From NCBI GenBank assembly GCA_003134995.1, contig PLDC01000015.1, positions 310,001 to 374,000 of the forward strand: a stretch of 64,000 nt of DNA, given 5' to 3'. Within the stretch, counting starts at the first letter, position 1. Every line of letters starts with the position of its first letter. The DNA comes from Acidobacteriaceae bacterium (GTDB lineage Bacteria > Acidobacteriota > Terriglobia > Terriglobales > Acidobacteriaceae). Both the position numbers and the translations under genes were made by a program. The notes beneath the pieces were generated by a model, which saw only the letters and a program-made list of their open reading frames with translations, was not told the DNA's origin and made no database searches. Below, one piece after another: positions 1-64,000 of this stretch.

Positions 1-20
1 CGGGCCTAGAGTGTGGCGAA

Positions 21-1076
21 ATGCCAATCGATCACAACCATCCCGGAGCAACTCGCGAAATTCGTGGACAGGCTGGTGGCATTGAGCCCCATGCTCGAAA
101 CGCGATCGCCATTCTTGGCGGGCATCCGCTCTTACAAAACTCTGGAATTCCTCTCGACCTGGACTGGGTGCAGGAAGTTCGCGTGAACACCAGCGCCGTG
201 GAGCGCCGCGCCCAGACGCAGATCGCGCGAAGAACCGTGAAGAAAGAATGGCAGGCCGCCTGGCTTCTGCGGGCAATCACTTGCATGGATCTGACTACGC
301 TTTCCGGCGACGATACGGACGAGCGAGTGCGCCGCCTGTGCGCCAAAGCGCGGCATCCGGTGCAACAGGATCTCGTACAGAAGCTTGGGATCGAAGAACT
401 CGAGGTGAAGGTCGCCGCGGTTTGCGTCTATCACGTGTTCGTCGAAACCGCGCTGCACGCTTTGGAAGGCAGTGGCATCCACGTCGCTGCCGTGTCAACA
501 GGCTTCCCGGCGGGCCTGTCGCCGCTGGCCGAGCGGGTGGCGGAGATTCGGCGCTCGGTGGAGGCGGGCGCGCACGAGATCGATGTGGTGATCACGCGCG
601 CGCATGTGTTTGGCGGACGCTGGCAGGCACTGTATGACGAGATTGCCGCTTTCAAGCAAGCCTGCGGTGGCGCGCACATGAAGGTGATTCTCGCAACCGG
701 CGATCTTCTAACCTTGCGCAATGTGGCGCGCGCCAGCGTGGTGGCTATGATGGCGGGGGCCGACTTCATCAAGACCTCGACCGGCAAAGAGGCTACCAAC
801 GCGACGCTGCCGGTGGGTTTAGTGATGACTCGCGCGATTCGCGAATATGGTGAGCGCACTGGAATGGCTGTCGGTTTCAAGGCTGCCGGCGGGATTCGCA
901 CCGCGAAGCAGTCGACTGACTGGCTTGCCATGATGAAGGAAGAACTCGGGCAGTCGTGGATGCGCGCAGAATTATTTCGCTTCGGTGCAAGCGGGTTGTT
1001 GGGCGACATCGAGCGGCAATTGGAGCACCACGCGACCGGGCGCTATTCGGCGGAGTATCGGCATCCCATCGCGTAG
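21..1076 (+). CDS. deoC: Deoxyribose-phosphate aldolase
   Basis: DeoC cleaves 2-deoxyribose-5-phosphate into glyceraldehyde-3-phosphate and acetaldehyde in the cytoplasm. The Schiff-base lysine lies in FIKTSTGK (about K251), the second active-site lysine in GFKAAGG (about K287), and the acid aspartate in EIDVVI (about D188). At 351 residues it is longer than the E. coli enzyme (about 260) and nearer the longer animal-type DERA proteins; roughly 80 N-terminal residues precede the barrel. The reading frame stays open to the window edge, so the true start may lie further upstream. The next gene encodes an aldehyde dehydrogenase, which could oxidise the acetaldehyde produced (inference). Confidence 0.93.
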   Translation: MPIDHNHPGATREIRGQAGGIEPHARNAIAILGGHPLLQNSGIPLDLDWVQEVRVNTSAVERRAQTQIARRTVKKEWQAAWLLRAITCMDLTTLSGDDTDERVRRLCAKARHPVQQDLVQKLGIEELEVKVAAVCVYHVFVETALHALEGSGIHVAAVSTGFPAGLSPLAERVAEIRRSVEAGAHEIDVVITRAHVFGGRWQALYDEIAAFKQACGGAHMKVILATGDLLTLRNVARASVVAMMAGADFIKTSTGKEATNATLPVGLVMTRAIREYGERTGMAVGFKAAGGIRTAKQSTDWLAMMKEELGQSWMRAELFRFGASGLLGDIERQLEHHATGRYSAEYRHPIA

Positions 1077-1118
1077 TTGCCGATGTAGTTGCTGTCGGGA
1101 AGAATCGAGCCTATCGAC

Positions 1119-3506
1119 ATGAGCATTGCAGAAAAATTTGTGGCGATGGAGTACGGTCCCGCTCCGGAGGATCCGAAAGAAGCGCAAGCCTGGCTGGAGC
1201 GTCACGGCCATCGCTTCGGGCACTTCATTAACGGCGCGTGGCAAGCGCCAGCCGCGGGCGAATATTTCGATACGGTCGATCCTTCCAACGGAGAGAAGCT
1301 CGCTTCGGTTGCGCAAGGATCGTCCGCTGATGTCGATGCCGCGGTGCAGGCTGCGCGCGCGGCTTATCCGAAATGGCTTGCGCTTACGCCCCATGTGCGG
1401 GCGCGATATTTATATGCTCTGGCGCGGTTGGTGCAGAAGCATGCGCGCCTTCTCGCTGTTCTGGAAACGATGGACAATGGAAAGCCGATCCGCGAGAGCC
1501 GCGATATCGATATTCCGCTAGTGGCGCGGCATTTTTATTACCACGCGGGCTGGGCGCAACTTCTTGAGCAGGAATTTCCTGAGTACGAGCCTTGCGGCGT
1601 TGTAGGGCAAATTATCCCCTGGAATTTTCCGTTGCTCATGGCGGCGTGGAAAATTGCCCCGGCTCTGGCCACTGGAAATACAGTGGTGCTCAAGCCTGCA
1701 GAATTCACTCCGCTGACCGCGATCGCGTTTGCTGAGTTGTGCCAGGAAGCGGGGTTGCCTGCTGGAGTCGTCAACATTGTGACTGGAGACGGAGCGACCG
1801 GCGAGGCGTTGGTGAAACATCCTGACGTGGACAAGATTGCGTTCACTGGCTCGACCGAAGTCGGACGCGCGATTCGCAGTGCGACCGCTGCAACTCACAA
1901 GCGGCTGTCGCTTGAGCTTGGAGGGAAATCTCCGTTCATCATTTTCGACGATGCTGATTTGGATAGCGCGGTCGAGGGATTGGTCGACGGAATCTGGTTC
2001 AACCAGGGGCAGGTTTGTTGTGCGGGTTCGCGTCTGTTGATGCAGGAAAGCATTGCCGAGCCTTTGATCGCCAAAATTCGCGAGCGCATGAGCAGCCTGC
2101 GCGTGGGCTTGCCTTTGGATAAGGCAATCGACATCGGCGCGATTGTGGCGCGCGTGCAACTTGATCGCATTCATCGCATGGTCGGACAGGGAATCGCGGA
2201 GGGCGCGACGTGCTGGCAGCCGGAGGTCGCTTTGCCAGCGAAAGGCTTTTATTATCCGCCGACTTTGTTGAGCAATGTGCATCCTACATCGATCGTCGCG
2301 CAGCAGGAGATCTTCGGACCTGTGCTGGCCGCGATGACGTTTCGCACTCCGAGAGAAGCGGTGGAGTTGGCGAACAATACCGTGTATGGCTTGGCGGCGT
2401 GCGTTTGGAGCGAGAACATTAATGTGGCATTGCATGTTGCCGCGCAACTGAAAGCTGGAGTCGTGTGGGTAAACTGCACGAACCTGTTCGACGCTTCCTG
2501 CGGCTTCGGTGGCTATCGCGAAAGCGGATATGGCCGCGAAGGCGGCAAGGAGGGCTTGCTGGAATATCTGCAGCCGTCCTGGTTTAAGAATGCTCCTGCG
2601 TTGCCCGCTGTGCCTGCGTCCGCGCCCGCCGAGCCGCAGTCAGAAGATGAACGAACTGGACCTCCAGCCATCGATCGCACGGTGAAACTCTACATTGGCG
2701 GCAAGCAGGTGCGGCCGGATTCTGGCTACAGCATGGAAGTGCGTTCAGCGGATGGGCATTTATTGGGCGAAGCATCGCTTGGCAATCGCAAGGACATTCG
2801 CAACGCGGTCGAGGCTGCGCGCAAGGCGGAAGCATGGGCAAGAGCTACCGCGCACAATCGAGCGCAGGTTCTTTACTACTGCGCTGAAAATCTTTCTCGA
2901 CGGCGTGACGAAATTATCCGCGGGATTACCCCAGTCGTCGGAGCGAAGCGAGCTGCAGCTGAACTCGATCTCGGCATCGAGCGCATTTTTTCTTATGCGG
3001 CATGGGCCGATAAGTTTGATGGCGCGGTGCATAGTCCTCCGTTTCGGAATATTGCGATTGCGATGAACGAGCCGATCGGAACTCTCGGCATCGTCTGTCC
3101 GAAGGAAGCGCCGCTGTTGGGTTTTCTTTCTCTGGTGCTTCCGGCTTTGGCCGTGGGCAACACCGTTATCGCGGTGCCGTCGGAGGCATACCCGCTGATC
3201 ACCGCCGATCTCTATCAACTGTTCGACACCAGCGACCTGCCGGGCGGCGTGGTGAATATTGTGACGGGGTATGCTTCGCAACTTTTGAAAGTGCTGGCTG
3301 AGCACGACGATGTGGATGCTATTTGGTCCTTCGGCGACGAAGCGAATGCCGCTGCCGCGAAAGCGATGTCGATCGGCAATCTGAAACAAGTCTGGACCAA
3401 CGAAGGCCGAGCCATCGACTGGTTCAATCCGAAGCTGGCCGAAGGGCGCTGGTTTCTCGAGCATGCTACGCAGGTGAAAAATATTTGGGTTCCTTACGGC
3501 GAATAA
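1119..3506 (+). CDS. ALDH16-like two-domain aldehyde dehydrogenase
   Basis: NAD(P)-dependent aldehyde oxidation is predicted for the first domain (about residues 30-490): catalytic Cys about 300 in NQGQVCCAGSR, general-base Glu about 266 in LELGGKSP, and the cofactor motif IIPWNFP. A Pro/Ala-rich linker leads to a second, shorter ALDH-like domain (about 530-795) that I see without a catalytic Cys motif. Total length (about 795) matches the ALDH16 family, known for an active plus a degenerate domain. The frame also offers a TTG at 1089, but ATG 1119 gives the more natural N-terminus. It follows deoC by about 40 bases, probably as one transcript. Confidence 0.87.
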   Translation: MSIAEKFVAMEYGPAPEDPKEAQAWLERHGHRFGHFINGAWQAPAAGEYFDTVDPSNGEKLASVAQGSSADVDAAVQAARAAYPKWLALTPHVRARYLYALARLVQKHARLLAVLETMDNGKPIRESRDIDIPLVARHFYYHAGWAQLLEQEFPEYEPCGVVGQIIPWNFPLLMAAWKIAPALATGNTVVLKPAEFTPLTAIAFAELCQEAGLPAGVVNIVTGDGATGEALVKHPDVDKIAFTGSTEVGRAIRSATAATHKRLSLELGGKSPFIIFDDADLDSAVEGLVDGIWFNQGQVCCAGSRLLMQESIAEPLIAKIRERMSSLRVGLPLDKAIDIGAIVARVQLDRIHRMVGQGIAEGATCWQPEVALPAKGFYYPPTLLSNVHPTSIVAQQEIFGPVLAAMTFRTPREAVELANNTVYGLAACVWSENINVALHVAAQLKAGVVWVNCTNLFDASCGFGGYRESGYGREGGKEGLLEYLQPSWFKNAPALPAVPASAPAEPQSEDERTGPPAIDRTVKLYIGGKQVRPDSGYSMEVRSADGHLLGEASLGNRKDIRNAVEAARKAEAWARATAHNRAQVLYYCAENLSRRRDEIIRGITPVVGAKRAAAELDLGIERIFSYAAWADKFDGAVHSPPFRNIAIAMNEPIGTLGIVCPKEAPLLGFLSLVLPALAVGNTVIAVPSEAYPLITADLYQLFDTSDLPGGVVNIVTGYASQLLKVLAEHDDVDAIWSFGDEANAAAAKAMSIGNLKQVWTNEGRAIDWFNPKLAEGRWFLEHATQVKNIWVPYGE

Positions 3507-3698
3507 GCGGGTGGCGAATGACTGAGCTGTCGCGAGCTCGTGTTGCGAATCTCTCGTGGCGGCGTCAGCCACAGTCGAATCCGAATTGCTTTTGTTCTGG
3601 CTCCGGACTAGCATGAATTCGTAATTTCCATCCGGCATCTTTGGCATCCTGTCATGCCAATCCGTGTTCGATCTACGTGCTGATCTAAGGAGGATCAT

Positions 3699-5204
3699 AT
3701 GGGCATCGCAGTATCACCGCAGATTCATCCCCAGGTTGCGGATTTCCTCGAAAAACCGCGCAAGATGTTGATCAATGGCAAATGGGTAAACGCCCTCTCA
3801 GGCAAAACTTTTCCCACTTACAACCCGGCCACCGGCGAGGTTCTGGCGCAAGTGGCGGAGGGCGATCGTGACGATGTAGAAGAAGCTGTAAAGGCCGCAC
3901 GCAAAGCTTTTGACCAAGGCCCATGGCGTCGACTGACCGCGTCTGAGCGCGGACGGCTCATTTGGAAGCTCGCAGATTTACTCGAAACTCACACGGAAGA
4001 ATTCGCCTACCTCGAGAGCCTCGACAACGGGAAGCCTCTCACTATCGCGAGAGCCGCCGATGTGCCGCTGGCTGTCGATCTATTTCGCTACATGGCGGGA
4101 TGGGCGACGAAGATCGAAGGCAACACGATTCCTTTGTCGGTTCCCTATACTCCGGGAGCGAAGTATCTTGCCTACACGCTGCGAGAGCCAGTCGGAGTTG
4201 CGGCACAAATCATTCCGTGGAATTTTCCGCTGCTGATGGCGGCGTGGAAGCTGGGTCCGGCGCTGGCCTGCGGATGCACCGTGGTGTTGAAGCCGGCGGA
4301 GCAAACGCCGCTTTCGGCGCTGCGTCTCGGCGAACTGATTATGGAAGCCGGATTCCCCGAGGGCGTGGTGAACATTGTGCCGGGCTTCGGCGAGACGGCA
4401 GGCGCAGCGCTGGCTGCGCATCCCGACGTGGACAAAGTAGCTTTCACCGGTTCCACGGAAGTTGGGAAGCTGATCGTGCGCGCTGCGACCGGCAATCTGA
4501 AGAAAGTATCGCTGGAACTTGGCGGTAAATCTCCCAACGTCGTGTTCAAAGATGCTGATCTCGATTCGGCGATTCCCGGGGCCGCGAGCGCAATCTTCTT
4601 TAATCACGGCCAGTGTTGCTGCGCCGGATCGCGGCTCTACATCGAGAAACCCATCTTCGACCGTGTCGTCGAAGGTGTCGCAGAACAGGCGAAGAAAATC
4701 AATGTAGGCTCGGGTCTGGATCCCGAGACGAGCATGGGGCCGCTCGTCTCCGAAGAGCAGCTAAACCGGGTCTGCGGCTTCTTGGAGGCCGGTTTCTCCG
4801 AGGGCGCCAAAGCCATTTCCGGCGGTCATAGGAAAGGCGACAAAGGCTATTTCGTGGAACCTACTGTCCTGGTGAACACGAGCGAAGACATGAAGGTGGT
4901 GCGAGAGGAAATCTTTGGGCCGGTGGTAACGGCGATGCCGTTCGACGATCCCGAGGAACTTATGTCTCGCGCCAATAATAGCGAATACGGCCTGGCTGCT
5001 GCCGTCTGGACCCGAGACATCGGCAAGGCTCACCGCACCGCGGAACTTCTGCGCGCAGGTACGGTGTGGATCAACTGCTATAACATCTTCGACGCCGCGC
5101 TGCCGTTCGGCGGATACAAGCAATCCGGATGGGGCCGTGAGATGGGGCACGATGTTCTGAACAATTACACGCAGACCAAGGCTGTTTGCACCAGAATAGC
5201 CTAG
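3699..5204 (+). CDS. NAD-dependent aldehyde dehydrogenase
   Basis: A standard-length (501 aa) ALDH1/2-type enzyme that oxidises aldehydes to carboxylates. It has the IIPWNFP cofactor motif, Glu about 273 in LELGGKSP, catalytic Cys about 307 in GQCCCAGSR and the C-terminal PFGGYKQSG oligomerisation motif. A strong AAGGAGG Shine-Dalgarno lies six bases before the ATG. The 190-base gap after the ALDH16-like gene suggests its own promoter or a processed transcript. With deoC and the ALDH16-like gene it could form a deoxyribose/acetaldehyde module, but the real substrate cannot be read from sequence. Confidence 0.93.
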   Translation: MGIAVSPQIHPQVADFLEKPRKMLINGKWVNALSGKTFPTYNPATGEVLAQVAEGDRDDVEEAVKAARKAFDQGPWRRLTASERGRLIWKLADLLETHTEEFAYLESLDNGKPLTIARAADVPLAVDLFRYMAGWATKIEGNTIPLSVPYTPGAKYLAYTLREPVGVAAQIIPWNFPLLMAAWKLGPALACGCTVVLKPAEQTPLSALRLGELIMEAGFPEGVVNIVPGFGETAGAALAAHPDVDKVAFTGSTEVGKLIVRAATGNLKKVSLELGGKSPNVVFKDADLDSAIPGAASAIFFNHGQCCCAGSRLYIEKPIFDRVVEGVAEQAKKINVGSGLDPETSMGPLVSEEQLNRVCGFLEAGFSEGAKAISGGHRKGDKGYFVEPTVLVNTSEDMKVVREEIFGPVVTAMPFDDPEELMSRANNSEYGLAAAVWTRDIGKAHRTAELLRAGTVWINCYNIFDAALPFGGYKQSGWGREMGHDVLNNYTQTKAVCTRIA

Positions 5205-5218
5205 GTGGTTGCTCAACA

Positions 5219-5251
5219 AAAAAGGACGGCGGATTTTCCGCCGTCCTTTTT
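5219..5251. terminator. Bidirectional intrinsic terminator
   Basis: Perfect 10-bp stem GGACGGCGGA / TCCGCCGTCC with a TTT loop, flanked by A5 on the left and T5 on the right. It sits between the ALDH gene (plus) and pyrR (minus), so it can end both transcripts. Confidence 0.9.
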
Positions 5252-5294
5252 ATTTTAGGGTGCGTTATTTTGTAATGCTTATCTCTCGACGACT

Positions 5295-5864
5295 CTACCG
5301 CTCCATGAGCAAAACTTTTTCCGCCTCGTCAATCTCAGTCAGTTTGACCTCGATTACTTCGTTCATGGTGGTCTGAACATTGCGGCCGACAAAGCTGGCC
5401 TCGACGGGAAGTTCTCGATGTCCGCGGTCGATCAGCACGCACAACTGCACTCGCCGTGGGCGGCCGTGCGAAAACAGTGCGTCCATCGCGGCCCGCACCG
5501 TGCGTCCGGTAAAAAGAACGTCGTCGACCAAAACGATATTCATGTCTTCAATCGAAAACCCAATCTCTCTCTCTTGCACAACCGGCTTGGGCCCGAGCGT
5601 TGAAAGATCGTCGCGATAAAAAGTGATGTCCAGCGTGCCCACAGGAACCGGCGCGTTCTCGATGCGGGTAATGATTTTTCCGAGGCGCTCTGCGATGGGC
5701 ACGCCTCGGCGCCGAATCCCGACTAAGCCCAAGCCTTCGACGCCTCCATTTTTTTCGACGATCTCATAGGCCAAACGGACCAGCGTGCGCTCGATTTCAG
5801 ATGCCGACATCAGCTGCGCCTTCTGGCGCAAACCCGTCTTGCGGGAAGGACTTTTCGCATTCAT
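5295..5864 (-). CDS. pyrR: PyrR, pyrimidine regulator / uracil phosphoribosyltransferase
   Basis: PyrR proteins bind UMP and pyr-operon leader RNA in many bacteria and have a weak uracil phosphoribosyltransferase activity. The 189-residue protein shows the type I PRTase fold: the PRPP-binding loop VLVDDVLFTGRT at about 110-121, GIRRRG near 50, and LIDRGHRELP near 145, all typical of PyrR. The basic first 15 residues are an extension. No pyr biosynthesis gene or obvious anti-antiterminator leader is next to it, so whether it regulates RNA here is unknown. Confidence 0.92.
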   Translation of the reverse strand: MNAKSPSRKTGLRQKAQLMSASEIERTLVRLAYEIVEKNGGVEGLGLVGIRRRGVPIAERLGKIITRIENAPVPVGTLDITFYRDDLSTLGPKPVVQEREIGFSIEDMNIVLVDDVLFTGRTVRAAMDALFSHGRPRRVQLCVLIDRGHRELPVEASFVGRNVQTTMNEVIEVKLTEIDEAEKVLLMER

Positions 5865-6023
5865 CGCCGAATGTGCCTCATGATTCTGGATTTATAGACC
5901 TGGCGTGGTGCAATCGCCGGGACAAACTTGCCCGGCACGACGGCTTCTCACTGTATTGAACGCAGCGTCAGAGGTCAAGCGAGACTCAGGCGCACAAACG
6001 AACTACGTTGCCAATCATCGCGG

Positions 6024-6053
6024 TTGGCAATTATGCACACAGCCAAATAGAAT
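6024..6053 (+). promoter_or_regulatory. Promoter, leaderless-type
   Basis: TTGGCA (6024-6029), 18-base spacer, TAGAAT (6048-6053), then nine bases to the TTG start at 6063. The predicted RNA would begin at or within a few bases of the start codon, and no Shine-Dalgarno is visible. Confidence 0.5.
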
Positions 6054-6062
6054 CCTTAGACC

Positions 6063-7133
6063 TTGGAACCCATAACGCATTTCCTCACGGGCGCGTGCCT
6101 GGGCCGCGCTGGACTCAACCGCAAGACTGCGCTGGCTACGCTCACCCTTACGCTCGCCGCCGAGGCACCCGATCTCGACGTGCTAAGCCGCTTCGGCGGT
6201 CCGGCCTTCGGTTTCGCCCATCATCGCGGCTTCACTCATTCTTTTCTCGGACTTCCGCTCGACGCCGCTGCGGTAGTCGGCTTCGTCTATCTGATCTGGC
6301 GCCTGCGCGGACGCAAGGTGAAGGATCCGAACCTTCCGCCGCGCTGGGGATTGCTTTTTCTCTACGCTTGTCTCGCGGGGGTCAGTCACATTCTGCTCGA
6401 CTTCACCAATAATTACGGCGTTCGCCCGTTCTGGCCTTTCTCTGAGAAGTGGTATTCCTGGGACATCGTTTTCATCTTCGAGCCGATTCTGTTCGGGTTT
6501 CTCCTGCTCGGATTAATCGTCCCGTCTTTTTTCTCGTTGATCGACAACGAGGTCGGCGCGCGCTCGCGCGGGCCCCGAGGCCGCGTCGCCGCCACTCTTG
6601 CGCTGCTCGGCGTGATTTTGCTGTGGGGCTTGCGCGATTATGAGCATCGCCGCGCCGTCAGCGCCCTTGGCGCCCGAACGTATCAAGGCGCTGAGCCGCT
6701 GCGCGCGTCGGCTTATCCCACCATGACGAATCCGTTTCACTGGTATGGCGTGGTGGAAACTCCCGCTTTCTTCGCTCTGGCTCCGGTGGATTCTCTCGGG
6801 CCGGAAGTTGATCCCGAGGGACGTCTGGAAATCCGCTACAAGCCGGAAGAAACGCCGGTCACGCTAGCTGCGAAAAATTCCTACCTCGGACGCGTTTATC
6901 TCGACTGGGCGCAATATCCAATCACCGAAACAGAAACGCTGGATTCGCCAGAAGCAGGTTACATCGTTGAGTTCGTGGACCTGCGCTTCGTCCAGTTGCC
7001 CAGCCTGCTGAATCGCCGGAGTGAACGAAACCGGGCGCTCGCTGCCGGCGTTCGACTCGATAAGAACTTGCAAGTCATGGGCGACGTCTACGGTTCCGGC
7101 AAGAAGCGGGTGACCGTCCCGGAGCCGCATTGA
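6063..7133 (+). CDS. Membrane-bound metal-dependent hydrolase (YdjM/DUF457 family)
   Basis: A 356-residue protein starting at TTG with the family-typical N-terminus MEPITHFLTG. Conserved polar motifs PDLD (near 37), HHRGFTHS (near 52-59) and HILLD (near 103) likely form the metal site; hydrophobic stretches at about 60-80, 90-110, 140-160 and 178-195 are membrane segments. The C-terminal 150 residues are soluble. The family is called metal-dependent hydrolase by motif, and no substrate is established. The neighbouring DUF6580-type gene is also a membrane protein. Confidence 0.8.
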   Translation: MEPITHFLTGACLGRAGLNRKTALATLTLTLAAEAPDLDVLSRFGGPAFGFAHHRGFTHSFLGLPLDAAAVVGFVYLIWRLRGRKVKDPNLPPRWGLLFLYACLAGVSHILLDFTNNYGVRPFWPFSEKWYSWDIVFIFEPILFGFLLLGLIVPSFFSLIDNEVGARSRGPRGRVAATLALLGVILLWGLRDYEHRRAVSALGARTYQGAEPLRASAYPTMTNPFHWYGVVETPAFFALAPVDSLGPEVDPEGRLEIRYKPEETPVTLAAKNSYLGRVYLDWAQYPITETETLDSPEAGYIVEFVDLRFVQLPSLLNRRSERNRALAAGVRLDKNLQVMGDVYGSGKKRVTVPEPH

Positions 7134-7147
7134 GCGAGAGAACTCGT

Positions 7148-7190
7148 GTGGGGACGGACGCATTCGTCCGTCCAGCGAGCGCAGCGAGCC
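7148..7190. repeat. Dispersed palindromic repeat, copy 1
   Basis: GTGGGGAC opening, 9-bp stem GGACGGACG / CGTCCGTCC with CATT loop, then a GCGAGCGCAGCGAGC tail. Same architecture as copies at 7851, 20031 (inverted), 22516, 22645 (inverted) and 45781. Confidence 0.8.
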
Positions 7191-7273
7191 CTTGAGGGAA
7201 CAGCCGACAGTGAGCGGCGCTTGACGTACCCACCCTCTCGCGCCCAGAATAATAATTCGTTTCCGAGGTGCTC

Positions 7274-7834
7274 ATGCTGCCCTATCTATTTATCCTGCTC
7301 GCCATCGCCGTCCGCTTTCTGCCCTTCGCGGGCCAGTTCAATGTTCTGCCGCACGCCTGGCACTTCACGCCGATCGCGGCCTCGCTCTTGTTCTTTGGAG
7401 CCCGCGGTTCCAAGCGTCAAATGTGGATACCCCTGGTGTTGCTCGCGGCGACCGACGTTGTTCTCACCAAGTTCATCTATTCGTACAGTCTCTCGTGGGA
7501 CCATCTCGTTACCTGGGCATGGTACGCGGCAATCCTGTGGCTGGGAACGGGTCTGCGGGAGAAGTCCGGCCCGGTTCGCGTCATCGGAGCAGCGCTTGCC
7601 AGCTCGGTTTCGTTTTTCCTTATCAGCAACTTTGCGGTGTGGGCCGCCTGGCAGATGTATCCCAAGAATCTCAGCGGATTGATGATGTCTTATGCCGCTG
7701 GTCTTCCGTTTTTTCGCGGGACGGTTGAAAGCGATGTCTTCTTCTCGGTAGCATTTTTCGGAGTGCCGGTATTCCTGCACGCGCTCGCCGGCTGGATGCA
7801 CAAGACAGCAGGAGACCACGTGGCAGCCGCGTAG
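7274..7834 (+). CDS. DUF6580-type integral membrane protein
   Basis: A hydrophobic protein of about 186 residues with five or six predicted membrane segments and the N-terminal feature HFTPIAA, typical of DUF6580 putative transport proteins. Start chosen at ATG 7274 because GAGG lies five bases upstream; a GTG two codons earlier is also in frame. It follows the hydrolase gene by 140 bases that contain a palindromic repeat. No energising partner is adjacent and the substrate is unknown. Confidence 0.72.
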   Translation: MLPYLFILLAIAVRFLPFAGQFNVLPHAWHFTPIAASLLFFGARGSKRQMWIPLVLLAATDVVLTKFIYSYSLSWDHLVTWAWYAAILWLGTGLREKSGPVRVIGAALASSVSFFLISNFAVWAAWQMYPKNLSGLMMSYAAGLPFFRGTVESDVFFSVAFFGVPVFLHALAGWMHKTAGDHVAAA

Positions 7835-7850
7835 CGGTAGAACAGCCCAC

Positions 7851-7893
7851 GTGGGGACGGCCGACTCGGCTGTCCGCCGAGCGAAGCGAGGTG
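7851..7893. repeat. Dispersed palindromic repeat, copy 2
   Basis: GTGGGGACGGCCGA / TCGGCTGTCC stem with one G-T pair and CTC region as loop, followed by GCCGAGCGAAGCGAGG. Lies between convergent genes and could also act as a weak terminator. Confidence 0.75.
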
Positions 7894-7916
7894 TCCGCTC
7901 AAAGATAGGTCGAGAG

Positions 7917-8537
7917 CTAGTTGCTCTGTGCTTTCCGCTTCTTACTTCGCCGCATCAGCAACCACACCAGCACTCCTCCGGCAATCGCGCCTAGTAGCCA
8001 CGCGAAATGCTGCCGCACCATCGTTCCCGTCAGTTCCACAATCTGCGGCCCGAACCAAAGCGTCAGCAACGCAAGCGTCAGAAAGCGCACGAACCTGCCT
8101 GCGAACATCGCCGCCACAAAATCGCGAAACCGCATTTCAAACACCGCCGCGCCCAACACAAAGATTTTGAATGGCATCGGCGGCGGCAGCATGGCCGGAA
8201 ACATCAGCGCCCAGAATTCGTGCTCTTCAAACGAGCGGTGAATTCGCTGAAAGCGCTCCCCTGTAATCCGCTTGCGTAGCACTTTCTCGCCTCCGAGATA
8301 ACCAATGATGTACAGCGGGATGCTGCCGATGACCGACCCCAGCGAAGCCATTAGCACATAAAACAGCAGCTTTCGATGATCCTGATACACGTAGTAGGCG
8401 ACAATTGCATCCACAGGCATGCCCAGCAGCGCGGAATCGGCGAACGCGATCGCGAAGACTCCCCAGATGCCGAGCGGCGTGAGCACGTGCAGAATCCAAG
8501 CCGTATACCTCGCCAGAATGTGTCCAATGGTTTTCAA
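7917..8537 (-). CDS. VTT/DedA-like membrane protein (SNARE-associated family)
   Basis: A 206-residue inner-membrane protein of the VTT (YqaA/DedA) family, which includes proposed lipid scramblases or flippases and transporters. Visible: hydrophobic segments at about 15-40, 55-80, 140-160 and 175-195, a GSxxGSIPLYxIGYLGG-like core near 67-85, an FPAMLPPPMPFK re-entrant segment near 113-124 and a basic C-terminus (RRSKKRK). It stands alone, convergent with the DUF6580 gene. Substrate unknown. Confidence 0.82.
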   Translation of the reverse strand: MKTIGHILARYTAWILHVLTPLGIWGVFAIAFADSALLGMPVDAIVAYYVYQDHRKLLFYVLMASLGSVIGSIPLYIIGYLGGEKVLRKRITGERFQRIHRSFEEHEFWALMFPAMLPPPMPFKIFVLGAAVFEMRFRDFVAAMFAGRFVRFLTLALLTLWFGPQIVELTGTMVRQHFAWLLGAIAGGVLVWLLMRRSKKRKAQSN

Positions 8538-8705
8538 AAGGAAATTCAGTCTACGTGAAAAGGCGCTTCGTATTCACCATGCTGTAACATTTCGCGCCTG
8601 CCGGGAGCTAATCCCTTTGTTTACTTGAGAGTTAATCGGATTACCTTCTCAGTTACCACGCACCAATTTTGTTGCACATTTCATCACCCAGTAACATTCC
8701 CCCGC

Positions 8706-8711
8706 TATAAC
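8706..8711 (+). promoter_or_regulatory. -10-like hexamer of the phosphoesterase gene
   Basis: TATAAC six bases before the ATG at 8718; no Shine-Dalgarno. No convincing -35 at the right distance. Confidence 0.35.
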
Positions 8712-8717
8712 TAAATT

Positions 8718-9557
8718 ATGGATCTGCCCGTGCACAACACGCTGATCCTTTCCGACCTGCACCTCGGTGCAGAGACCAGCCACGCCCGCGAAGCTACGCG
8801 CGTGCTCAAAGAAAACCGCTTTCAGCGGCTGATTCTGCTGGGCGACATTTTCGCCGATCTTAACTTCGCCCGGCTTACCAAAGACCACTGGAAGTTTCTC
8901 GGCTACATTCGCAAACTTTCGAACCCCAAGCGCAACATCGAAGTCATCTGGGTCGAAGGCAATCACGATCATGGGCTCACCAACATCATGTCGCACCTGG
9001 TCGGCGTCCGCGTGTACCAGCGCTACGTCTGGCAGTACGACGGACTGCGTCACATCGCGATCCACGGCCACCAGTTCGACGGTTTTCAGGTGAACAACGT
9101 TCGGCTCAGCGAGTTTGGGACATCGCTCTACCTGACGCTGCAAAAACTTGATTTCAAAAGCAAGCCGATTGTGCGGCTCATCGACCGGCTCAACACGCGC
9201 TGGCTGCGCATGTCGCACAAAGTTTCTGCTGGAGCTTTGCAGTACGCACGCCAGCGCGGCGCGGACCGTATTTTCTGCGGCCACACGCACGCGGCCATGC
9301 ACGTCGAGCAGGATGGAATTCACTACTACAATTCAGGCGGCTGGGTCGACTCCCGCCTCACCTATCTCACGGTTGACGAACAGGGGGTTCAAATCCATGA
9401 ATACAACGAGCATGAATATGCCGAGCATGAATACGCCGGGCGAGCTGACGATCGTGATTCCAGCCAAGAACGAGGCGAAGCTGATTCCTCGCTTGCTGAC
9501 TTCGCTGATGAATCAGGATTACTCGAAGATGTCGAGTACGAAAGTGTTGGTCGCTGA
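8718..9557 (+). CDS. LpxH-like calcineurin-type metallophosphoesterase
   Basis: Dinuclear-metal phosphoesterase with all five signatures in order: DLHLG (near 13), GDIF (near 43), GNHDH (near 78), HGHQFD (near 115) and GHTHAA (near 190). It resembles UDP-2,3-diacylglucosamine hydrolases of the YbbF/LpxH type, but the lipid A role is an inference. The core ends about residue 225; the last 50 or so residues are acidic and low-complexity and are read from the same DNA as the first 53 codons of the downstream glycosyltransferase in another frame, an overlap of about 160 bases. The tail may be non-essential. Confidence 0.85.
   Translation: MDLPVHNTLILSDLHLGAETSHAREATRVLKENRFQRLILLGDIFADLNFARLTKDHWKFLGYIRKLSNPKRNIEVIWVEGNHDHGLTNIMSHLVGVRVYQRYVWQYDGLRHIAIHGHQFDGFQVNNVRLSEFGTSLYLTLQKLDFKSKPIVRLIDRLNTRWLRMSHKVSAGALQYARQRGADRIFCGHTHAAMHVEQDGIHYYNSGGWVDSRLTYLTVDEQGVQIHEYNEHEYAEHEYAGRADDRDSSQERGEADSSLADFADESGLLEDVEYESVGR
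9396..9440 (+). repeat. 15-bp tandem repeat, three units
   Basis: Units CATGAATACAACGAG, CATGAATATGCCGAG and CATGAATACGCCGGG. Each holds an ATG. They encode HEYNE-HEYAE-HEYAG in the phosphoesterase frame and MNTTS-MNMPS-MNTPG in the glycosyltransferase frame. Confidence 0.9.
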
Positions 9558-10146
9558 CGCCAACTCGACCGACGGCACGCCTGAAATTGTTCTCAGCTTT
9601 CGCGACCGCTTGAACGTGAGCGTGATCCGCGGAGGAATGCCTTCCGTCGGCCGCAACCTGGGCGCCGCTCACGCCGACAGCACTTACGTTCTTTTTCTCG
9701 ATGCCGATATCGAACTCGCGCACCCCTCGGTGGTTCGCCGCGCCGTAGAACTGGCCCAGCGCAGGCAACTGCATTGCGTGACCACAAACATTCTGTGCCA
9801 GGGCGGAAGTTGGCTGGATAAACTTTTTTACGCGGGCAACGATTTCTTTCAGTACCTCTCGCGTTTTCATCATCCGTTCGCCACGGGCATGTTCATGCTC
9901 TTCGATCTGAAGAAATTCCGCGAGCTTCGCGGATTTCATGAACAGGTTCTCTTTGCCGAAGACTACTTGCTCAGCCAGCAAGTCGAGCGCAAACGCTTCG
10001 GCATCGTTCGCGGCGGCGTTTACACCACGAACCGACGCTTCCAGAAGATGGGACACCTGCGCGTAGGCTGGCTGTTCCTGAAAACCGCACTGAACTACTG
10101 GAACGCCAGTTACTTCCTGCGCGATCACAAATACTGGCAGACCTAG
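9397..10146 (+). CDS. Family 2 glycosyltransferase
   Basis: A GT-A glycosyltransferase of about 249 residues, transferring a sugar from a nucleotide-sugar donor. It shows TIVIPAKNEA at the start of the fold, VADANSTDGT, and the metal-binding FLDADIEL (near 108-115), then a catalytic-region EDYLLSQ motif near 190. One hydrophobic segment near the C-terminus could tether it. Start at ATG 9397 is supported by GGGGGT eight bases upstream; two further ATGs 15 and 30 bases later lie in the same tandem repeat. It overlaps the phosphoesterase gene by about 160 bases. Acceptor unknown. Confidence 0.85.
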   Translation: MNTTSMNMPSMNTPGELTIVIPAKNEAKLIPRLLTSLMNQDYSKMSSTKVLVADANSTDGTPEIVLSFRDRLNVSVIRGGMPSVGRNLGAAHADSTYVLFLDADIELAHPSVVRRAVELAQRRQLHCVTTNILCQGGSWLDKLFYAGNDFFQYLSRFHHPFATGMFMLFDLKKFRELRGFHEQVLFAEDYLLSQQVERKRFGIVRGGVYTTNRRFQKMGHLRVGWLFLKTALNYWNASYFLRDHKYWQT

Positions 10147-10224
10147 CCGGGAGCCGTAAGCCGCGAACTCCCGGCGCAAGGTTCTCCCGGCGCGAGGTTC
10201 ACGAGAGTTTTCTTGGTGGCCACA

Positions 10225-10262
10225 AAAAACAGGATCCAGCCAACCAGCCGGATCCTGTTTTT
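10225..10262. terminator. Bidirectional intrinsic terminator
   Basis: AACAGGATCC / GGATCCTGTT stem with a 12-base loop, flanked by A-rich and T-rich runs, between the convergent glycosyltransferase and beta-barrel genes. Confidence 0.85.
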
Positions 10263-10287
10263 ACTTTGAGAAATGAACGCCGCTTCT

Positions 10288-10884
10288 TCAAAAGCGAAAC
10301 ACAATCCCGGTGGAGATCCTCACATTATTCTGTGTTGCACTGAAGAAACGCGTCTGCACGTAATCTCCCTGCAGGCGCCAGGCGATGGGCTTGATGATTT
10401 TGTAATCGAGCCCGCCTCCGAAGGCCGTAGCAAGCGATGTATTCGAGCCCACGCCGTTATTCACGTCGACATGCGCGCCCCCGACGAGCGCTTCCGCGAA
10501 AGGACGAAACTTGCCTACCGAAAAAGACACGCGCGGCCCGAAGAGAAAATTATGCTCGGTGACGTCAGCGTTGACATTGGCACAGGAAGATGACGTGCTG
10601 CCAACCGGGATCGCACAAGGCACGACGAAGTTCTGCGAGCCGTAGTGGCTGTCAAAATCAGCCACGAACCCGAGAAAGGGAACAACTTTGCCTTCGACCG
10701 ACGCCTCCCAGCCATTCGTGCTAGCTCGGTCAATCGAAGAAAGGTCCGTGCTGTAGTAAGAGTAGCCGAAGAATACGTCGCCGCCCGGGACCTGCGCTTC
10801 AGCTGCAATCGAGAAAATAAAACAAGAGGCGGAGAAAGCGACCAACTGAACGAGACGAAAAATTACACGTGAGGGGAACTTCAT
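10288..10884 (-). CDS. Outer-membrane beta-barrel protein A
   Basis: A 198-residue exported protein: signal peptide (about 1-30, ending IAAEA), then alternating amphipathic strands and a C-terminal aromatic residue (VFRF) typical of outer-membrane barrels. Glycine-rich repeats such as FGGGLDYK fit an OmpA-like or OMP_b-brl eight-stranded barrel. The second in-frame ATG (10884) is chosen because GGAGG lies six bases before it, while the first ATG abuts it. It is a paralogue of the next upstream gene (shared FGGG-DYK and C-terminal xxxFRF/WRF patterns). Function unknown. Confidence 0.8.
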   Translation of the reverse strand: MKFPSRVIFRLVQLVAFSASCFIFSIAAEAQVPGGDVFFGYSYYSTDLSSIDRASTNGWEASVEGKVVPFLGFVADFDSHYGSQNFVVPCAIPVGSTSSSCANVNADVTEHNFLFGPRVSFSVGKFRPFAEALVGGAHVDVNNGVGSNTSLATAFGGGLDYKIIKPIAWRLQGDYVQTRFFSATQNNVRISTGIVFRF

Positions 10885-10993
10885 GAACATCCTCCAAACT
10901 CAAATCTGAAACGTCGACAACTCCTCCAACCCAGTTAGCGAACGTAAGTTTCGGGAGAAAAATTAGACGTAATAAGATCGAGTCCGGTTGCCC

Positions 10994-11512
10994 TCAGAAG
11001 CGCCAAACGAGTCCAGTTGTGCCGCGAAAATCATTCTGGCTGGCGCTCAGTTCGTGGCTGTGAACGTAATCGAATTGGAACCGCCAGGAAAAATTCTTCT
11101 TGAAGGGAATTTTGCGGTCCGCGCCGCCGCCGAAGTCTTCAATCACAGTGTGGAAATTCTCTCCAGCCGAAGTAGCTTCCTGAATTCCGCCCATCGCATG
11201 TGCGAACAGCCGCCACTTGCCGTAGGTCTTCGAAACCCGCGGGCCCAGAACCGCGTTATATTGCTTATCCCCCGTCCGATAAAAGCCGCTGGCATCCAGC
11301 ACGAATCCCAGGTAGGCGATATGGTGAAACGGCATCGCCTCTCCTGAAGCTTCCCATCCCCGAAACGTAAGACGATTAACCACATCCACGTTATCTCCGA
11401 AACCGACTCCGCCATAAACGTTGCCGCTCGGCAACAATTGCGCCTTCGATGGAGTGGACACGAGCATCAAACTTAAGAACGCCAGAACCACGGCTGCGGT
11501 TTTTGACACCAA
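10994..11512 (-). CDS. Outer-membrane beta-barrel protein B
   Basis: A 172-residue paralogue of the preceding barrel: signal peptide ending near PSKA, amphipathic strands, a GGGADRKIPF motif where the paralogue has GGGLDYKI, and a terminal VWRF. The start is TTG 11512, seven bases after GGGAGGA. The two genes are separated by about 110 bases and face the same way, so they look like a tandem duplication that has diverged. No ligand or partner can be deduced. Confidence 0.78.
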   Translation of the reverse strand: MVSKTAAVVLAFLSLMLVSTPSKAQLLPSGNVYGGVGFGDNVDVVNRLTFRGWEASGEAMPFHHIAYLGFVLDASGFYRTGDKQYNAVLGPRVSKTYGKWRLFAHAMGGIQEATSAGENFHTVIEDFGGGADRKIPFKKNFSWRFQFDYVHSHELSASQNDFRGTTGLVWRF

Positions 11513-11790
11513 AATGATTCCTCCCTAGCAATAAGTGCCAGTAGCAAATTCTACCTGAATGCGTGAAATTCGTTAGATCAGTGTAACGGAGTCTTAGGAT
11601 GCCCGCCGCGCACAACATTCTGCGGCTTCACGCCCGGTGCCTAATCAGGAAATTTAATTACTTTTCATGATTCCAAAGGTCCCCAACGCGCGTCTATCCA
11701 TATAGCATTCAATTCATGAACCCAAATTGTGAAACCTATTCGCAGCCGCTTCGCACGGCTGCCGTTGCAACACAAACCAAGGAGTCGAAG

Positions 11791-12156
11791 TTGAAACTCA
11801 GTTTGGAAACCAGCAATTGCGGCGAAGTAATTATCGTTCACTGCCAGGGCCGCGTCGTCTATCGCGACGAGGCCGCAGCCTTTTCGCGCCTCGTCGCGGA
11901 AGTCCTTCAAAAAGGCGGCAAGGTCGTTCTCGATTTAAGTGGTGTAATCATCATCGACAGCGCCGGCTTCGGCGAGCTGGTTTTTCTCTACACCTGGGCT
12001 CGATCGCAAAATGCGGACCTGAAGTGTGCCAGCCCCACTCCGTTCGTTCGCCAACTGCTCGATCTCACGAATCTCGATTCAGTTCTCGAGATCCACCCCA
12101 GCGTGTGTGAAGCCCTGGCCGCTTTCCAGCCTGCGGAAGTCTGCGCGGACTGCTGA
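11791..12156 (+). CDS. STAS-domain anti-sigma factor antagonist-like protein
   Basis: A single STAS domain (about 121 aa) of the SpoIIAA/RsbV fold: strand VIIVHCQGRVV, then VVLDLSGVIIIDSAGFGELV, where the Ser of DSAG is the usual phosphorylation site. Such proteins control sigma factors through a partner-switching kinase; none is adjacent. Start chosen at TTG 11791, six bases after AAGGAG, because it gives the family-typical N-terminus; an ATG at 11716 is in frame but without Shine-Dalgarno, with a TATAGC nine bases before it. Confidence 0.8.
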   Translation: MKLSLETSNCGEVIIVHCQGRVVYRDEAAAFSRLVAEVLQKGGKVVLDLSGVIIIDSAGFGELVFLYTWARSQNADLKCASPTPFVRQLLDLTNLDSVLEIHPSVCEALAAFQPAEVCADC

Positions 12157-12175
12157 GGCCCGCGGAGAAACGCGC

Positions 12176-12769
12176 TTACAATCTTTCCCACGGCGGAGGA
12201 ACCTTAACCGACGCCATGCCTGCAGCCTCGGCCGCCAGAATGCCCATTTCTGTATCTTCGAAAACCAGACATTGTGTCGGGGCGACCCCGAGTCTGGTGG
12301 CTGCCAGCAGAAAGGCTTCCGGATCGGGCTTGCTCTTCTTGTAGTCGCCGGCACATACCAAGGTCTCGAATCGATCCAAGAGTTGCAGCGAAGCCAGAGA
12401 TGCGACCACTGATTCCCTTGTGCTTCCTGACACTACGGCGAATGGAATCTGTCCGTGTGCGGCTCTGATATGTTCGAGGACTTCGGGCACGGCCTTGAGT
12501 TGTGGTAGCAATTCGAAATACAGACTTTCCTTTCGTCGCGAGACAGTCTCGACCGGCATACTCAGTGCGTGCCTTTGATTGAGAGTGGATATGATCTCAA
12601 CCACGGGCATCCCGCCCCATTCGTAGAAAATCTTTTCGTCAAATTCGCAATTCCACTCTTCGAGAGCTTTCTTCCAGGCCAAGTAGTGGAGCGGCATGGA
12701 ATCGGCGATGGTGCCGTCGCAGTCGAACAAGTATGCGCTAAATGAACCATCGGGTAATTTAAGCTTCAT
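12176..12769 (-). CDS. HAD-superfamily phosphatase, beta-phosphoglucomutase-like
   Basis: Cytosolic HAD hydrolase with motif I DCDGTIADS (nucleophile Asp and acid/base Asp), motif II VVSGST, motif III lysine in KKSKPDPEAF and motif IV FEDTEMG. A helical cap (about 25-90) follows motif I, as in beta-phosphoglucomutase/GPP phosphatases. The start at 12769 gives the usual short lead into motif I; ATGs up to 12823 are in frame and reach towards the divergent carboxylase promoter. Substrate unknown; sugar phosphates are the commonest for this cap type. Confidence 0.8.
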   Translation of the reverse strand: MKLKLPDGSFSAYLFDCDGTIADSMPLHYLAWKKALEEWNCEFDEKIFYEWGGMPVVEIISTLNQRHALSMPVETVSRRKESLYFELLPQLKAVPEVLEHIRAAHGQIPFAVVSGSTRESVVASLASLQLLDRFETLVCAGDYKKSKPDPEAFLLAATRLGVAPTQCLVFEDTEMGILAAEAAGMASVKVPPPWERL

Positions 12770-12843
12770 GCGGCTTTTCTGTTTCAACATCATTCTAGAT
12801 GGGAGTTGTGATGTTGCGCACATCCCGGTGACCGTGCAGCCGC

Positions 12844-12849
12844 TATAAT
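12844..12849 (+). promoter_or_regulatory. -10 element of the carboxylase gene
   Basis: Consensus TATAAT, seven bases before the ATG at 12857, so the transcript should be leaderless or nearly so. No Shine-Dalgarno. A matching -35 at 17 bases is not evident. Confidence 0.5.
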
Positions 12850-12856
12850 TCTCGCC

Positions 12857-14416
12857 ATGAATCTTGAAGAAAAAATTTCAGAGCTGAAAAAGCGCAACCG
12901 CCTCGCCGAAGAGGGTGGAGGCGAGAAGCGGCGCGAGCGCCAGCACAAAGAAGGCAAAATGTCGGCGCGCGAGCGCATTGAGTTCCTGCTCGACGACGCC
13001 ACGTTCGAAGAGACCGACAAGCTGGTCACGCACCACTGCAATGATTTCGGCATGGCCGAGCAAAAGCTATACGGCGACGGCTTTGTCACCGGCTATGGCC
13101 GCATCGAAGGCCGGCTGGTCTACGTCTTCGCGCAGGATTTCACCGTGTTCGGCGGATCGCTCTCCGAGACCAACGCGGCGAAGATCGTCAAGATCATGGA
13201 TCTGGCCGCGAAGATGGGCGCTCCCGTGATCGGCTTGAACGATTCCGGCGGCGCGCGCATTCAGGAAGGTGTGGCGTCGCTCGCGGGCTATGCCGACATC
13301 TTTCTGCGCAACACGCTCTACAGCGGAGTAGTGCCGCAGATTTCCGCGATCATGGGACCGTGCGCGGGCGGCGCAGTTTATTCGCCGGCGATAACCGACT
13401 TCGTTCTGATGGTGGATAAAACTTCTTACATGTTCATCACTGGGCCGGATGTGATCAAGACGGTCACTCACGAAGAAGTCACCAAGGAACAGCTGGGCGG
13501 GGCGATGACCCACAACGAAACCTCAGGCGTGGCGCACTTTCTGGCGCACGACGATGCAGAATGTTTGTCGATGGTGCGCGAGCTGTTGAGTTTCGTTCCG
13601 TCGAACAATCTTGAAGATCCTCCGCGCAAGGCCTGCACCGATCCGATCGACCGGGCCGATGCTGCACTCGACAGAATCGTTCCTGCGCTCTCGAATCTGC
13701 CTTACGACATGAAAGATGTGATCCACGCTGTGATCGACGATGGCTACTTCTTCGAGGTGCAGGAGCACTTCGCGAAGAACATGGTTGTGGGATTTGCGCG
13801 GCTCGACGGCCGCTCGGTGGGGATCGTCGCGAACAATCCGGCAATGTTGGCAGGGACGCTCGACATCAACGCATCTGTAAAGGGCGCGCGCTTCGTTCGC
13901 TTCTGCGATTGTTTCAACATTCCGCTGATCACGTTCGAAGACGTTCCAGGATTTCTGCCCGGCACCGCGCAGGAATACGGCGGCATCATCAAGCACGGAG
14001 CGAAGCTGCTCTATGCCTTCGCCGAAGCGACGGTACCGAAGATCACGGTGATCACGCGCAAAGCCTACGGCGGAGCCTATTGCGTGATGGCATCAAAGCA
14101 CATTCGCACCGATGTGAACTACGCGTGGCCGACGGCGGAGATCGCAGTCATGGGCCCGGAAGGCGCGGTGGATATTGTTTACAAGCGTGAACTGGATGCG
14201 GTAGCGAATCCGCAAGAACGGCAAGAATTGCGCCAGAGCAAAATTGAAGAATTCCGCGACCGCTTCGCCAGCCCCTACGTAGCCGCCGATCGCGGGTTTG
14301 TCGACGCGATCATCCAGCCGCGCGAGACGCGGAAGAAGCTGATCCAAGCATTGGCCATGCTGGAGAATAAGCGGGATAAGAACCCGCCGAAGAAGCATGG
14401 GAATATACCGCTGTAA
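12857..14416 (+). CDS. Acyl-CoA carboxylase carboxyltransferase (beta) subunit, PccB/MmdA type
   Basis: Transfers the carboxyl group from carboxybiotin to an acyl-CoA, most likely propionyl-CoA. The 519-residue length and two crotonase-like halves fit PccB. Visible: [12 protein letters not shown] in the N-half, the oxyanion-hole segment [29 protein letters not shown] in the C-half and AYGGAYCVM. The biotin carboxylase/carrier subunit is not in the window, which is usual for split loci. Acetyl-CoA or methylmalonyl-CoA decarboxylase use cannot be excluded from the beta subunit alone. Upstream the HAD gene is divergent. Confidence 0.9.
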
Positions 14417-14516
14417 GCGACTGGCGGAACCTCACCTGCATCTGCTAATTCGGCACCATGTTTAGTAGACTCCGTATAACCGAGGTAGGGTCCCCGATCG
14501 AACTGTGTGTTTTGCG

Positions 14517-15650
14517 ATGGTGGACAGCCAGTTCTTCGACGAATCACGCGAGCAGTCGCAAATCAAGGCCCGGATTGTCCAGAAGTATTTTTGGGCGTGG
14601 GCGAAAGTCATCATTCCGACTGTTAAGAGACACGACAATCGCATTCTCTACATGGACCTTTTTGCAGGGCCGGGACGATACGACGATGGCACGCTCTCGA
14701 CACCTCTACTCGTGCTTCAGAAGGCTATCGACGATGCCGATATGCGGAGCATGCTCGTTACACACTTCAACGACAAGAATGCCGATAGCGCTGGTAAGCT
14801 GAAAGCCGCGATACGGGCCCTTCCAGGAATTAACAAGCTAAAGCAAAAGCCGATCGTCTCCAATGAACTCGTTGGCGAGGAGATCGAAAAGAAGCTCGCC
14901 GGTCTGCGGCTCGTGCCGACATTCTTTTTTGTAGACCCTTGGGGCTACAAGGGACTTTCCTTGGGCCTGATCAGCTCTGTTCTCCAGAACTGGGGCTCCG
15001 ACTGCGTATTTTTCTTTAACTACAATCGCGTCAACATGGGACTCAACAATGATGCTGTTCGTCAGCATATGGACGCTCTGTTCGGGCAAGAACGCGCGGA
15101 GGATCTTCGCACCGAACTTGTCGGATTGTCCCCCGGCGACCGCGAAAGGCTTATCGTCGAAGAAATATCAGCGTCACTTAAGGAAAAGGGGGCGGCGTAC
15201 GTTCTCCCTTTCACGTTCAAGAACGAATCCGGCAGACGGACGAGCCACCACCTGATATTCGCGACAAAGGCCTTCCGGGGTTACGAGATTATGAAGGAGA
15301 TCATGGCCAAGGAAAGTTCGGAACACCATCAAGGAGTGGCTTCCTTTGAGTACTCTCAGGCATCGGAACGATTTCCTATACTGTTTGAACTGGCCAGACC
15401 CTTAGACGATCTTGCCGAGATGTTGTTAACGGATTTTGCCGGTGAATTAGCGACGATGGATGACATTTATCTCAGGCACTGCGTGGGAAGGCCCTACATA
15501 AGGAGCAATTACAAGCGGGCACTAGCTGGCTTGGAGGAGAGGCGTAAGATCACGGTAGACCCGCCTGCTGCTGATCGCCCAAAGAGAAAAGGTGAAGTGA
15601 CCTTCGCGGATAGTGTCCGAGTCACTTTTCCGAGGAGACGGAAAAAATGA
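14517..15650 (+). CDS. Three-Cys-motif partner protein TcmP
   Basis: Member of the TcmP family, defined by occurrence next to three-Cys (Gp37/Gp68) proteins; no function is established that I know. The about 377-residue protein has a Rossmann/methyltransferase-like signature LYMDLFAGPG (about 47-53) and FFFVDPWGYKG (about 141-147, where amino-methyltransferases carry DPPY), followed by FFFNYNRVNMG, and a basic C-terminus. ATG 14517 is preferred to a GTG four codons earlier. The stop codon overlaps the next start (ATGA), implying coupled translation. The gene looks more AT-rich than its neighbours, hinting at transfer. Confidence 0.85.
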   Translation: MVDSQFFDESREQSQIKARIVQKYFWAWAKVIIPTVKRHDNRILYMDLFAGPGRYDDGTLSTPLLVLQKAIDDADMRSMLVTHFNDKNADSAGKLKAAIRALPGINKLKQKPIVSNELVGEEIEKKLAGLRLVPTFFFVDPWGYKGLSLGLISSVLQNWGSDCVFFFNYNRVNMGLNNDAVRQHMDALFGQERAEDLRTELVGLSPGDRERLIVEEISASLKEKGAAYVLPFTFKNESGRRTSHHLIFATKAFRGYEIMKEIMAKESSEHHQGVASFEYSQASERFPILFELARPLDDLAEMLLTDFAGELATMDDIYLRHCVGRPYIRSNYKRALAGLEERRKITVDPPAADRPKRKGEVTFADSVRVTFPRRRKK

Positions 15651-16468
15651 GCGAACACTCTCACATCGAATGGACCGACGCGACCTGGAATCCTGTGCGC
15701 GGCTGCACGAAGATCAGCCCAGGCTGCAAGCACTGCTATGCCGAGACGTTTGCGGAGCGGTTTCGCGGGGTTAAGGGACATCCGTATGAGCAAGGGTTCG
15801 ATCTGCGTCTTGTTCCAGCGAAGCTGACCGAGCCATTTCTTTGGCGCTCGCCCAAGCTCGTATTTGTGAATTCGATGAGCGATCTTTTCCAGGATGGTGT
15901 GCCGGACGACTACATCGAAGCGGTTTGCAAGGTCATGGTAAATGCGAACTGGCATACGTTCCAGGTGCTCACGAAAAGATCGGCGAGGCTGAAGGAGTTG
16001 CTGAGCGGTCGGCTGCGTTTTGCCGCCGAACAAGACCACATCTGGTGGGGCGTGAGCGTTGAGGATCAGGAGTATGGCTTGCCTCGAATCGGCGATTTGC
16101 AGAAAGCGCCGGGCCGAGTTCGCTTCTTATCTATCGAACCGCTGCTCGAAGATTTAGGGATGTTCGACCTATCCGGAATCAGTTGGGCCATTGTTGGAGG
16201 CGAGAGCGGGCCGGGCGCGCGTCTAATGCGAGAGGAGTGGGTTATCTCGATCCGCGATCAGTGTCTAGAATCGCGTGTCCCATTTTTCTTCAAGCAGTGG
16301 GGCGGAGTGAGGAAGGCGAAACACGGCAGATTGCTTGAAGGTCGAACCTACGACGAATATCCCCGGCGGATTGCCTCGCCAATTCCGGATCGCGCCAGTT
16401 GCGTAGCCATCCTGAATTCGTTTCGGCAGGTTTTTTCAGGAGGGTCGCTGGTTCGAATCACAGCTTAG
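15647..16468 (+). CDS. Gp37/Gp68 family (DUF5131) three-Cys protein
   Basis: A 273-residue member of the phage Gp37/Gp68 family. The N-terminal GCTKISPGCKHCY places cysteines 20, 27 and 30 in a C-x6-C-x2-C cluster like that of radical-SAM proteins, suggesting an Fe-S/SAM enzyme; activity is unproven. Further motifs: VNSMSDLF, VLTKR, WWGVSVE, LSIEPLL and WAIVGGESG. It overlaps TcmP by four bases. The last codons (GGSLVRITA) are encoded by a stretch resembling a tRNA T-arm, so the native 3' end may have been replaced during integration. Confidence 0.85.
   Translation: MSEHSHIEWTDATWNPVRGCTKISPGCKHCYAETFAERFRGVKGHPYEQGFDLRLVPAKLTEPFLWRSPKLVFVNSMSDLFQDGVPDDYIEAVCKVMVNANWHTFQVLTKRSARLKELLSGRLRFAAEQDHIWWGVSVEDQEYGLPRIGDLQKAPGRVRFLSIEPLLEDLGMFDLSGISWAIVGGESGPGARLMREEWVISIRDQCLESRVPFFFKQWGGVRKAKHGRLLEGRTYDEYPRRIASPIPDRASCVAILNSFRQVFSGGSLVRITA
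16436..16464 (+). other. tRNA T-arm-like fragment, possible attachment-site remnant
   Basis: GGAGGGTCGCTGGTTCGAATC followed by ACAGC resembles a tRNA variable loop plus T-arm (stem GCTGG, loop TTCGAAT, imperfect 3' strand). No D-arm or anticodon arm lies upstream, so it is not a whole tRNA. Confidence 0.4.
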
Positions 16469-17102
16469 GCGGGCACAAAAATTAAGAGTTCCGAGGTGGT
16501 GTTGGGTCCATTCGTCTCGGCCAGTAGCTCGCTTATGACCCTTGCTTGACCTGCTACGGAGCTTCCCTTGCGGGGTGCTGCGCGCGATCTTCACTCGGGC
16601 TCCGGGCTTACCGCCAACCGGAAAAACCTACCCAACGCCTCGGAACTCTATCTTGCCTTCGACGTTTCTTCTTGTTCTCCTCGACCAGCGCTTTGCTATA
16701 GACCCTTGCTCGCCCTCCCTGGTCACTTGCGTGATAAGGGTGACTGCGCTTGAGTCCCGGACGCTGCACCAACCGGAAAAACTTTAGAAGCTGTCTAAGA
16801 ACGATTCTGTTTGTACTCTTTCTATTTCTAGAGTCAATGAAAAGTTTGCATTTGTAACTCGCGTATTTTCAGTCGAGTGCAGCGCGTCCACAGGTGGGTG
16901 ACAGGAATTGGTGCAGCTGCGCCGGCGAAGTCTCGCAGAAGCCGCCACAAACGCGGCTTTTCGGAGTGTTGCAGGAGCGGAATAGGAATTGAGTTTTTCC
17001 GGTGCTGGTGCGGCGGCGTGTGTAAATCGCGCAGAAGCCCCGCTGGATGCGGACATTTTTAGCGGCGTCACAACAGCCTGTGATGCCCAACTGCGCTGGA
17101 CG
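16469..17102. other. Non-coding stretch with a degenerate direct repeat
   Basis: No convincing gene in about 630 bases. GACCCTTGCT recurs at about 16538 and 16701, and CAACCGGAAAAAC at about 16615 and 16770, giving a rough direct repeat with about 155-165-base spacing. It may be decayed mobile DNA next to the TcmP pair. Confidence 0.45.
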
Positions 17103-17537
17103 TCAAATGATTTCGATTGTCTCGTCGAGGAACTTCTTATCAGCCTCGTCAGAGCCCGCTAGTTCGAACGAATTTGTGAGCGAAGCGCTTCCCTTTTCCA
17201 CGCTGGTGATGACGTACGAGCAACCGATCCAGTGGGCTTCGGCAAGATCGGTCTGCGACCAGCGGGCCGGGTGGTCGGGGTGGGAGTGGTAGAAGCCGAC
17301 AATATCTTCGCCGCGCTCGCGGCCCTGGCGTTGAATGCGTACCAGTTCGCCGGGATCGATGTTGTAACGGTTCTGGGGCGAGTCGGTACGAGTGTTGCCG
17401 CAGCGGGCGGTCGAGGTCACGATGCGAGTGCCGGCGTCATCCGTGCGGCCGAGCAGTACGCCGCAGCATTCGTGTGGGTAAGTCTCTTCGCCGTGGCGGC
17501 GGATGGCAGCGTAGTCTGCTTGGATGAGTTTCAGCAT
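17103..17537 (-). CDS. mec: Mec-like JAMM/MPN+ zinc peptidase
   Basis: A 144-residue stand-alone JAMM domain. Zinc and catalytic residues are complete: Glu23 (PHECCG), His84-x-His86, Ser94 and Asp97 in HSHPDHPARWSQTD. In Mycobacterium, Mec releases cysteine from the CysO-cysteine adduct; related JAMM peptidases trim C-terminal residues after a Gly-Gly in sulfur carriers. cysM lies 125 bases upstream on the same strand, and a CysO-like gene with a masked Gly-Gly is 6 kb away, which supports this role. A TATGAT five bases before the ATG suggests its own leaderless transcript. Confidence 0.85.
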   Translation of the reverse strand: MLKLIQADYAAIRRHGEETYPHECCGVLLGRTDDAGTRIVTSTARCGNTRTDSPQNRYNIDPGELVRIQRQGRERGEDIVGFYHSHPDHPARWSQTDLAEAHWIGCSYVITSVEKGSASLTNSFELAGSDEADKKFLDETIEII

Positions 17538-17542
17538 AGAAA

Positions 17543-17548
17543 ATCATA
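17543..17548 (-). promoter_or_regulatory. -10-like hexamer of the mec gene
   Basis: TATGAT on the minus strand, five bases before the ATG; no Shine-Dalgarno. Confidence 0.4.
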
Positions 17549-17550
17549 AT

Positions 17551-17656
17551 CCACCACGGAGACACTGAGGACGGAGAGATACAATTTCAGCAATTCATAA
17601 CAGAGGGTTCGCAGCGTAAGATCGTTCCTTTGCTCTTCTCCGTGTCTCCGTGGTGA
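17551..17656. repeat. Inverted repeat between cysM and mec
   Basis: CCACCACGGAGACACTGAGG at 17551-17570 and its imperfect complement CTCCGTGTCTCCGTGGTG at 17638-17655 bracket about 70 bases. This resembles a dispersed repeat type; a degraded relative (CCACAGAGGACACGGGGG) is at 20655. It fills the cysM-mec gap. Confidence 0.7.
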
Positions 17657-17662
17657 GCGTTC

Positions 17663-18649
17663 TTATTCTGTCCAAAATCTCTCGCTCAAGTATTTGTCGC
17701 CTGAGTCGCAGAGGATGGTAACAATAACAGGTTGCCTCTCGCCGCTCAGATCAAGTTGCTCAGCAACTCCGAGGCTGCCCGCGAGACCCGCCGCGGCTGA
17801 GACTCCGAGGAGCAATCCACACTCTCGGGCGACGCGGCGGGCCATAGCGTAGGCCTCTTCGGTCGCGATCTCAAGATTTTCATCCGCCAGCGTCGCATCG
17901 TAGATTTTCGGAACGATGGCTGTCGCCATGTGCTTGGCTCCTTCGATGCCGTGAAAGGAGGAATCGGGTTGCAACGAGATGCAGCGGATTGTAGGATTGA
18001 GTTCCTTCAGACGCCGAGTGGTTCCCATGAACGTGCCGCTGGTGCCAAGCATGGCGACAAAGTGAGTGATCCGCCCCTGGGTTTGTTGCCAGATTTCGTT
18101 GGCCGTGCCGTGATAGTGAGCCAGCCAGTTTGCGTCGTTGGAGTATTGGTCGGCGTAGAAATATAAATCCGGATGCTTGGCGGCCAGTTCCCGGGCCGCG
18201 CGGATGGCGCCGTCGGAGCCGTCGCCGGGGTCGGTATAAATAATGTCTGCGCCGTAGACGCTCAGGATTTTTTTGCGCTCGGCGGAAACGTTCTGCGGCA
18301 TGCAGAGTGTGACCGGAAATCCTTCCGCCGCGCCCAGCATGGCATAGGCAATCCCGGTGTTTCCGCTGGTGGCATCGAGCAGGATTTTGCCCGAGCTGAA
18401 CTTTCCGCTGCGCCGGCCCTCGGCAACAATGTTCGATGCGGCGCGATCTTTCACCGAGCCGCCGGGATTATGCCATTCGGCCTTGCCCAAAAGTGTTACG
18501 GCGGGAAGATGGCTGGTGAGCTCGTCAAAACGAAGCAATGGAGTGTTGCCAATGCGGTCGAGCAAACTCAGCCCGGGGCGCGGAACGGCTGGCTTCGGCG
18601 CATGATGCGCGGGAGAAGCTTCCTCCAGTTTGGCCGAACTCTGACCCAT
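17663..18649 (-). CDS. cysM: Cysteine synthase, CysM type (PLP-dependent)
   Basis: Fold-type II PLP enzyme that forms the C-S bond of cysteine from an activated serine. PLP lysine about 67 in NPGGSVKDRA, TSGNTGIAYA for the substrate carboxylate, GTSGTFMGTTR for the PLP phosphate and a C-terminal LCDSGDKYLS. Sequence such as GIEGAKHMA and LGVSAAAGLAGSL resembles the mycobacterial CysM that uses a protein-bound thiocarboxylate (CysO) as sulfur source. An N-terminal extension of about 25 residues is present. Adjacent to mec, same strand. Whether it takes O-phosphoserine or O-acetylserine cannot be decided here. Confidence 0.88.
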   Translation of the reverse strand: MGQSSAKLEEASPAHHAPKPAVPRPGLSLLDRIGNTPLLRFDELTSHLPAVTLLGKAEWHNPGGSVKDRAASNIVAEGRRSGKFSSGKILLDATSGNTGIAYAMLGAAEGFPVTLCMPQNVSAERKKILSVYGADIIYTDPGDGSDGAIRAARELAAKHPDLYFYADQYSNDANWLAHYHGTANEIWQQTQGRITHFVAMLGTSGTFMGTTRRLKELNPTIRCISLQPDSSFHGIEGAKHMATAIVPKIYDATLADENLEIATEEAYAMARRVARECGLLLGVSAAAGLAGSLGVAEQLDLSGERQPVIVTILCDSGDKYLSERFWTE

Positions 18650-18818
18650 ACTTGAACTATTCCCTCGTGACTAACGTAATATGCAAATAAGATTGAAACA
18701 CGCTATGTAGTATGGTGTCTTTAGATGAAACAAATTGCAAGTTTGATGCAGCGCGAAATTAAGTAACGCACAATTAGTGCGGAGCTGCATCTAAGAGTAA
18801 GACTGGAAGCGTAGAAAA

Positions 18819-19295
18819 ATGTCGAAAGCAATCGAAGCACGAACTTACGAAGACGCTCTGGCGTGGTTGCGCGAGCACGGTTTTGATGTGACGGAAGCGC
18901 CGGGCACGAATGGGCGGGTGTTCCTCAGAAAGTACAACGTATCGGCCGCGATCCAGAAGACGGATGCCGATGGCGTGAAGATCTTCGCGTATCCCGGATA
19001 TCTGATCGGCAGCGAGATTTCGAAGCTCGTCAATCGCGGATATCAGCAGTTCCTGAAGAATTCGAAGACGGAAGTGCCGGCGACGGCCGACCACCTCAAA
19101 GCGCTGCAGTCGTTTGCCGAAGAACTGAAGATCGCTCTAGGGCTGCCCAGCCTTTACAACGAATCGCTCGGCACGGTGAGCGATTCCTACCATTACGATC
19201 GGCTTAAAGACGACGACAAGGCGCCGGTGGATCGGCCGAAGCGGCCGTGGGAAGTTGCAGGGAAAGCGGTGGCCGTGAAAAAGGGCCGGGCGTAA
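18819..19295 (+). CDS. Conserved hypothetical protein
   Basis: A 158-residue soluble protein I do not recognise. It has no signal peptide or membrane segment. The N-terminal 70 residues read like a small alpha/beta domain (EDALAWLREHGFDVTEAPG, then VFLRKYNVSAAIQ), the middle is helical (LKALQSFAEELKIALGL) and the C-terminus is charged and Pro-rich (DRPKRPWEV then a basic tail). GGAAG lies about nine bases before the ATG. It is divergent from cysM, with a 170-base gap holding no clear promoter consensus. Confidence 0.65.
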   Translation: MSKAIEARTYEDALAWLREHGFDVTEAPGTNGRVFLRKYNVSAAIQKTDADGVKIFAYPGYLIGSEISKLVNRGYQQFLKNSKTEVPATADHLKALQSFAEELKIALGLPSLYNESLGTVSDSYHYDRLKDDDKAPVDRPKRPWEVAGKAVAVKKGRA

Positions 19296-19391
19296 ATCGT
19301 AAGAACTGCCGGTCGAATCGAAATCCCTCCCGTAATTGCCTCCTGTCGTGCGAAACTGGTGCGCTCGGGTTAGGTTAATTCGGAGGTCTGC

Positions 19392-19880
19392 ATGCGCGGC
19401 CGGTTTCTCTTCTACTTTTTTTTCTCCTCTTGCTGGTTGGCGATTACGCTTCTCACGGCGAGTAATCAGGCGCTTGCCCAAGACGTATCGGGCACCTATG
19501 GGAACGACGCGAAAGCGATCGAGAAGTTGTTGCGCATACAGCAGGAAGCCTGGAACCGGCACGACCTGGAAGGCTTCATGGCGGGCTACCGGAATTCTCC
19601 GGAGCTTACGTTTTTCTCGGGAGCGAACGAGCATGACGGATGGCAGGCTACGATGGACCGTTATCTCGCGACGTATAGGAGTCCGGGGCACGAGATGGGA
19701 AAGCTGGAATTCTCGGGGCTGCGCGTTGTAGTCCTGGGCCAGGACTCGGCGTTTGTGCGCGGCTCGTGGAAGCTGACCATGTCCGATGGCAAGACGCCGC
19801 ATGGGTTGTTCACGCTGGTGCTGCGAAAGCTTTCCGGCGGATGGAAGATTGTGCACGACCATACTTCGGCGTCGGAATAA
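19392..19880 (+). CDS. Secreted NTF2-like (SnoaL/DUF4440) protein
   Basis: A 162-residue exported protein: signal peptide about 1-29 (ending QALAQ), then an NTF2-like cone fold with the pattern LLRIQQEAWNRHDLEGFMAGY and a C-terminal GGWKIVHDHTS typical of DUF4440. GGAGG stands six bases before ATG. Two similar secreted NTF2-like proteins occur in the window (27936 and 43236). Members of this fold bind small molecules or act as isomerases; nothing in the sequence fixes the ligand. Confidence 0.78.
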   Translation: MRGRFLFYFFFSSCWLAITLLTASNQALAQDVSGTYGNDAKAIEKLLRIQQEAWNRHDLEGFMAGYRNSPELTFFSGANEHDGWQATMDRYLATYRSPGHEMGKLEFSGLRVVVLGQDSAFVRGSWKLTMSDGKTPHGLFTLVLRKLSGGWKIVHDHTSASE

Positions 19881-19903
19881 ATCGGCTTCCGGCTCGGTCA
19901 CTC

Positions 19904-20581
19904 CTACTTCTTGGCTCGGACTTGCACCCTCGTGCCTTCGGGAAGTTTGCCGTTCGTTAGTTCCACTACTCCGTTGCGGATAATTCCTTCCAGCTCTTTT
20001 GATTCATTGCCGGCGTGAACATTCTCGGGCAGGCTCGCTCCGCTTCGCTGGACGGCTGAGGCGGCCGTCCCCAGATGAGATGTGTCCACGGGCACTGCTC
20101 CTCTTCCCATGCCTTTATCCATGGCTTCGTTGGCTAGCCGGTCGGCTTCCTGATTGTGCTCGCGCAGAGCGTGGCCGATCGAAAACCATTCCAGTTGCGC
20201 GATCAATTCTTTGGCGCGGCCGTGCAGATCTTTCAGCGTGGGATTTTTCACTTTGTAGATTCCCTTGATCTGGCGTACCAGCAACTCGGAATCACTGATG
20301 AGCTTCAACGCTTTGGGACCGTGTTGGATTGCGTACTCGAGTGCCGCGATCAGGCCCTGGTACTCAGCGAAATTGTTGGTCTGGTGGCCGAGATATTCGC
20401 TTAGGTGGGCGACTTTTTTCCCAGACTGATCCTGGATCACTACTCCATAGCCAGCGGGACCGGGGTTGCCGCGAGCGCCGCCGTCGCTGTGGGCGATCAG
20501 GTAGTGTGAGGGCGGCGTTTCGCGGGAGTCTTCACGATTGGAGAAGAGCGGGTTGGTTCCGGAGGGGCGCGGGTAGGGCAT
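19904..20581 (-). CDS. RNase HI-family protein with C-terminal AF2212-like tail
   Basis: RNase HI degrades RNA in RNA-DNA hybrids. The catalytic set is present: Asp in HSDGGARGNPGPAG, Glu in NFAEYQGLI, Asp in ISDSELLVRQ and Asp in HNQEADRLANEA. After the domain comes a linker (SHLGTAASAVQRSG) encoded by a dispersed palindromic repeat, then about 30 residues (EGIIRNGVVEL then KLPEGTRVQV) resembling the AF2212/DUF104 antitoxin-like beta motif. Start taken at ATG 20581, with the N-terminal Pro-rich lead; the frame extends to 20668. It lies just downstream of a phosphoesterase gene. Confidence 0.8.
   Translation of the reverse strand: MPYPRPSGTNPLFSNREDSRETPPSHYLIAHSDGGARGNPGPAGYGVVIQDQSGKKVAHLSEYLGHQTNNFAEYQGLIAALEYAIQHGPKALKLISDSELLVRQIKGIYKVKNPTLKDLHGRAKELIAQLEWFSIGHALREHNQEADRLANEAMDKGMGRGAVPVDTSHLGTAASAVQRSGASLPENVHAGNESKELEGIIRNGVVELTNGKLPEGTRVQVRAKK
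20031..20075 (-). repeat. Dispersed palindromic repeat, copy 3, inside the RNase H gene
   Basis: On the minus strand: CTGGGGACGGC, loop, GCCGTCC, then AGCGAAGCGGAGCGAGC. It is read in frame as SHLGTAASAVQRSGASL between the RNase H domain and its C-terminal tail. Confidence 0.8.
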
Positions 20582-20689
20582 GAAGTTGAGTTTACAATGG
20601 CTGTGATGCTTTGCGTCCCGGACGACTTGCTCGTGGCATCGGAGAAAATCTTCAACCACAGAGGACACGGGGGTTCACGGGGTAAATCG

Positions 20690-21460
20690 TTACCGGCCCG
20701 CTGCTAATCGTGTCGCCAAGCGCGCTGGCAGGTTGGCGGAAAGTATACGGTCCTGCGCGGCTTTTAGGTTGTAGGGAATGCGGTGGAAGTGAACGACCTG
20801 GGCTTCGGTATCGAACAGGGCGAAGGCGGCGCGCCAATCTCCGTCGCGAGGTTGGCCGACCGAGCCCGGGTTGATCAGGTAACGCGTGCCTTGCTTCAGT
20901 TGGAGCGAGATCGACTCGGCTTGGCCAACGGTGCGGTATTCGGGACGGAAGCCGTCAGCGCTATTGTCATCGGCGAAAAATCCACCTTGCAGGTGAGTGT
21001 GGCCGAAGAAAGTTAATGGGGTGGGAAGCGCGAGCAGCGGAACCAGCGCGTCGCCGATGGAAACGATATAGATATCCTCGTCTCCGGGCGAGCCGTGCAC
21101 CAGATTCGCTTCGGGAAAGCCTTCGAGCGGAAGCGGACCTTGCGGCAGCGCGTGGAGCCATTCCTGATGTTCGGGAGTCAACTGGTTGCGGGTCCACAGC
21201 GCGGAGGCGGCGGCCATGGGATTGAAATCTTCAAGATCGATCAGGCCAGTGGCAGCTTTGTCGTGATTGCCCCGGACGAAAATGTTTCCCAGACTGCGGG
21301 AGCGCTCGATGACTTCGTTGGGGCTGGCGCCGTAGCCGACTACATCGCCGAGGTTGGCCACTTGATCGAAACCCGGAGCTGCCGCTAAACAGGCCTCCAG
21401 AGCTTCAAGATTGGCGTGAATGTCGCTGAGTAGCAGTATGCGCAATGGGCACCCGGGCAA
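20690..21460 (-). CDS. YfcE-like metallophosphoesterase
   Basis: A 256-residue calcineurin-type phosphodiesterase with SDIHANLEAL at the N-terminus, GDVVGYGA, RGNHDKA, HGSP, GHTH and a NPGSVGQPRDGD motif typical of the YfcE/MJ0936 group, which hydrolyse phosphodiesters in vitro. Start TTG 21460 is favoured because a perfect TATAAT (21468-21473, minus) sits seven bases upstream; a TTG five codons later would also give a normal N-terminus. About 110 bases separate it from the RNase H gene downstream. Physiological substrate unknown. Confidence 0.82.
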   Translation of the reverse strand: MPGCPLRILLLSDIHANLEALEACLAAAPGFDQVANLGDVVGYGASPNEVIERSRSLGNIFVRGNHDKAATGLIDLEDFNPMAAASALWTRNQLTPEHQEWLHALPQGPLPLEGFPEANLVHGSPGDEDIYIVSIGDALVPLLALPTPLTFFGHTHLQGGFFADDNSADGFRPEYRTVGQAESISLQLKQGTRYLINPGSVGQPRDGDWRAAFALFDTEAQVVHFHRIPYNLKAAQDRILSANLPARLATRLAAGR

Positions 21461-21467
21461 AGTGGCG

Positions 21468-21473
21468 ATTATA
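21468..21473 (-). promoter_or_regulatory. -10 element of the phosphoesterase gene
   Basis: TATAAT on the minus strand, seven bases before the TTG start; leaderless arrangement. Confidence 0.45.
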
Positions 21474-21520
21474 GACCAGCGGACGGATTTAGGCTGGCTA
21501 GTTTCTGGTCCGAGTCAAAA

Positions 21521-21580
21521 CCTTTAACACAGAGGAGACCCTTCGACTGCGCTCAGGGCAGGCTACGGTTCACAGAATAA
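21521..21580. repeat. Dispersed-repeat fragments
   Basis: ACACAGAGGAGACCC followed by the palindrome CCCTTCGACTGCGCTCAGGG, in the gap between the phosphoesterase and ABC ATPase genes. Confidence 0.5.
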
Positions 21581-21583
21581 ACC

Positions 21584-22606
21584 CTACTTCACAATCGGAT
21601 TCACTACGGGGCAGCGAGCCCAATGGTTCTTGGCAACCTCTACGAGCGGCGGCAGGGCGCGGGCGCATTCAGGAATGCGAAATTCGCAGCGCGGCTCGAA
21701 GGCGCAGCCAGGCGGCATTGCATGCAGCGGCGGAACTGTACCTTCGATGGTTTCGAGAGGCTCTCCGCGATTCGTCTTCAGGTCGGGCACCGCGTGCAGA
21801 AGGCCGCGTGTGTAGGGATGTGCCGGGGAGCGAAAGATTTCTTGCTTGGTCCCGAGTTCGACCATGCTGCCGGCATACATCACGGCCACGCGATCAGCAA
21901 CTTGCGAAACTACGGCAAGATCGTGCGAGATGAAAAGCATCGCGAGGCCGAACTTGGCGCGGAGTTCTGCGAGCAGGTCGAGGATCTGGGCCTGGATAGT
22001 GACATCAAGCGCGGTAGTAGGCTCGTCAGCGATCAGCATCTGCGGGCGGTTGACGATGGCCATGGCGATCATGACGCGTTGTCGCATGCCGCCAGAAAGC
22101 TGGTGAGGATAGTCGCGGGCGCGGCGATCGGGCTGCGGGATGGCGACATCGGTCATGGCCTGAATGGCAAGTTTGGCGGCCTCGCTCTTCGAGCGCGTGC
22201 CGTGAGCGAGCACCGCCTCGGCGATCTGGTCTCCTACGCGCATGACGGGATTGAGCGCGGTCATTGGCTCCTGGAAGATCATGGCGATGCGCGAGCCGCG
22301 CAATTGGCGCATGGAATCGTCCGGCAGGTCGGCGAGATTGCGGGTTGCACCGTTCTCCGTAAAAAGAATCTCGCCGGAAACCTTTGCCTGCGGCGGGAGC
22401 AGCCGCATGATGGCGAGAGAGCTAATCGATTTGCCCGAGCCGGATTCGCCGACCAGCCCCAGAACTTCGCCGGGCGCGACGGTGAAGCTGAGATCGCGGA
22501 CTGCAGGAAGGGTTCGTGCGGGGACAGCCGCCCCCGGCTGTGCAGCTCGCAGGGCGGCAGCGGGAAAGTCGATGTTCAGGCGGCGGACTTCGAGTAGCGA
22601 AGGCAC
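21584..22606 (-). CDS. Oligopeptide/dipeptide-type ABC transporter ATPase (OppD/DppD-like)
   Basis: ATP-binding subunit of a peptide or nickel-type importer. Walker A GESGSGKS, Q-loop FQEPMTALNP, signature LSGGMRQRV, Walker B MLIADEPTTALD, H-loop FISHD and the OppD C-terminal cysteine cluster (CAFEPRCEFRIPEC and ARCPV) that suits a Fe-S or metal site. The likely start is GTG 22606; TTG 22630 is in frame. Residues AALRAAQPGAAVPA near the N-terminus are encoded by a dispersed palindrome inserted in the variable loop before the first strand pair. No permease or binding protein gene is adjacent. Confidence 0.87.
   Translation of the reverse strand: MPSLLEVRRLNIDFPAAALRAAQPGAAVPARTLPAVRDLSFTVAPGEVLGLVGESGSGKSISSLAIMRLLPPQAKVSGEILFTENGATRNLADLPDDSMRQLRGSRIAMIFQEPMTALNPVMRVGDQIAEAVLAHGTRSKSEAAKLAIQAMTDVAIPQPDRRARDYPHQLSGGMRQRVMIAMAIVNRPQMLIADEPTTALDVTIQAQILDLLAELRAKFGLAMLFISHDLAVVSQVADRVAVMYAGSMVELGTKQEIFRSPAHPYTRGLLHAVPDLKTNRGEPLETIEGTVPPLHAMPPGCAFEPRCEFRIPECARALPPLVEVAKNHWARCPVVNPIVK
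22516..22550. repeat. Dispersed palindromic repeat, copy 4, inside the ABC ATPase gene
   Basis: GTGCGGGGACAGCCG, CCCC loop, CGGCTGTGC, GCTCGC tail; read in frame on the minus strand as LRAAQPGAAVPAR. Confidence 0.75.
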
Positions 22607-22644
22607 GGTGTCATGGTAGCAGCGTGGCAACGGCGTCGCATCGC

Positions 22645-22683
22645 TGCGCTCGCCTGGACGACCCAGGCGACCGTCCCCACGCG
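22645..22683 (-). repeat. Dispersed palindromic repeat, copy 5
   Basis: On the minus strand GTGGGGACGGTCGCCTGG and the complementary CCAGGCGA with tail GCGCAGCG, between the ABC ATPase and SPFH genes. Confidence 0.7.
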
Positions 22684-22702
22684 AGATTTATTGTCGCGAA
22701 AT

Positions 22703-23551
22703 TTATTGTCCTAAGATTAGCGGCAGGCCGTTCTTGTTGTTGCCGATTACTACCACTTTGGAGTTGGGGCTTTTCGCCAGGTTCTCGGTGGCTTCGATGC
22801 CTTTCCACTCGAGTAGCGATGGCGTTATGCCTTGAGCCACGATTTGCTGGAAGTCGCGGACTCCGGCGGCTTCAATGCGTTTGCGCTGCGCTTCCTGAGT
22901 TTCTTTTTGCAGGCGGAAACTCATGGCGAGAGATTCCTGCTCAGCCTGTTGCTTGGCTTCAATGGCGGCCTTCAGCGTGGCGGGCAGCTGGATGTCGCGC
23001 AAGAGGACTTTCTCTACGACCAGACCGCGCGGAGTAAGTTGAGCGCTGACCTGATCGAAAATCTGCTTGGCCACTTCTTCGCGTTCGCCAGTATAGAGGG
23101 CGTTCGCGGTATGCGAGGCAGTCGATTCTCGAATGGCTGAGCGAAGGGTGGGCTCGACCACCACGTTTTCGTAGTCGGCGCCGATTTTCTGGAAGACGTC
23201 CGAAGCGTGATCGGGATTGAGATGGTAAATCAGCGAAGTATCGAGGCTCATCATCAGGCCTTCGCTGGAAGGCACGCTGGCGGATTCTTTCAGAGTCTGC
23301 GTCTGGATGGAGAGCTCGTTATTCGTCTTCAGCGGATTGATTAAGTGAATGCCCTCGCTCAGAGTGTCTCCGGTTTGCACTTTGCCGAAAAGGGTCAGCA
23401 CGCCAACATGCCCTGTACCCACCTTGGTTACACAACTGAATAGCAAAATCACAACCAGGAATGCGGCGATACCGAGACCGATCAAGCGGAAAAGTCCGCT
23501 GCCGCCGCCACCTTCAACAATTCTGCCTCGAGCGCTGTCGTAAATCGTCAT
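22703..23551 (-). CDS. SPFH/prohibitin-domain membrane protein
   Basis: A 282-residue prohibitin-like protein: one N-terminal transmembrane segment (about 24-43), the SPFH/band 7 domain (about 45-215) with typical TLRSAIRESTA and AALTPRGLVVEKVLLRDIQLP-like patterns, then a helical coiled region (IEAKQQAEQESLAM and following, Glu/Gln-rich) and a short hydrophobic end. Such proteins form ring assemblies in membranes and often modulate FtsH-type proteases; ftsH is elsewhere in the window but not linked. GGGAGA eight bases before the ATG. Confidence 0.87.
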   Translation of the reverse strand: MTIYDSARGRIVEGGGGSGLFRLIGLGIAAFLVVILLFSCVTKVGTGHVGVLTLFGKVQTGDTLSEGIHLINPLKTNNELSIQTQTLKESASVPSSEGLMMSLDTSLIYHLNPDHASDVFQKIGADYENVVVEPTLRSAIRESTASHTANALYTGEREEVAKQIFDQVSAQLTPRGLVVEKVLLRDIQLPATLKAAIEAKQQAEQESLAMSFRLQKETQEAQRKRIEAAGVRDFQQIVAQGITPSLLEWKGIEATENLAKSPNSKVVVIGNNKNGLPLILGQ

Positions 23552-23676
23552 AATAGTTTCTCCCTTTTAATCCGCTTCATTTTACGGCAGGCTAGTTAAC
23601 AGCGTATTAACACTCGACCGCGGATTCGTAAGGCTGAATCTTCCTATTCCTTGCCGCATCTTTTATTCTTAGACCT

Positions 23677-24027
23677 ATGAGCACGATTCACATTCCTACT
23701 CCTCTGCGGCAGTATGTGGGCAAACTTTCCAGTGTAGAAGTAACAGGCGCGACTGTGGGCGAAGCGATGACTTCGCTCGCGGCCCTGTATCCGGACGTGC
23801 GCAGGCACCTTTACACCGAAGATGGCAAGCTGCGCTCCTTCGTCAACCTGTATGTGAACGATGAGGATATTCGCTACCTGCAGAAGGAAGAAACCGCGGT
23901 GAAGGAGGGTGATAACATTTCGATTGTGCCTTCCATTGCCGGGGGCGCTGGAGTTTCCTCCACGTCCGAAGGCTCCACCGCGTCTGTCATCCCGAGCGGA
24001 GCGAGGGATCCTGGTTTCTGCCTGTAA
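23677..24027 (+). CDS. cysO: CysO/MoaD-like sulfur carrier with C-terminal extension
   Basis: Ubiquitin-fold sulfur carrier. Residues 1-90 match MoaD/CysO; the stretch FVNLYVNDEDIRYL is strikingly like mycobacterial CysO, as is the end SIVPSIAGG. Normal carriers stop at Gly-Gly (here 89-90), which is adenylated and thiocarboxylated. This one continues 26 residues, the last part (SVIPSGARDPGFC) being encoded by a dispersed repeat. The tail should block adenylation until removed, which the Mec-like peptidase could do (inference). The MoeZ-like gene follows after 18 bases, so the two are surely co-transcribed. Confidence 0.87.
   Translation: MSTIHIPTPLRQYVGKLSSVEVTGATVGEAMTSLAALYPDVRRHLYTEDGKLRSFVNLYVNDEDIRYLQKEETAVKEGDNISIVPSIAGGAGVSSTSEGSTASVIPSGARDPGFCL
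23985..24022 (+). repeat. Dispersed repeat inside the cysO 3' end
   Basis: GTCATCCCGAGCGGAGCGAG then GGATCCTGGTTTCTGC. The core TCCCGAGCGAAGCGAGGGATC also occurs twice, inverted, at 41377-41398 and 41446-41467. Confidence 0.8.
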
Positions 24028-24045
24028 TCCTGAGTTGAGGAACCT

Positions 24046-25212
24046 ATGGCTACACTCACTACGGAAATTCCAGTCACGCTGAGCAAGGACGAAATCCTGC
24101 GCTACTCGCGCCATCTCATCATGCCCGAGGTTGGCATGGAGGGGCAGAAGAAGCTGAAGGCAGCGCGCGTGTTGTGCATTGGCACGGGAGGGCTCGGGTC
24201 GCCGCTGGCTTTGTATCTTGCGGCTGCGGGTGTCGGTACGCTGGGGCTGGTGGATTTCGATGTGGTGGATTACACGAACCTGCAACGGCAGATTATTCAC
24301 TCAACGGCCGACGTGGGGCGCAAGAAACTGGATTCGGCGGCCGAGAAGCTGACGGCGATCAATCCGTTTTTGAATATTAAGAAATTCGACACGCGATTGA
24401 GCAGCGAAAACGCGCTCGAAATTTTTCGTGACTTCGACATCATCGCCGACGGCACCGATAATTTTCCTACGCGTTATCTCGTGAATGACGCATGTGTGCT
24501 CACCGGAAAGCCGAACGTTTACGGATCGATTTTCCGGTTTGAGGGGCAGGCTAGCGTTTTCGCCACAGAGGATGGCCCGTGCTACCGCTGCCTTTATCCA
24601 GAGCCGCCACCGCCGGGGCTGGTTCCATCGTGCGCGGAGGGCGGTGTGCTCGGCATCCTGCCGGGGCTGGTGGGTGTGATGCAGGCTACTGAAGTGATCA
24701 AATTAATTCTCGGAGCGGGCGAGCCGCTGATTGGGCGGTTGCTGCTGATTGACGCGCTGGGCATGAAGTTTCGCGAATTGAAGCTAAGGAAAAATCCTGA
24801 TTGCCCGGTCTGCGGCACGCATCCTACTCTCACGAAGCTGATAGACTACAACGAGTTTTGCGGCATTCGCGGGGAGGAGAAACCTGTGGGCAGTGGAGTT
24901 CCGGAAATTCAAGTGGAAGAATTGAAGCGGCGGCTGGACGCGAAGGAGGATGTGTTCGTCCTCGATGTGCGCGAGCCGCATGAATATCAGATCTGCAACC
25001 TGGGCGGACACCTGATTCCGCTGAACGATCTTCCGAATCGCGTACACGAACTGGATTCGAGCCGCGAGATCGTGGTGCATTGCAAGATGGGTGGGCGCAG
25101 CGCCAAGGCAGTAGCGTTCCTGCAGCAATCGGGCTTCAGCAAAGTTCACAATCTCGCCGGCGGAATTAATGCCTGGGCCGAGAGAGTGGACCCCAAGGTG
25201 CCGAAGTATTGA
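24046..25212 (+). CDS. moeZ: MoeZ-like sulfur-carrier adenylyltransferase/sulfurtransferase (ThiF-rhodanese fusion)
   Basis: E1-like enzyme that adenylates the C-terminal glycine of a sulfur carrier and loads sulfur via its rhodanese domain. ThiF/MoeB domain about 15-275: nucleotide loop GTGGLGSPLA (47-56), DFDVVDYTNLQRQ, zinc cysteines 179, 182, 253 and 256, crossover Cys near 196. Rhodanese domain about 285-385 with persulfide Cys346 in HCKMGGRSAKAV. Length 388 is close to mycobacterial MoeZ (392). Co-transcribed with the CysO-like gene; a strong terminator follows. It may also serve molybdopterin or thiamine carriers. Confidence 0.92.
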   Translation: MATLTTEIPVTLSKDEILRYSRHLIMPEVGMEGQKKLKAARVLCIGTGGLGSPLALYLAAAGVGTLGLVDFDVVDYTNLQRQIIHSTADVGRKKLDSAAEKLTAINPFLNIKKFDTRLSSENALEIFRDFDIIADGTDNFPTRYLVNDACVLTGKPNVYGSIFRFEGQASVFATEDGPCYRCLYPEPPPPGLVPSCAEGGVLGILPGLVGVMQATEVIKLILGAGEPLIGRLLLIDALGMKFRELKLRKNPDCPVCGTHPTLTKLIDYNEFCGIRGEEKPVGSGVPEIQVEELKRRLDAKEDVFVLDVREPHEYQICNLGGHLIPLNDLPNRVHELDSSREIVVHCKMGGRSAKAVAFLQQSGFSKVHNLAGGINAWAERVDPKVPKY

Positions 25213-25238
25213 TCGCAGTGGCTAGCGGCTCAGTTTTC

Positions 25239-25270
25239 AGGGGAGCGCTTTCGCGCTCCCCTTTGTTTTT
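25239..25270 (+). terminator. Intrinsic terminator after moeZ
   Basis: 10-bp stem AGGGGAGCGC / GCGCTCCCCT, TTTC loop, then TTGTTTTTTG. Confidence 0.9.
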
Positions 25271-25494
25271 TGTGGGACCGGCTGGATGCTTTCAGATTGC
25301 CGCTTTCTATTGACCGTCGGTCGCCTAAGGTTACATACAATTACTTGACAATGCGGCGGTTCAGCCCCACACTCCTTGCCGTAGCCTCTTCTCCAGTTGT
25401 TCTTCCCCCTGCCGAGGATGGCTGTACTCGGGCCCTTTAGCACAATCCAAAACATTGAGTGGGTTCTCGCGGGAGACCCATTTTAGGGAGGCGC

Positions 25495-25962
25495 ATGAAG
25501 AAACTGCTCGTGGTCGTCCTATGCTTTGCAGTTCCAGTAATGGTTCTTGCGGGCGAAAACTCCTACAAAGTCACTTACGACGGAGGATCGCTGCCCGATA
25601 GAAAAGCTGGAACAGATATGAAATTGTTTATCGAGTCGAACCAAATTCGACTCGTGAAAGACAAAACTGAGGTCATAACAATTCCTGCGTCGGCGGTTAC
25701 GGAGATCAGCTATGGGCAAGACGTTCATCGGAGGGTTGGCGCGGCGATCGGTCTTGCCATTGTCTCTTTCGGGATCGGCGCTCTCATGGCTCTTACAAAG
25801 TCCAAGAAACACTACGTCGGTTTGACCTGGGCCGATGGAGATAAAAAAGGCGGCTTTGCCATGCAATGTGACAAGAACGATTACAGGGGAGTTTTGGCGG
25901 GCCTCGAAGGCATTACTGGGAAGAAGGCTGTGGACTCCGACGCAATGACGGTGAAGAACTAG
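25495..25962 (+). CDS. Secreted hypothetical protein
   Basis: A 155-residue exported protein with a short signal peptide (MKKLLVVVLCFAVPVMVLAG). The mature part has a beta-rich N-half containing DMKLFIESNQIRLV, and a glycine/alanine hydrophobic stretch near 88-105 (VGAAIGLAIVSFGIGALMAL) that may be a membrane hairpin. Start ATG 25495 is fixed by GGGAGG just upstream. No family I can name; similar PH-like secreted proteins are common in acidobacteria. Confidence 0.65.
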   Translation: MKKLLVVVLCFAVPVMVLAGENSYKVTYDGGSLPDRKAGTDMKLFIESNQIRLVKDKTEVITIPASAVTEISYGQDVHRRVGAAIGLAIVSFGIGALMALTKSKKHYVGLTWADGDKKGGFAMQCDKNDYRGVLAGLEGITGKKAVDSDAMTVKN

Positions 25963-26003
25963 ATTACACGACGTGCTGGTTTGCCCAACTAATGTCTCGA
26001 AGA

Positions 26004-26032
26004 AACAGGGAGCACTGTGTGTGCTCCCTGTT
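26004..26032. terminator. Hairpin between convergent genes
   Basis: 12-bp perfect stem AACAGGGAGCAC / GTGCTCCCTGTT with TGTGT loop, but no U-tract, so only a possible terminator. Confidence 0.5.
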
Positions 26033-26056
26033 GATCCGATAATTTATTTGGCGTTA

Positions 26057-26443
26057 CTACTTGCTCGATCCGGCCTGCATTCCCTCGCTGGCTTCGCCCA
26101 GCTCCAGAGCAAGCTTCTTGCCTTCGAAGCGGATGCCGGTCAGGGAATTGGGACCGCTGCCGCTTTCGCGGGTCAGCGCGGCAGTGTTGGCGGCGGGCGT
26201 CTGCAGGTCGATCACGTGCGCCGACGTTTTCGCCACAACGTTCTTGCCTTGCATAAAGCTAAGTTCTACGTTGGGACCGTCGCCCTCCCATTGAAGTTTG
26301 TAGCTTCCTGCTCGCAGCGTAGTTCCGTTCACGGTAACGGGATGGCTGAGTTGTAAACTGGCTTTGGTTGCGGCGAAGGCGCTCGAGCTCAGCACTAAGG
26401 CCAAACCCAACACCAAGGTTTTCGATGCTGTCGCGAATTTCAT
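26057..26443 (-). CDS. Secreted hypothetical protein
   Basis: A 128-residue protein with a clear signal peptide (about 1-24, ending AFAA) and a mature part of about 100 residues with beta-strand character (HPVTVNGTTLRAGSYKLQWEG, then VELSFMQGKNVVAKTSAHV). ATG 26443 is chosen because AAGGAG lies six bases upstream; the frame continues 56 codons further without a start signal. Small secreted beta proteins of this kind are frequent in acidobacteria; no function is assigned. Confidence 0.68.
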   Translation of the reverse strand: MKFATASKTLVLGLALVLSSSAFAATKASLQLSHPVTVNGTTLRAGSYKLQWEGDGPNVELSFMQGKNVVAKTSAHVIDLQTPAANTAALTRESGSGPNSLTGIRFEGKKLALELGEASEGMQAGSSK

Positions 26444-26991
26444 GACTGCTCCTTTTCTTTCCCGATCACGTCGGGAAACGGTTAGGGGCGGCCCGGTGCA
26501 TGACTTCCGCGAGAAAACTTTTTGTTTTGCCGCGAATCGCCTACAATGCAAGCGCCGGGGTTCAGCCGATAAGCTCAGCGGACATTCCGCCGCGCCTGTC
26601 GCGCTGTGCACGGGGGTTTTCTCACCTGGGCCGCCAAACCGAAAGTGAGAGAATCCCCTGAACCCCGCAAGAATCTGCTGTGAAAATCCGGCCTCACCTC
26701 TCGGCCGGCAGTTTACTTCCCTGACTATTACGAAGTCTCTTCACCGAAAGTTCCGCAGACGTTATTCGATTGTTCTGGTAATTTCCTACACGTCTTTCCC
26801 ACACGTTCTATGGACGGACATCCCGCATTTCTGGTAGCAGGATGCCGGCAAATTCATGTTCCAGAAATGGAACTGCAGGATGTTTGTCTGAAAGGGTACT
26901 AAGGGACTACGTGAGATTCGTCTTCGTAACGCCGCGCGTCAGCAGGAATCAGTGAGTTCTTACAAATGCAAACACTTGCTGCAGCCTGAAC
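26444..26991. other. Intergenic region without recognisable gene
   Basis: About 550 bases. A local imperfect inverted repeat CATTTCTGG / CCAGAAATG lies at about 26826-26870. I see no gene, tRNA or riboswitch consensus. Confidence 0.5.
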
Positions 26992-27801
26992 TTAATCCGC
27001 ATCGCCGTGCTGCCGACTTACCGACCAAATGTCCGCTTGATCTTTTTCGAACGGGTAAAGGTGAACCATCCAGTTGAACACTACGGGATGAAAAGTTCCG
27101 CCAGCGGCATCGCAGGCTTCTTGCGTGGTGATCGATCCCTTTAAACCGAACTGCGGATGCGGCAACAGCCCTTCTCCGCGACGATCGGGAGGCGCGAGGC
27201 AGAAGTTCACGTGCTCATGCCATTGCGCCACGCTGAGTGGAATGCGCTCGTCGAGCTGATCTTCGTTGAGGCGCTTGGGTGCGGTGTACATCACGCCAAT
27301 CAGTTTGTAATCTTCCCCGTGCTTTTCATACAGCAGCGAAGTCGGGTGCTCGGGATTGAAATGAAAGGCTGCTTCCTTCGCGTACTCATAGTTGGTGAAG
27401 TGGTACATCTTCTGCGGAACGTTGGGGAGGAAAATCTTGAAACCCTCGGCCAGCGCTGTGTGGTAATCGAGGTAATGCTCGGAGGCTTTGCGCGCCGCCT
27501 CGGCCACTTTCTGTGCCCGCTCCGCATCACCCGGCTTCGCCGGCCGTAGCGCCGTCATCTTCATGTGCGGGCCCATATCCATGTGGCCTTCCATGGAATG
27601 CATCGCGTGGGCTCCGGCTTCGCTGTCTTTATCTTTATCTGCAGCCATGGGCATGTCTTTCATCTGCATGTTCGACATGTCGTGGCCGGGCATATCCATG
27701 CCCGGCATGCTCGGCTGGCTGTTGCTGGCGGGCGCTTGCCGTCCCCAGCTAACGCTGGCTAAGAAGAGAAACGAGATCAGGATGATGATTCGGTTGCGCA
27801 T
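26992..27801 (-). CDS. Secreted Met/His-rich protein, probable metal binder
   Basis: A 269-residue exported protein. After the signal peptide (about 1-20) comes a low-complexity Met/His segment (about 31-82) built of MPGMDMPGHDM, MQMKDMPM, HAMHSMEGHMDM and HMKM, typical of periplasmic copper or silver-binding proteins. The remaining 185 residues form a folded domain rich in aromatic residues and His (YHTALAEGFKIFLPN, QWHEHVNFCLAPP, HPVVFNWMVHLYPF) that I cannot name. No copper efflux gene is adjacent, so the metal role rests on composition alone. Confidence 0.7.
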   Translation of the reverse strand: MRNRIIILISFLFLASVSWGRQAPASNSQPSMPGMDMPGHDMSNMQMKDMPMAADKDKDSEAGAHAMHSMEGHMDMGPHMKMTALRPAKPGDAERAQKVAEAARKASEHYLDYHTALAEGFKIFLPNVPQKMYHFTNYEYAKEAAFHFNPEHPTSLLYEKHGEDYKLIGVMYTAPKRLNEDQLDERIPLSVAQWHEHVNFCLAPPDRRGEGLLPHPQFGLKGSITTQEACDAAGGTFHPVVFNWMVHLYPFEKDQADIWSVSRQHGDAD

Positions 27802-27935
27802 GGCAAATCTCCGGACATTCTATTTCTATAAACACTGACGCAGAGAAGTTGTTTTCGCAAGAGGCCGGTGGTTACTGGAGATTACACAGGTAATCGCCAG
27901 TCGGGTATGAAGTTGGTTTTCAAACCGCTGCGCCC

Positions 27936-28412
27936 CTACTGCAACGGTGCAGAAACGTGTTCGTGAACGATCATCCACTTCCCGCTCTGATCTTCGAAGA
28001 CTGCAGTCCAGCGGAAGTTGCCCATCTCAACCTTGCCGGCCTTCGTCGTCATCTCTTCTTTTACCGTCGCCGTCACCCAGACTAAATCTCCGTGAGGATG
28101 GATGGCGAGATCATCGTTCAAAGTGAAGCGCGCGCCTTTGTAACCGGAGAGGACGGCTTTCGCTCCGTTTCGATATTCGTCCCAACTGCTGTACTTCAGG
28201 GGAGCGATGTCGAAGAATGTATTTGGGCCGGTGGCATAGTATTGGGCTACATTATCGGGATTGAGAGCGGCCCAGCCGTCCCAAATTTTCTGCAGGTAGG
28301 CCTTGTCGGGAGCGGATGGTGTGGACTTCTTCGCAGCAGCCATCGGCGGTTGAGTAAAGCTCGAGAGAGTCAGCGCCAGCAGGCAGATTGAAATGGCGAG
28401 AAGGCGATTCAT
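27936..28412 (-). CDS. Secreted NTF2-like (SnoaL/DUF4440) protein
   Basis: A 158-residue exported protein: signal peptide to about residue 26, then an NTF2-like domain with WDGWAALNPDNVAQYYA, FTLNDDLAIHPHGDLVWVTA and the closing GKWMIVHEHVS. This closing motif parallels GGWKIVHDHTS in the protein at 19392. AAGGAGA precedes the ATG. Ligand or activity unknown. Confidence 0.75.
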   Translation of the reverse strand: MNRLLAISICLLALTLSSFTQPPMAAAKKSTPSAPDKAYLQKIWDGWAALNPDNVAQYYATGPNTFFDIAPLKYSSWDEYRNGAKAVLSGYKGARFTLNDDLAIHPHGDLVWVTATVKEEMTTKAGKVEMGNFRWTAVFEDQSGKWMIVHEHVSAPLQ

Positions 28413-28645
28413 GCTAAATTTCTCCTTAAGTATTCATCTTGAATATTCATCTTGCGAATCGGCGAATTCTCGCACAGTAAAGTGGAATCCGCAAAGCACG
28501 CATTGACCGATTTCCACAGCACACGCTAGAATAGTTGAGTTTGCCTGTACTCGCCGACCCGTTCTGGGGACGCCTGCCTTGGCTGCTGAAACGCCGTGGC
28601 GGAAAACACAGCAAGCTTTCACGATATTTTGACGGAGGCAGACGT

Positions 28646-29119
28646 ATGTACGCCGTTATCCGCGCCGGTGGAAAGCAGTACCGGGTGGCGCCCGGAGATG
28701 TAATTCGAGTGGAGAAGTTGGCTACGGGCACCGATGGCCAGGTGGAATTCCCCGAGATTCTGGCTGTGTCGGGCGGGGAAGGCCAGATCGGAAAACCGGA
28801 GGCGGGAGCGCGAGTGGTTGGCGAACTGGTGGAAGAAGGCCGCGGCGCGAAGATTCTCGTTTTCCATTACAAGCGCAAGAAGCAGTACAAGAAGCTGCGC
28901 GGCCACAGGCAGTCTTACGCTGCGGTGCGCATCACGGAGATTGCCTTTGACGGACAGAGCTTCAAGGCTCCGGAGTTGGCGAAGAAGCAGCACAAAGTGA
29001 AGAAGGCTGCGGCCGACGAACACGAGTTGGAAGGCAGTGCACCGAAGAAGCATGCCAAGAAAAAGGCAGCGCCGAAGAAGCATGCCGCTAAGAAAACTGC
29101 GGCGAAGAAGAAGAAATAA
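28646..29119 (+). CDS. rplU: 50S ribosomal protein L21 with Lys/Ala-rich tail
   Basis: L21 binds 23S rRNA in the large subunit. MYAVIRAGGKQYRV at the start and HYKRKKQYKKLRGHRQ near 77-92 are diagnostic. The core ends about residue 103; then come about 54 residues rich in lysine and alanine (KKHAKKKAAPKKHAAKK pattern), like the C-terminal tails of histone H1. Start ATG 28646 follows GGAGG; an upstream ATG at 28535 is out of context. rpmA follows after 70 bases, the usual order. Confidence 0.95.
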   Translation: MYAVIRAGGKQYRVAPGDVIRVEKLATGTDGQVEFPEILAVSGGEGQIGKPEAGARVVGELVEEGRGAKILVFHYKRKKQYKKLRGHRQSYAAVRITEIAFDGQSFKAPELAKKQHKVKKAAADEHELEGSAPKKHAKKKAAPKKHAAKKTAAKKKK

Positions 29120-29189
29120 TACGTAAGGACGGGCGAATTGCCCGTGACGAAAGATTTGACTGGCAACTGGCCACCGGAAGCTGATTTTT

Positions 29190-29456
29190 ATGGCACATAA
29201 AAAAGGACAGGGTACTTCACGAAACGGGCGCGACTCGAACGCGCAGCGGTTGGGATTCAAGGCATTCGGCGGGCAGATCGTGCCCGGTGGGACGATCATC
29301 GTGCGGCAGCGCGGCACACCCGTAAAACCGGGACTCAACGTTGGCCGTGGCAAAGACGATACTCTGTTTGCCAAGGTTACCGGGCGCATCAAGTTCCTGA
29401 ACAAGGGTTCGATGGGGAAGTTTGTGATGGTCGAACCGATGGAAGTTCTGGAGTAG
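29190..29456 (+). CDS. rpmA: 50S ribosomal protein L27
   Basis: L27 contacts the peptidyl-transferase centre through its N-terminal tail. The 88-residue protein begins [16 protein letters not shown] with no cleavable leader (unlike Firmicutes) and continues with the standard [17 protein letters not shown] and [15 protein letters not shown]. It follows rplU; obg, its usual third partner, is displaced by an antisense gene. Confidence 0.97.
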
Positions 29457-29502
29457 TTCGCGCCCGCTTCGCTAGCATTTTTCGGTTAGCGTCCGCGCCA
29501 GC

Positions 29503-29994
29503 CTACTGGCGGATATGGAGCGCAAACCAGATTGGCTCGTTCTCGAATAGTGCGGGCAGCTCGAGACGAACATAAACGCCCCGAGAGCGGATCTGATAGT
29601 CCTTGCCGGTGAGCACCGTGGGAACCGAGAGCATGCATCGGTCGCCCAGACCGATCTTTTCCTTGAACGAGCCTGCCACGATATTGCAGACTTCGCCGAT
29701 AGCGTCGCATTTCTGGGAGTCAGCTTGGTCTGAGGGGATTCCAAGCATCTCGGCAGCGATCCGCGTAGCCGACCCAAGGCCGCAGCGAAGGCTCAGGGTG
29801 GCACTGAGAGGACCGGCAATTCCAACCATGCCCGTGACCTCGGAAAGAACCATGTGGTCGCCGGTTTCTGGCGTGAGCACCGCGACTCCGAACATCATCA
29901 AGAAAACCTCGACGATAGTATTGCGGAGAATCGCCGACCAATCGCCTTGGGGAGCAACGGCGTCGGCGGGTTGCGCTTTTGGTATTGCAATCAT
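29503..29994 (-). CDS. CheX-like chemotaxis phosphatase-domain protein
   Basis: A 163-residue protein of the CheC/CheX/FliY type, CheX-like by length and a single helix motif: DAIGEVCNIVAGSFK at about 97-111 carries the E-x2-N pair that dephosphorylates CheY-P. Strand patterns MVGIAGPLSATLSLRC and LSVPTVLTGKDY fit the fold. No chemotaxis gene is adjacent. It is inserted antisense between rpmA and obg, genes normally in one operon. Confidence 0.8.
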   Translation of the reverse strand: MIAIPKAQPADAVAPQGDWSAILRNTIVEVFLMMFGVAVLTPETGDHMVLSEVTGMVGIAGPLSATLSLRCGLGSATRIAAEMLGIPSDQADSQKCDAIGEVCNIVAGSFKEKIGLGDRCMLSVPTVLTGKDYQIRSRGVYVRLELPALFENEPIWFALHIRQ

Positions 29995-30062
29995 CGCTGA
30001 TTAGAAAGTAGTTCCAGTAAAGTTCATCGGCAGATTGTGGTGCAAGGATGAGGCTGCATTCT

Positions 30063-30068
30063 TAGGAT
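30063..30068 (+). promoter_or_regulatory. -10-like hexamer of obg
   Basis: TAGGAT six bases before the obg ATG, no Shine-Dalgarno; would give obg its own near-leaderless transcript now that cheX separates it from rpmA. Confidence 0.35.
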
Positions 30069-30074
30069 TTTCAA

Positions 30075-31136
30075 ATGTTTATTGATGAGGCAAAAATTCG
30101 GGTGAAGGCGGGCGACGGCGGCAATGGCTGCATGGCCTTTCGCCGTGAAAAATATGTTCCGCGTGGCGGACCATCGGGTGGCGACGGAGGCAACGGCGGC
30201 GATGTGGTCATGGAATCCAGCGAGCGCCACAACACGCTGGTGCATTTCCGTTTTAATCCCGAATACAAAGCGGAGCGCGGGAGACACGGCGAAGGCTCGA
30301 ACAAGAGCGGCCGCGCCGGCGAAGACGTACTTTTAAAGGTTCCGGTAGGGACGATTGTCTACGACGAAGAAACTGGCGAGAAGGTGTTCGATTTTTCTGG
30401 TCCGGATCAACGCATGATCATTGCCCGCGGCGGACGCGGCGGACGCGGCAATGCTCGCTTTGCGACATCCGTGCATCAGGCTCCGCGCGAACACGAAGAT
30501 GGGCGTCCCGGCGAAGAGCACAATTACCGCCTCGAATTGAAGTTGCTCGCGGATGTTGGCCTGGTCGGGTATCCGAACGTTGGAAAATCCACGCTGATCT
30601 CGCGCATCTCGGCGGCGCGGCCAAAAATTGCGGACTATCCCTTCACAACGCTGGAGCCTAATCTCGGCGTGGTTGCGGTCGGCGATCCGAACGACGAAAT
30701 CAGTTTTGTGGTCGCCGATATTCCTGGATTGATCGAGGGAGCGCACTCCGGGTCAGGCCTGGGCACGCAGTTCTTGCGGCACATCGAGCGCACTCGCTTG
30801 CTGGTTCATCTTGTCGACGTGTCAGATGCGAGCGGCCGCGACGAAGTTGTGAAAGATGTCGAAGTGATTCTTGGGGAACTGGCCAGCTTTGGCGCTCACC
30901 TGGAAGAAAAGCCGATGATTATAGTCGCGTCGAAGATCGATGTGGCCAACAAAGATAAAATCGCCGCACTGAAGCGTTACTGCAAGAGACATAAGCTCAA
31001 GCTCTACGAGATTTCAGCTGTGACCGGCAAAGGCATCGAGGAACTCAAGTACGCCATGGCGAAAGAAGTGAACGCGCTGCGCGAGCAGGCGCAGCAGCAA
31101 GCCGAGGAAGCGCGCGAGAGCACAGCCACTGAATAA
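30075..31136 (+). CDS. obg: GTPase Obg (CgtA)
   Basis: Essential GTPase for 50S assembly and stress signalling. The glycine-rich Obg domain ([22 protein letters not shown] start, about 1-158) is followed by the G domain: G1 [10 protein letters not shown]2 region [10 protein letters not shown]3 [10 protein letters not shown]4 ASKID. At 353 residues it lacks the OCT domain of some homologues. The C-terminus ends in a Gln/Glu-rich helix. Usually in rplU-rpmA-obg; here an antisense cheX-like gene intervenes. Confidence 0.96.
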
Positions 31137-31162
31137 ACGATCCCCCGCCGGGGGGAATCGTT
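31136..31162. terminator. Hairpin between convergent obg and ompA-like gene
   Basis: AACGATCCCCC / GGGGAATCGTT stem with one mismatch, GCCGG loop; poor U-tract. Confidence 0.55.
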
Positions 31163-31182
31163 CCCCGAGCTGTAGTTTCTAA

Positions 31183-32868
31183 CTACCGCGGAGTGGCGGG
31201 AGTATTATCCCCAGCACCCGGAGTTAGCTGCGTGCCGATTACATCGCCGGAAACAATCATCTCTACGCGGCGATTCAGCTTGCGTCCGGCAGCTGTGCTG
31301 TTGTCGGCCACAGGATCCGCTTTGCCCATTCCTTGCGCACTCACGTTATTTATCGGAACGCTCGAACTCACAATATAATCGCGCACTGCTTCGGCGCGTT
31401 TTTCCGAGAGAGTCTGGTTATATTCGTCGCTGCCGATGGAATCGGTGTAGCCCTCAATCTGAAGTTTCAGATCAGGATAGGCGAGAACAATTCCGGAGAT
31501 CCGAGCCAGGCGTTCGCGAGCTTCCGGCTTCAGCGTGTACTTGTTGAAGTCGAAGAGCACGTCAGGCATGCTGACGATCAGCCCGCGGGCAGTGTCGCGG
31601 GTTTGCAAAACCTGATTCAGCTGAGCCAGTAAACGGGCGCGCATTTCTTCTTTTTGGCGGATGGCGTCCTGACGCTGGCGGTCCGCTTCCTGCCGTTGGC
31701 GATCAGCCTCCGCTGCTGCTTGTTGGGCGGCGAGAGTCGCGGTTTCCGCCTGTTGCTGTTGCGCCAACGCGGCCGCTTGCTGGCGTTGAGCTTCAGCTTG
31801 TGCGCGCTCGGCTTCGGCACGGCGGCGCGCATCTTCGTCCGATTGAGCCTGAGCTTGCGCGGCTTGATCTTGCGCCGCTCTGGCGTCGGCCTCCGCTTTC
31901 GCTTGTGCTTCTTCGTGGGCGCGTCTTTCGGCATCGATGCGTTCCTGCTCTTTGCGTCGCAGCGTGAGCACGCGCGTGTCTTCTGCCATCTGTGTGGCGC
32001 CGCGAGCAGCGGTGCCAATGGGCGTGCGGCCCTGCTTGCGCTGGTAGTAATCCTCGGCGCGTTGCAACATGTCCTCGGCTTTGGCCAGGCCGTCGGGATC
32101 GTACTGCCGCGCTCCAGCGGCCTTCGCAATGACTACGGCGTTGCGAGCCTCGAGCAGATCGAGGGGAACACGCGCGTTAGCCTGACTAGAGGGAAGCTGG
32201 TCGGCAGGCACGTCAATGGTGTACTGCGCACCTTCAAGTACATCGAACTTGGCATCGATCGGTTCTTCGAACCCCTTGGTTTCCTGGCGGATAATATTTT
32301 CGGCAACGACCTTGTTGCTGGGATGCGTGACCGAATAATAAGGCTCGGCAGTCACGATCAACCCGAATGCCTGCAGATCGGTGGTGACATCGATCTTGTC
32401 TTTGCCATTCTCACCCGGCAGAACTTCGCCCAGGTTCACGGCGCGGCCTTCGGGAGTGATTGCCCACAGCACATAAGTAAGAAATTGGCCGCCGAAACTG
32501 GTGGCCGGCTGCATGTGCGTAAGTTCCACATTGATCGCGAGGCGCCCGGCTTTGCCGTCGACCTTGGCGTGCCCTTCGATCTGCGGCATCAGCTCAGTGC
32601 CGCGAAAGTCCACGGTAGTCGAGCCGCCACGATGGCGGTAATTCACGGCCTTAGTGGTGCGCGCGTAGACGTGCACGCGGAAAATCGGCATCTGATCGTT
32701 CTGTCCCGTTTGCTGGTTCATCTGCTGGGGCGCGGCATCTTGGCCATTGTCGGGCGGTTGCGCCGGGTGGGGAGCAGCGGGATAAATCGGCTGCGCGGAA
32801 TTATCCTGCGCGAAAACTGCGGTTGAGAGCGTTACACACAAGAGCGCAATGAAGAGAATTCTGTTCAT
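31183..32868 (-). CDS. OmpA-family peptidoglycan-binding protein with coiled-coil
   Basis: A 561-residue envelope protein: signal peptide (about 1-20, ending VFAQ), a Pro/Gln-rich stretch, a globular domain of about 220 residues (VYARTTKAVNYRHRGGSTTVD and following), a long Ala/Gln/Glu/Arg coiled coil (about 310-420) and a C-terminal OmpA domain with VLFDFNKYTLKPEARERL, EGYTDSIGSDEYNQTLSEKRAEAV and KLNRRVEMIV, which binds peptidoglycan. Start ATG 32868 follows AAGGAA. The coiled coil could span the periplasm. Partner unknown. Confidence 0.88.
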   Translation of the reverse strand: MNRILFIALLCVTLSTAVFAQDNSAQPIYPAAPHPAQPPDNGQDAAPQQMNQQTGQNDQMPIFRVHVYARTTKAVNYRHRGGSTTVDFRGTELMPQIEGHAKVDGKAGRLAINVELTHMQPATSFGGQFLTYVLWAITPEGRAVNLGEVLPGENGKDKIDVTTDLQAFGLIVTAEPYYSVTHPSNKVVAENIIRQETKGFEEPIDAKFDVLEGAQYTIDVPADQLPSSQANARVPLDLLEARNAVVIAKAAGARQYDPDGLAKAEDMLQRAEDYYQRKQGRTPIGTAARGATQMAEDTRVLTLRRKEQERIDAERRAHEEAQAKAEADARAAQDQAAQAQAQSDEDARRRAEAERAQAEAQRQQAAALAQQQQAETATLAAQQAAAEADRQRQEADRQRQDAIRQKEEMRARLLAQLNQVLQTRDTARGLIVSMPDVLFDFNKYTLKPEARERLARISGIVLAYPDLKLQIEGYTDSIGSDEYNQTLSEKRAEAVRDYIVSSSVPINNVSAQGMGKADPVADNSTAAGRKLNRRVEMIVSGDVIGTQLTPGAGDNTPATPR

Positions 32869-33008
32869 GGGGTTTTCCTTGTTTAGGCGAGTGTTGGATG
32901 AAGCCGAGTGGGCGTTGGTTGCTAAAAAGCTTAGGGGACGTCGCCGCGACGCCAACGCTTAACGGAAACTTAATTTGGACCGGAACTTAACTCAGGTCTT
33001 CGCCGAAT

Positions 33009-35279
33009 TCAGGCTTGCGGCAGTTGCGAGCCGTGCTGGAAGTGATATTGCAGAATCTTTGCCGCCAAAGCGGGAGGCATTTCCTCTCCGACCGGCTGCA
33101 CGGTGCGCACGATTTCTCCGCGGCAAACCACTTCGGTGGGTGACAGGCCAGCAATCTCCGCCGGCAGCACCAGATTAATTTCCAGCACAACGTTGGGCTG
33201 CAAAATGTCTTCCGCCTGAAACAGCAAGCCAGAGCGGCTGATGTTTCTGGTCTCACCGTCGTGCCAGTTTTTTTCGTCGAGACGACGGTATTTCAGCGGC
33301 AGGTGGAGCTGAAAACGCTGCGCGCGAGAGGCAGGTAATTCATGAAGGCCCTGTGCACTCGCGGCATGAGATGTGAGAACTGAAGTCGCATCCGCCGAAT
33401 GAAGTGGGGTGGAATTGAGCACCTCGCGAACTCTGCTCTTCAGGTCGCGAAGGGTGAAAGGTTTCTGCAGCAGGCGCACTCCCGCATCCAGCGTGCCATT
33501 GCGCCCGATCACATTCTCCGTGTAACCCGACATGTAAAGCACTTTCACGTTGGGACGGATCTCAGAAATGCGCTGCGCCAGTTCGCGGCCATTCATGCCG
33601 GGCATAATTACGTCAGTCAGAAGCAGATGAATTACGCCTTCATGCGCCACCGCGATCTGCATCGCGACCGCTCCATCCGCCGCTTCAATCACTCTGTAAC
33701 CTTGCTTCTCCAGGAATTGTCGCGCCAGATAGCGCAGGTTCGCCTCATCCTCAACGAGCAGAATGGTTTCCGCTCCCGGCTCAACGCTCGCAGATTCCGC
33801 GGCGACCGCAACCTGCAAAGGGCTTTCAACTGCTTCCGCAACGCGAGGCAAATAAATCTTGAACGTCGTGCCCTTGCCGGGCTCGCTGTAGACCCAGATG
33901 TAACCTCCGCTCTGCTTCACGATGCCGTACACGGTCGAAAGTCCGAGCCCCGTGCCTCCAGGGCCCTTGGTGGTAAAGAAAGGCTCGAAGATACGGGACT
34001 GGGTTTCCGAATCCATACCCACGCCAGTGTCGCTTATAGCGAGCATCACGTAATCGCCGGCTTTCAGGGACTCATGGAAGCGCGCCGACTCTTCGTCGAG
34101 CGAAATGTTTGAAGTCTCAATGGTCAGCCTGCCCCCGGAGGGCATGGCGTCGCGTGCGTTCACCGCGAGGTTCACAATGACTTGCTCAATCTGGCCGGCA
34201 TCGGCGCGCACAGCACCAAGCCCGCTCGAGGGAGCCATGACCAGATCGATATCTTCCCCGATCATGCGGGTCAGCATCTTCAGGTTTTCTGTGACGACGC
34301 TGTTCAGGTCGAGAATTTTCGGGGCCAGCATTTGCTTGCGGCTGAAGGCGAGGAGCTGGCGCGTGAGCGAGGTGGCGCGTCCGGCGGCGCTGGCGATTTC
34401 CTGCGCCGGCCCGCGCAACGCCGGGTCCGAGCCCGTGCGTTCGAGCAGAAATTCCGAGTAGCCGGAAATTACCATGAGCAAATTATTGAAGTCGTGCGCA
34501 ATACCGCCGGCGAGTCTGCCGATGGCTTCCATCTTTTGCGACTGCCGAAGTTGTTGTTCCAGGGCGCGACGCTCGGTCACATCTTCGGCAAAAAGTTCAA
34601 AAGTTCTTTCCTTGTTGCCGTTCGAAACCGTGCGGCCGGAAACGCGCACCACGATGACAGTGCCATCCTCGCGCTTCCACTCGGCAATCAGTGCGTTGAA
34701 AGGCGCGGCAGAACGCAGATAGTCCGCCAACTCGAACCATTGCTGCGTATCCGAATAGAGTGCCGCGAGGTGTTTGCCGAGCAATTCGCGCGCCGAGGAA
34801 TATCCGAGCATCGTCATGAGCGCGGGGTTTGCATCCAGCAACCGCCCGGCAGAATCGCAGCGGCAAATGCCGTACGGAGCGTCAGTGACCAGGGACCGAA
34901 AATTCATTTCGGAGCGCCGCAAGCCATCCTGTGCGGCTCGCAATGCGGCATTGAGCCAGCAGATAAGAAGCGCCAGCACAACAAACAGCGCCAGCCGCAT
35001 CATTGTCGACCGGTATTGCGCGGGCGTGTGCTCTCCGGTAAATGAAAAATAAGCGCTCACCGTGAGCGCGAACGAGGTCGCGACCAGGCCCGGCTTCCAG
35101 CCGCCATACCACGCGCTGACCATGACCGCGACCGCGAACACCGCGAGCCGACTCTCGGTGATGTTGGGAAGCAACAGTGCCGGGATGAGCGCCAGCGTGG
35201 TGCTGAGGATCGCCACGCCATAGCGGAGAATAGGCGCACGGGCGGGTTGGATGCGAAGTAGGGGGAGGGTTACCCGCAT
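33009..35279 (-). CDS. Membrane hybrid sensor histidine kinase with receiver and PilZ domains
   Basis: About 756 residues. N-terminal DUF4118-like membrane bundle (about 15-115), PAS domain (about 120-240), HisKA with His near 262 in [11 protein letters not shown], HATPase with [17 protein letters not shown] and [11 protein letters not shown], a receiver domain with phosphoacceptor Asp near 556 in [10 protein letters not shown], then a PilZ-type domain (about 650-750; [12 protein letters not shown] then [10 protein letters not shown]) that may bind c-di-GMP. Start ATG 35279 is favoured by a TATCAT six bases upstream; ATG 35300 and 35330 are alternatives, and the frame runs on to 35783 without merit. 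Stimulus unknown. Confidence 0.86.
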
Positions 35280-35503
35280 ATAAGTATGATAGGGCCGCAT
35301 CCTGAAATGCGCGAGATTACAGGAGTTCATTCCAGATTCTCGGCGAGGGAGTTTTTTCGGCGTTGGACTGTGTGGCGAACAGACCGAGCAACCATGAACC
35401 ATCGGCCAATGCCCTTGAAAGCTGTTTTGTCGATGCAGTGGCGGGAAAATCGTTCGCAACCGGGCTTGCCAAGTAGGCCCGCAAACTAAGACACTAGGCG
35501 CGC

Positions 35504-36211
35504 ATGAATATTGGATTGTTCGGCGGCACTTTCGACCCCATCCACCGCGGGCACCTGGCGCTGGCGCGAGCTGCACAGGAGCGCTGCAAACTGTCGCGCG
35601 TTCTGTTCGTGCCTGCGGGTATTCCACCTCACAAGCAGAGCCAGCCGCTATCGGCCTTCGCGCATCGCTACGCCATGATTGCTCTGGCGACGGCGCAAGA
35701 AAAAGACTTCGCGCCCTCGCTGCTTGAGGCACCTCAGGATGCCGGCCCGGGCGAAGCAGGCAAAGGCAAGGCGCGCGTAGCAAATCCCAACTACACCATC
35801 GATACCGTGGGACGGCTCAAGCAGTCATTGAAAAAAGCGGACCTGCTCTTCCTGCTAATTGGCATCGACGCTTTCGACGAAATTGCCAAGTGGCATCACG
35901 CCGAAGATCTGTTTCGTGAGTGTGAGTTCATAGTGGCAGGCAGGCCCGGCTATTCGCTTGCCGACGTCGCCAACGCGCTGCCGGAGAGCCTGCGTCCACG
36001 GCAGGAAGTTACGCGTCCATTTCAGAGGCAGGCTGCAACGGGAGACTTGGTTTTGAAGGGTGTAACGATCCATTTGCTGGACGAGGTTTACCAGCCGATT
36101 TCCTCCACGACAATTCGCGAAACCGCGGCAGCCGGAAAGCCGCTAGGACGCTTCGTCGAGCCTGCGGTCGCCGATTACATCAAAAAAATGGGATTGTATA
36201 AAGGTCGTTAG
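35504..36211 (+). CDS. nadD: Nicotinate-nucleotide adenylyltransferase
   Basis: Adenylates nicotinate mononucleotide in NAD synthesis. GGTFDPIHRGHLALA is the nucleotidyltransferase motif; FVPAGIPPHK, NYTIDTV and the C-terminal ISSTTIRE are standard. At 235 residues it is slightly long because of an insertion of about 17 residues (DAGPGEAGKGKARVAN) before NYTIDT. First gene of the nadD-rsfS-rlmH group, a common arrangement. It diverges from the hybrid kinase gene. Confidence 0.95.
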   Translation: MNIGLFGGTFDPIHRGHLALARAAQERCKLSRVLFVPAGIPPHKQSQPLSAFAHRYAMIALATAQEKDFAPSLLEAPQDAGPGEAGKGKARVANPNYTIDTVGRLKQSLKKADLLFLLIGIDAFDEIAKWHHAEDLFRECEFIVAGRPGYSLADVANALPESLRPRQEVTRPFQRQAATGDLVLKGVTIHLLDEVYQPISSTTIRETAAAGKPLGRFVEPAVADYIKKMGLYKGR

Positions 36212-36347
36212 TCCTTCGTCGTTGGTCGTTCGCCAAAATAATCTGGCGCAGGCTGCATCCGCTAACGAGACCAACGCTTCATAGCGGCGTCGTTTACAAT
36301 GGAAACTCTGCCCGGTTGGGCCAACGACCAACGACGAACGACTTAAG
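36203..36347. repeat. Inverted repeat between nadD and rsfS
   Basis: TTAGTCCTTCGTCGTTGGTC with GTTCGCC at 36209-36234 and the complement GGCCAACGACCAACGACGAA with CGACTT at 36319-36344 flank about 85 bases. The first arm overlaps the nadD stop; the second ends just before rsfS. Confidence 0.8.
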
Positions 36348-36358
36348 ACGAACCCTGA

Positions 36359-36805
36359 ATGAAAAAAACCGATTTGAAGCAACAGGTAACGGCGGCCATT
36401 CAGGCTTGCCTCGACAAAAAAGCGGAAGAACTTTCTATCCTGGAAATGGAAAAGGGGTCGGGCGCATTTACCGACTACTTTGTGCTGTGCAGCGGCACGA
36501 ATCCGCGGCAGGTTCAGGCCATCGCGGACGAAGTAGAACTTCGCCTGAAGGCCACCGGTGTGCCCCCGGCGCACGTCGAGGGCTATAAGCAGGGCGAGTG
36601 GATTCTGGTCGACTACACTGACTTCGTCGTGCATGTTTTTTCCGAGAAGGCCCGCAAGTACTACGATCTCGAGCGGCTGTGGAAGACAGCCAAGCGGCTG
36701 GAGCCCACGGAATTGGCACCCAAGCCGCGAACGAAAGCTGCTCCAAAGGCGAAGACAGCGCCGCGCAAACGCGCAGCGACCGCCGCCTCTCGAAAGAAAG
36801 AGTAG
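36359..36805 (+). CDS. rsfS: Ribosome silencing factor RsfS
   Basis: RsfS binds L14 and blocks subunit joining during starvation. The domain (about 1-115) has DYFVLCSGTNPRQVQAIADEV, EGYKQGEWILVDYTDFVVHVF and YYDLERLW, all diagnostic. About 30 extra residues form a Lys/Ala/Pro-rich tail (PKPRTKAAPKAKTAPRKRA), like that on L21 in this window. Located between nadD and rlmH as in many bacteria. Confidence 0.95.
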   Translation: MKKTDLKQQVTAAIQACLDKKAEELSILEMEKGSGAFTDYFVLCSGTNPRQVQAIADEVELRLKATGVPPAHVEGYKQGEWILVDYTDFVVHVFSEKARKYYDLERLWKTAKRLEPTELAPKPRTKAAPKAKTAPRKRAATAASRKKE

Positions 36806-36855
36806 TTCCCAATCTCACGGTCCGCGGTGCTCGCTTACGAAATTAGTGACGTCTC

Positions 36856-37332
36856 TTGCCTGCTCTGAAAATCAAAATCGCATGGGTCGGCAAGACGAAA
36901 GAGCCGGCGATTCAGTCGCTGACGGACGAGTACCTGAAACGAATTTCCCGCTATGCGCAGGTGGAAGCGCTGGTATTGCGGGATGAGAATGCTCTCCTGC
37001 AAGTCTGCGGGCTCCCCGCATCGGCTGCGGGGAGAAAACCGCGGAACGCCGGAAAATCAACGCTGGTATTGATGGATTCTCGCAGCAAACAGTTTTCATC
37101 CGAAGAGTTCGCGCATTTTATGGGAGACTACCAGGATCGCAATCCGTTGCCGCTAGTTTTCGCAATTGGCCCGGCTGACGGATTCAGCGAGGCCACGCGG
37201 GGAGCCGCGCAGCATTTGATTTCGCTTGGCAAGATGACGCTTACGCACGAACTGGCTCGCGTCGTTTTGCTTGAGCAAGTCTACCGGGCATTTACTATTT
37301 TAAAGGGGCATCCTTATCATTCTGGGCATTGA
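36856..37332 (+). CDS. rlmH: 23S rRNA pseudouridine-1915 N3-methyltransferase
   Basis: SPOUT methyltransferase acting on the assembled ribosome. The 158-residue protein carries FAIGPADGFSEATRG and the knot region LGKMTLTHELARVVLLEQVYRA with terminal HPYHSGH, all diagnostic. Start TTG 36856. Residues about 51-68 (CGLPASAAGRKPRNAGK) are encoded around a 9-bp perfect hairpin, CTCCCCGCA / TGCGGGGAG at 37012-37034, in a loop that varies between homologues. Confidence 0.94.
   Translation: MPALKIKIAWVGKTKEPAIQSLTDEYLKRISRYAQVEALVLRDENALLQVCGLPASAAGRKPRNAGKSTLVLMDSRSKQFSSEEFAHFMGDYQDRNPLPLVFAIGPADGFSEATRGAAQHLISLGKMTLTHELARVVLLEQVYRAFTILKGHPYHSGH
37012..37034. repeat. Hairpin within rlmH
   Basis: CTCCCCGCA, loop TCGGC, TGCGGGGAG. 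Perfect 9-bp inverted repeat inside the coding sequence. Confidence 0.7.
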
Positions 37333-37450
37333 AGCAGCGCGGACCGAAGCGTGTACCTTAGTGCATTGCTCCGGTTGCGTGCCCCAGCTAAATTTGTTCG
37401 AGTAGACTTCAGATGTATCGATACCTCGGTCTAAATACTGGAGAGTAGTC

Positions 37451-37615
37451 ATGAGAGATGTGATGGAATTGTTGCGGGCGAAAGAGCAAGAATTGTTGAA
37501 AGTGAAGCGGCAAGTCGAGGCTCTGCGCATTGCCGCGCCGCTATTAGGCAGCGAGCACGAGCCGACGCCTTCGAACGGACCCGCAATGTCCAAAGACTCG
37601 AATCAATTCGGGTAA
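37451..37615 (+). CDS. Small coiled protein, 54 residues
   Basis: MRDVMELLRAKEQELLKVKR then a QVEALRIAAPLLG segment: an amphipathic helix with heptad-like leucines and alternating charges, followed by a polar Pro/Ser tail. GGAGAG lies five bases before the ATG, and the composition is that of a real protein. I recall similar short helix proteins as common and unassigned in acidobacteria. It sits downstream of rlmH, 118 bases away, facing the convergent VOC gene. Function unknown. Confidence 0.65.
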   Translation: MRDVMELLRAKEQELLKVKRQVEALRIAAPLLGSEHEPTPSNGPAMSKDSNQFG

Positions 37616-37664
37616 TCCTTTCGGATTCTTAAATCGCAAAAACCACGATTAAAACTTAGTCTGC

Positions 37665-39038
37665 CTAGGTCGCCATGTCTTTGACATGCGTGGCGATATA
37701 CCAGGTGTTCCCGAACGGGTCGGTTACGGCTGATGTGCGGTCACCATAAGGCTGGTCCGCGGGATCCTGCGTAGATTTCGCGCCCGCGGCAAGTGCCCGC
37801 CGGTATACGGCATCGCAATCCGCCACGTACAGATAGAACAGGGCTGGCATGGGCCCATACTTGGTATGTGCGCCGAAAGGTTCGCCCATTTCCACCACCG
37901 AATCGCCGACTCGAATCTCCGCATGGTGCACCACACCATCCGGCGATGCGTACTTCGCTAGTTCCTGCGCCCCAAAAGCCCGCTTCAAGAACGTGATCAC
38001 CGGCTCGGCCCGCAGCGGATGCAGATAAGCATTCACGTTGTTCAATCCCTTGGCAATGTAGCTCTCTCCCTTATGTGTGGCGATGTACCAGATGTTTCCA
38101 GCCGGATCCTTCACGCTGGCTGAGCGTTCGCCGTATTCCTGGTCGCGCGGTTCATCAATCGAAGTCGCTCCCGCCGCGAGTGCTTTCTTGTAGACCGCGT
38201 CCACATCCTCTACGTAGAGGTGCAGTGCGTGAGTTTTCGGCGTGGCACGAAACTCGTGTCCCGGAATGCCACCGCCCATCATCAGCATCGAATCGCCGAT
38301 CCGCACCTCGGCGTGCAGTCCTCCCGCGGTGCCCACCGCGCTGAAAGTCTCTTCGGCTGCGAACGCCTGCTTCGCAAACTCCAGCAGCGCCGGACCATTC
38401 TCGGCTACCAGATACGGCGTGACCATGCGGAAGCCCTTCGGAATCGGATTCACCGCCGGCCCCTGGCTCGCAGCATCGCCTTTCGTCATCGCATTCATAC
38501 GCCGGTGCATCTCTTCCACCGGCATCTCTTCCGTCATCGTGGACACACTCCACAAATATCCGAAGGGATCCCGGAGCGTTCCTTCCCGATGTCCGTAGAA
38601 TTGATCGGCGATGGGAATTGCGATCTCGGCCCCCGCGCCAACAGCATGCGCGAAAAATTTATCCACGTCTGGAACATCGAGCGACATCATGACAGGAGAA
38701 TTCCCCAGCGTCTCCGGGCTGAACCGATTTCCCTCCGGCCATTCTTCCGTCAGCATGATGGTCGAGTTCCCGATCAAGATTTCGGCGTGCGGAATTTGCC
38801 CTCCCACGTCGAAGCGCATTAGCTCCTTCGCCCCAAAGGCCTGCGTGTAAAACTCGATCGCCTTCGCGGCATCTTTGAAGGTCAGTCTTGGGCTGGCGCT
38901 CACCTGAACGGACGCAATCGGTTCGGCAACGGTACCCATAGTTTTTCTCCCCTCCAGCAATTCGGATTTAAGTCTCGCCTTGAACTCTTCGCTCGGTAGG
39001 TTTCGCAAGTCGACCGCTGCGCGCACCCAGCGGCCCAA
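37665..39038 (-). CDS. Triple VOC (glyoxalase/PhnB-like) domain protein
   Basis: About 457 residues with three tandem VOC/PhnB-like modules after a 45-residue lead: about 45-170, 205-325 and 335-455. Each has the pattern FYTQAFGAKE / FAKQAFAAEE / FLKRAFGAQE, then HAEILIGNS / HAEVRIGDS / HAEIRVGDS and ends in DPFGYLWSV / DPAGNIWYIATH / DPFGNTWYIATH. VOC modules bind metal or hydrophobic ligands (glyoxalase, dioxygenase, antibiotic resistance); here nothing identifies the ligand. TTG start assumed at 39038; ATG at residue 34 is possible. Follows plsC by 22 bases. Confidence 0.83.
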   Translation of the reverse strand: MGRWVRAAVDLRNLPSEEFKARLKSELLEGRKTMGTVAEPIASVQVSASPRLTFKDAAKAIEFYTQAFGAKELMRFDVGGQIPHAEILIGNSTIMLTEEWPEGNRFSPETLGNSPVMMSLDVPDVDKFFAHAVGAGAEIAIPIADQFYGHREGTLRDPFGYLWSVSTMTEEMPVEEMHRRMNAMTKGDAASQGPAVNPIPKGFRMVTPYLVAENGPALLEFAKQAFAAEETFSAVGTAGGLHAEVRIGDSMLMMGGGIPGHEFRATPKTHALHLYVEDVDAVYKKALAAGATSIDEPRDQEYGERSASVKDPAGNIWYIATHKGESYIAKGLNNVNAYLHPLRAEPVITFLKRAFGAQELAKYASPDGVVHHAEIRVGDSVVEMGEPFGAHTKYGPMPALFYLYVADCDAVYRRALAAGAKSTQDPADQPYGDRTSAVTDPFGNTWYIATHVKDMAT

Positions 39039-39060
39039 AAAGTTACGGTAGAAAATGGAC

Positions 39061-39897
39061 CTAAGCAGGGCGCTCCGAATAATACAAATCCTCCATAGCC
39101 TTCCGCACCTTCGCCGACACCGCTTCCATATCCCGCATCGTCAGCCCCGCAGTCGAGATCGGCTCGCCCACGCGCATCTCCAGTGGACGGCATTTTATGT
39201 GGTAGGTATTCATCGGCAGTAGTTCGTAAGTTCCCACCAGCGCGATTGGAACAATATCGACCTGCGCTTTGAGCGCGAGAAAAAAAGCTCCCGGCAGAAA
39301 CGGCTTGATCTCGCCATCTGGAGTCCGTCCGCCCTCAGGGTAAATTACAAGTGGCATGCCGGCCTTCAAACTCTTCACCGCCGAACGAATCGCAGCAATC
39401 GAGTTCGTCGGCTTCTGCTGGTCAATGCAGACCTGCCCGGAGCGCTTCAACTGCCAGCCCACAACAGGATAGACCAACAATTCCTTCTTGAAAACGATGC
39501 GGAATTGAAACGGAAGATAAACGTAAAGAACCGGAATGTCGAGTGCCGAAGCGTGGTTCACCGCGTAGACATGTGGCTTCGAAGTATCGATCTTGTCGAG
39601 GCCCGTGACTTTCACCGGAGACAAGATGGTTTTCATGATAAGCCACGACCAGGCTCGTGAAAACCAATGCAGACGCCGGCCGGTGCGGTCGAACAATCCG
39701 CCGGGGAGCGCCGCCAATCCCAAAACGAAGGTGTAGAACCAGATCAGCGGATCAAGAATTAGATACGATCGCAGCCGGCTCAACCAGCCGTATGTCACCC
39801 CGGGAATGGCATGCGGACTTCCGCGCGGAGCGGCGGCCGGCGTGGCCGCCGCGTCTCCTTCCACTTCCACAGACGATGACGAATTCACTTCCTGCAC
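39061..39897 (-). CDS. plsC: 1-acyl-sn-glycerol-3-phosphate acyltransferase
   Basis: Acylates lysophosphatidic acid to phosphatidic acid at the inner membrane. NHASALD (HX4D motif) and YPEGGRTPDG (substrate Gly/Arg box) are the PlsC signatures, and FRIVFKKELL and IVPIALVGTYELLP match boxes II and IV. A hydrophobic segment at about 45-65 anchors it. GTG start. The N-terminal 30 residues are polar and probably disordered. Lies 31 bases after folC and 22 before the VOC gene, so likely one transcript. Confidence 0.93.
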   Translation of the reverse strand: MQEVNSSSSVEVEGDAAATPAAAPRGSPHAIPGVTYGWLSRLRSYLILDPLIWFYTFVLGLAALPGGLFDRTGRRLHWFSRAWSWLIMKTILSPVKVTGLDKIDTSKPHVYAVNHASALDIPVLYVYLPFQFRIVFKKELLVYPVVGWQLKRSGQVCIDQQKPTNSIAAIRSAVKSLKAGMPLVIYPEGGRTPDGEIKPFLPGAFFLALKAQVDIVPIALVGTYELLPMNTYHIKCRPLEMRVGEPISTAGLTMRDMEAVSAKVRKAMEDLYYSERPA

Positions 39898-39928
39898 AGT
39901 TCCATTCTAAACCGACGCGGGCGCTGCT

Positions 39929-41347
39929 TCAGACTTCAATTCCGATGCTGCGCATCACTTCGCCCACCAGATAAATCGAGCCGGTAATCACGACGACTGT
40001 TTCCGCCTTCGCCAGCGCTCGAGCCCGCTCCAAGGCTTGCTGCACGTCTTCGACGGCCTCAATCTCAACACCGGTGCGAGCCGCCGACTGCTGAATCTCT
40101 TCGGGCGATGCGGCCCGCGGATTCTCCGGTCGCGTAGCGATCACTCGATCCGCCAGCGGAAACAAAATCTCCGTCATCTCTGAGATTGCCTTATCGCGCA
40201 TCGCGCCGAAAACAAAAATCAGCCGACGGTCTTCATACCACTGCGAAAGGGACGAACGCAGCGCCCACGCGCCCGCCGGATTGTGCGCCACATCAATGAC
40301 CAGTTCAGGCCAACCCGGGCGAGCCGCGATCACCTCAAACCGCCCCGGCCACCGCGTCTCGCGAATCCCGCGCTCGATGCTCTTCGCCGCAATCCCGCCA
40401 AAGCCCTGCTCGCGCAACTCAATCGCCGCAGCAATCGCCAAAGATACATTGCGCAACTGGTGCCGCCCCACCAGTGAAGTCTCCACCAAAATCTGTTCGC
40501 CGAGAATCTGCAGTGGATAACGGTAAATGAATTTCTTTGCGAACTTTGCGTCTTCCTTAGCGCCCTTTGCGGTTAAAAGCTTTTCGTCTCCGCTGCGACG
40601 CTCTTCTGTGCAAGGCACCAGGTACTCAGGACTAGCAGGCGAAACCGGCGGCACATAAGGAACCGCGTTCACCGCCCGCGCTCCAACATCGAGGATCGTA
40701 TTCCCGATCACGTCATTGGCCTCAGGCTGCTGCGGCAGAGTCACCACCGCGCCGCCCGCGCGAATAATTCCAACCTTCTCCCGCGCAATCTCAGCCACCG
40801 TATCGCCGAGAAACTTCTGATGATCGAGCGAAATGTCAGTGATCACGCTTACGCGAGGCTCTACGACATTCGTCGCATCCAGGCGGCCGCCCATGCCCAC
40901 TTCGAGAACCGCCAGCTCAACTTTCTCCCGCGCGAAATGCTCGAAAGCAATCGCAGTCATCATCTCGAAAAAACTGGGATGCCACGGCAACTCGCCCCGC
41001 TCCACGAGCTCGTCTGCGACTCGATCCACCTCACCATGGAGCGAAGCAAAATCGTCGTCGCCGATCTCTTTGTCGTTGATGCGGATGCGCTCATTGATCC
41101 GCACCAGATGCGGCGAAGTGTACAGACCCGTTTTCAATTCTGACGCCCGCAGGATCGAGGCCAGCGTAGCCGCAGTCGATCCCTTGCCATTGGTACCCGC
41201 GATCAGCACGCTAGGAAAACGGCGCTCAGGATGATTCATCGCCCGCAACAACACGCGCATGTGCGCGAGATCGAACTTACGCGAAGGCGTCTGCGCCAGT
41301 TCGTGGCCAAGCGCAAACATGCGTGCTACTGCGGTTTCGTAGGACAT
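39929..41347 (-). CDS. folC: Folylpolyglutamate synthase / dihydrofolate synthase
   Basis: Adds glutamate to (dihydro)folates. P-loop GTNGKGSTAA, YTSPHLVRINERI, GMGGRLDATN and DISLDHQKFLGDT are the FolC hallmarks, with the C-terminal Mur-ligase fold VIDVAHNPAGA and EDRRLIFVFGAMRDK. Residues about 237-280 are an unusual insert containing TAKGAKEDAKFAKK, encoded by a dispersed repeat. accD lies upstream as is common; plsC downstream. Confidence 0.93.
   Translation of the reverse strand: MSYETAVARMFALGHELAQTPSRKFDLAHMRVLLRAMNHPERRFPSVLIAGTNGKGSTAATLASILRASELKTGLYTSPHLVRINERIRINDKEIGDDDFASLHGEVDRVADELVERGELPWHPSFFEMMTAIAFEHFAREKVELAVLEVGMGGRLDATNVVEPRVSVITDISLDHQKFLGDTVAEIAREKVGIIRAGGAVVTLPQQPEANDVIGNTILDVGARAVNAVPYVPPVSPASPEYLVPCTEERRSGDEKLLTAKGAKEDAKFAKKFIYRYPLQILGEQILVETSLVGRHQLRNVSLAIAAAIELREQGFGGIAAKSIERGIRETRWPGRFEVIAARPGWPELVIDVAHNPAGAWALRSSLSQWYEDRRLIFVFGAMRDKAISEMTEILFPLADRVIATRPENPRAASPEEIQQSAARTGVEIEAVEDVQQALERARALAKAETVVVITGSIYLVGEVMRSIGIEV
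40531..40578 (-). repeat. Dispersed repeat inside folC
   Basis: On the minus strand TTAACCGCAAAGGGCGCTAA then GGAAGACGCAAAGTTCGCAAAGAAAT, a typical dispersed repeat, read in frame as LTAKGAKEDAKFAKKF. Confidence 0.8.
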
Positions 41348-41376
41348 AGCAAAGCTCTCAGCTCAGATGCTTGCCG

Positions 41377-41467
41377 TCCCGAGCGAAGCGAGGGATCTCG
41401 GTCCCTGCCGGGCGCTATGAGTAGCGACACCGTGGGCAGAAACCAAGATCCCTCGCTTCGCTCGGGA
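41377..41467. repeat. 22-bp perfect inverted repeat between accD and folC
   Basis: TCCCGAGCGAAGCGAGGGAT plus CT at 41377-41398 and the complement at 41446-41467, 47 bases apart. Same core as the repeat at the end of cysO. Confidence 0.88.
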
Positions 41468-41478
41468 TGACATCACAG

Positions 41479-42357
41479 TTAGGAGGTTGAGACGGCTGAC
41501 GGCTGACGACTGACGGCTGCAGTCATGAAATCCAGCGCCCGCGCAATATAAGGCTTCATTTCCTTGCGATGCACCACAGCATCCAGCATGCCATGCTCCA
41601 AGAGAAACTCGCTGCGCTGAAAACCCGCCGGCAATTTTTGACGGATCGTCTGCTCGATCACACGTGGGCCAGCGAAGCCAATCAGCGCGCCGGGTTCGGC
41701 GATATTCAGATCTCCCAGCATGGCAAACGACGCCGTGACGCCCCCGGTAGTCGGATCAGTCAACACAGAAACATACGGAACCTTCACCTTATCCAGCCTC
41801 GCGAGTGCCGCCGAAATCTTGGCCAACTGCATCAGGCTGATCACGCCTTCCATCATCCGCGCCCCGCCCGACGCCGACACAATAATCAGCGGAGTCTTCG
41901 TCTCCGCCGCGCGCTCAACCGCCCGAGTAATCATCTCGCCGACCACCGCTCCCATGCTGCCGCCAATGAACGCATACTCCATTACGCTCGCGATCACAGG
42001 CCGTCCCAGCAATTTGCCTTGAGCGTTGATTACCGCATCCTTCAACCCCGTGTCGTGCTCCGCTTGCCGCAGTCGCGATGAATACGCTTTCAAATCGACA
42101 AACTTGAGCGGATCGGTCGATGAGAGATTCCCGTCGAACGTCTCATACTGATTGTCATCCAGCAGCAGCGCCAGCCGCGCGCGCGCATCGATGCGAAAGT
42201 GTTTCTGGCACTTTGGACACACATTCAAATTCTCTTCCAAATCTTTTTTCCAGATGATCTGCCGACAGCCTTCACACTTCACCCACAGGCCCTCAGTACG
42301 GACCGTCTTCTTCCCCGAATTATCCAGATCCCCGGATTCGCGCTTAAACCAAGCCAT
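41479..42357 (-). CDS. accD: Acetyl-CoA carboxylase carboxyltransferase subunit beta
   Basis: Carboxyltransferase half of acetyl-CoA carboxylase for fatty-acid synthesis. N-terminal zinc ribbon CEGC and CPKC, then the crotonase fold with SASGGARMMEGV, VLTDPTTGGVTASFA and GFAGPRVIEQT. Start ATG 42357 gives the usual MAWFKR; the frame upstream is a repeat. The last residues (AAVSRQPSAVSTS) are encoded by a GACGGCTGACGGCTGACGA direct-repeat stretch and are probably an acquired tail. Confidence 0.95.
   Translation of the reverse strand: MAWFKRESGDLDNSGKKTVRTEGLWVKCEGCRQIIWKKDLEENLNVCPKCQKHFRIDARARLALLLDDNQYETFDGNLSSTDPLKFVDLKAYSSRLRQAEHDTGLKDAVINAQGKLLGRPVIASVMEYAFIGGSMGAVVGEMITRAVERAAETKTPLIIVSASGGARMMEGVISLMQLAKISAALARLDKVKVPYVSVLTDPTTGGVTASFAMLGDLNIAEPGALIGFAGPRVIEQTIRQKLPAGFQRSEFLLEHGMLDAVVHRKEMKPYIARALDFMTAAVSRQPSAVSTS
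41494..41522. repeat. Short tandem repeat at the accD 3' end
   Basis: GACGGCTGACGGCTGACGAC then TGACGGCTG, 7-base periodicity with one variant, partly coding. Confidence 0.65.
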
Positions 42358-42364
42358 AAGAATT

Positions 42365-42455
42365 TGGCGATTGAGCGATTCTGTGATTTTGCGATTGAAA
42401 ATCGAATCGGGAGGCTTAAACAATCGCCCAATCACCCGATCGCGCAATCACTCAA
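42365..42455. repeat. Inverted A/T-rich repeat upstream of accD
   Basis: GCGATTGAGCGATTCTGTGA TTTTGCGATTG and, after about 20 bases, CAATCGCCCAATCACCCGAT CGCGCAATCACTCAA. Imperfect inverted dispersed-repeat type filling the cobO-accD gap. Confidence 0.65.
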
Positions 42456-42457
42456 TT

Positions 42458-42994
42458 TCAGTACTCAATTCCCCTCTGCGCCATCACGCCCTTCTCGTAC
42501 GCATGCTTTACCTGACGCATCTCCGTCACCGTGTCGGCGGCCTCGACAATTGTGGGGTGTGCGTTCCTTCCCGTCAAGATGACATGCACCATCTCGGGTT
42601 TGCTCTTCAGGCTCTCGACCACCTTGGCGGGGTCGAGCATGCCGTAACTGATCGCATAATTGATCTCATCGAGCACCACCAGATCCCACTCGCCCGACTG
42701 GATCGCCTTCTCGCCCTCGGCCCACGCCTCTTCCACCATCTTCACATCTTCCGGGTCGGGCTTTTCGGCGCCCACTTTTACAAAACCTCGGCCCATCTGC
42801 TTCATCACGAACTTGTCCCCGAAGGTCTTAACCGCATCCAGTTCCCCGTAATGCCACGAACCTTTCAGAAACTGCAGCATAAGCACGCGCATCCCCTGGC
42901 CCACAGCGCGCAAGGCCGTACCCATAGCCGCGGTCGTCTTCCCTTTTCCGGGCCCGGTGTTCACGATGATAAGTCCGCGGCGTACGTCTGTCAT
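42458..42994 (-). CDS. cobO: Corrinoid adenosyltransferase, CobO/CobA type
   Basis: Transfers the adenosyl group of ATP to cob(I)alamin or cobyrinate. A 178-residue protein with the unusual P-loop NTGPGKGKTTAA, MLQFLKGSWHYGE, VVLDEINYAISYG and VILTGRNAHP, all diagnostic of CobA/CobO. No other cobalamin gene is in the window, so it may serve salvage. Confidence 0.95.
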   Translation of the reverse strand: MTDVRRGLIIVNTGPGKGKTTAAMGTALRAVGQGMRVLMLQFLKGSWHYGELDAVKTFGDKFVMKQMGRGFVKVGAEKPDPEDVKMVEEAWAEGEKAIQSGEWDLVVLDEINYAISYGMLDPAKVVESLKSKPEMVHVILTGRNAHPTIVEAADTVTEMRQVKHAYEKGVMAQRGIEY

Positions 42995-43056
42995 TGGTTG
43001 CGAAGGCTTGATTCTACTAGAAAGAACAGAGGTCAGGGCGGTGTTCGGTGGTCAGC

Positions 43057-43147
43057 GATAAGTGGCCAGCAATAAGGTCGAGGCCGGGGATATTATGGGC
43101 AGGATGGTTTTGCTAGCCACTGACCACTGACCACTGACCACTTTTTT
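43057..43147. repeat. Dispersed-repeat fragments
   Basis: GTGGCCAGCAATAAGG and its partial complement near GCTAGCCACTGACCACTGACC, the latter a 7-base tandem (ACTGACC) three times. Between cobO and the NTF2-like gene. Confidence 0.55.
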
Positions 43148-43235
43148 CACTCTTTCCACGGAACTTGTGCATCCAAACTTGCGTACCCGGGTGCAAGCAG
43201 ATCTCTGTCCGCTGACAAACAAGGGAGGTCTCGTC

Positions 43236-43712
43236 GTGATCAACAAATGTGTCGTGTTGTTGTTCTGCGCGCTCGCCGCATTGCCTGCATTCTGCGGTCA
43301 GCATGTTGCCCTGCATCCCCGCTCCGGTTTCGACTCCGGCGAGCAGGAAACCATCCGTCAGATCGTCGACATGGAGCGTCAGTCCAAGGACGCCAGCCTC
43401 CACCGTGATGCCGACTTCCCCTCACGCACTCTCGCCGAGGACTACGTCGCCATCACCCCGCTCGGCCAGGTCACCACCAAGCAGGAAACCATCACTGCCC
43501 GCCGCAGCGGTCAACTCCGCTACGAAGCCATGAATGTCACCGACATGGTTGTACGAGTCTATGGCGACACCGCCGTAGTCACCGCCCGTGCCGACGTGAA
43601 AGGCCAGCAGCTCGGCGAAGATTTCAGCGGACCTTATCGCTACACTCGCGTCTGGGTTCGCCGCAACGGACACTGGCAAGCCGTCAGCTACCAGGCCACA
43701 GTCACGCAGTAA
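43236..43712 (+). CDS. Secreted NTF2-like (SnoaL/DUF4440) protein
   Basis: A 158-residue exported protein with signal peptide (INKCVVLLFCALAALPAFCG) and an NTF2-like domain: IRQIVDMERQSKDASLHRD, FPSRTLAEDYVAITPLGQV, MVVRVYGDTAVVTARADVKG and GHWQAVSYQATV. GTG 43236 is chosen since GGGAGG lies seven bases upstream; an ATG at 43167 has no such signal. The third of its kind in the window. Activity unknown. Confidence 0.76.
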   Translation: MINKCVVLLFCALAALPAFCGQHVALHPRSGFDSGEQETIRQIVDMERQSKDASLHRDADFPSRTLAEDYVAITPLGQVTTKQETITARRSGQLRYEAMNVTDMVVRVYGDTAVVTARADVKGQQLGEDFSGPYRYTRVWVRRNGHWQAVSYQATVTQ

Positions 43713-43789
43713 ACGCTGGCTCACAGTTTGACCCTCCCCACTCCCTCCAATAAACTGAGAGGTTCAGTACACCCGCAGGTTTTCAACTT

Positions 43790-45736
43790 ATGGCAGACAG
43801 CATTCATGTGAAGCTCCCCGACGGGAGCGTGAAGGACGTTCCCCAAGGCACCACCGCGCTCGACATTGCGAAGTCCATCAGCCCGCGCCTCGCGGATGCG
43901 GCTTTAGCGGCCAAAACCAATGGCGACCTCATCGACCTCACCCGGCCGCTCGAAAAAGACACGGACCTGCGTCTCTTGACCGAGAAAGATCCTGAGTCCC
44001 TCGACGTTTACCGGCATTCGTCCGCGCACCTGCTCGCCGCAGCGGTCCTCGAACTTTTTCCCGAGACCAAGCTCGGTCACGGTCCAGCGACCGAGAGCGG
44101 ATTCTTTTACGATTTCTACCGGCCCACGGCCTTCACTCCGGAGGATCTCGAAAAAATCGAGAAGAAGATGCAGGAACTGGTGCAGCAGAACATTCCATAT
44201 GCGCGCGAGTTTCTTCCTCGCGACCAGGGCCTCGCCGAGTTCAAAAAAGAAGGCGACTTCATGAAGTGCCATTTCATCGAGCAATTCACCAAGCCCGATG
44301 AAAAGATTTCCATCTACCGCACCGGAAAGTTCGTCGATTTCTGCCGCGGCCCGCACATTCCGTCGACCGGCAAGATCAAGGCGTTTAAGCTGCTCAACAT
44401 CGCGGGCGCGTACTGGCTGGGCGATGAAAAGAATCCGCAACTGCAGCGCATTTACGGGACTTCCTTCTTCTCGAAAAAAGACCTCGACGCGCATATGCAA
44501 CAGGTGGAAGAGGCGAAGAAGCGCGACCACCGCGTGCTCGGCCAGCAACTCGATCTGTTTTCGATTCAGGAACTCGCCGGGCCGGGGCTGATTTTCTGGC
44601 ATCCCAAGGGCGGCATCATCCGCAAACAGATGGAAGACTGGATGCGCGAGGAGTATCTGAAGCGCGGCTACTCGCTGGTCTACACGCCGCACGTGGCGCG
44701 GCGGCAACTTTTCTACACCTCGGGACACGAGGGCTATTACTCCCAGAACATGTTCGACGCCATGGAACTGGACGACGCCGAATACCGCCTGAAGCCGATG
44801 AATTGTCCCGGCCACATTTTGATTTATCGCGACTCTCTGAAGTCCTATCGCGATCTCCCGGTGCGGCTCGGCGAACTGGGGACGGTCTACCGTTACGAGC
44901 GCTCCGGAGTGATGCACGGCCTATTGCGGGTTAGGGGTTTCACCCAGGACGACGCGCACATTTTCTGCACGCCCGAGCAGATTGAAGATGAGATCGCGAG
45001 CTGCCTCGACTTCGCCCTGGACGTGCTGAAGGATTTCGGCTTCGACAAATTCCAGACCGAGCTTTCCACCTGGAATCCCGACGACCGTAAGAATTTCGTA
45101 GGCAGCGAAGAGCAGTGGATTCACGCCACCGAATCGCTTGAAAAAGTATTGAAGGGCAGAAATATCGAGTACAAGACCATCCCCGGCGAGGCGGCGTTTT
45201 ACGGGCCGAAGATCGACATCAAGCTGGTGGATGCCATCGGCCGTCTGTGGCAACTTTCGACGGTCCAGTTCGATTTCAACCTGCCGCAGCGCTTCGGCCT
45301 CGAGTACGTCGCCGAGGATGGTTCACGCAAGCAGCCAGTCATGGTGCATCGCGCACTCTACGGATCGGTCGAGCGTTTCTTCGGCGTCCTGATCGAGCAC
45401 TACGCGGGCGCGTTCCCGGTGTGGCTGTCGCCGGTGCAGGTGGCGATGATCCCCATCAGCGAGCGCCACGCGGAGTATGCGAACAAGGTTGCGGATCAAC
45501 TCAAGGCCATCGGAGTGCGCGTGGAAGTAGATGCGCGCAACGAAAAGATGAATGCCAAGATCCGCGAGCATGCCATGCAGAAGGTCCCGTTCCTGCTGGT
45601 CGTCGGAGACAAAGAAGCCGAAGCCGGCAAAGTAAACGTCCGTACGCGCGGAAAAGAAAAAACCGAAGACATGGCTGCCGCCGACTTCGTAGAGAAAATC
45701 CGCAAGCTGATCGCCGAAAAGACTGCGGCGCTGTAA
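43790..45736 (+). CDS. thrS: Threonyl-tRNA synthetase
   Basis: Class II synthetase charging tRNA-Thr. TGS domain (about 1-62), editing domain with HSSAHLLAAAV (about 75), catalytic motif 1 near 280-310, motif 2 TVYRYERSGVMHGLLRVRGFTQDDAH (split here: TVYRYERSG, LLRVRGFTQDD), KPMNCPGH, motif 3 PVMVHRALYGSVERFF, and an anticodon domain (about 535-640). Length 648 is normal. The infC-rpmI-rplT genes that often follow are absent; instead tilS comes next after a palindromic repeat. Confidence 0.97.
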   Translation: MADSIHVKLPDGSVKDVPQGTTALDIAKSISPRLADAALAAKTNGDLIDLTRPLEKDTDLRLLTEKDPESLDVYRHSSAHLLAAAVLELFPETKLGHGPATESGFFYDFYRPTAFTPEDLEKIEKKMQELVQQNIPYAREFLPRDQGLAEFKKEGDFMKCHFIEQFTKPDEKISIYRTGKFVDFCRGPHIPSTGKIKAFKLLNIAGAYWLGDEKNPQLQRIYGTSFFSKKDLDAHMQQVEEAKKRDHRVLGQQLDLFSIQELAGPGLIFWHPKGGIIRKQMEDWMREEYLKRGYSLVYTPHVARRQLFYTSGHEGYYSQNMFDAMELDDAEYRLKPMNCPGHILIYRDSLKSYRDLPVRLGELGTVYRYERSGVMHGLLRVRGFTQDDAHIFCTPEQIEDEIASCLDFALDVLKDFGFDKFQTELSTWNPDDRKNFVGSEEQWIHATESLEKVLKGRNIEYKTIPGEAAFYGPKIDIKLVDAIGRLWQLSTVQFDFNLPQRFGLEYVAEDGSRKQPVMVHRALYGSVERFFGVLIEHYAGAFPVWLSPVQVAMIPISERHAEYANKVADQLKAIGVRVEVDARNEKMNAKIREHAMQKVPFLLVVGDKEAEAGKVNVRTRGKEKTEDMAAADFVEKIRKLIAEKTAAL

Positions 45737-45780
45737 GGGCCGCTGTAAGAGCGAAAGAGCCAAAGGCCATAAGAGCTAAT

Positions 45781-45830
45781 GTGGGGACAGCCGTCCCCGG
45801 CTGTCCGGAGAGCGCAGCTCGCCTCCGTAG
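45781..45830. repeat. Dispersed palindromic repeat, copy 6
   Basis: GTGGGGACAGCCG, TCCC loop, CGGCTGTCC, then GGAGAGCGCAGCTCGCC. Perfect 9-bp stem between thrS and tilS. Confidence 0.85.
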
Positions 45831-45840
45831 GCATGTGTCG

Positions 45841-47523
45841 ATGTACCATGTCTGCGTGCATGAACTAGCGGAGGTTTTGCTGGCCCACATTCGGCGCGAC
45901 GAACTTCTCCGCGCCGGAGACCGCCTCGGGATCGCAGTTTCCGGCGGCATTGATTCGGTCGCGCTCCTGCGCCTGCTGCTCGAATTACGTCAAGAACTCG
46001 GCATCGTCCTCTCCGTCGTTCATTTCAACCACAAGCTGCGCGGAGCCGAATCCGACGCTGACCAAGAGTTTGTAGCGCAGCTGGCTCGTGAGCACGAACT
46101 GCATTTTCATGCTGCGAGCGGCGAAGTAGCGCAGCTTGCTGCCGACGAACACAGCGGCCTCGAAGCGGCCGCGCGCGAACTCCGTTACGGATTCTTCCGC
46201 CAGCTTCTGGAAGCAGACGAGGTCGATGAGACAGAGCCGCAATCTGACGGAGAGCCGAACGCCACATCTGTAGCTAACCCGCTCCCAAATTCGCACCTGA
46301 ACAAAATCGCCACCGGCCACACACTCGACGACCAGGCCGAGACTGTGCTAATGCGCCTGATCCGAGGCACAGGACTTCGTGGACTAGGAGCAATCCATCC
46401 CCGAATCCTGATCGAGCAAGAAGATGGCGAAAGCCACGGCGAAATCATCCGCCCGCTGCTCGGCATCCGGCGGCGCGAGCTCGAAGAATATCTCGAAGAC
46501 ATTAAACAGCCGTGGCGAGAAGACTCCACCAACGCCGACGCCAAGTTCACTCGCAACCGCGTGCGAAGTCTCGTGCTCCCATTGCTCGAGCGCGAGTTCA
46601 ACCCGACGGTGGTCGAGAATTTCGCCGAACTAGCCGAGATCGCCCGCGACGAAGAAGATTACTGGGAGAACGAAATCTCCGGCTGGCTCGGCACCGTGGT
46701 CCAATGGTCCGAGCCCGCATGGACGCGCGAAGTCCAGGACATAAGTTTCGTCCAGATCGCGCCCGCAGGCGGCGGACCCGACGAGTGCCTCCCGATGGAT
46801 TTGAGCCTACGCTCGCGAATCGCAGCAGCGCCCTGGCTAGCGATGAACGCGTCCGTCAGCCGGCCGTGGCTGCTCACCGAGCCCCGCGCCGTGCAACGAA
46901 GAGTAATAAAAGCAATCGGCGAGCAATCCGGCATTCCGCTCGAGTTCAAGCACATCGAAGAAATCCTGCGGTTCGCCGCCGAAGACGGCCCCACCGGCAA
47001 AGAATTGTCTCTTCCGCTGAACTGGAAAATTCGCCGTGAGCCTGAGGCCATGATCTTCATCACGCCTGACCTGCGCCGCAATCAAGATCCGATCCCCGAC
47101 TACGAATACACGCTGCCGATCCCCGGTCGCGTCTTCGCCTTCGAAGCGGGCGGCATCATCGAAGCCCTGCGCATCCCTCCCGAGCAGCCCGCGGAGTATA
47201 ATCCGCAGCAACTTCTTCGTGCAGATCTTCTCCGTGCAGATCTCTTGCCCGCACAATTGATCGTGCGGAACTGGCGTCCCGGAGACCGGTTTTTTCCGGC
47301 GCACACGAAGTCGCCGAAGAAGATCAAGGAGTTGCTCCAGGAAAAGCACGTGCCGCAGCCCGAGCGCAGGCTCTGGCCCGTCGTTACAAGCGGAAACGAA
47401 ATTGTATGGATGCGCGGTTTCCCGGTTCCCGCAAACTTCCGCGCAAAGGCCGGAGAGGAAGCAGTCCTGATTGCATTCCTGATTAAAGAAACGCCATGGG
47501 GAGTTGAGACGCACTCGATCTAG
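45841..47523 (+). CDS. tilS: tRNA(Ile)-lysidine synthase
   Basis: Converts C34 of tRNA-Ile(CAU) to lysidine. PP-loop AVSGGIDSVALL (about 33-44), HFNHKLRGAESDADQEFV, ATGHTLDDQAETVLMRLIRGTGLRGL and RPLLGIRRREL are diagnostic; the C-terminal domain has IVRNWRPGDRFFP, KKIKELLQEKHVP. At 560 residues it is longer than E. coli TilS (432), with inserts at about 140-160 and after 230 and a duplicated LLRADLLRADLL. The frame stays open far upstream inside thrS; ATG 45841 is the natural start. Overlaps the next frame only by its lead. Confidence 0.93.
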   Translation: MYHVCVHELAEVLLAHIRRDELLRAGDRLGIAVSGGIDSVALLRLLLELRQELGIVLSVVHFNHKLRGAESDADQEFVAQLAREHELHFHAASGEVAQLAADEHSGLEAAARELRYGFFRQLLEADEVDETEPQSDGEPNATSVANPLPNSHLNKIATGHTLDDQAETVLMRLIRGTGLRGLGAIHPRILIEQEDGESHGEIIRPLLGIRRRELEEYLEDIKQPWREDSTNADAKFTRNRVRSLVLPLLEREFNPTVVENFAELAEIARDEEDYWENEISGWLGTVVQWSEPAWTREVQDISFVQIAPAGGGPDECLPMDLSLRSRIAAAPWLAMNASVSRPWLLTEPRAVQRRVIKAIGEQSGIPLEFKHIEEILRFAAEDGPTGKELSLPLNWKIRREPEAMIFITPDLRRNQDPIPDYEYTLPIPGRVFAFEAGGIIEALRIPPEQPAEYNPQQLLRADLLRADLLPAQLIVRNWRPGDRFFPAHTKSPKKIKELLQEKHVPQPERRLWPVVTSGNEIVWMRGFPVPANFRAKAGEEAVLIAFLIKETPWGVETHSI

Positions 47524-47539
47524 AAGGGCATGCCACTTC

Positions 47540-48103
47540 ATGAATGAACTAAAAATGAACGAGCCGAAAGTCGAGGTACTTCGCCAGGTCATTGCTGCCG
47601 AGCAGATCCAGAAGCGGGTAAAGGAACTCGCGCGCCAAATCTCCGACGACTATCGCGGACAAACCGTCCAGGCCCTCGCCGTCCTCGAGAACGCATTCAT
47701 CTTCATGGCCGACCTCGTCCGCGCCCTCGAGGTTCCCGTGGTCTGCCAGTTCATCAAGCCCAAATACAGCAAGCAGCAAGGCGCCCAGGCCGAGATCGTC
47801 GAAATATTCTTCAGCCACGAACCCGATATTCGCGGCCAGCACATCCTGCTCGTCGAAGGCCTCGTCCATTCCGGCGTGACCAGCGAGTTTCTGATGAACG
47901 ACTTACGTGCTAGAGGCGCAGCTTCGGTAAAGCTGGTAACGCTGCTCGACCGCCAATCCGCCCGCCGCGTCGCCCTGCAGCCCGATTATTTCGGCTTTTT
48001 AGTGGATGATACTTTTCTCATCGGCTATGGTTTGGGCGCGGTCGAGCAGACCAATCGCAATATCCCGTATCTTGCCGCAAGCCCAGTCCCGCAAATGACT
48101 TAA
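47540..48103 (+). CDS. HPRT-fold protein lacking catalytic residues (pseudoenzyme)
   Basis: By synteny (tilS-hprT-ftsH) and fold this is hypoxanthine phosphoribosyltransferase, 187 residues, but active-site signatures are altered: the PPi loop LRGS reads LENA (49-52); the flexible-loop Ser-Tyr is absent (KPKYSKQQ); the PRPP loop VEDxxDxG reads VEGLVHSG (105-112), losing both Asp; LLDKPSRR reads LLDRQSAR (Lys to Arg); GYGxDY reads GYGLGA. The scaffold IFMADL, DYFGF and NRNIPYL remains. The reading frame is intact, so it is probably a protein with a non-catalytic role. In some Firmicutes HprT with TilS affects ftsH expression. Confidence 0.8.
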   Translation: MNELKMNEPKVEVLRQVIAAEQIQKRVKELARQISDDYRGQTVQALAVLENAFIFMADLVRALEVPVVCQFIKPKYSKQQGAQAEIVEIFFSHEPDIRGQHILLVEGLVHSGVTSEFLMNDLRARGAASVKLVTLLDRQSARRVALQPDYFGFLVDDTFLIGYGLGAVEQTNRNIPYLAASPVPQMT

Positions 48104-48258
48104 GTTATCGAGCGCGCGACGCCCCTTTTTCTCCGGGAAAAGGTAGAATAGTGTCGTTAGGGATTTTCCCTAATCCGAAATTGGCGGAACGGCATCTAAA
48201 CGAATAGCAGAAGCCTCGGCGCTTACGTGTCGAACCCCGGTTTCTTCAGGAGCTTTTG

Positions 48259-50169
48259 GTGAATTCAACTGTAAAGACCGTACTCTTCTGGGTGGGAATT
48301 GGCGTGTCTGCCCTCGTGTTGTGGACCGTGATTCAGCAGGGCCGCAACTCGCAGAAAGACGCCGATGTGATCTTCTCCCAATTCCTGAGCGATGTGGATC
48401 AGGGCAAAGTGCATGACGTTACCGTGGAAGGCCAGACGGTGCGCGGCAAATTCGTCGACGGCTCCGCCTTCCATACCATGGTTCCGCCGAACTATCCCGA
48501 CATGTTCAAGACCTTTAAGGACAAAAACGTCGGGGTCACCGTTAAGGATGCCAACGGCGGAAGCTGGCCGCTGCAGTTGCTCGGAACATGGGCGCCGCTG
48601 ATTCTTCTGGGCGCGCTCTGGTTCTTCATGATCCGCCAGATGCAGACCGGCGGCAATAAAGCGCTGTCGTTCGGCAAGAGCCGCGCTCGCCTGCTCTCCA
48701 TGCAGCAGAAAAAAGTTACGTTCAAAGACGTGGCCGGCGTGGAAGAGGCCAAGGAAGAACTGCGCGAAATTATCGAATTCCTGCGCGAAGCGCAGAAGTT
48801 TCAGAAACTCGGCGGCAGAATTCCCAAAGGAGTGCTGCTCGTCGGGCCTCCCGGAACCGGCAAAACGCTCTTGGCGCGTGCCGTCGCCGGCGAAGCCAAC
48901 GTCCCGTTCTTCTCCATCTCCGGTTCGGACTTTGTCGAGATGTTCGTAGGCGTTGGCGCAAGCCGCGTGCGCGACTTGTTCGAGCAAGGCAAGAAGAACG
49001 CGCCCTGCATTATTTTCATCGACGAAATTGACGCCGTCGGGCGGCATCGCGGCGCTGGCCTGGGCGGTGGTCACGACGAGCGCGAGCAAACGCTGAACCA
49101 GTTGCTGGTCGAGATGGATGGCTTCGAATCCAACGAAGGCGTAATCCTGATGGCGGCCACAAACCGCCCTGATGTGCTCGACCCCGCATTGCTGCGCCCC
49201 GGACGCTTTGACCGCCGCGTAGTAGTGAGCCGTCCCGATGTCCGCGGGCGCGAAGAAATTCTCCGCGTGCACACCCGCAAAATTCCTCTCGCTGAAGATG
49301 TCGATCTCACCGTGCTGGCGCGCGGCACACCAGGATTCTCCGGAGCCGACCTGGCCAACATGGTGAACGAAGCAGCACTGGCCGCAGCGCGTCAGAACCG
49401 CAAGGCCGTGCTGATGTTCGACTTCGAAGTAGCCAAAGATAAAGTCCTGATGGGTGTGGAGCGCAAGTCGCTGATTCTTTCCGACGACGAAAAGAAGGTG
49501 ACCGCGTACCACGAAGCCGGACACGCGCTGGTGGCAGCCAAGCTCCCAGGCTCAGACCCAGTCCACAAGGTCACGATCATTCCCCGCGGAATGGCTCTGG
49601 GTGTAACCATGCAGTTGCCTGTCGACGACCGCCACAACTACACCCGGGATTATTTGAAGACCGACCTCGCGATTCTGATGGGCGGCCGTCTCGCCGAGGA
49701 ATTGTTCCTCAACCAGATGAGCACAGGCGCGGGCAACGATATCGAGCGTGCCACCGAAATGGCGCGCAAGATGGTCTGCGAGTGGGGCATGAGCGATCTT
49801 GGTCCGCTGACCTTCGGCAAAAAAGAAGAGCAGATCTTCCTTGGCCGCGAGATCAGCCAGCACCGCGACTACAGCGAAGATACCGCCATCAAGATTGATG
49901 GCGAGGTCCGCAAGTTGGTCAACCACGGATACGAAACGGCAAAGGGCATCCTCGAAGGCAATCGCGATACGCTGCAGAAAATCGCTGCGGCTCTGCTGGA
50001 GCGCGAAGTGCTCGATGCCTCCGAAGTCTTGCTGCTGGTGGATGGCAAGGAATTGCCTCCGATGAAGTCGCCAGCCAAACCCGATGACGGCGGCGGCGTC
50101 CAGCAAGTGCTGAAACCAGAGCCAGGCCGAGGCATCGCCAAGGGCGGAGAGAGCCCAGCAAGAGCCTAA
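48259..50169 (+). CDS. ftsH: ATP-dependent zinc metalloprotease FtsH
   Basis: Membrane-anchored AAA+ protease for membrane and regulatory proteins. TM1 (about 8-26) and TM2 (about 110-128) flank a periplasmic domain; AAA module with Walker A GPPGTGKT, Walker [12 protein letters not shown], pore [11 protein letters not shown] and [22 protein letters not shown]; zinc motif HEAGH and downstream Asp. Start GTG 48259 lies six bases after AGGAG; TTG one codon earlier is too close. The C-terminal tail is disordered, Pro/Gly-rich. Confidence 0.97.
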
Positions 50170-50374
50170 AAACAGCCGCGGCCAAGACGCGACAAGTCTT
50201 GGCGGCAAAATTGTCATCGAGCATTGCCATCCAACACTGTCGTCCAGAGCAAAGCCGCTCTTCAGGCGCAGCGATGGATCTCCCGCCAAACCGGCCCAAA
50301 GCGTAAGCCAAACGAGACAAACCTGCGCCCGCCGAAACCCTGGGGATCCGCTCGACAGCCTTAAACAAAAGGAA

Positions 50375-50412
50375 TTGCCCGAAGCCCGAAAGCCGACGCC
50401 CGAAGCCCGCTA
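50375..50412. repeat. Short dispersed repeat between ftsH and kinase genes
   Basis: GCCCGAAGCCCGAAAGCCGA then CGCCCGAAGCCCGC, a direct repeat in a convergent gap. Confidence 0.5.
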
Positions 50413-53373
50413 TTTAAGCTTCTCGTATTCCGCCCGCGCAGTCTTCAAGACAGGAACATCCGCGTCCGCATCTTTCCACACTGCAAAGAAGTCCTGATAA
50501 GCCCCCTTAGCTTTCCCCGTTTCTCCCTGCAAAGCATAAGCGCGCCCCAACCCCAAATGAGCCAGCGAATAATTCCAGCCGACGGGATCAAGCCCGCGAT
50601 GGTCGAGGATCTTCTGATACTCCGCCGCCGCCTTGGCTCCATCGTGCAAGCGCAGAAAAGCTTCGCCGCGAATGAAGTTGATTCCCAAGTTGCCCGTGCT
50701 CAATTCATAAGGCCTGGCCGATTCGAACTCCGCAACCGCCTGCTCGGGCTGATTGTGTTGCAGGCTGATCGCGGCTCGCACCGCCGGCAGGTGCACCTGA
50801 TGCAGCAAGGTATAGTACGGAAATTCTTTGTCCAGTCCCTCCGCCAGCTTCTCGGCCTGGGCCGTGTCCCCGATGCGGGCAAACAAACGCGCGGCAGTCG
50901 TTCGCGAATTCACATTCTCAGCAATCGCGAGCGCCGCATTCATAGTCTGTCGAGCTTCTTCCGGAAAACCAACCGCGGCATCGCAACCTGCCTCGGCCCC
51001 CAGAATCGCTGCCCCGTACTCCTTGCGTCCCTGAGCCTGCGCCACAGTCACAGCTCGGGCATAGTTTGCCCTCGCCTCTTTTATTTTTCCCTGCGAGCAT
51101 TCGCCCGCCGCGCGGACCAATCCTATGACCGGCTCCTGCACTTTACCGGTTGCCTGCTCCACCTCCCGCTGCATGCCGTCGTCGTCCCTCCGAATGAACG
51201 CTAGCTGGTACAGCGCGATATGCACCGACCACGGCTCGGCTTTCTGCGCGATGGCCTGCTCCGCCACTGCCTTCGCTTCGTCGTAGCGATTCAGCGCCAT
51301 ATAGGCGCCCGTCAGGTTCGCATAGGCGTAAGGGTCTTTCGGATTAAGCTTCAGCGCTTCGCTCGCGCTGGCCATTGCTTTCTCAGGCTGCCCATCGGCT
51401 GCCTCTACCAGGGCCAGGTTGTCCCGCGGAATCGTGTCACGGGGATAAGCCTGAATCCATTGCTCAAGAATCTCGATGTCTTTGTCGTCCTGTCTCCGGT
51501 AGGTTCCGTAGTAGTGAGAAGAAATGTAAAATCGCTCCCGCTCGCTCGCTCTCTCTTTTGCGTCAAATGCCTTTTGCAGATACTCTGAGGCCTCCTGCAG
51601 ATGGGTCCTGTTGTTATAGACCACACCCAGAGTGGCCAGCGCCATGGCAAAGTTCGGGTCCAGTTCCGTAGCGCGTTTCAAGTGTGGAATCGCAGCCTCG
51701 TCGTTGAACTTTGTGTGCTCGGCCTCACCCAGGCTGAATTCCTTCAAAGCCTCCAGGGACGAAGTCGTAGCCGCTTCCAACGGAGTATCGAACTTCTGCA
51801 CCGATCCAATGGATTCTCCCAGCTTCCCCCGCAAGCTCGATGCAGCTTTGTCCAGCGACTTCAGCACCTGCTCCTTGCTGTCGGCCTCCACCTGCTCACG
51901 CGCCAGCGAGTCGCCGTTCTGCGCGTTCACCGCTTCGAGCGTAACCACGTAATGGCTGCCCAGGCTCGAAATCGATCCCAGCATCATCGCCTTCACGCCC
52001 TCGCGCTGGCAGATTTCGCGCGCCAAGTCGCGCGTCACCCGCTCGTCGCCGGACCGTCCCATAAACTTCAACGCCTGCCGGATTCGAGACTCCGGAAGAA
52101 TGTTCAGATAAGGAGACTGCTCCAACTGCACCGCCAAAGCCTGCTTCAGTGTGCCATCAAAAACCGCATCACCCGTGGTGTTGACGAAGTCAGCCAGCAG
52201 CACGCTGTCTTTTTCTGTTAGCTTCGAGGATTTTATTGATCGAAGATATAATCCTCCAGCAATAGCAGCAATCAGAACGATCAGAGCCACTCCAGCCAAA
52301 ATCTTCCAAGGCTTCTTCGCGGCAACCGCGGGAACCGGCGCGGCACTAACGGCACTAACCACGCTCGCAGAGGGAGCCGCAGCAGGCACCACTCTCGACG
52401 AACCAGACGCTTGCACCGGAACCACAGCCGCACCAACTTGTGTCCCCGTATCCTGCGAAACCGGGACAGCCCCCGAGTGAGCCGTCCCCGAATGCCCGCT
52501 GCCTGTGTCGCGCTTCAACCGCTGCAGGTCCGCGCGAATATCCGCCGCATGCTGGTAGCGCAGGTTGCGATCCTTCTCGATTGCCTTGTTGATAATGTCT
52601 TCCAGCTTCACCGGCAAATCAGGATTCATCCGCAACGGCGAAACTTGAGCGCGATCCAGAATGGCCTGAAAGATCAGCGCAGAAGTCTCTCCTCGAAACG
52701 GCAGCGTCCCCGTCGACATCTCATACAGCACCACGCCGAAAGAAAAAAGATCCGTGCGCGAATCCAGTTCTTTCCCCTTAGCCTGCTCCGGCGACATATA
52801 AGCGACGGTGCCTAGAGTCGAGCCGGGGCTGGTTAAGTGGTCCTCGATCGCCACATCGGTCGCCGCCGTCGCTTCCAGTGGCCGTGCCGACGCAGCGGGA
52901 GTCGTCGTCACCTTGGCCAGTCCGAAGTCCAGAATCTTCGCGTGTCCGCGCTTCGTCACAAAAATATTTGCGGGCTTAATGTCGCGATGAACAATGCCTT
53001 CCGTGTGCGCCGCATCCAGCGCGTCGGCAATCTCGGTCCCCAACTCCAGAATATTTTCCAGCTCCATCGCGCGCGCGCCAATCGCATGCTTCAACGTGTA
53101 CCCATCAAGAAATTCCATGACCAGGTAAGCGCGCCCATCTTCTTCGCCAACGTCGTAAATCGTGCAAATATTCGGATGGTTCAACGCAGACGCAGCCTTA
53201 GCCTCGCGCCGGAAACGTTCCAGCGCCATGCGATCCTGCGCCAGTTCTTCAGGAAGAAACTTCAGGGCGACGAAGCGTCCCAGGCGCGTGTCTTCAGCCT
53301 TGTAAACCACGCCCATGCCGCCGCCGCCAAGCTTTTCGATGATGCGGTAATGCGAGAAGGTCTGATCGAGCAA
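50410..53373 (-). CDS. Serine/threonine protein kinase with TPR sensor region
   Basis: A 987-residue PknB-like receptor. Kinase domain about 1-285: [18 protein letters not shown] lysine, [24 protein letters not shown]. An Ala/Pro/Ser-rich juxtamembrane stretch, one transmembrane segment (about 347-365), an FlgO/TolB-like module ([19 protein letters not shown], about 380-520) and then at least six TPR-like helical repeats to the C-terminus. This architecture is common in acidobacteria. TTG start with GGAG six bases upstream. It faces ftsH convergently. Substrate unknown. Confidence 0.9.
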
Positions 53374-53435
53374 GAGATGCTCCGTCGTCAGTCAGCCATG
53401 CTAAAGCCCATCGTCAGGGAAGTCAAAACTGACTC

Positions 53436-53466
53436 ATCTAGCGCCGGCGTCCCGCCGGCTTCCGGG
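53436..53466. repeat. GC palindrome
   Basis: GCGCCGGCGTCCCGCCGGC followed by TTCCGGG; dispersed-repeat type, stem GCCGGCG/CGCCGGC. Confidence 0.5.
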
Positions 53467-53539
53467 TGCAGACTGTCGGTTACTAAAGAATTCTAGGGGG
53501 TTACGCTGGCGCAGGGCCTCAAGCTATAATGGTTTAGTG

Positions 53540-53683
53540 ATGTTGGCCGCTAGCGATGCTGCGCAACAAATCCAATTCGCTTCCGTTTTCGAATCGGCCC
53601 GAGTGCTGGCTGCATTGCCTCGTGTGTCCACGCCGCTATCGAGCCAACCTGCCATCACGCCTGCGTCCCAGCCTCTTCGCTAG
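53540..53683 (+). CDS. Possible 47-residue hypothetical ORF
   Basis: ATG 53540 is nine bases after a consensus TATAAT (53525-53530). The product (MLAASDAAQQIQFASVFESA then a Pro/Ser-rich end) shows no recognisable motif. It occupies the gap upstream of the aminotransferase gene. Could be a real small gene, or the promoter could serve the aminotransferase with a long leader. Confidence 0.25.
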   Translation: MLAASDAAQQIQFASVFESARVLAALPRVSTPLSSQPAITPASQPLR

Positions 53684-53811
53684 CGACTAATAAAATCCTC
53701 CGCCTGATTCGCCTCGACCTACGTGTGCCTGAACCAGAGCCGCGTGTCCCGAGGTTGCATTCACTGACAACCGGCAACTGGCAACTGACAGCTGCCTTCA
53801 GGAGGATTCCC

Positions 53812-55200
53812 ATGACCACGAAGACCACGACCGCGACCGCTCCCGAAAAGATCGCTCCAGGAAAAACTATCGGACCGAAAATCAAGACCGCCCTGCCCGG
53901 GCCGAACGCCCTGCGCGTACTCGCGGGCGACGAAAAATATATTTCACCTTCCTACACTCGCTCCTACCCACTCGTGGCCAAGAGCGGACGCGGCATCGTC
54001 GTCACTGACGTCGATGGCAATGAGTTCTATGACTTCTCCGCCGGCATCGCCGTGACCTCGACCGGCCACTGCCATCCCGAGGTGGTCGCGGCGATTCAGA
54101 AGCAGGCAGCTGAACTGATCCACATGTCCGGCACCGATTTTTATTACGAGAGCCTGATCACTCTCGCGGAGCGCCTATCAAAGATCGCTCCCATGGCTGG
54201 CCCGCACAAGTTTTACTATGGCAACTCTGGCGCAGAGGCGATCGAGTGCGCGCTCAAGCTCGCTCGCTATCACACCAAGCGCCCGAACATCATTGCATTC
54301 TTTGGCGCGTTTCATGGACGCACCATGGGCGCGCTGTCGCTGACCGCCTCGAAACCCCAGCAGCGGCGCCGCTTTTCGCCGCTCATGCCCGGAGTGACGC
54401 ATGTGCCTTATCCAGATCTTTATCGTGGACGCAAAGATGCGATACAAGATTCTGACGCATTCGCGCTCAATTGCGCGCGCTTTATCGAAGAGAAGCTGTT
54501 CAAGACCACGCTGCCTCCCGAAGAAGTGGCTGCCATCTTCATTGAGCCTGTGCAGGGCGAAGGCGGCTACGTGGTCGCGCCCACCATCTTCATGCAAGAG
54601 TTGCGCCGCATCTGCGATCGCCATGGAATTCTGTTGGTGCTTGACGAAGTGCAGAGCGGCGTCGGGCGCACCGGTAAGTGGTGGGCGGTCGAGCACACGG
54701 GCGTTGAGCCTGACATGGTTTGCATGGCGAAGGGTCTCGCTTCGGGCATGCCGCTTGGCATCACGATGACGCGCTCTGAAATCATGGACTGGGTGCCCGG
54801 TTCGCACGCCTCCACTTTTGGGGGCAATCCCGTGTGCATCGCGGCGGCGCTGGCTACGCTCGATGTGATCGAGAAAGAACATCTGCTCGAGCACACAAGC
54901 GAAGTGGGCGCGCACATGCTGAAGCGCATGGCGAGCTGGCCGGCCAAGCTGAAACTGGTGGGCGACGTGCGCGGCCGCGGCCTGATGATCGGTGTCGACA
55001 TCGTGAAAGACAAAGCGACCAAGGAATATGGCAGCGCCGAGCGCGACCTGATCATCGAGCGCTCCTTCGAACGCGGCATTCTGTTTTTAGGCTGCGGGCC
55101 GAGCACGATCCGGCTGTGCCCGCCGCTGGTCGTGACCAAGGAAGAAGCCGACGTTGCTTTGGACGTGCTGGAAGAGTGCATCCAGGAAGTGGGTAAGTAG
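53812..55200 (+). CDS. Class III PLP aminotransferase, acetylornithine/GABA aminotransferase-like
   Basis: Fold-type I PLP enzyme of 462 residues. FFGAFHGRTMGALSLT, the PLP aspartate in LVLDEVQSGVGRTGKWW and the Schiff-base lysine in MAKGLASGMPLG are visible, as is TFGGNPVCIAAA. Length and pattern are closer to the broader acetylornithine/4-aminobutyrate transaminase family than to short ArgD. ATG 53812 follows AGGAGG six bases upstream. Substrate could be ornithine derivatives, GABA, lysine or even an amino acid to be racemised. A strong terminator follows. Confidence 0.86.
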   Translation: MTTKTTTATAPEKIAPGKTIGPKIKTALPGPNALRVLAGDEKYISPSYTRSYPLVAKSGRGIVVTDVDGNEFYDFSAGIAVTSTGHCHPEVVAAIQKQAAELIHMSGTDFYYESLITLAERLSKIAPMAGPHKFYYGNSGAEAIECALKLARYHTKRPNIIAFFGAFHGRTMGALSLTASKPQQRRRFSPLMPGVTHVPYPDLYRGRKDAIQDSDAFALNCARFIEEKLFKTTLPPEEVAAIFIEPVQGEGGYVVAPTIFMQELRRICDRHGILLVLDEVQSGVGRTGKWWAVEHTGVEPDMVCMAKGLASGMPLGITMTRSEIMDWVPGSHASTFGGNPVCIAAALATLDVIEKEHLLEHTSEVGAHMLKRMASWPAKLKLVGDVRGRGLMIGVDIVKDKATKEYGSAERDLIIERSFERGILFLGCGPSTIRLCPPLVVTKEEADVALDVLEECIQEVGK

Positions 55201-55232
55201 TAGGCCGTTTCCGGTTTCCGGTTCTAGCGCTG

Positions 55233-55280
55233 AGGCTGCCCCAGCTTTGCTGGTTTTGCAAAGCTGGGGCAGCCTTTTTC
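55233..55280 (+). terminator. Strong intrinsic terminator
   Basis: 18-bp perfect stem AGGCTGCCCCAGCTTTGC and complement, TGGTTTT loop, followed by TTTTTC. Ends the aminotransferase transcript and insulates the restriction-modification island. Confidence 0.93.
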
Positions 55281-55400
55281 GTGGTGGCGTGCGTAAGAAA
55301 CGTTAAAGATGAGCCATCTCCCCAACGGGTCGCCTACCACAGTGCTGTTGCCGGGAGAATATTGAATGTTAATATCAGAACTCTGAGGAGCCAAGTTATA

Positions 55401-56267
55401 GTGTCCACTGGAAGCCAACTCTCCCTTCTTCCACGCCCGGAGAAGACCCCAGAAATCCCCCTAAAGCCGGAAGGCCAGATCATCGTTGGCGACACCCTTG
55501 AACAGTTGCAGAAGTTCCCTGACGAGACCTTCCAGTGCTGCGTCACCAGTCCGCCCTATTGGGGACTTCGCGATTACGGCATACCGGGCCAGATTGGGGC
55601 GGAGATGAAGCTGGAGGACTACATCAACAAGCTCGTTCATGTCTTCCATGAAGTGAAGCGCACGCTGAAGAGTGACGGCACCTTCTGGCTCAATATTGGG
55701 GACGGATACACGAGCGGTGGGCGGACGTGGCGCGATTCTGACAAGAAGAACAAAGGACGCGGGATGGATTACCGCGCTCCCACGCCGGACGGGCTCAAGC
55801 CGAAGGACCTCATCGGAGTTCCTTGGCGTGTGGCCTTCGCCTTACAGGCTGATGGCTGGTATCTCCGTTCGGAGGTCATTTGGTACAAGCCGAACGCACA
55901 GCCGGAGTCAGTGAAGGATCGTCCGACCCGCGCTCACGAGCACGTGTTCCTCTTCTCCAAGAACGAACAATACTTCTATGACCACGAGGCTGTACGGGAA
56001 AAGGGCGACAACGGCTCACCACGGAACCTGCGTTCGGTTTGGCAGGTAAACACAGAGCCATACGCTGAGGCTCACTTCGCGACGTTCCCCCGCGCTCTCA
56101 TCCTGCCGTGCCTCCTCGCCGGGAGCAAACAGGACTCCACCGTGCTTGACCCATTCTTAGGGTCGGGGACTGTTGGCCTTGTCAGCGGAGCCTTGGGTCG
56201 GAAGTTCGTAGGGATCGAGCTGAATCCCGAATACGCTCAGCTGGCGAGGAAACGCTTAAGCTGGTGA
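55401..56267 (+). CDS. DNA methyltransferase, N4-cytosine/N6-adenine type
   Basis: Site-specific amino-methyltransferase. Catalytic motif IV TSPPYWGLRDYG precedes motif I LDPFLGSGTVGLV, the beta-class order; TSPPY is frequent in N4-cytosine enzymes but N6-adenine is not excluded. VPWRVAFALQADGWYLRSEVIW and KPNAQPESVKDRPTRAHEHVFLFSK are family-typical (quoted in pieces: VPWRVAFALQ, RPTRAHEH). GTG 55401 follows AGGAG by ten bases; a GTG at 55281 would overlap the terminator. Its end overlaps the convergent nuclease gene by 12 bases, an R-M arrangement. Confidence 0.86.
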   Translation: MSTGSQLSLLPRPEKTPEIPLKPEGQIIVGDTLEQLQKFPDETFQCCVTSPPYWGLRDYGIPGQIGAEMKLEDYINKLVHVFHEVKRTLKSDGTFWLNIGDGYTSGGRTWRDSDKKNKGRGMDYRAPTPDGLKPKDLIGVPWRVAFALQADGWYLRSEVIWYKPNAQPESVKDRPTRAHEHVFLFSKNEQYFYDHEAVREKGDNGSPRNLRSVWQVNTEPYAEAHFATFPRALILPCLLAGSKQDSTVLDPFLGSGTVGLVSGALGRKFVGIELNPEYAQLARKRLSW

Positions 56268-57020
56268 GAAGTCCCACTCGCCGTGGACGATGCAGAGGCT
56301 CTTCTTCAGGTCCTTCACCTGTAGCTTGCGCTCCGTCCCGCCGTCGAAGTAGAGCGCGAACTTCACATTGCCCTTCCCATCCTTGACAGTACAGTAACCC
56401 GGCTTCGGATTCTGCGTGCTTTCGAGCCGCATCTCTAACTCGCCCTTCGCGGCCTCTTCTAATAACGCTTTGGGAATCTCTACGAGTTCGTAGTGCCAGA
56501 ACTTCTTGCTCTCCTCTTCGCGCACCCAGGCCCGGAGAGTCACTATGCGCTCGTAATTCTTCATGTGTCGCAGGAACTGATCACGGAGTCCCTTCAACTG
56601 CTCCGGCTTGTTAGACCAATCGCCCTTGCCCAACTCCATGAACTTGGAAATCCAGATCGAATCAACCTTCAGATGGGCGTCGGCTTGGGTCTTGAGCGAG
56701 AACTTCGTGCCGTCAATCGTGACGTCATGACCAGGGTTTCCCATAGGTGAACGCTGAGCGTTACGGCCCGCGAGCTTCATCACACGCTCCATCGCTCGCT
56801 CGAATTGCTCCTTGGTGAGCGGGCGTGTAGCAGTCCCATGGTGGGCAAGTAGGTGAACACCGAACTCTTCTAAGAAAACATCCGTGACCAGATCGGACTT
56901 CCCGTTGCGCTTCTCGGTCATGGCACCGAGCAGCCCGGTTACGACGCTGGACACGTAGGCGAGCCTGCGGGCGGAGAGCTTCCTAAGAAGCTCGATCAGC
57001 TCTGCTGGGACGTCGGGCAC
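56256..57020 (-). CDS. Probable type II restriction endonuclease
   Basis: A 254-residue protein convergent with and overlapping the methyltransferase, as restriction partners often are. A PD-(D/E)XK-like core is visible: GHDVTIDGTKFSLKTQ (about 97-112), with Asp, then Ser-Leu-Lys in place of Glu-x-Lys, followed by WISKFMELG. The N-terminus is helical; the C-terminal region has charged beta character. GTG start. I do not recognise the specificity or the exact family; the assignment rests on context and the nuclease-like core. Confidence 0.62.
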   Translation of the reverse strand: MPDVPAELIELLRKLSARRLAYVSSVVTGLLGAMTEKRNGKSDLVTDVFLEEFGVHLLAHHGTATRPLTKEQFERAMERVMKLAGRNAQRSPMGNPGHDVTIDGTKFSLKTQADAHLKVDSIWISKFMELGKGDWSNKPEQLKGLRDQFLRHMKNYERIVTLRAWVREEESKKFWHYELVEIPKALLEEAAKGELEMRLESTQNPKPGYCTVKDGKGNVKFALYFDGGTERKLQVKDLKKSLCIVHGEWDFSPA

Positions 57021-57057
57021 GCCAGCAGTGTAGATGTTAGGTCAGCCAAAATCCAGT

Positions 57058-57063
57058 TACAAT
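57058..57063 (+). promoter_or_regulatory. -10-like hexamer of the SWIM mini-protein gene
   Basis: TACAAT, nine bases before ATG 57073, with TTAGGT 16 bases further upstream as a weak -35. Confidence 0.4.
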
Positions 57064-57072
57064 TCGGTTGCG

Positions 57073-57330
57073 ATGAACATTCGCCAAGTAGAACCGAATC
57101 CCGACGCGAAACGAGGACTCCCGGAAGGTGATCGCTTGTTCCACTTCTTCGCGGAGTCTTCCGAAGGCAAGGCCGAGTACTTCGTCGCCGTACATCAGGC
57201 GAGCGATAATAGTATTCGCACGGCCTGTCAGTGTATGAGCGCGATCTTCAACTTCGCCCGGAGGCAGGAACCTTGCTGCAAACACGCGGCTGAGGCAGTG
57301 AAGATCGTGAACTGGGAACTCAGGCGTTAG
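57073..57330 (+). CDS. Small protein with SWIM-like zinc motif
   Basis: An 85-residue protein with a C-x-C then C-x-H motif (ACQCMSAIFN and CCKHAAEAV), the SWIM zinc-finger pattern associated with DNA or protein binding. The N-half is beta-like (RLFHFFAESSEGKAEYFVAVH). It is divergent from the putative endonuclease with only 52 bases between. It may be a cargo gene of the R-M island; a control role for the R-M system is speculative because no helix-turn-helix is seen. Confidence 0.6.
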   Translation: MNIRQVEPNPDAKRGLPEGDRLFHFFAESSEGKAEYFVAVHQASDNSIRTACQCMSAIFNFARRQEPCCKHAAEAVKIVNWELRR

Positions 57331-57393
57331 GAAATTCGGCGTGTGGCCCACTCAAGCCTGCCTTTGACTTAGTGGGAGCGTGCCAGTCCGTTG

Positions 57394-57843
57394 CTAGCGG
57401 GGCTTCTTTTCCTCCGGTTTCGGGCGGAGCAGGGGCCAGGCTTCGCGGTAGCACTCGTAGCGGTAGCGATTTACCTTGGGCCGCTGCATGGGGCAGACCA
57501 TCAGGCCGTTCTTGATCTTGCCGATAACGGCCGGAGCCGGGATGAGATACCAGACATCCTGTGGGACGACGTAGCCAGCGAAGAAGTCGATATTGTCGAG
57601 CGTGTAGGGGCGCTGCGGGCCACTTCTTAGGTGGCAGAGATATCCCGTGCCCTTGCGGTAGGAGGTCGATTTTACCTGCACTCTTACGATGCGGTTGCCG
57701 AAATAGAGGGCGACGTCGAAGGGGGAGGATTCTCCCCAGGGGGTTAGCACCTTGTAGCCGTGGCGCAGGGCTTCGACCATGAAGCACAGCTCGACCCACT
57801 CGCCGCGCTCCTTGAAATTTTTGAAGAACTTGAATTTGTCCAT
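57394..57843 (-). CDS. PD-(D/E)XK nuclease of the group I intron endonuclease-like family
   Basis: A 149-residue protein: KERGEWVELCFMVEALRHGY at the N-terminus (Glu), PFDVALYF then VRVQVKST, giving the Glu...Asp...Gln-x-Lys catalytic set of the PDDEXK_5 (I-Ssp6803I-like) family. Such genes occur alone in many acidobacterial genomes without an intron. GGGAG four bases before ATG. A competing minus-strand frame (57320-57895) has no such signature and is rejected. It neighbours the R-M island. Confidence 0.72.
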   Translation of the reverse strand: MDKFKFFKNFKERGEWVELCFMVEALRHGYKVLTPWGESSPFDVALYFGNRIVRVQVKSTSYRKGTGYLCHLRSGPQRPYTLDNIDFFAGYVVPQDVWYLIPAPAVIGKIKNGLMVCPMQRPKVNRYRYECYREAWPLLRPKPEEKKPR

Positions 57844-57875
57844 GTGGCTCCCATCTTTTAGCTGTGCAAAAGAAA

Positions 57876-57905
57876 AGGCGCGGCCGATGGGCCACGCCTG
57901 ATTTT
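57876..57905. terminator. Intrinsic terminator, bidirectional
   Basis: AGGCGCGGCC, GATG loop, GGCCACGCCT with one mismatch; T-rich on both sides. Between the minus-strand secreted protein gene and the nuclease gene. Confidence 0.72.
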
Positions 57906-58096
57906 TCTGGATTTTTACTCTCTATATCTAGTATAGCAATTTGAAATGGGTGAATGTGTCACGTTTGCCGGAAATATATTTGTCCGCTTTTCAGTTACTT
58001 AGAGTAGATCGGGTCATTTTTGCCTATTGACAAGAATCCGGAGATTTGTCGATTTGGCGGGTGGGAACGTAACCGTCCGCTCAAAAGGGCCCAACC

Positions 58097-58732
58097 CTAT
58101 TCCATGTCCGAACCCAGAACTTGGTAGTGATACCTCTTTCCATCCCAGAAGAGCACCGAAGAGGTCGCTTCGCCTTCGCCGCGTTCTTCCATGTAGATTC
58201 CGAGCACGGTCCTCTTTTTCAGCGCCAGCCGTTTTACGGTCAGCGTCTGGAAGGGCAGGTTGATCAGGAGAAACTTGGGCTTCTCTTTGTCGGAACGCCA
58301 CGCATCTTTGCCCACGCCGTGGACGATCAGCAAAGAAACGCCTTTGCGGTCGGGCGCATCGGAGTTAAATGTCGAAGTCAGCTTGACGTCGCCAAAGCCC
58401 ATAAAGCTGTTGTACGGGTCAGCCACGTGAAAGCCGTATTCCGCCTGATCGGCCATCGGATTCTTGCAGCGCGCGGCAATAATAAGGTCGTCCACGCCAT
58501 CGCCATCGAGATCGCCGACAAACTGCGGAGGCCCCGCCAGCAACGAACAGTTGTCGCCAAACTCCTTGTGCACATACTCGTCGGTGACGGCGGGCACGGG
58601 CGACTTGGCATGCGCCGGCGGCGGAGGCGGCTGCTTTTTATCGGCAGCCAGCGTTGCGGACGTGGCACAGAGCACAAGCAAGCCAAGCAAAATGCGGAGG
58701 TGGGCAGTTCGTGTGTACGACATAATACTCAT
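58097..58732 (-). CDS. Secreted protein with FG-GAP-like calcium motif
   Basis: A 211-residue exported protein: signal peptide to about residue 29 (ending TLAA), a Pro-rich stretch (PPPPPAHAK), then a folded domain with FVGDLDGDGVDDLIIAARC, the calcium-binding loop of FG-GAP/dockerin-like repeats, and beta strands to the end (SSVLFWDGKRYHYQVL). Only one such loop is present, so it is not a full propeller. First ATG 58732, with a second three codons on. Function unknown. Confidence 0.7.
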   Translation of the reverse strand: MSIMSYTRTAHLRILLGLLVLCATSATLAADKKQPPPPPAHAKSPVPAVTDEYVHKEFGDNCSLLAGPPQFVGDLDGDGVDDLIIAARCKNPMADQAEYGFHVADPYNSFMGFGDVKLTSTFNSDAPDRKGVSLLIVHGVGKDAWRSDKEKPKFLLINLPFQTLTVKRLALKKRTVLGIYMEERGEGEATSSVLFWDGKRYHYQVLGSDME

Positions 58733-58795
58733 ACTTTAGTCCCGTTTTTGCCGTGAGGGTATAGACACAGATGGTCACTGGTCACTGAAGTAACG

Positions 58796-59782
58796 CTATT
58801 TGCGGAAGTGTTCCCACCCTCGCGGTTCGAGTTCACACCCAACCCCGCGCGGATTCATCAGGAAGATTTTGCGCCGGCTGGTGATGTGCCCGATCTGGGT
58901 GATGGGAACTCCGGCAATGCGCGACGGGATTCGCTTGCCGCGACGCGCGGTGAAGAGGAGCTCGTAGTCTTCGCCGCCATGCAATGCAAATTGCAGTTCG
59001 ACTTCCCGCGGAGGCTTGCCAACGGTGGCCCGCGGGATAGCTTCTTCTAGCAACTCTGCACCCACGCCGCTGGCCTCGCAGATGTGAGCCAGGTCGGTCG
59101 AGAGTCCGTCGCTGGTGTCGATCATCGCGGAGGCTAAGCCTTTTTCGCGCAGAATCCGGCCAAGCTCGACGCGCGGCTCAGGAAAAAAATGCCGCGCATA
59201 CTCGCGCGAATTCAGTTTCCGCTTTGGCTTTTTCCGCATTTCCGAAACCGCGGCCGCCGAACCGCCCAGTTCTCCGCTCACATAAATGCGCTCGCCCGGG
59301 CGCGCCCCGGACCGCAGCACGGCGTTACCCTTCGGCGCAGTGCCGAGCACAATAATATCCGCCAGAATTCCATTGGGAGACTCCGCCGTATCGCCGCCAG
59401 CAAGAGTGACAGCGTATCTCTCCGCCAGCTTGATCAAGCTGCGCGCAAAGCGGCTCACCCAGCTCTGCGGCAAATCGCGGGGCAGCGCCAGCGAAAGAAA
59501 CGCCGCTACCGGCTCCCCGCCCATCGCCGCAATGTCGCTCAACCCACGCGCCAGGCATCGATGTCCAACCGATTCAGCCGAATGCCAGTCCCGCCGAAAG
59601 TGGATTCCCTCCAGCGTAAAGTCAGTTGTAACCAGCGTGTCTTTTTCCGAACCTCGGCCCCTTGTCGGCAGAAGTCGCAGCACGGCGCAGTCGTCTCCAA
59701 TTCCAGTCTGAATGGCAGGATTCTTCGCCCTCGCCGCCATGCGGCGAACCTGGACAATCAGTGCTTTTTCGGCAATCACCAC
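58796..59782 (-). CDS. thiL: Thiamine-monophosphate kinase
   Basis: Phosphorylates thiamine monophosphate to the diphosphate. GIGDDCAVLR, TTDFTLEGIHFR, GLSDIAAMGGEP, AGGDTAESP, IDTSDGLSTDLAH and HGGEDYELLF are the complete ThiL series of the PurM-like fold. GTG 59782 is preferred because TATAGT (59789-59794, minus) sits six bases upstream; ATG 59806 would put that hexamer inside the coding sequence. About 325 residues. It stands alone among thi genes. Confidence 0.93.
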   Translation of the reverse strand: MVIAEKALIVQVRRMAARAKNPAIQTGIGDDCAVLRLLPTRGRGSEKDTLVTTDFTLEGIHFRRDWHSAESVGHRCLARGLSDIAAMGGEPVAAFLSLALPRDLPQSWVSRFARSLIKLAERYAVTLAGGDTAESPNGILADIIVLGTAPKGNAVLRSGARPGERIYVSGELGGSAAAVSEMRKKPKRKLNSREYARHFFPEPRVELGRILREKGLASAMIDTSDGLSTDLAHICEASGVGAELLEEAIPRATVGKPPREVELQFALHGGEDYELLFTARRGKRIPSRIAGVPITQIGHITSRRKIFLMNPRGVGCELEPRGWEHFRK

Positions 59783-59788
59783 GACACC

Positions 59789-59794
59789 ACTATA
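59789..59794 (-). promoter_or_regulatory. -10-like hexamer of thiL
   Basis: TATAGT on the minus strand, six bases before GTG 59782; leaderless arrangement. Confidence 0.4.
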
Positions 59795-59946
59795 AGCGAG
59801 GTTCACCTACCGATGCTGCCATCGTCTCCAGGACTCAACAAGACGCAAAGCTGCCTCCACACAGAAATCATTCCACGATGTTGCGCACCTGCGAGATGGG
59901 TATAGACTAGCTGCCGTTCCGTGAAGTCAAAAAAAGGAGATTCCCC

Positions 59947-60483
59947 ATGAAAATCAAAATTAAAATGAAGAGCAGCAAAATTATCGCCGGCGCGGCATTG
60001 GCTGTCCTGAACGTCGCCCTGTGCACCATCGCCGTCGGGCAGGACCACGCAACCGCTCAGGATGTCGTCGCCAAGGTAAGGGAGGCGGCCAGCGCCCTGG
60101 CAAAGACGGGTGACTTGGCGCAGTTTAACCAGAAGCAGGGTCCGTGGGTGTGGAAAGACACATATATTTTCGTTCTGAACTGCGACAAGATGACCCAGGC
60201 CGCTCACCCCCTGAGGCCAGAACTCATAGGCACGGAAATTTCGTCGATCAAGGACCCTAAGGGGAAGGCCATCTTCCCGAACCCGAAGGACGTTTGCGAA
60301 GCGGCAAGGAAACCTTCCGGAACCTGGGCGGAGTATTCGTGGGCGAAGCCGGGTGAAAAGGAAGGCTCCCGTAAAGTCACCTATCTCCTGAGCGCCAAAG
60401 GAACTCCATACGTGGTGGCCGCCGGAGTTTACGACGACAAGGCAAGCATCGCGGAACTGTCAAAGCTGAGCAGCGCGAAGTAA
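59947..60483 (+). CDS. Secreted single-Cache-domain protein
   Basis: A 178-residue exported protein: signal peptide to about residue 31, then a sCache_2 domain with VREAASALAKTGDLAQFN, WKDTYIFVLNCDKM, AHPLRPELIG, WAEYSWAKPGEKEGSRKVTY and YVVAAGVYDD, matching stand-alone Cache proteins and the sensor parts of chemoreceptors. GGAGA precedes the ATG. Such soluble Cache proteins probably bind small carboxylates in the periplasm; the ligand is unknown. Confidence 0.82.
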   Translation: MKIKIKMKSSKIIAGAALAVLNVALCTIAVGQDHATAQDVVAKVREAASALAKTGDLAQFNQKQGPWVWKDTYIFVLNCDKMTQAAHPLRPELIGTEISSIKDPKGKAIFPNPKDVCEAARKPSGTWAEYSWAKPGEKEGSRKVTYLLSAKGTPYVVAAGVYDDKASIAELSKLSSAK

Positions 60484-61170
60484 CCGTCGCCCCCCCCACA
60501 CCGCGCCCATCGCAAGAGCCCTGCCTCCGGCAAAGGAGGGGCGGGCGCGTGCTATGCCAGTGCTCCGCGGCTTGATCTCTCCGCCCCACCCACGGCTAGC
60601 GAGGCTGCGGAAAAAACTCCAGCTCGAGTCGGTTTGGGAAGGGCACGAGCTCTCGTGCCGCTGAGTCGCTGAAAATGGGCCCGCCCTTCAGTGCCTGGGG
60701 TCGTGCTCTTCGCTAGCGCGGAGGGTTTTTCCGCGGCCTCTAGCCTCGTAGGCCCGCTGGCCAGTATCGCCTGATGGCCACTCGCTCCGGTCACCGGCTG
60801 GCCTGCGACCAGCGGTTACTCAAGTCTTAAGTAACGTCTCATCCCCATTCGCGTCGTTGACAGGGGGAACCCAGTTTGTTACCTTTTACCAGTCATTCAC
60901 AACACCTTTGGTTAGGTAATTGGGACCAGCTTAAGTTCTGCATTCCGTATCAATTGCAGACAACAGGTTTCGGGTTGGTCCGCGGTTCCGGTAGGTAAAG
61001 GGCGCGTTAAAGAGTTTCCATTCCCAAGATGGGAGCGGGCCCAAAAAGGTCAGGTCGTCCGAACAGGCTTTCTGCAACCTCAGAACTTTGCCTGGAGTTC
61101 CGGCCCCTGATCTAAAAACGTGGCGATCTAAAAGCGGAAGATCAATTAACAGTTTTATTAAGGAAGGCAT
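60484..61170. other. Long intergenic region with structured inverted repeat
   Basis: About 690 bases with no convincing gene. The first half holds an inverted-repeat element (60603-60744); the second half has a TTGACA (60857) and AT-rich sequence that may include the promoter of the M23 peptidase gene, but no clear -10 could be chosen. Confidence 0.5.
60603..60744. repeat. MITE- or REP-like structured element
   Basis: Outer arms GAGGCTGCGGAAAAAACTCC and GGAGGGTTTTTCCGCGGCCTC (imperfect complement), an inner perfect hairpin GGCACGAG / CTCGTGCC at about 60643-60659 and GAAGGGC / GCCCTTC. No ORF. Confidence 0.6.
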
Positions 61171-62082
61171 TTGCATAAGCGCTTCTACATTCTTTTTGTG
61201 GCTCGCGGCGACGACGGCCAGCTCCGCAAGATCACCATTCCCGTCCAATATCTCTATGTATTCGTAGTAGGCGCGGCCATCGGCTTCCTCAGCCTTACCG
61301 GTATTGCCAGCTCTTATGCGCGGATGTTGCTCAAGGTTTCGCACTACAACCAGCTGCGCACGGAAAAAGAGCAGCTGAAGGATCGCTACTCCCGTCTCGA
61401 AGAGGTCGCCAAAGAGCGCGACGTGCAAGTTGCATCGCTAGGCTCGATCGCCAGCGAAGTTTCAGCTCTTTACGGATTGAAATCGCAACCCGCGCTGGTC
61501 ACCGCTTCCGAGCAGAAAATTCACGACGCCGATGTCAGCTCATCCCTCGACCAACTGGGCGCGCTGCGCACTTCCGCACTCACTGGAGCCGCCACGGTTG
61601 GCATCAGCCTCGGAATGACGCGCAACGCCTCCACAGCCGATTGGGTCCGCGCCAGTTCAGCGCCCAGCCTGTGGCCGGTTGACGGCCAGATTACCGGCAG
61701 TTTCGGCGAGCGCATCGACCCATTCAACGGAGAAGGCGCATTTCACAGCGGCGTTGATATTGGCAGCTCTTTCGGTCATGCCGTCATCGCGCCCGCCGAC
61801 GGCGTAGTAACCTTCGCCGACTTTCTGGGCGGATACGGCAAAGCCATCATGATCGATCACGGCCACGGCATTTCCACTCGCTACGGCCACCTTTCTGGAT
61901 TCGGAGTCACGCCCGGACAGCAGGTCCATCGCGGCGACACCATCGGCTACGTTGGCATGAGCGGACGCTCCACCGGCCCCCACCTGCACTACGAAGTCCG
62001 CATCAACGACACGCCCGTCAATCCCTACAAGTATCTCCGCATCACCGTAGCCCAAAGCGACGGCTACCAGCCCGGAAGCTAG
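61171..62082 (+). CDS. M23-family peptidoglycan metallopeptidase
   Basis: A 303-residue envelope protein with one N-terminal membrane segment (about 24-48), a short coiled coil (LRTEKEQLKDRYSRLEEVAKE, about 62-85) and a C-terminal LytM domain with HSGVDIGS and HLHYE zinc residues (about 190-290) and GHGISTRYGHL. It should cleave peptide cross-links or act as a periplasmic regulator of amidases. TTG 61171 follows AAGGAAGG. It is followed by a good promoter for the NYN gene. Confidence 0.9.
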   Translation: MHKRFYILFVARGDDGQLRKITIPVQYLYVFVVGAAIGFLSLTGIASSYARMLLKVSHYNQLRTEKEQLKDRYSRLEEVAKERDVQVASLGSIASEVSALYGLKSQPALVTASEQKIHDADVSSSLDQLGALRTSALTGAATVGISLGMTRNASTADWVRASSAPSLWPVDGQITGSFGERIDPFNGEGAFHSGVDIGSSFGHAVIAPADGVVTFADFLGGYGKAIMIDHGHGISTRYGHLSGFGVTPGQQVHRGDTIGYVGMSGRSTGPHLHYEVRINDTPVNPYKYLRITVAQSDGYQPGS

Positions 62083-62104
62083 GAACTCAGTTCTCAGTTT
62101 GGGC

Positions 62105-62133
62105 TTACATTCCGGACGGATGTGCGCTATACT
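62105..62133 (+). promoter_or_regulatory. Promoter of the NYN gene
   Basis: TTACAT (62105-62110), 17-base spacer, TATACT (62128-62133). A G-rich hairpin (GGGCTCC / GGGGCCC, about 62188-62206) then lies in the 5' leader before AGGAAGG and ATG 62226. Confidence 0.6.
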
Positions 62134-62225
62134 AGTGGTTCCGGTGGGCACCTATGCTTCTATATCGTGCATGCCGGACTATTTAGGGGCTCCTGCGGGG
62201 GCCCTCTTTACTTAGGAAGGTCTTT

Positions 62226-63113
62226 ATGAAACGCCACGCAATTTTTGTGGATGCTGGGTACGTTTTCGCCCAGGGTTCGGTATCTCTCTCCGGAAGCAAA
62301 ACTCCCCGAACACAACTGAAGCTAGACGCGACTGAGATCATCGCGCAGCTGACCGCTCTTGCGCTCGAACAGAGCGTTGGCGTGCAACTTCTTCGCATCT
62401 ACTGGTATGACGGCGCCTGGAACGGCCCGACTATCGAGCATCTGGCTCTTGCGAACACGGACAATGTCAAACTGCGGCTTGGCTCGATCAACAGCGCCGG
62501 GGAACAAAAGGAAGTAGACTCCCTGCTTGTAACCGACCTCATCGACTTGGCCCGGAATCAGTCGATCTGCGATGCCACTGTGGTGACGGCTGACACGGAT
62601 GTCCGCGTCGCCGTGCAGATCGCGCAGACTTTTGGAGTCCGCGTTCATTTGATCGGCCTGGAGCCGAGCCGCGTCTCTCAATCGCCGTCTCTTCGGCAAG
62701 AAGCTGATACAGTGCTCGAAATTGCCAGAGCTGATGTATCCAAGTTTTTGAGAGTCCTGACTCCCGCACCGCCGAAGCCCGCAGTCGCACTCGGCCCGGC
62801 AGCAGTGATTGCAACCCCTCCTGCAGCAGTCGCCGCTCCGGGACCGAAGGCTGGCACCTCAACGGTCGGTCCGCCGAAAACGATTGAGCAGGTGATAGAC
62901 GAAGCCATACAGCAGACGCTGGCTCCTCCCGCTGACATCTCCGCTCTGAAAGCCGCGCTTGCCGCTTCGAGCGGCGTGCCCATGGAGTACGACCGACGGC
63001 TTCTGGGGACCTGCCGAACGCTGCTCAAAAGAGACCTGACCGGCGATGAGCGCCGAGAGATGAGATCCCTTTTCAAAAGGAAAGTCCTGACTCCGGGCGC
63101 ACTGGGAGAGTAG
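62226..63113 (+). CDS. NYN-domain (PIN-like) protein
   Basis: A 295-residue protein with an N-terminal NYN domain of the LabA/PIN nuclease fold: FVDAGYVFAQG (Asp9), RIYWYDGAW, KEVDSLLVTDLIDLA and VVTADTDVRVAVQ, giving the acidic residues that bind metal. NYN domains are predicted RNases. A Pro/Ala linker (about 180-215) leads to a helical C-terminal domain (about 218-295) with charged repeats (LLKRDLTGDERREMRSLFKR). Strong AGGAAGG and promoter. No partner gene. RNA substrate unknown. Confidence 0.82.
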   Translation: MKRHAIFVDAGYVFAQGSVSLSGSKTPRTQLKLDATEIIAQLTALALEQSVGVQLLRIYWYDGAWNGPTIEHLALANTDNVKLRLGSINSAGEQKEVDSLLVTDLIDLARNQSICDATVVTADTDVRVAVQIAQTFGVRVHLIGLEPSRVSQSPSLRQEADTVLEIARADVSKFLRVLTPAPPKPAVALGPAAVIATPPAAVAAPGPKAGTSTVGPPKTIEQVIDEAIQQTLAPPADISALKAALAASSGVPMEYDRRLLGTCRTLLKRDLTGDERREMRSLFKRKVLTPGALGE

Positions 63114-63257
63114 CTTTTCGCGCGCATTTCTCGCTGTCTCCCGCTTCTTGCCCTTGCACTCTTTCCCTCGCTAGGCTACGTTCATCAGAAAGAAAGTTTT
63201 CAGCCTCCCTCAGGGTCTCGGCTAGAGAAAATGAGGGCTGAGAACTAAAAACCACCC

Positions 63258-63995
63258 ATGACCTCGTTCTTCCGCTCAGTCCGTGAAGACATCGCCGCCG
63301 TCCTCGAGTCAGACCCCGCCGCTCGCTCCGCCTTTGAAGTTATCATCCTGTATCCCGGACTGCACGCCGTCTGGGTGCATCATCTCAGCCACTGGCTCTG
63401 GCGCCACGGCCTGCGCTTCATGGCCCGGTATGTTTCGCAAGTTGCGCGCCTGTTTACCGGCATTGAGATTCATCCCGCAGCCGAATTAGGCCGCCGCCTC
63501 TTCATCGACCACGGCATGGGAACGGTCATCGGCGAAACCGCAATAGTCGGCGACGACGTAACGCTCTATCAGGGAGTAACTCTAGGCGGCACCGGCAAAG
63601 AAAAAGGCAAGCGCCATCCCACGCTCGGCGACAAAGTCGTGATCGGCTCCGGCGCCAAGGTGCTGGGCAACATCACCATCGGCGACAACTGCCGCATCGG
63701 TGCGGGTTCAGTCGTGCTGCGCAATGTCCCGGCGAATTCCACCATAGTAGGTGTCCCCGGCCACATCGTCCTGCGCGACGGCAAGCGCGTAGTCATCACC
63801 GATCCCAAAGAGATCCGCGACCCGCTCTCCGACGTAATCATCAAACTGGCCAGCGAAATTAAGGAGCTGCGCCAAAAGTTCCAGCACCATTCCCACGAAT
63901 CGCTGGACGCAGAACCAACCGCGATGATCGACGAAGAAGGCTCAACCCCAAACATCTCCCCGCAAGAATTGTTTCAAGACGATTACCAGATATAG
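63258..63995 (+). CDS. cysE: Serine O-acetyltransferase
   Basis: Makes O-acetylserine for cysteine synthesis. A left-handed beta helix of hexapeptides ([31 protein letters not shown] and following; in pieces [34 protein letters not shown]) with the catalytic His in DHG and HP. Length 245 is near the short CysE group. The C-terminus ends in a charged helix and an acidic tail (FQDDYQI). The protein lies close to the window end and is complete. It fits the cysM/cysO/moeZ/mec genes at 17-25 kb. Confidence 0.93.
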
Positions 63996-64000
63996 GCAGT

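Follow-up and report, generated by a model that had tools for sequence, protein, structure and literature searches.

Genes at the carrier locus

The 64,000 nt stretch of Acidobacteriaceae DNA that we analysed (the window) harbours a gene for a CysO-like sulfur carrier, which is followed by a gene for an E1-like enzyme with a rhodanese domain, and genes for a JAMM metallopeptidase and a cysteine synthase are located on the opposite strand (Table 1). Pfam ThiS matched residues 4-90 of the carrier (E 1.2e-13), and its nearest solved relative is CysO of M. tuberculosis (3dwg chain C, E 2.6e-17). The end of this chain coincides with the position of Gly-Gly in the window protein (residues 89-90, nt 23941-23946), which is not encoded with a Gly-Gly end and runs on for 26 codons. 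AlphaFold2, applied with an alignment of 18 sequences, resulted in a mean pLDDT of 76 with a mostly confident core, and in values below 50 for residues 89-116, the tail being without predicted structure. PSIAGG is invariant in the same alignment, and no conservation is seen past it. A sequence-only reading of the region had proposed the CysO-like identity, the Gly-Gly at residues 89-90 followed by 26 codons, and a JAMM peptidase about 6 kb away. Our analysis confirmed these points, the peptidase ORF lying 6.1 kb from cysO.

The E1-like protein, which starts 18 nt past the cysO stop, matched Pfam ThiF (E 3e-85) and Rhodanese (E 3e-16). Among the NCBIfam models, PRK08762 scored above its cut-off (481 bits, cut-off 449), and PRK07411 (568 bits, cut-off 633) and PRK07878 (MoeZ; 511 bits, cut-off 647) scored below theirs. 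The nearest PDB sequences of the JAMM peptidase, 2kcq (E 8e-25) and 2kks (E 2e-10), are filed without a specific name; the metal motif H-S-H-P-x6-S-x2-D, as read by eye, is intact in the window peptidase and aligns with both. For the synthase the best NCBIfam model was cysM, with 332 bits versus a cut-off of 394. No window protein reached the NCBIfam equivalog cut-offs for CysM, desampylase or SAMP1, and the exact protein names are therefore provisional. Elsewhere in the window, at 14505-16468, an ORF (14505-15650) that presumably resembles a three-Cys-motif partner protein overlaps a DUF5131 gene.

Table 1. Features of the carrier locus (positions refer to the window)
Feature	Position	Strand	Basis or remark
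CysO-like carrier ORF	23677-24027	+	116 codons, 116 residues
CysO-like carrier, beta-grasp core with PSIAGG end	23677..23946	+	Pfam ThiS, 3dwg_C, alignment
26-codon tail AGVSSTSEGSTASVIPSGARDPGFCL	23947..24024	+	predicted to be unstructured and removed
Core of dispersed repeat GTCATCCCGAGCGGAGCGAGGGATC, read as VIPSGARD	23986..24010	+	inside the tail
Stop codon TAA of cysO	24025..24027	+	
E1-like adenylyltransferase with C-terminal rhodanese domain (MoeB/MoeZ type)	24046..25212	+	Pfam, NCBIfam MoeB models
JAMM/Mec-like metallopeptidase, motif HSHPDHPARWSQTD (read by eye)	17103..17537	-	Pfam Prok-JAB E 9e-26
CysM-like cysteine synthase	17663..18649	-	Pfam PALP; upstream of the JAMM gene, same strand

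Residues beyond Gly-Gly in relatives

The cysO regions of 119 relatives were collected, which together with the window gave 120 loci. Of these, 119 were parsed, and G248 was excluded, its contig ending at the motif. The parser demanded [IV]AGG, hence the conservation of the motif is partly built in, but no locus other than G248 failed; the spelling is PSIAGG in 114 loci, PAVAGG in four and PSVAGG in one. CysO ends at Gly-Gly in a single parsed locus (G068). A tail of 1-31 residues is present in 103 of the 119 genes, and in the remaining 15 the frame continues into E1. One extra residue is encoded by 17 of the 104 unfused genes, two by 32, and seven or more by 43 (maximum 31); tails of at least 26 residues are found in four, among them the window. 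In the window's genus (37 members, window counted) the tail comprises two residues in 22 carriers, one in three and at least four in twelve, and neither its length nor its sequence is conserved. A second set of 80 named loci, mostly from Acidobacteriota with a few from other phyla and partly overlapping with the first set in its assemblies, comprised 31 CysO-E1 fusions and 49 short tails, and none that ends at Gly-Gly. In the CysO-E1-rhodanese fusions of G078, G063 and G070, Gly-Gly is buried within a polypeptide of 475-491 residues.

A masked CysO is the rule in this lineage, and the window tail is no anomaly. The sequence-only reading had taken Gly-Gly for the normal C-terminus, which is wrong here in view of the one carrier among 119 that ends there. 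It had also named close relatives ending at Gly-Gly as an observation that would speak against maturation; we looked for them and found none among the 37 genus members.

Carrier and JAMM genes were each matched in 76 of 81 genomes searched, for the carrier in some cases with the paralogue only. In all 29 genomes outside the genus that have a CysO match at E <= 1e-20, a JAMM match lies upstream of cysO on the same strand, at a distance of 12-655 nt and in 26 of them of less than 200 nt. The JAMM gene is not adjacent to cysO in the window's genus: it is found about 5-6.5 kb away in nine genomes (window counted), about 99 kb away in G027, and on a different contig or not at all in the other members. 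Residues beyond Gly-Gly and a linked JAMM gene are both observed, the latter in a non-adjacent position in the genus. A second ThiS-like carrier, a paralogue, likewise extends past Gly-Gly by two residues in 30 of 40 copies and stops there in four, so that short masks are not confined to the JAMM-linked carrier. In the genome of the window (G000) this second carrier (L140 1495-1776, minus strand, G000:C27) directly follows the threonine synthase gene thrC and ends with Gly-Gly-Thr-Ile.

The tail of the window protein contains the core of a dispersed repeat (Table 1). With up to two mismatches the core was found at 93 sites in the 5.6 Mb genome, compared to none for a reversed-pattern control, and with up to three mismatches at three sites within the window, compared to none in 100 shuffles. 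The bases that follow the core in the tail, from about TGG onward, are similar to the bases that flank other copies (29 copies compared), and the last 13 tail residues are read from core and flank. Many sites are arranged as inverted pairs with a spacing of about 75 nt; a pair of this kind, with 3 and 1 mismatches and 74 nt from start to start, is located at 41373-41471 of the window. Five other genus genomes read CysO into the repeat, G023 (tail of 20 residues) and G044 (27 residues) in the frame of the window and G040, G018 and G017 in another frame; PMXH01000227.1 shows the G023 tail again, stems from the same assembly and is no independent case. The repeat lies between cysO and E1 in eight genus members (G000, G017, G018, G019, G023, G028, G040, G044). 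A literature search for the core returned no description, just one unrelated paper.

These data explain the length of the window tail in good part by the repeat. The view that a long tail is special to this protein was not supported. At the window junction the stop codon beside Gly-Gly has been lost and the frame runs through a repeat fragment; the resulting tail of 26 residues probably has no function in itself.

Cysteine codons between carrier and E1

The intervals between cysO and E1 were searched for cysteine-rich frames, with the 15 fusions and G306, in which the E1 motif was not found, excluded from all interval tests. A frame in which four or more of seven residues are Cys, within twelve codons of its stop, is present in 22 of the 37 genus intervals and absent at this threshold from 15. 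Dinucleotide shuffles gave a mean of 0.06 such intervals and a maximum of 1 in 200 rounds, and the reverse strand gave none. Usually the leader is a separate short ORF between the two genes, with candidate starts mostly 15-18 codons ahead of the stop, and several of the peptides read like (M/L)KPxxxxRCCxCCPSCx. The stop codon is UAG in 22 of 22 leaders; for comparison, UGA terminates 16 of the 22 genus cysO genes with two extra residues. In the 15 leaders that end with CPxCx, variation among the Cys and Pro codons two to four positions before the last residue is confined to the third base, and all 15 have TGT as next-to-last codon. The CysO tail itself forms the Cys run in G030, G047-G050 and G350. 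In a Granulicella isolate (L346) the tail of CysO has the ending GCCR. No hairpin follows the genus leader (mean z 0.24 over 22). Since the strict consensus pattern of this leader occurs once in each of four out of 51 genomes and always at the junction, a dispersed repeat as its identity is unsupported; the pattern misses diverged copies, and 31 of the 45 genus genomes were in the sample.

At the junction of the window itself a leader is absent (best Cys score 1), and neither the strict pattern nor R1, the covariance model described below, had a match in G000. The leader has probably been lost there. With a threshold of at least three Cys in seven, a leader is present in none of the eight carriers of the repeat versus 23 of the 29 other genus members (p 0.00008, kinship uncontrolled), G033 being counted as a non-carrier because its own Cys codons contain the searched string. 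Outside the genus, nine of 66 intervals reach three Cys, compared to a mean of 0.5 and a maximum of 3 in mononucleotide shuffles and to one on the reverse strand. Intervals with a Cys run or with the ending found in family f5 (see below) are longer than the others (41 with a median of 209 nt versus 62 with a median of 155 nt; p 9e-6, kinship uncontrolled). The linkers that join CysO to E1 in the fusions showed no Cys run. In G061 (L120) a frame ending GCCCCR-stop precedes the CysO-E1 fusion, within the gap of ~190 nt after the JAMM match; this is perhaps the same leader, moved upstream.

In the family f5, CysO continues past Gly-Gly with a few residues and mostly [L/I/M]-R-C-[I/V/T]-C-x-stop, for the most part R-C-I-C-S. 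A hairpin follows, and its first G is supplied by the final base of the UAG stop. Most of these tails contain two Cys codons only; the exceptions have Q, C or G in place of R, and one copy is without the first Cys. The corresponding DNA pattern was detected in 20 of 151 genomes, all of them from f5, and the control gave none. The covariance model R1 had strong matches (E < 1e-5) in 28 of 299 genomes, solely in f5, and in 25 of the 29 f5 genomes of the pattern search. Scores outside f5 did not exceed 21.2 bits in the 299 genomes, and the idea that the element is common in the class was rejected.

The pair statistics for the f5 hairpin are mixed, and the alignment had been fitted to the structure that was tested. 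In the lower stem 93.8% of the cells pair, versus 92.4% in shuffles, of which 7 out of 500 reach 93.8%. The covariation score and the number of both-side-changed cells exceed all 500 shuffles, and both-side-changed pairs (1) and further pair types (4) do not exceed them. Sequence and length of the upper stem are variable, yet it has at least three pairs in 28 of 30 cases, with a mean z of -2.4 against shuffled interiors. No U-run is present at the hairpin. Rfam gave no gathering-score match in the window between 16000 and 26000 or over the loci of 20 relatives, and known RNA families were rejected as identity of the junction elements.

The f5 element was inspected in 29 loci. In 22 it is the tail of CysO, always in frame and, where the locus extends that far, preceding E1. 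In G090, G190, G206, G214, G234 and G250 it is free and lies 110-300 nt before a cysteine synthase gene, and in G174 it stands free before a second carrier that is followed by a cysteine synthase. The synthases of G090, G206 and G234 score above the NCBIfam cysK cut-off, those of G190 and G214 are partial and below it, and those of G250 (partly masked) and G174 were judged from sequence alone. The free leader of G250 (L253), MPVKVITPTSSIAGSTVLRCICT, has 23 codons and matches start and end of a cysO gene, of which it retains the start, SSIAG and an R-C-I-C-T end. In a blastn comparison with L248 both flanks align, with some 230 nt of carrier sequence absent. As judged from this alignment, the G250 leader is apparently a whole cysO gene that has shrunk, its tail having outlived the carrier. 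The leader exists in three forms, as a separate ORF, as the carrier tail, and as a free leader before cysteine synthase.

A proposed precursor carrier and its disposable tail

The M. tuberculosis CysO/CysM/Mec/MoeZ system comprises the same four kinds of protein as the window, a ThiS-family carrier, a CysM-like synthase, a JAMM peptidase and an E1-rhodanese protein, as described in an excerpt of PMC3227635. The mycobacterial CysO (3dwg_C) ends at Gly-Gly, whereas the Gly-Gly of the window protein is masked, and an extra maturation cut would therefore be needed compared to the M. tuberculosis pathway. According to the same excerpt, mycobacterial Mec hydrolyses the CysO-cysteine adduct, a bond of the same kind (PMC3227635). 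Operons with ThiS/MoaD, E1-rhodanese, JAB and cysteine synthase were listed for an acidobacterium (code Susi) by Iyer, Burroughs and Aravind in 2006 (PMC1779556, row 4c), who proposed that JAB frees the carrier C-terminus in cases where the carrier is part of a fusion; the short variable tails, the CysO-E1 fusions of this lineage and the cysteine-codon leader are undescribed in the part of that paper considered here. As stated in a section of PMC8832034, DRJAMM of Deinococcus cuts a MoaD-MoaE fusion to a C-terminal Gly. It shares with our proposal that a JAMM peptidase frees a carrier by a cut after Gly, but its substrate is a fusion of two enzymes of the molybdopterin pathway and not a leader-bearing tail. 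The usual two-residue tail of the window's genus resembles the QbsE and HcyS precursors; the pathways differ.

QbsD acting on QbsE, like HcyD on HcyS, is a JAMM peptidase that removes a few residues after Gly-Gly. For the CysO proteins studied here, we strongly infer from the comparison of loci that cleavage by the JAMM peptidase after Gly-Gly is likely and the best explanation of the masked carrier. Maturation at this site, as proposed in the sequence-only reading, stands as a prediction: conservation stops at Gly-Gly, some carriers are fused to E1, and the JAMM gene is co-located. CysO would be made as a precursor in a CysO/CysM/JAMM/E1-rhodanese cysteine pathway, and the JAMM peptidase would cut it after Gly-Gly. 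The freed glycine would be adenylated and then thiocarboxylated by E1-rhodanese, CysM would contribute the serine-derived carbon, and the peptidase that acts in maturation would also release cysteine. The stretch past Gly-Gly would evolve freely, from two residues to dozens or to a whole E1, because it is discarded. It could also be that another protease trims the tail, or that just a fraction of CysO may be matured.

Other explanations of the window tail have to be considered. It is highly improbable that the extension results from an error in sequencing or assembly, as the sequence-only reading had considered: 25 of the 37 genus members stop one or two codons past Gly-Gly, but the genome is listed as 100% complete with 0.03% contamination, the repeat with its 93 sites is genuine, and five further genus genomes also read from CysO into it, on which grounds this explanation was rejected. 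We also consider it improbable that the tail has a function that is particular to this protein, such as that of a recognition or inhibitory peptide that is removed on a signal. The open frame of 26 codons and the G044 and G023 tails that read the repeat in the same frame would be in agreement with such a role, but length and sequence are unconserved in the genus, the last 13 residues derive from the repeat core and its flank, and the tail is unstructured in the model. Alternatively, the tail might just be tolerated, with E1 inactive on a decaying window CysO and cysteine sulfur supplied by another route. The loss of leader and of the stop beside Gly-Gly, the repeat at the junction and the second ThiS-like carrier after thrC fit this idea. 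Since the core has retained the alignment-invariant residues up to Gly-Gly, E1 starts 18 nt past the CysO stop, and the nearby genes for CysM and JAMM have open frames with matches to their families, we regard it as unlikely.

The tail of CysO probably doubles in relatives as a cysteine-responsive leader peptide, as suggested by its Cys codons next to the stop and by the position of the element. A ribosome short of Cys-tRNA would stall at the Cys codons of leader or tail and alter the expression of the downstream cysteine genes; at the f5 tail the stalled ribosome would cover the 5' arm of the hairpin. The step that follows stalling may involve Rho, coupling or another mechanism. The leader would come at no cost to the carrier, provided that the tail peptide is removed. 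The Cys-rich leader could instead be a metal- or redox-responsive peptide or, in f5, an RNA element such as a riboswitch with an incidental R-C-I-C-S. This is possible but in our view less likely: the nucleotides CTGTA..TAGCC are invariant in an alignment of 22 f5 sequences, the genus leader always stops with UAG and the f5 hairpin pairs overlap the stop codon, but the third base of the Arg and Cys codons is variable whereas the encoded residues are mostly kept, and the f5 element in the 29 loci inspected stands solely before E1, a CysO-like carrier or cysteine synthase.

Polycysteine sORFs of mycobacteria are cited as attenuators reported by Canestrari et al. (2020). Short ORFs with Cys codons near the stop, located before cysteine genes, are common to these actinobacterial and mycobacterial leaders and the junction leader. 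For actinobacterial cys operons, upstream leaders with Cys codons had been predicted in 2005 by Seliverstov et al. (PMC1262725), and clear terminators were lacking there as well. The leader studied here differs from those of these sources in its place inside the operon, where it separates the genes of carrier and E1; in one family the carrier's own C-terminal tail constitutes the leader. No description of a tail that doubles as cysteine leader was found in the literature, most subscription journals being outside the search. The new part of our proposal is this disposable carrier tail that doubles as a cysteine leader in relatives.

We consider it quite likely that, taken as a whole, the window CysO is the precursor carrier of a JAMM-matured cysteine pathway, with a tail that is free to change, that serves as a leader in relatives, and that has lost this function in the window. 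We would give an even chance to the more specific view that, in part of the Acidobacteriota, the CysO tail discarded by JAMM is the leader of a cysteine attenuator that sets E1 expression, the genome of the window representing the state after its loss.

Sulfur carriers are bacterial cousins of ubiquitin. The near-universal masking of CysO would make precursor maturation by a JAMM peptidase, a hallmark of ubiquitin biology, the rule in a pathway of primary metabolism. Tails of 0 to 31 residues and the fusions to E1 offer many natural substrates for defining the requirements of the peptidase. Should the tail also act as leader, one stretch of mRNA would sense cysteine while the pathway's own protease would dispose of the encoded peptide, and this would provide a simple route for leader peptides to arise from, or to merge with, real genes.
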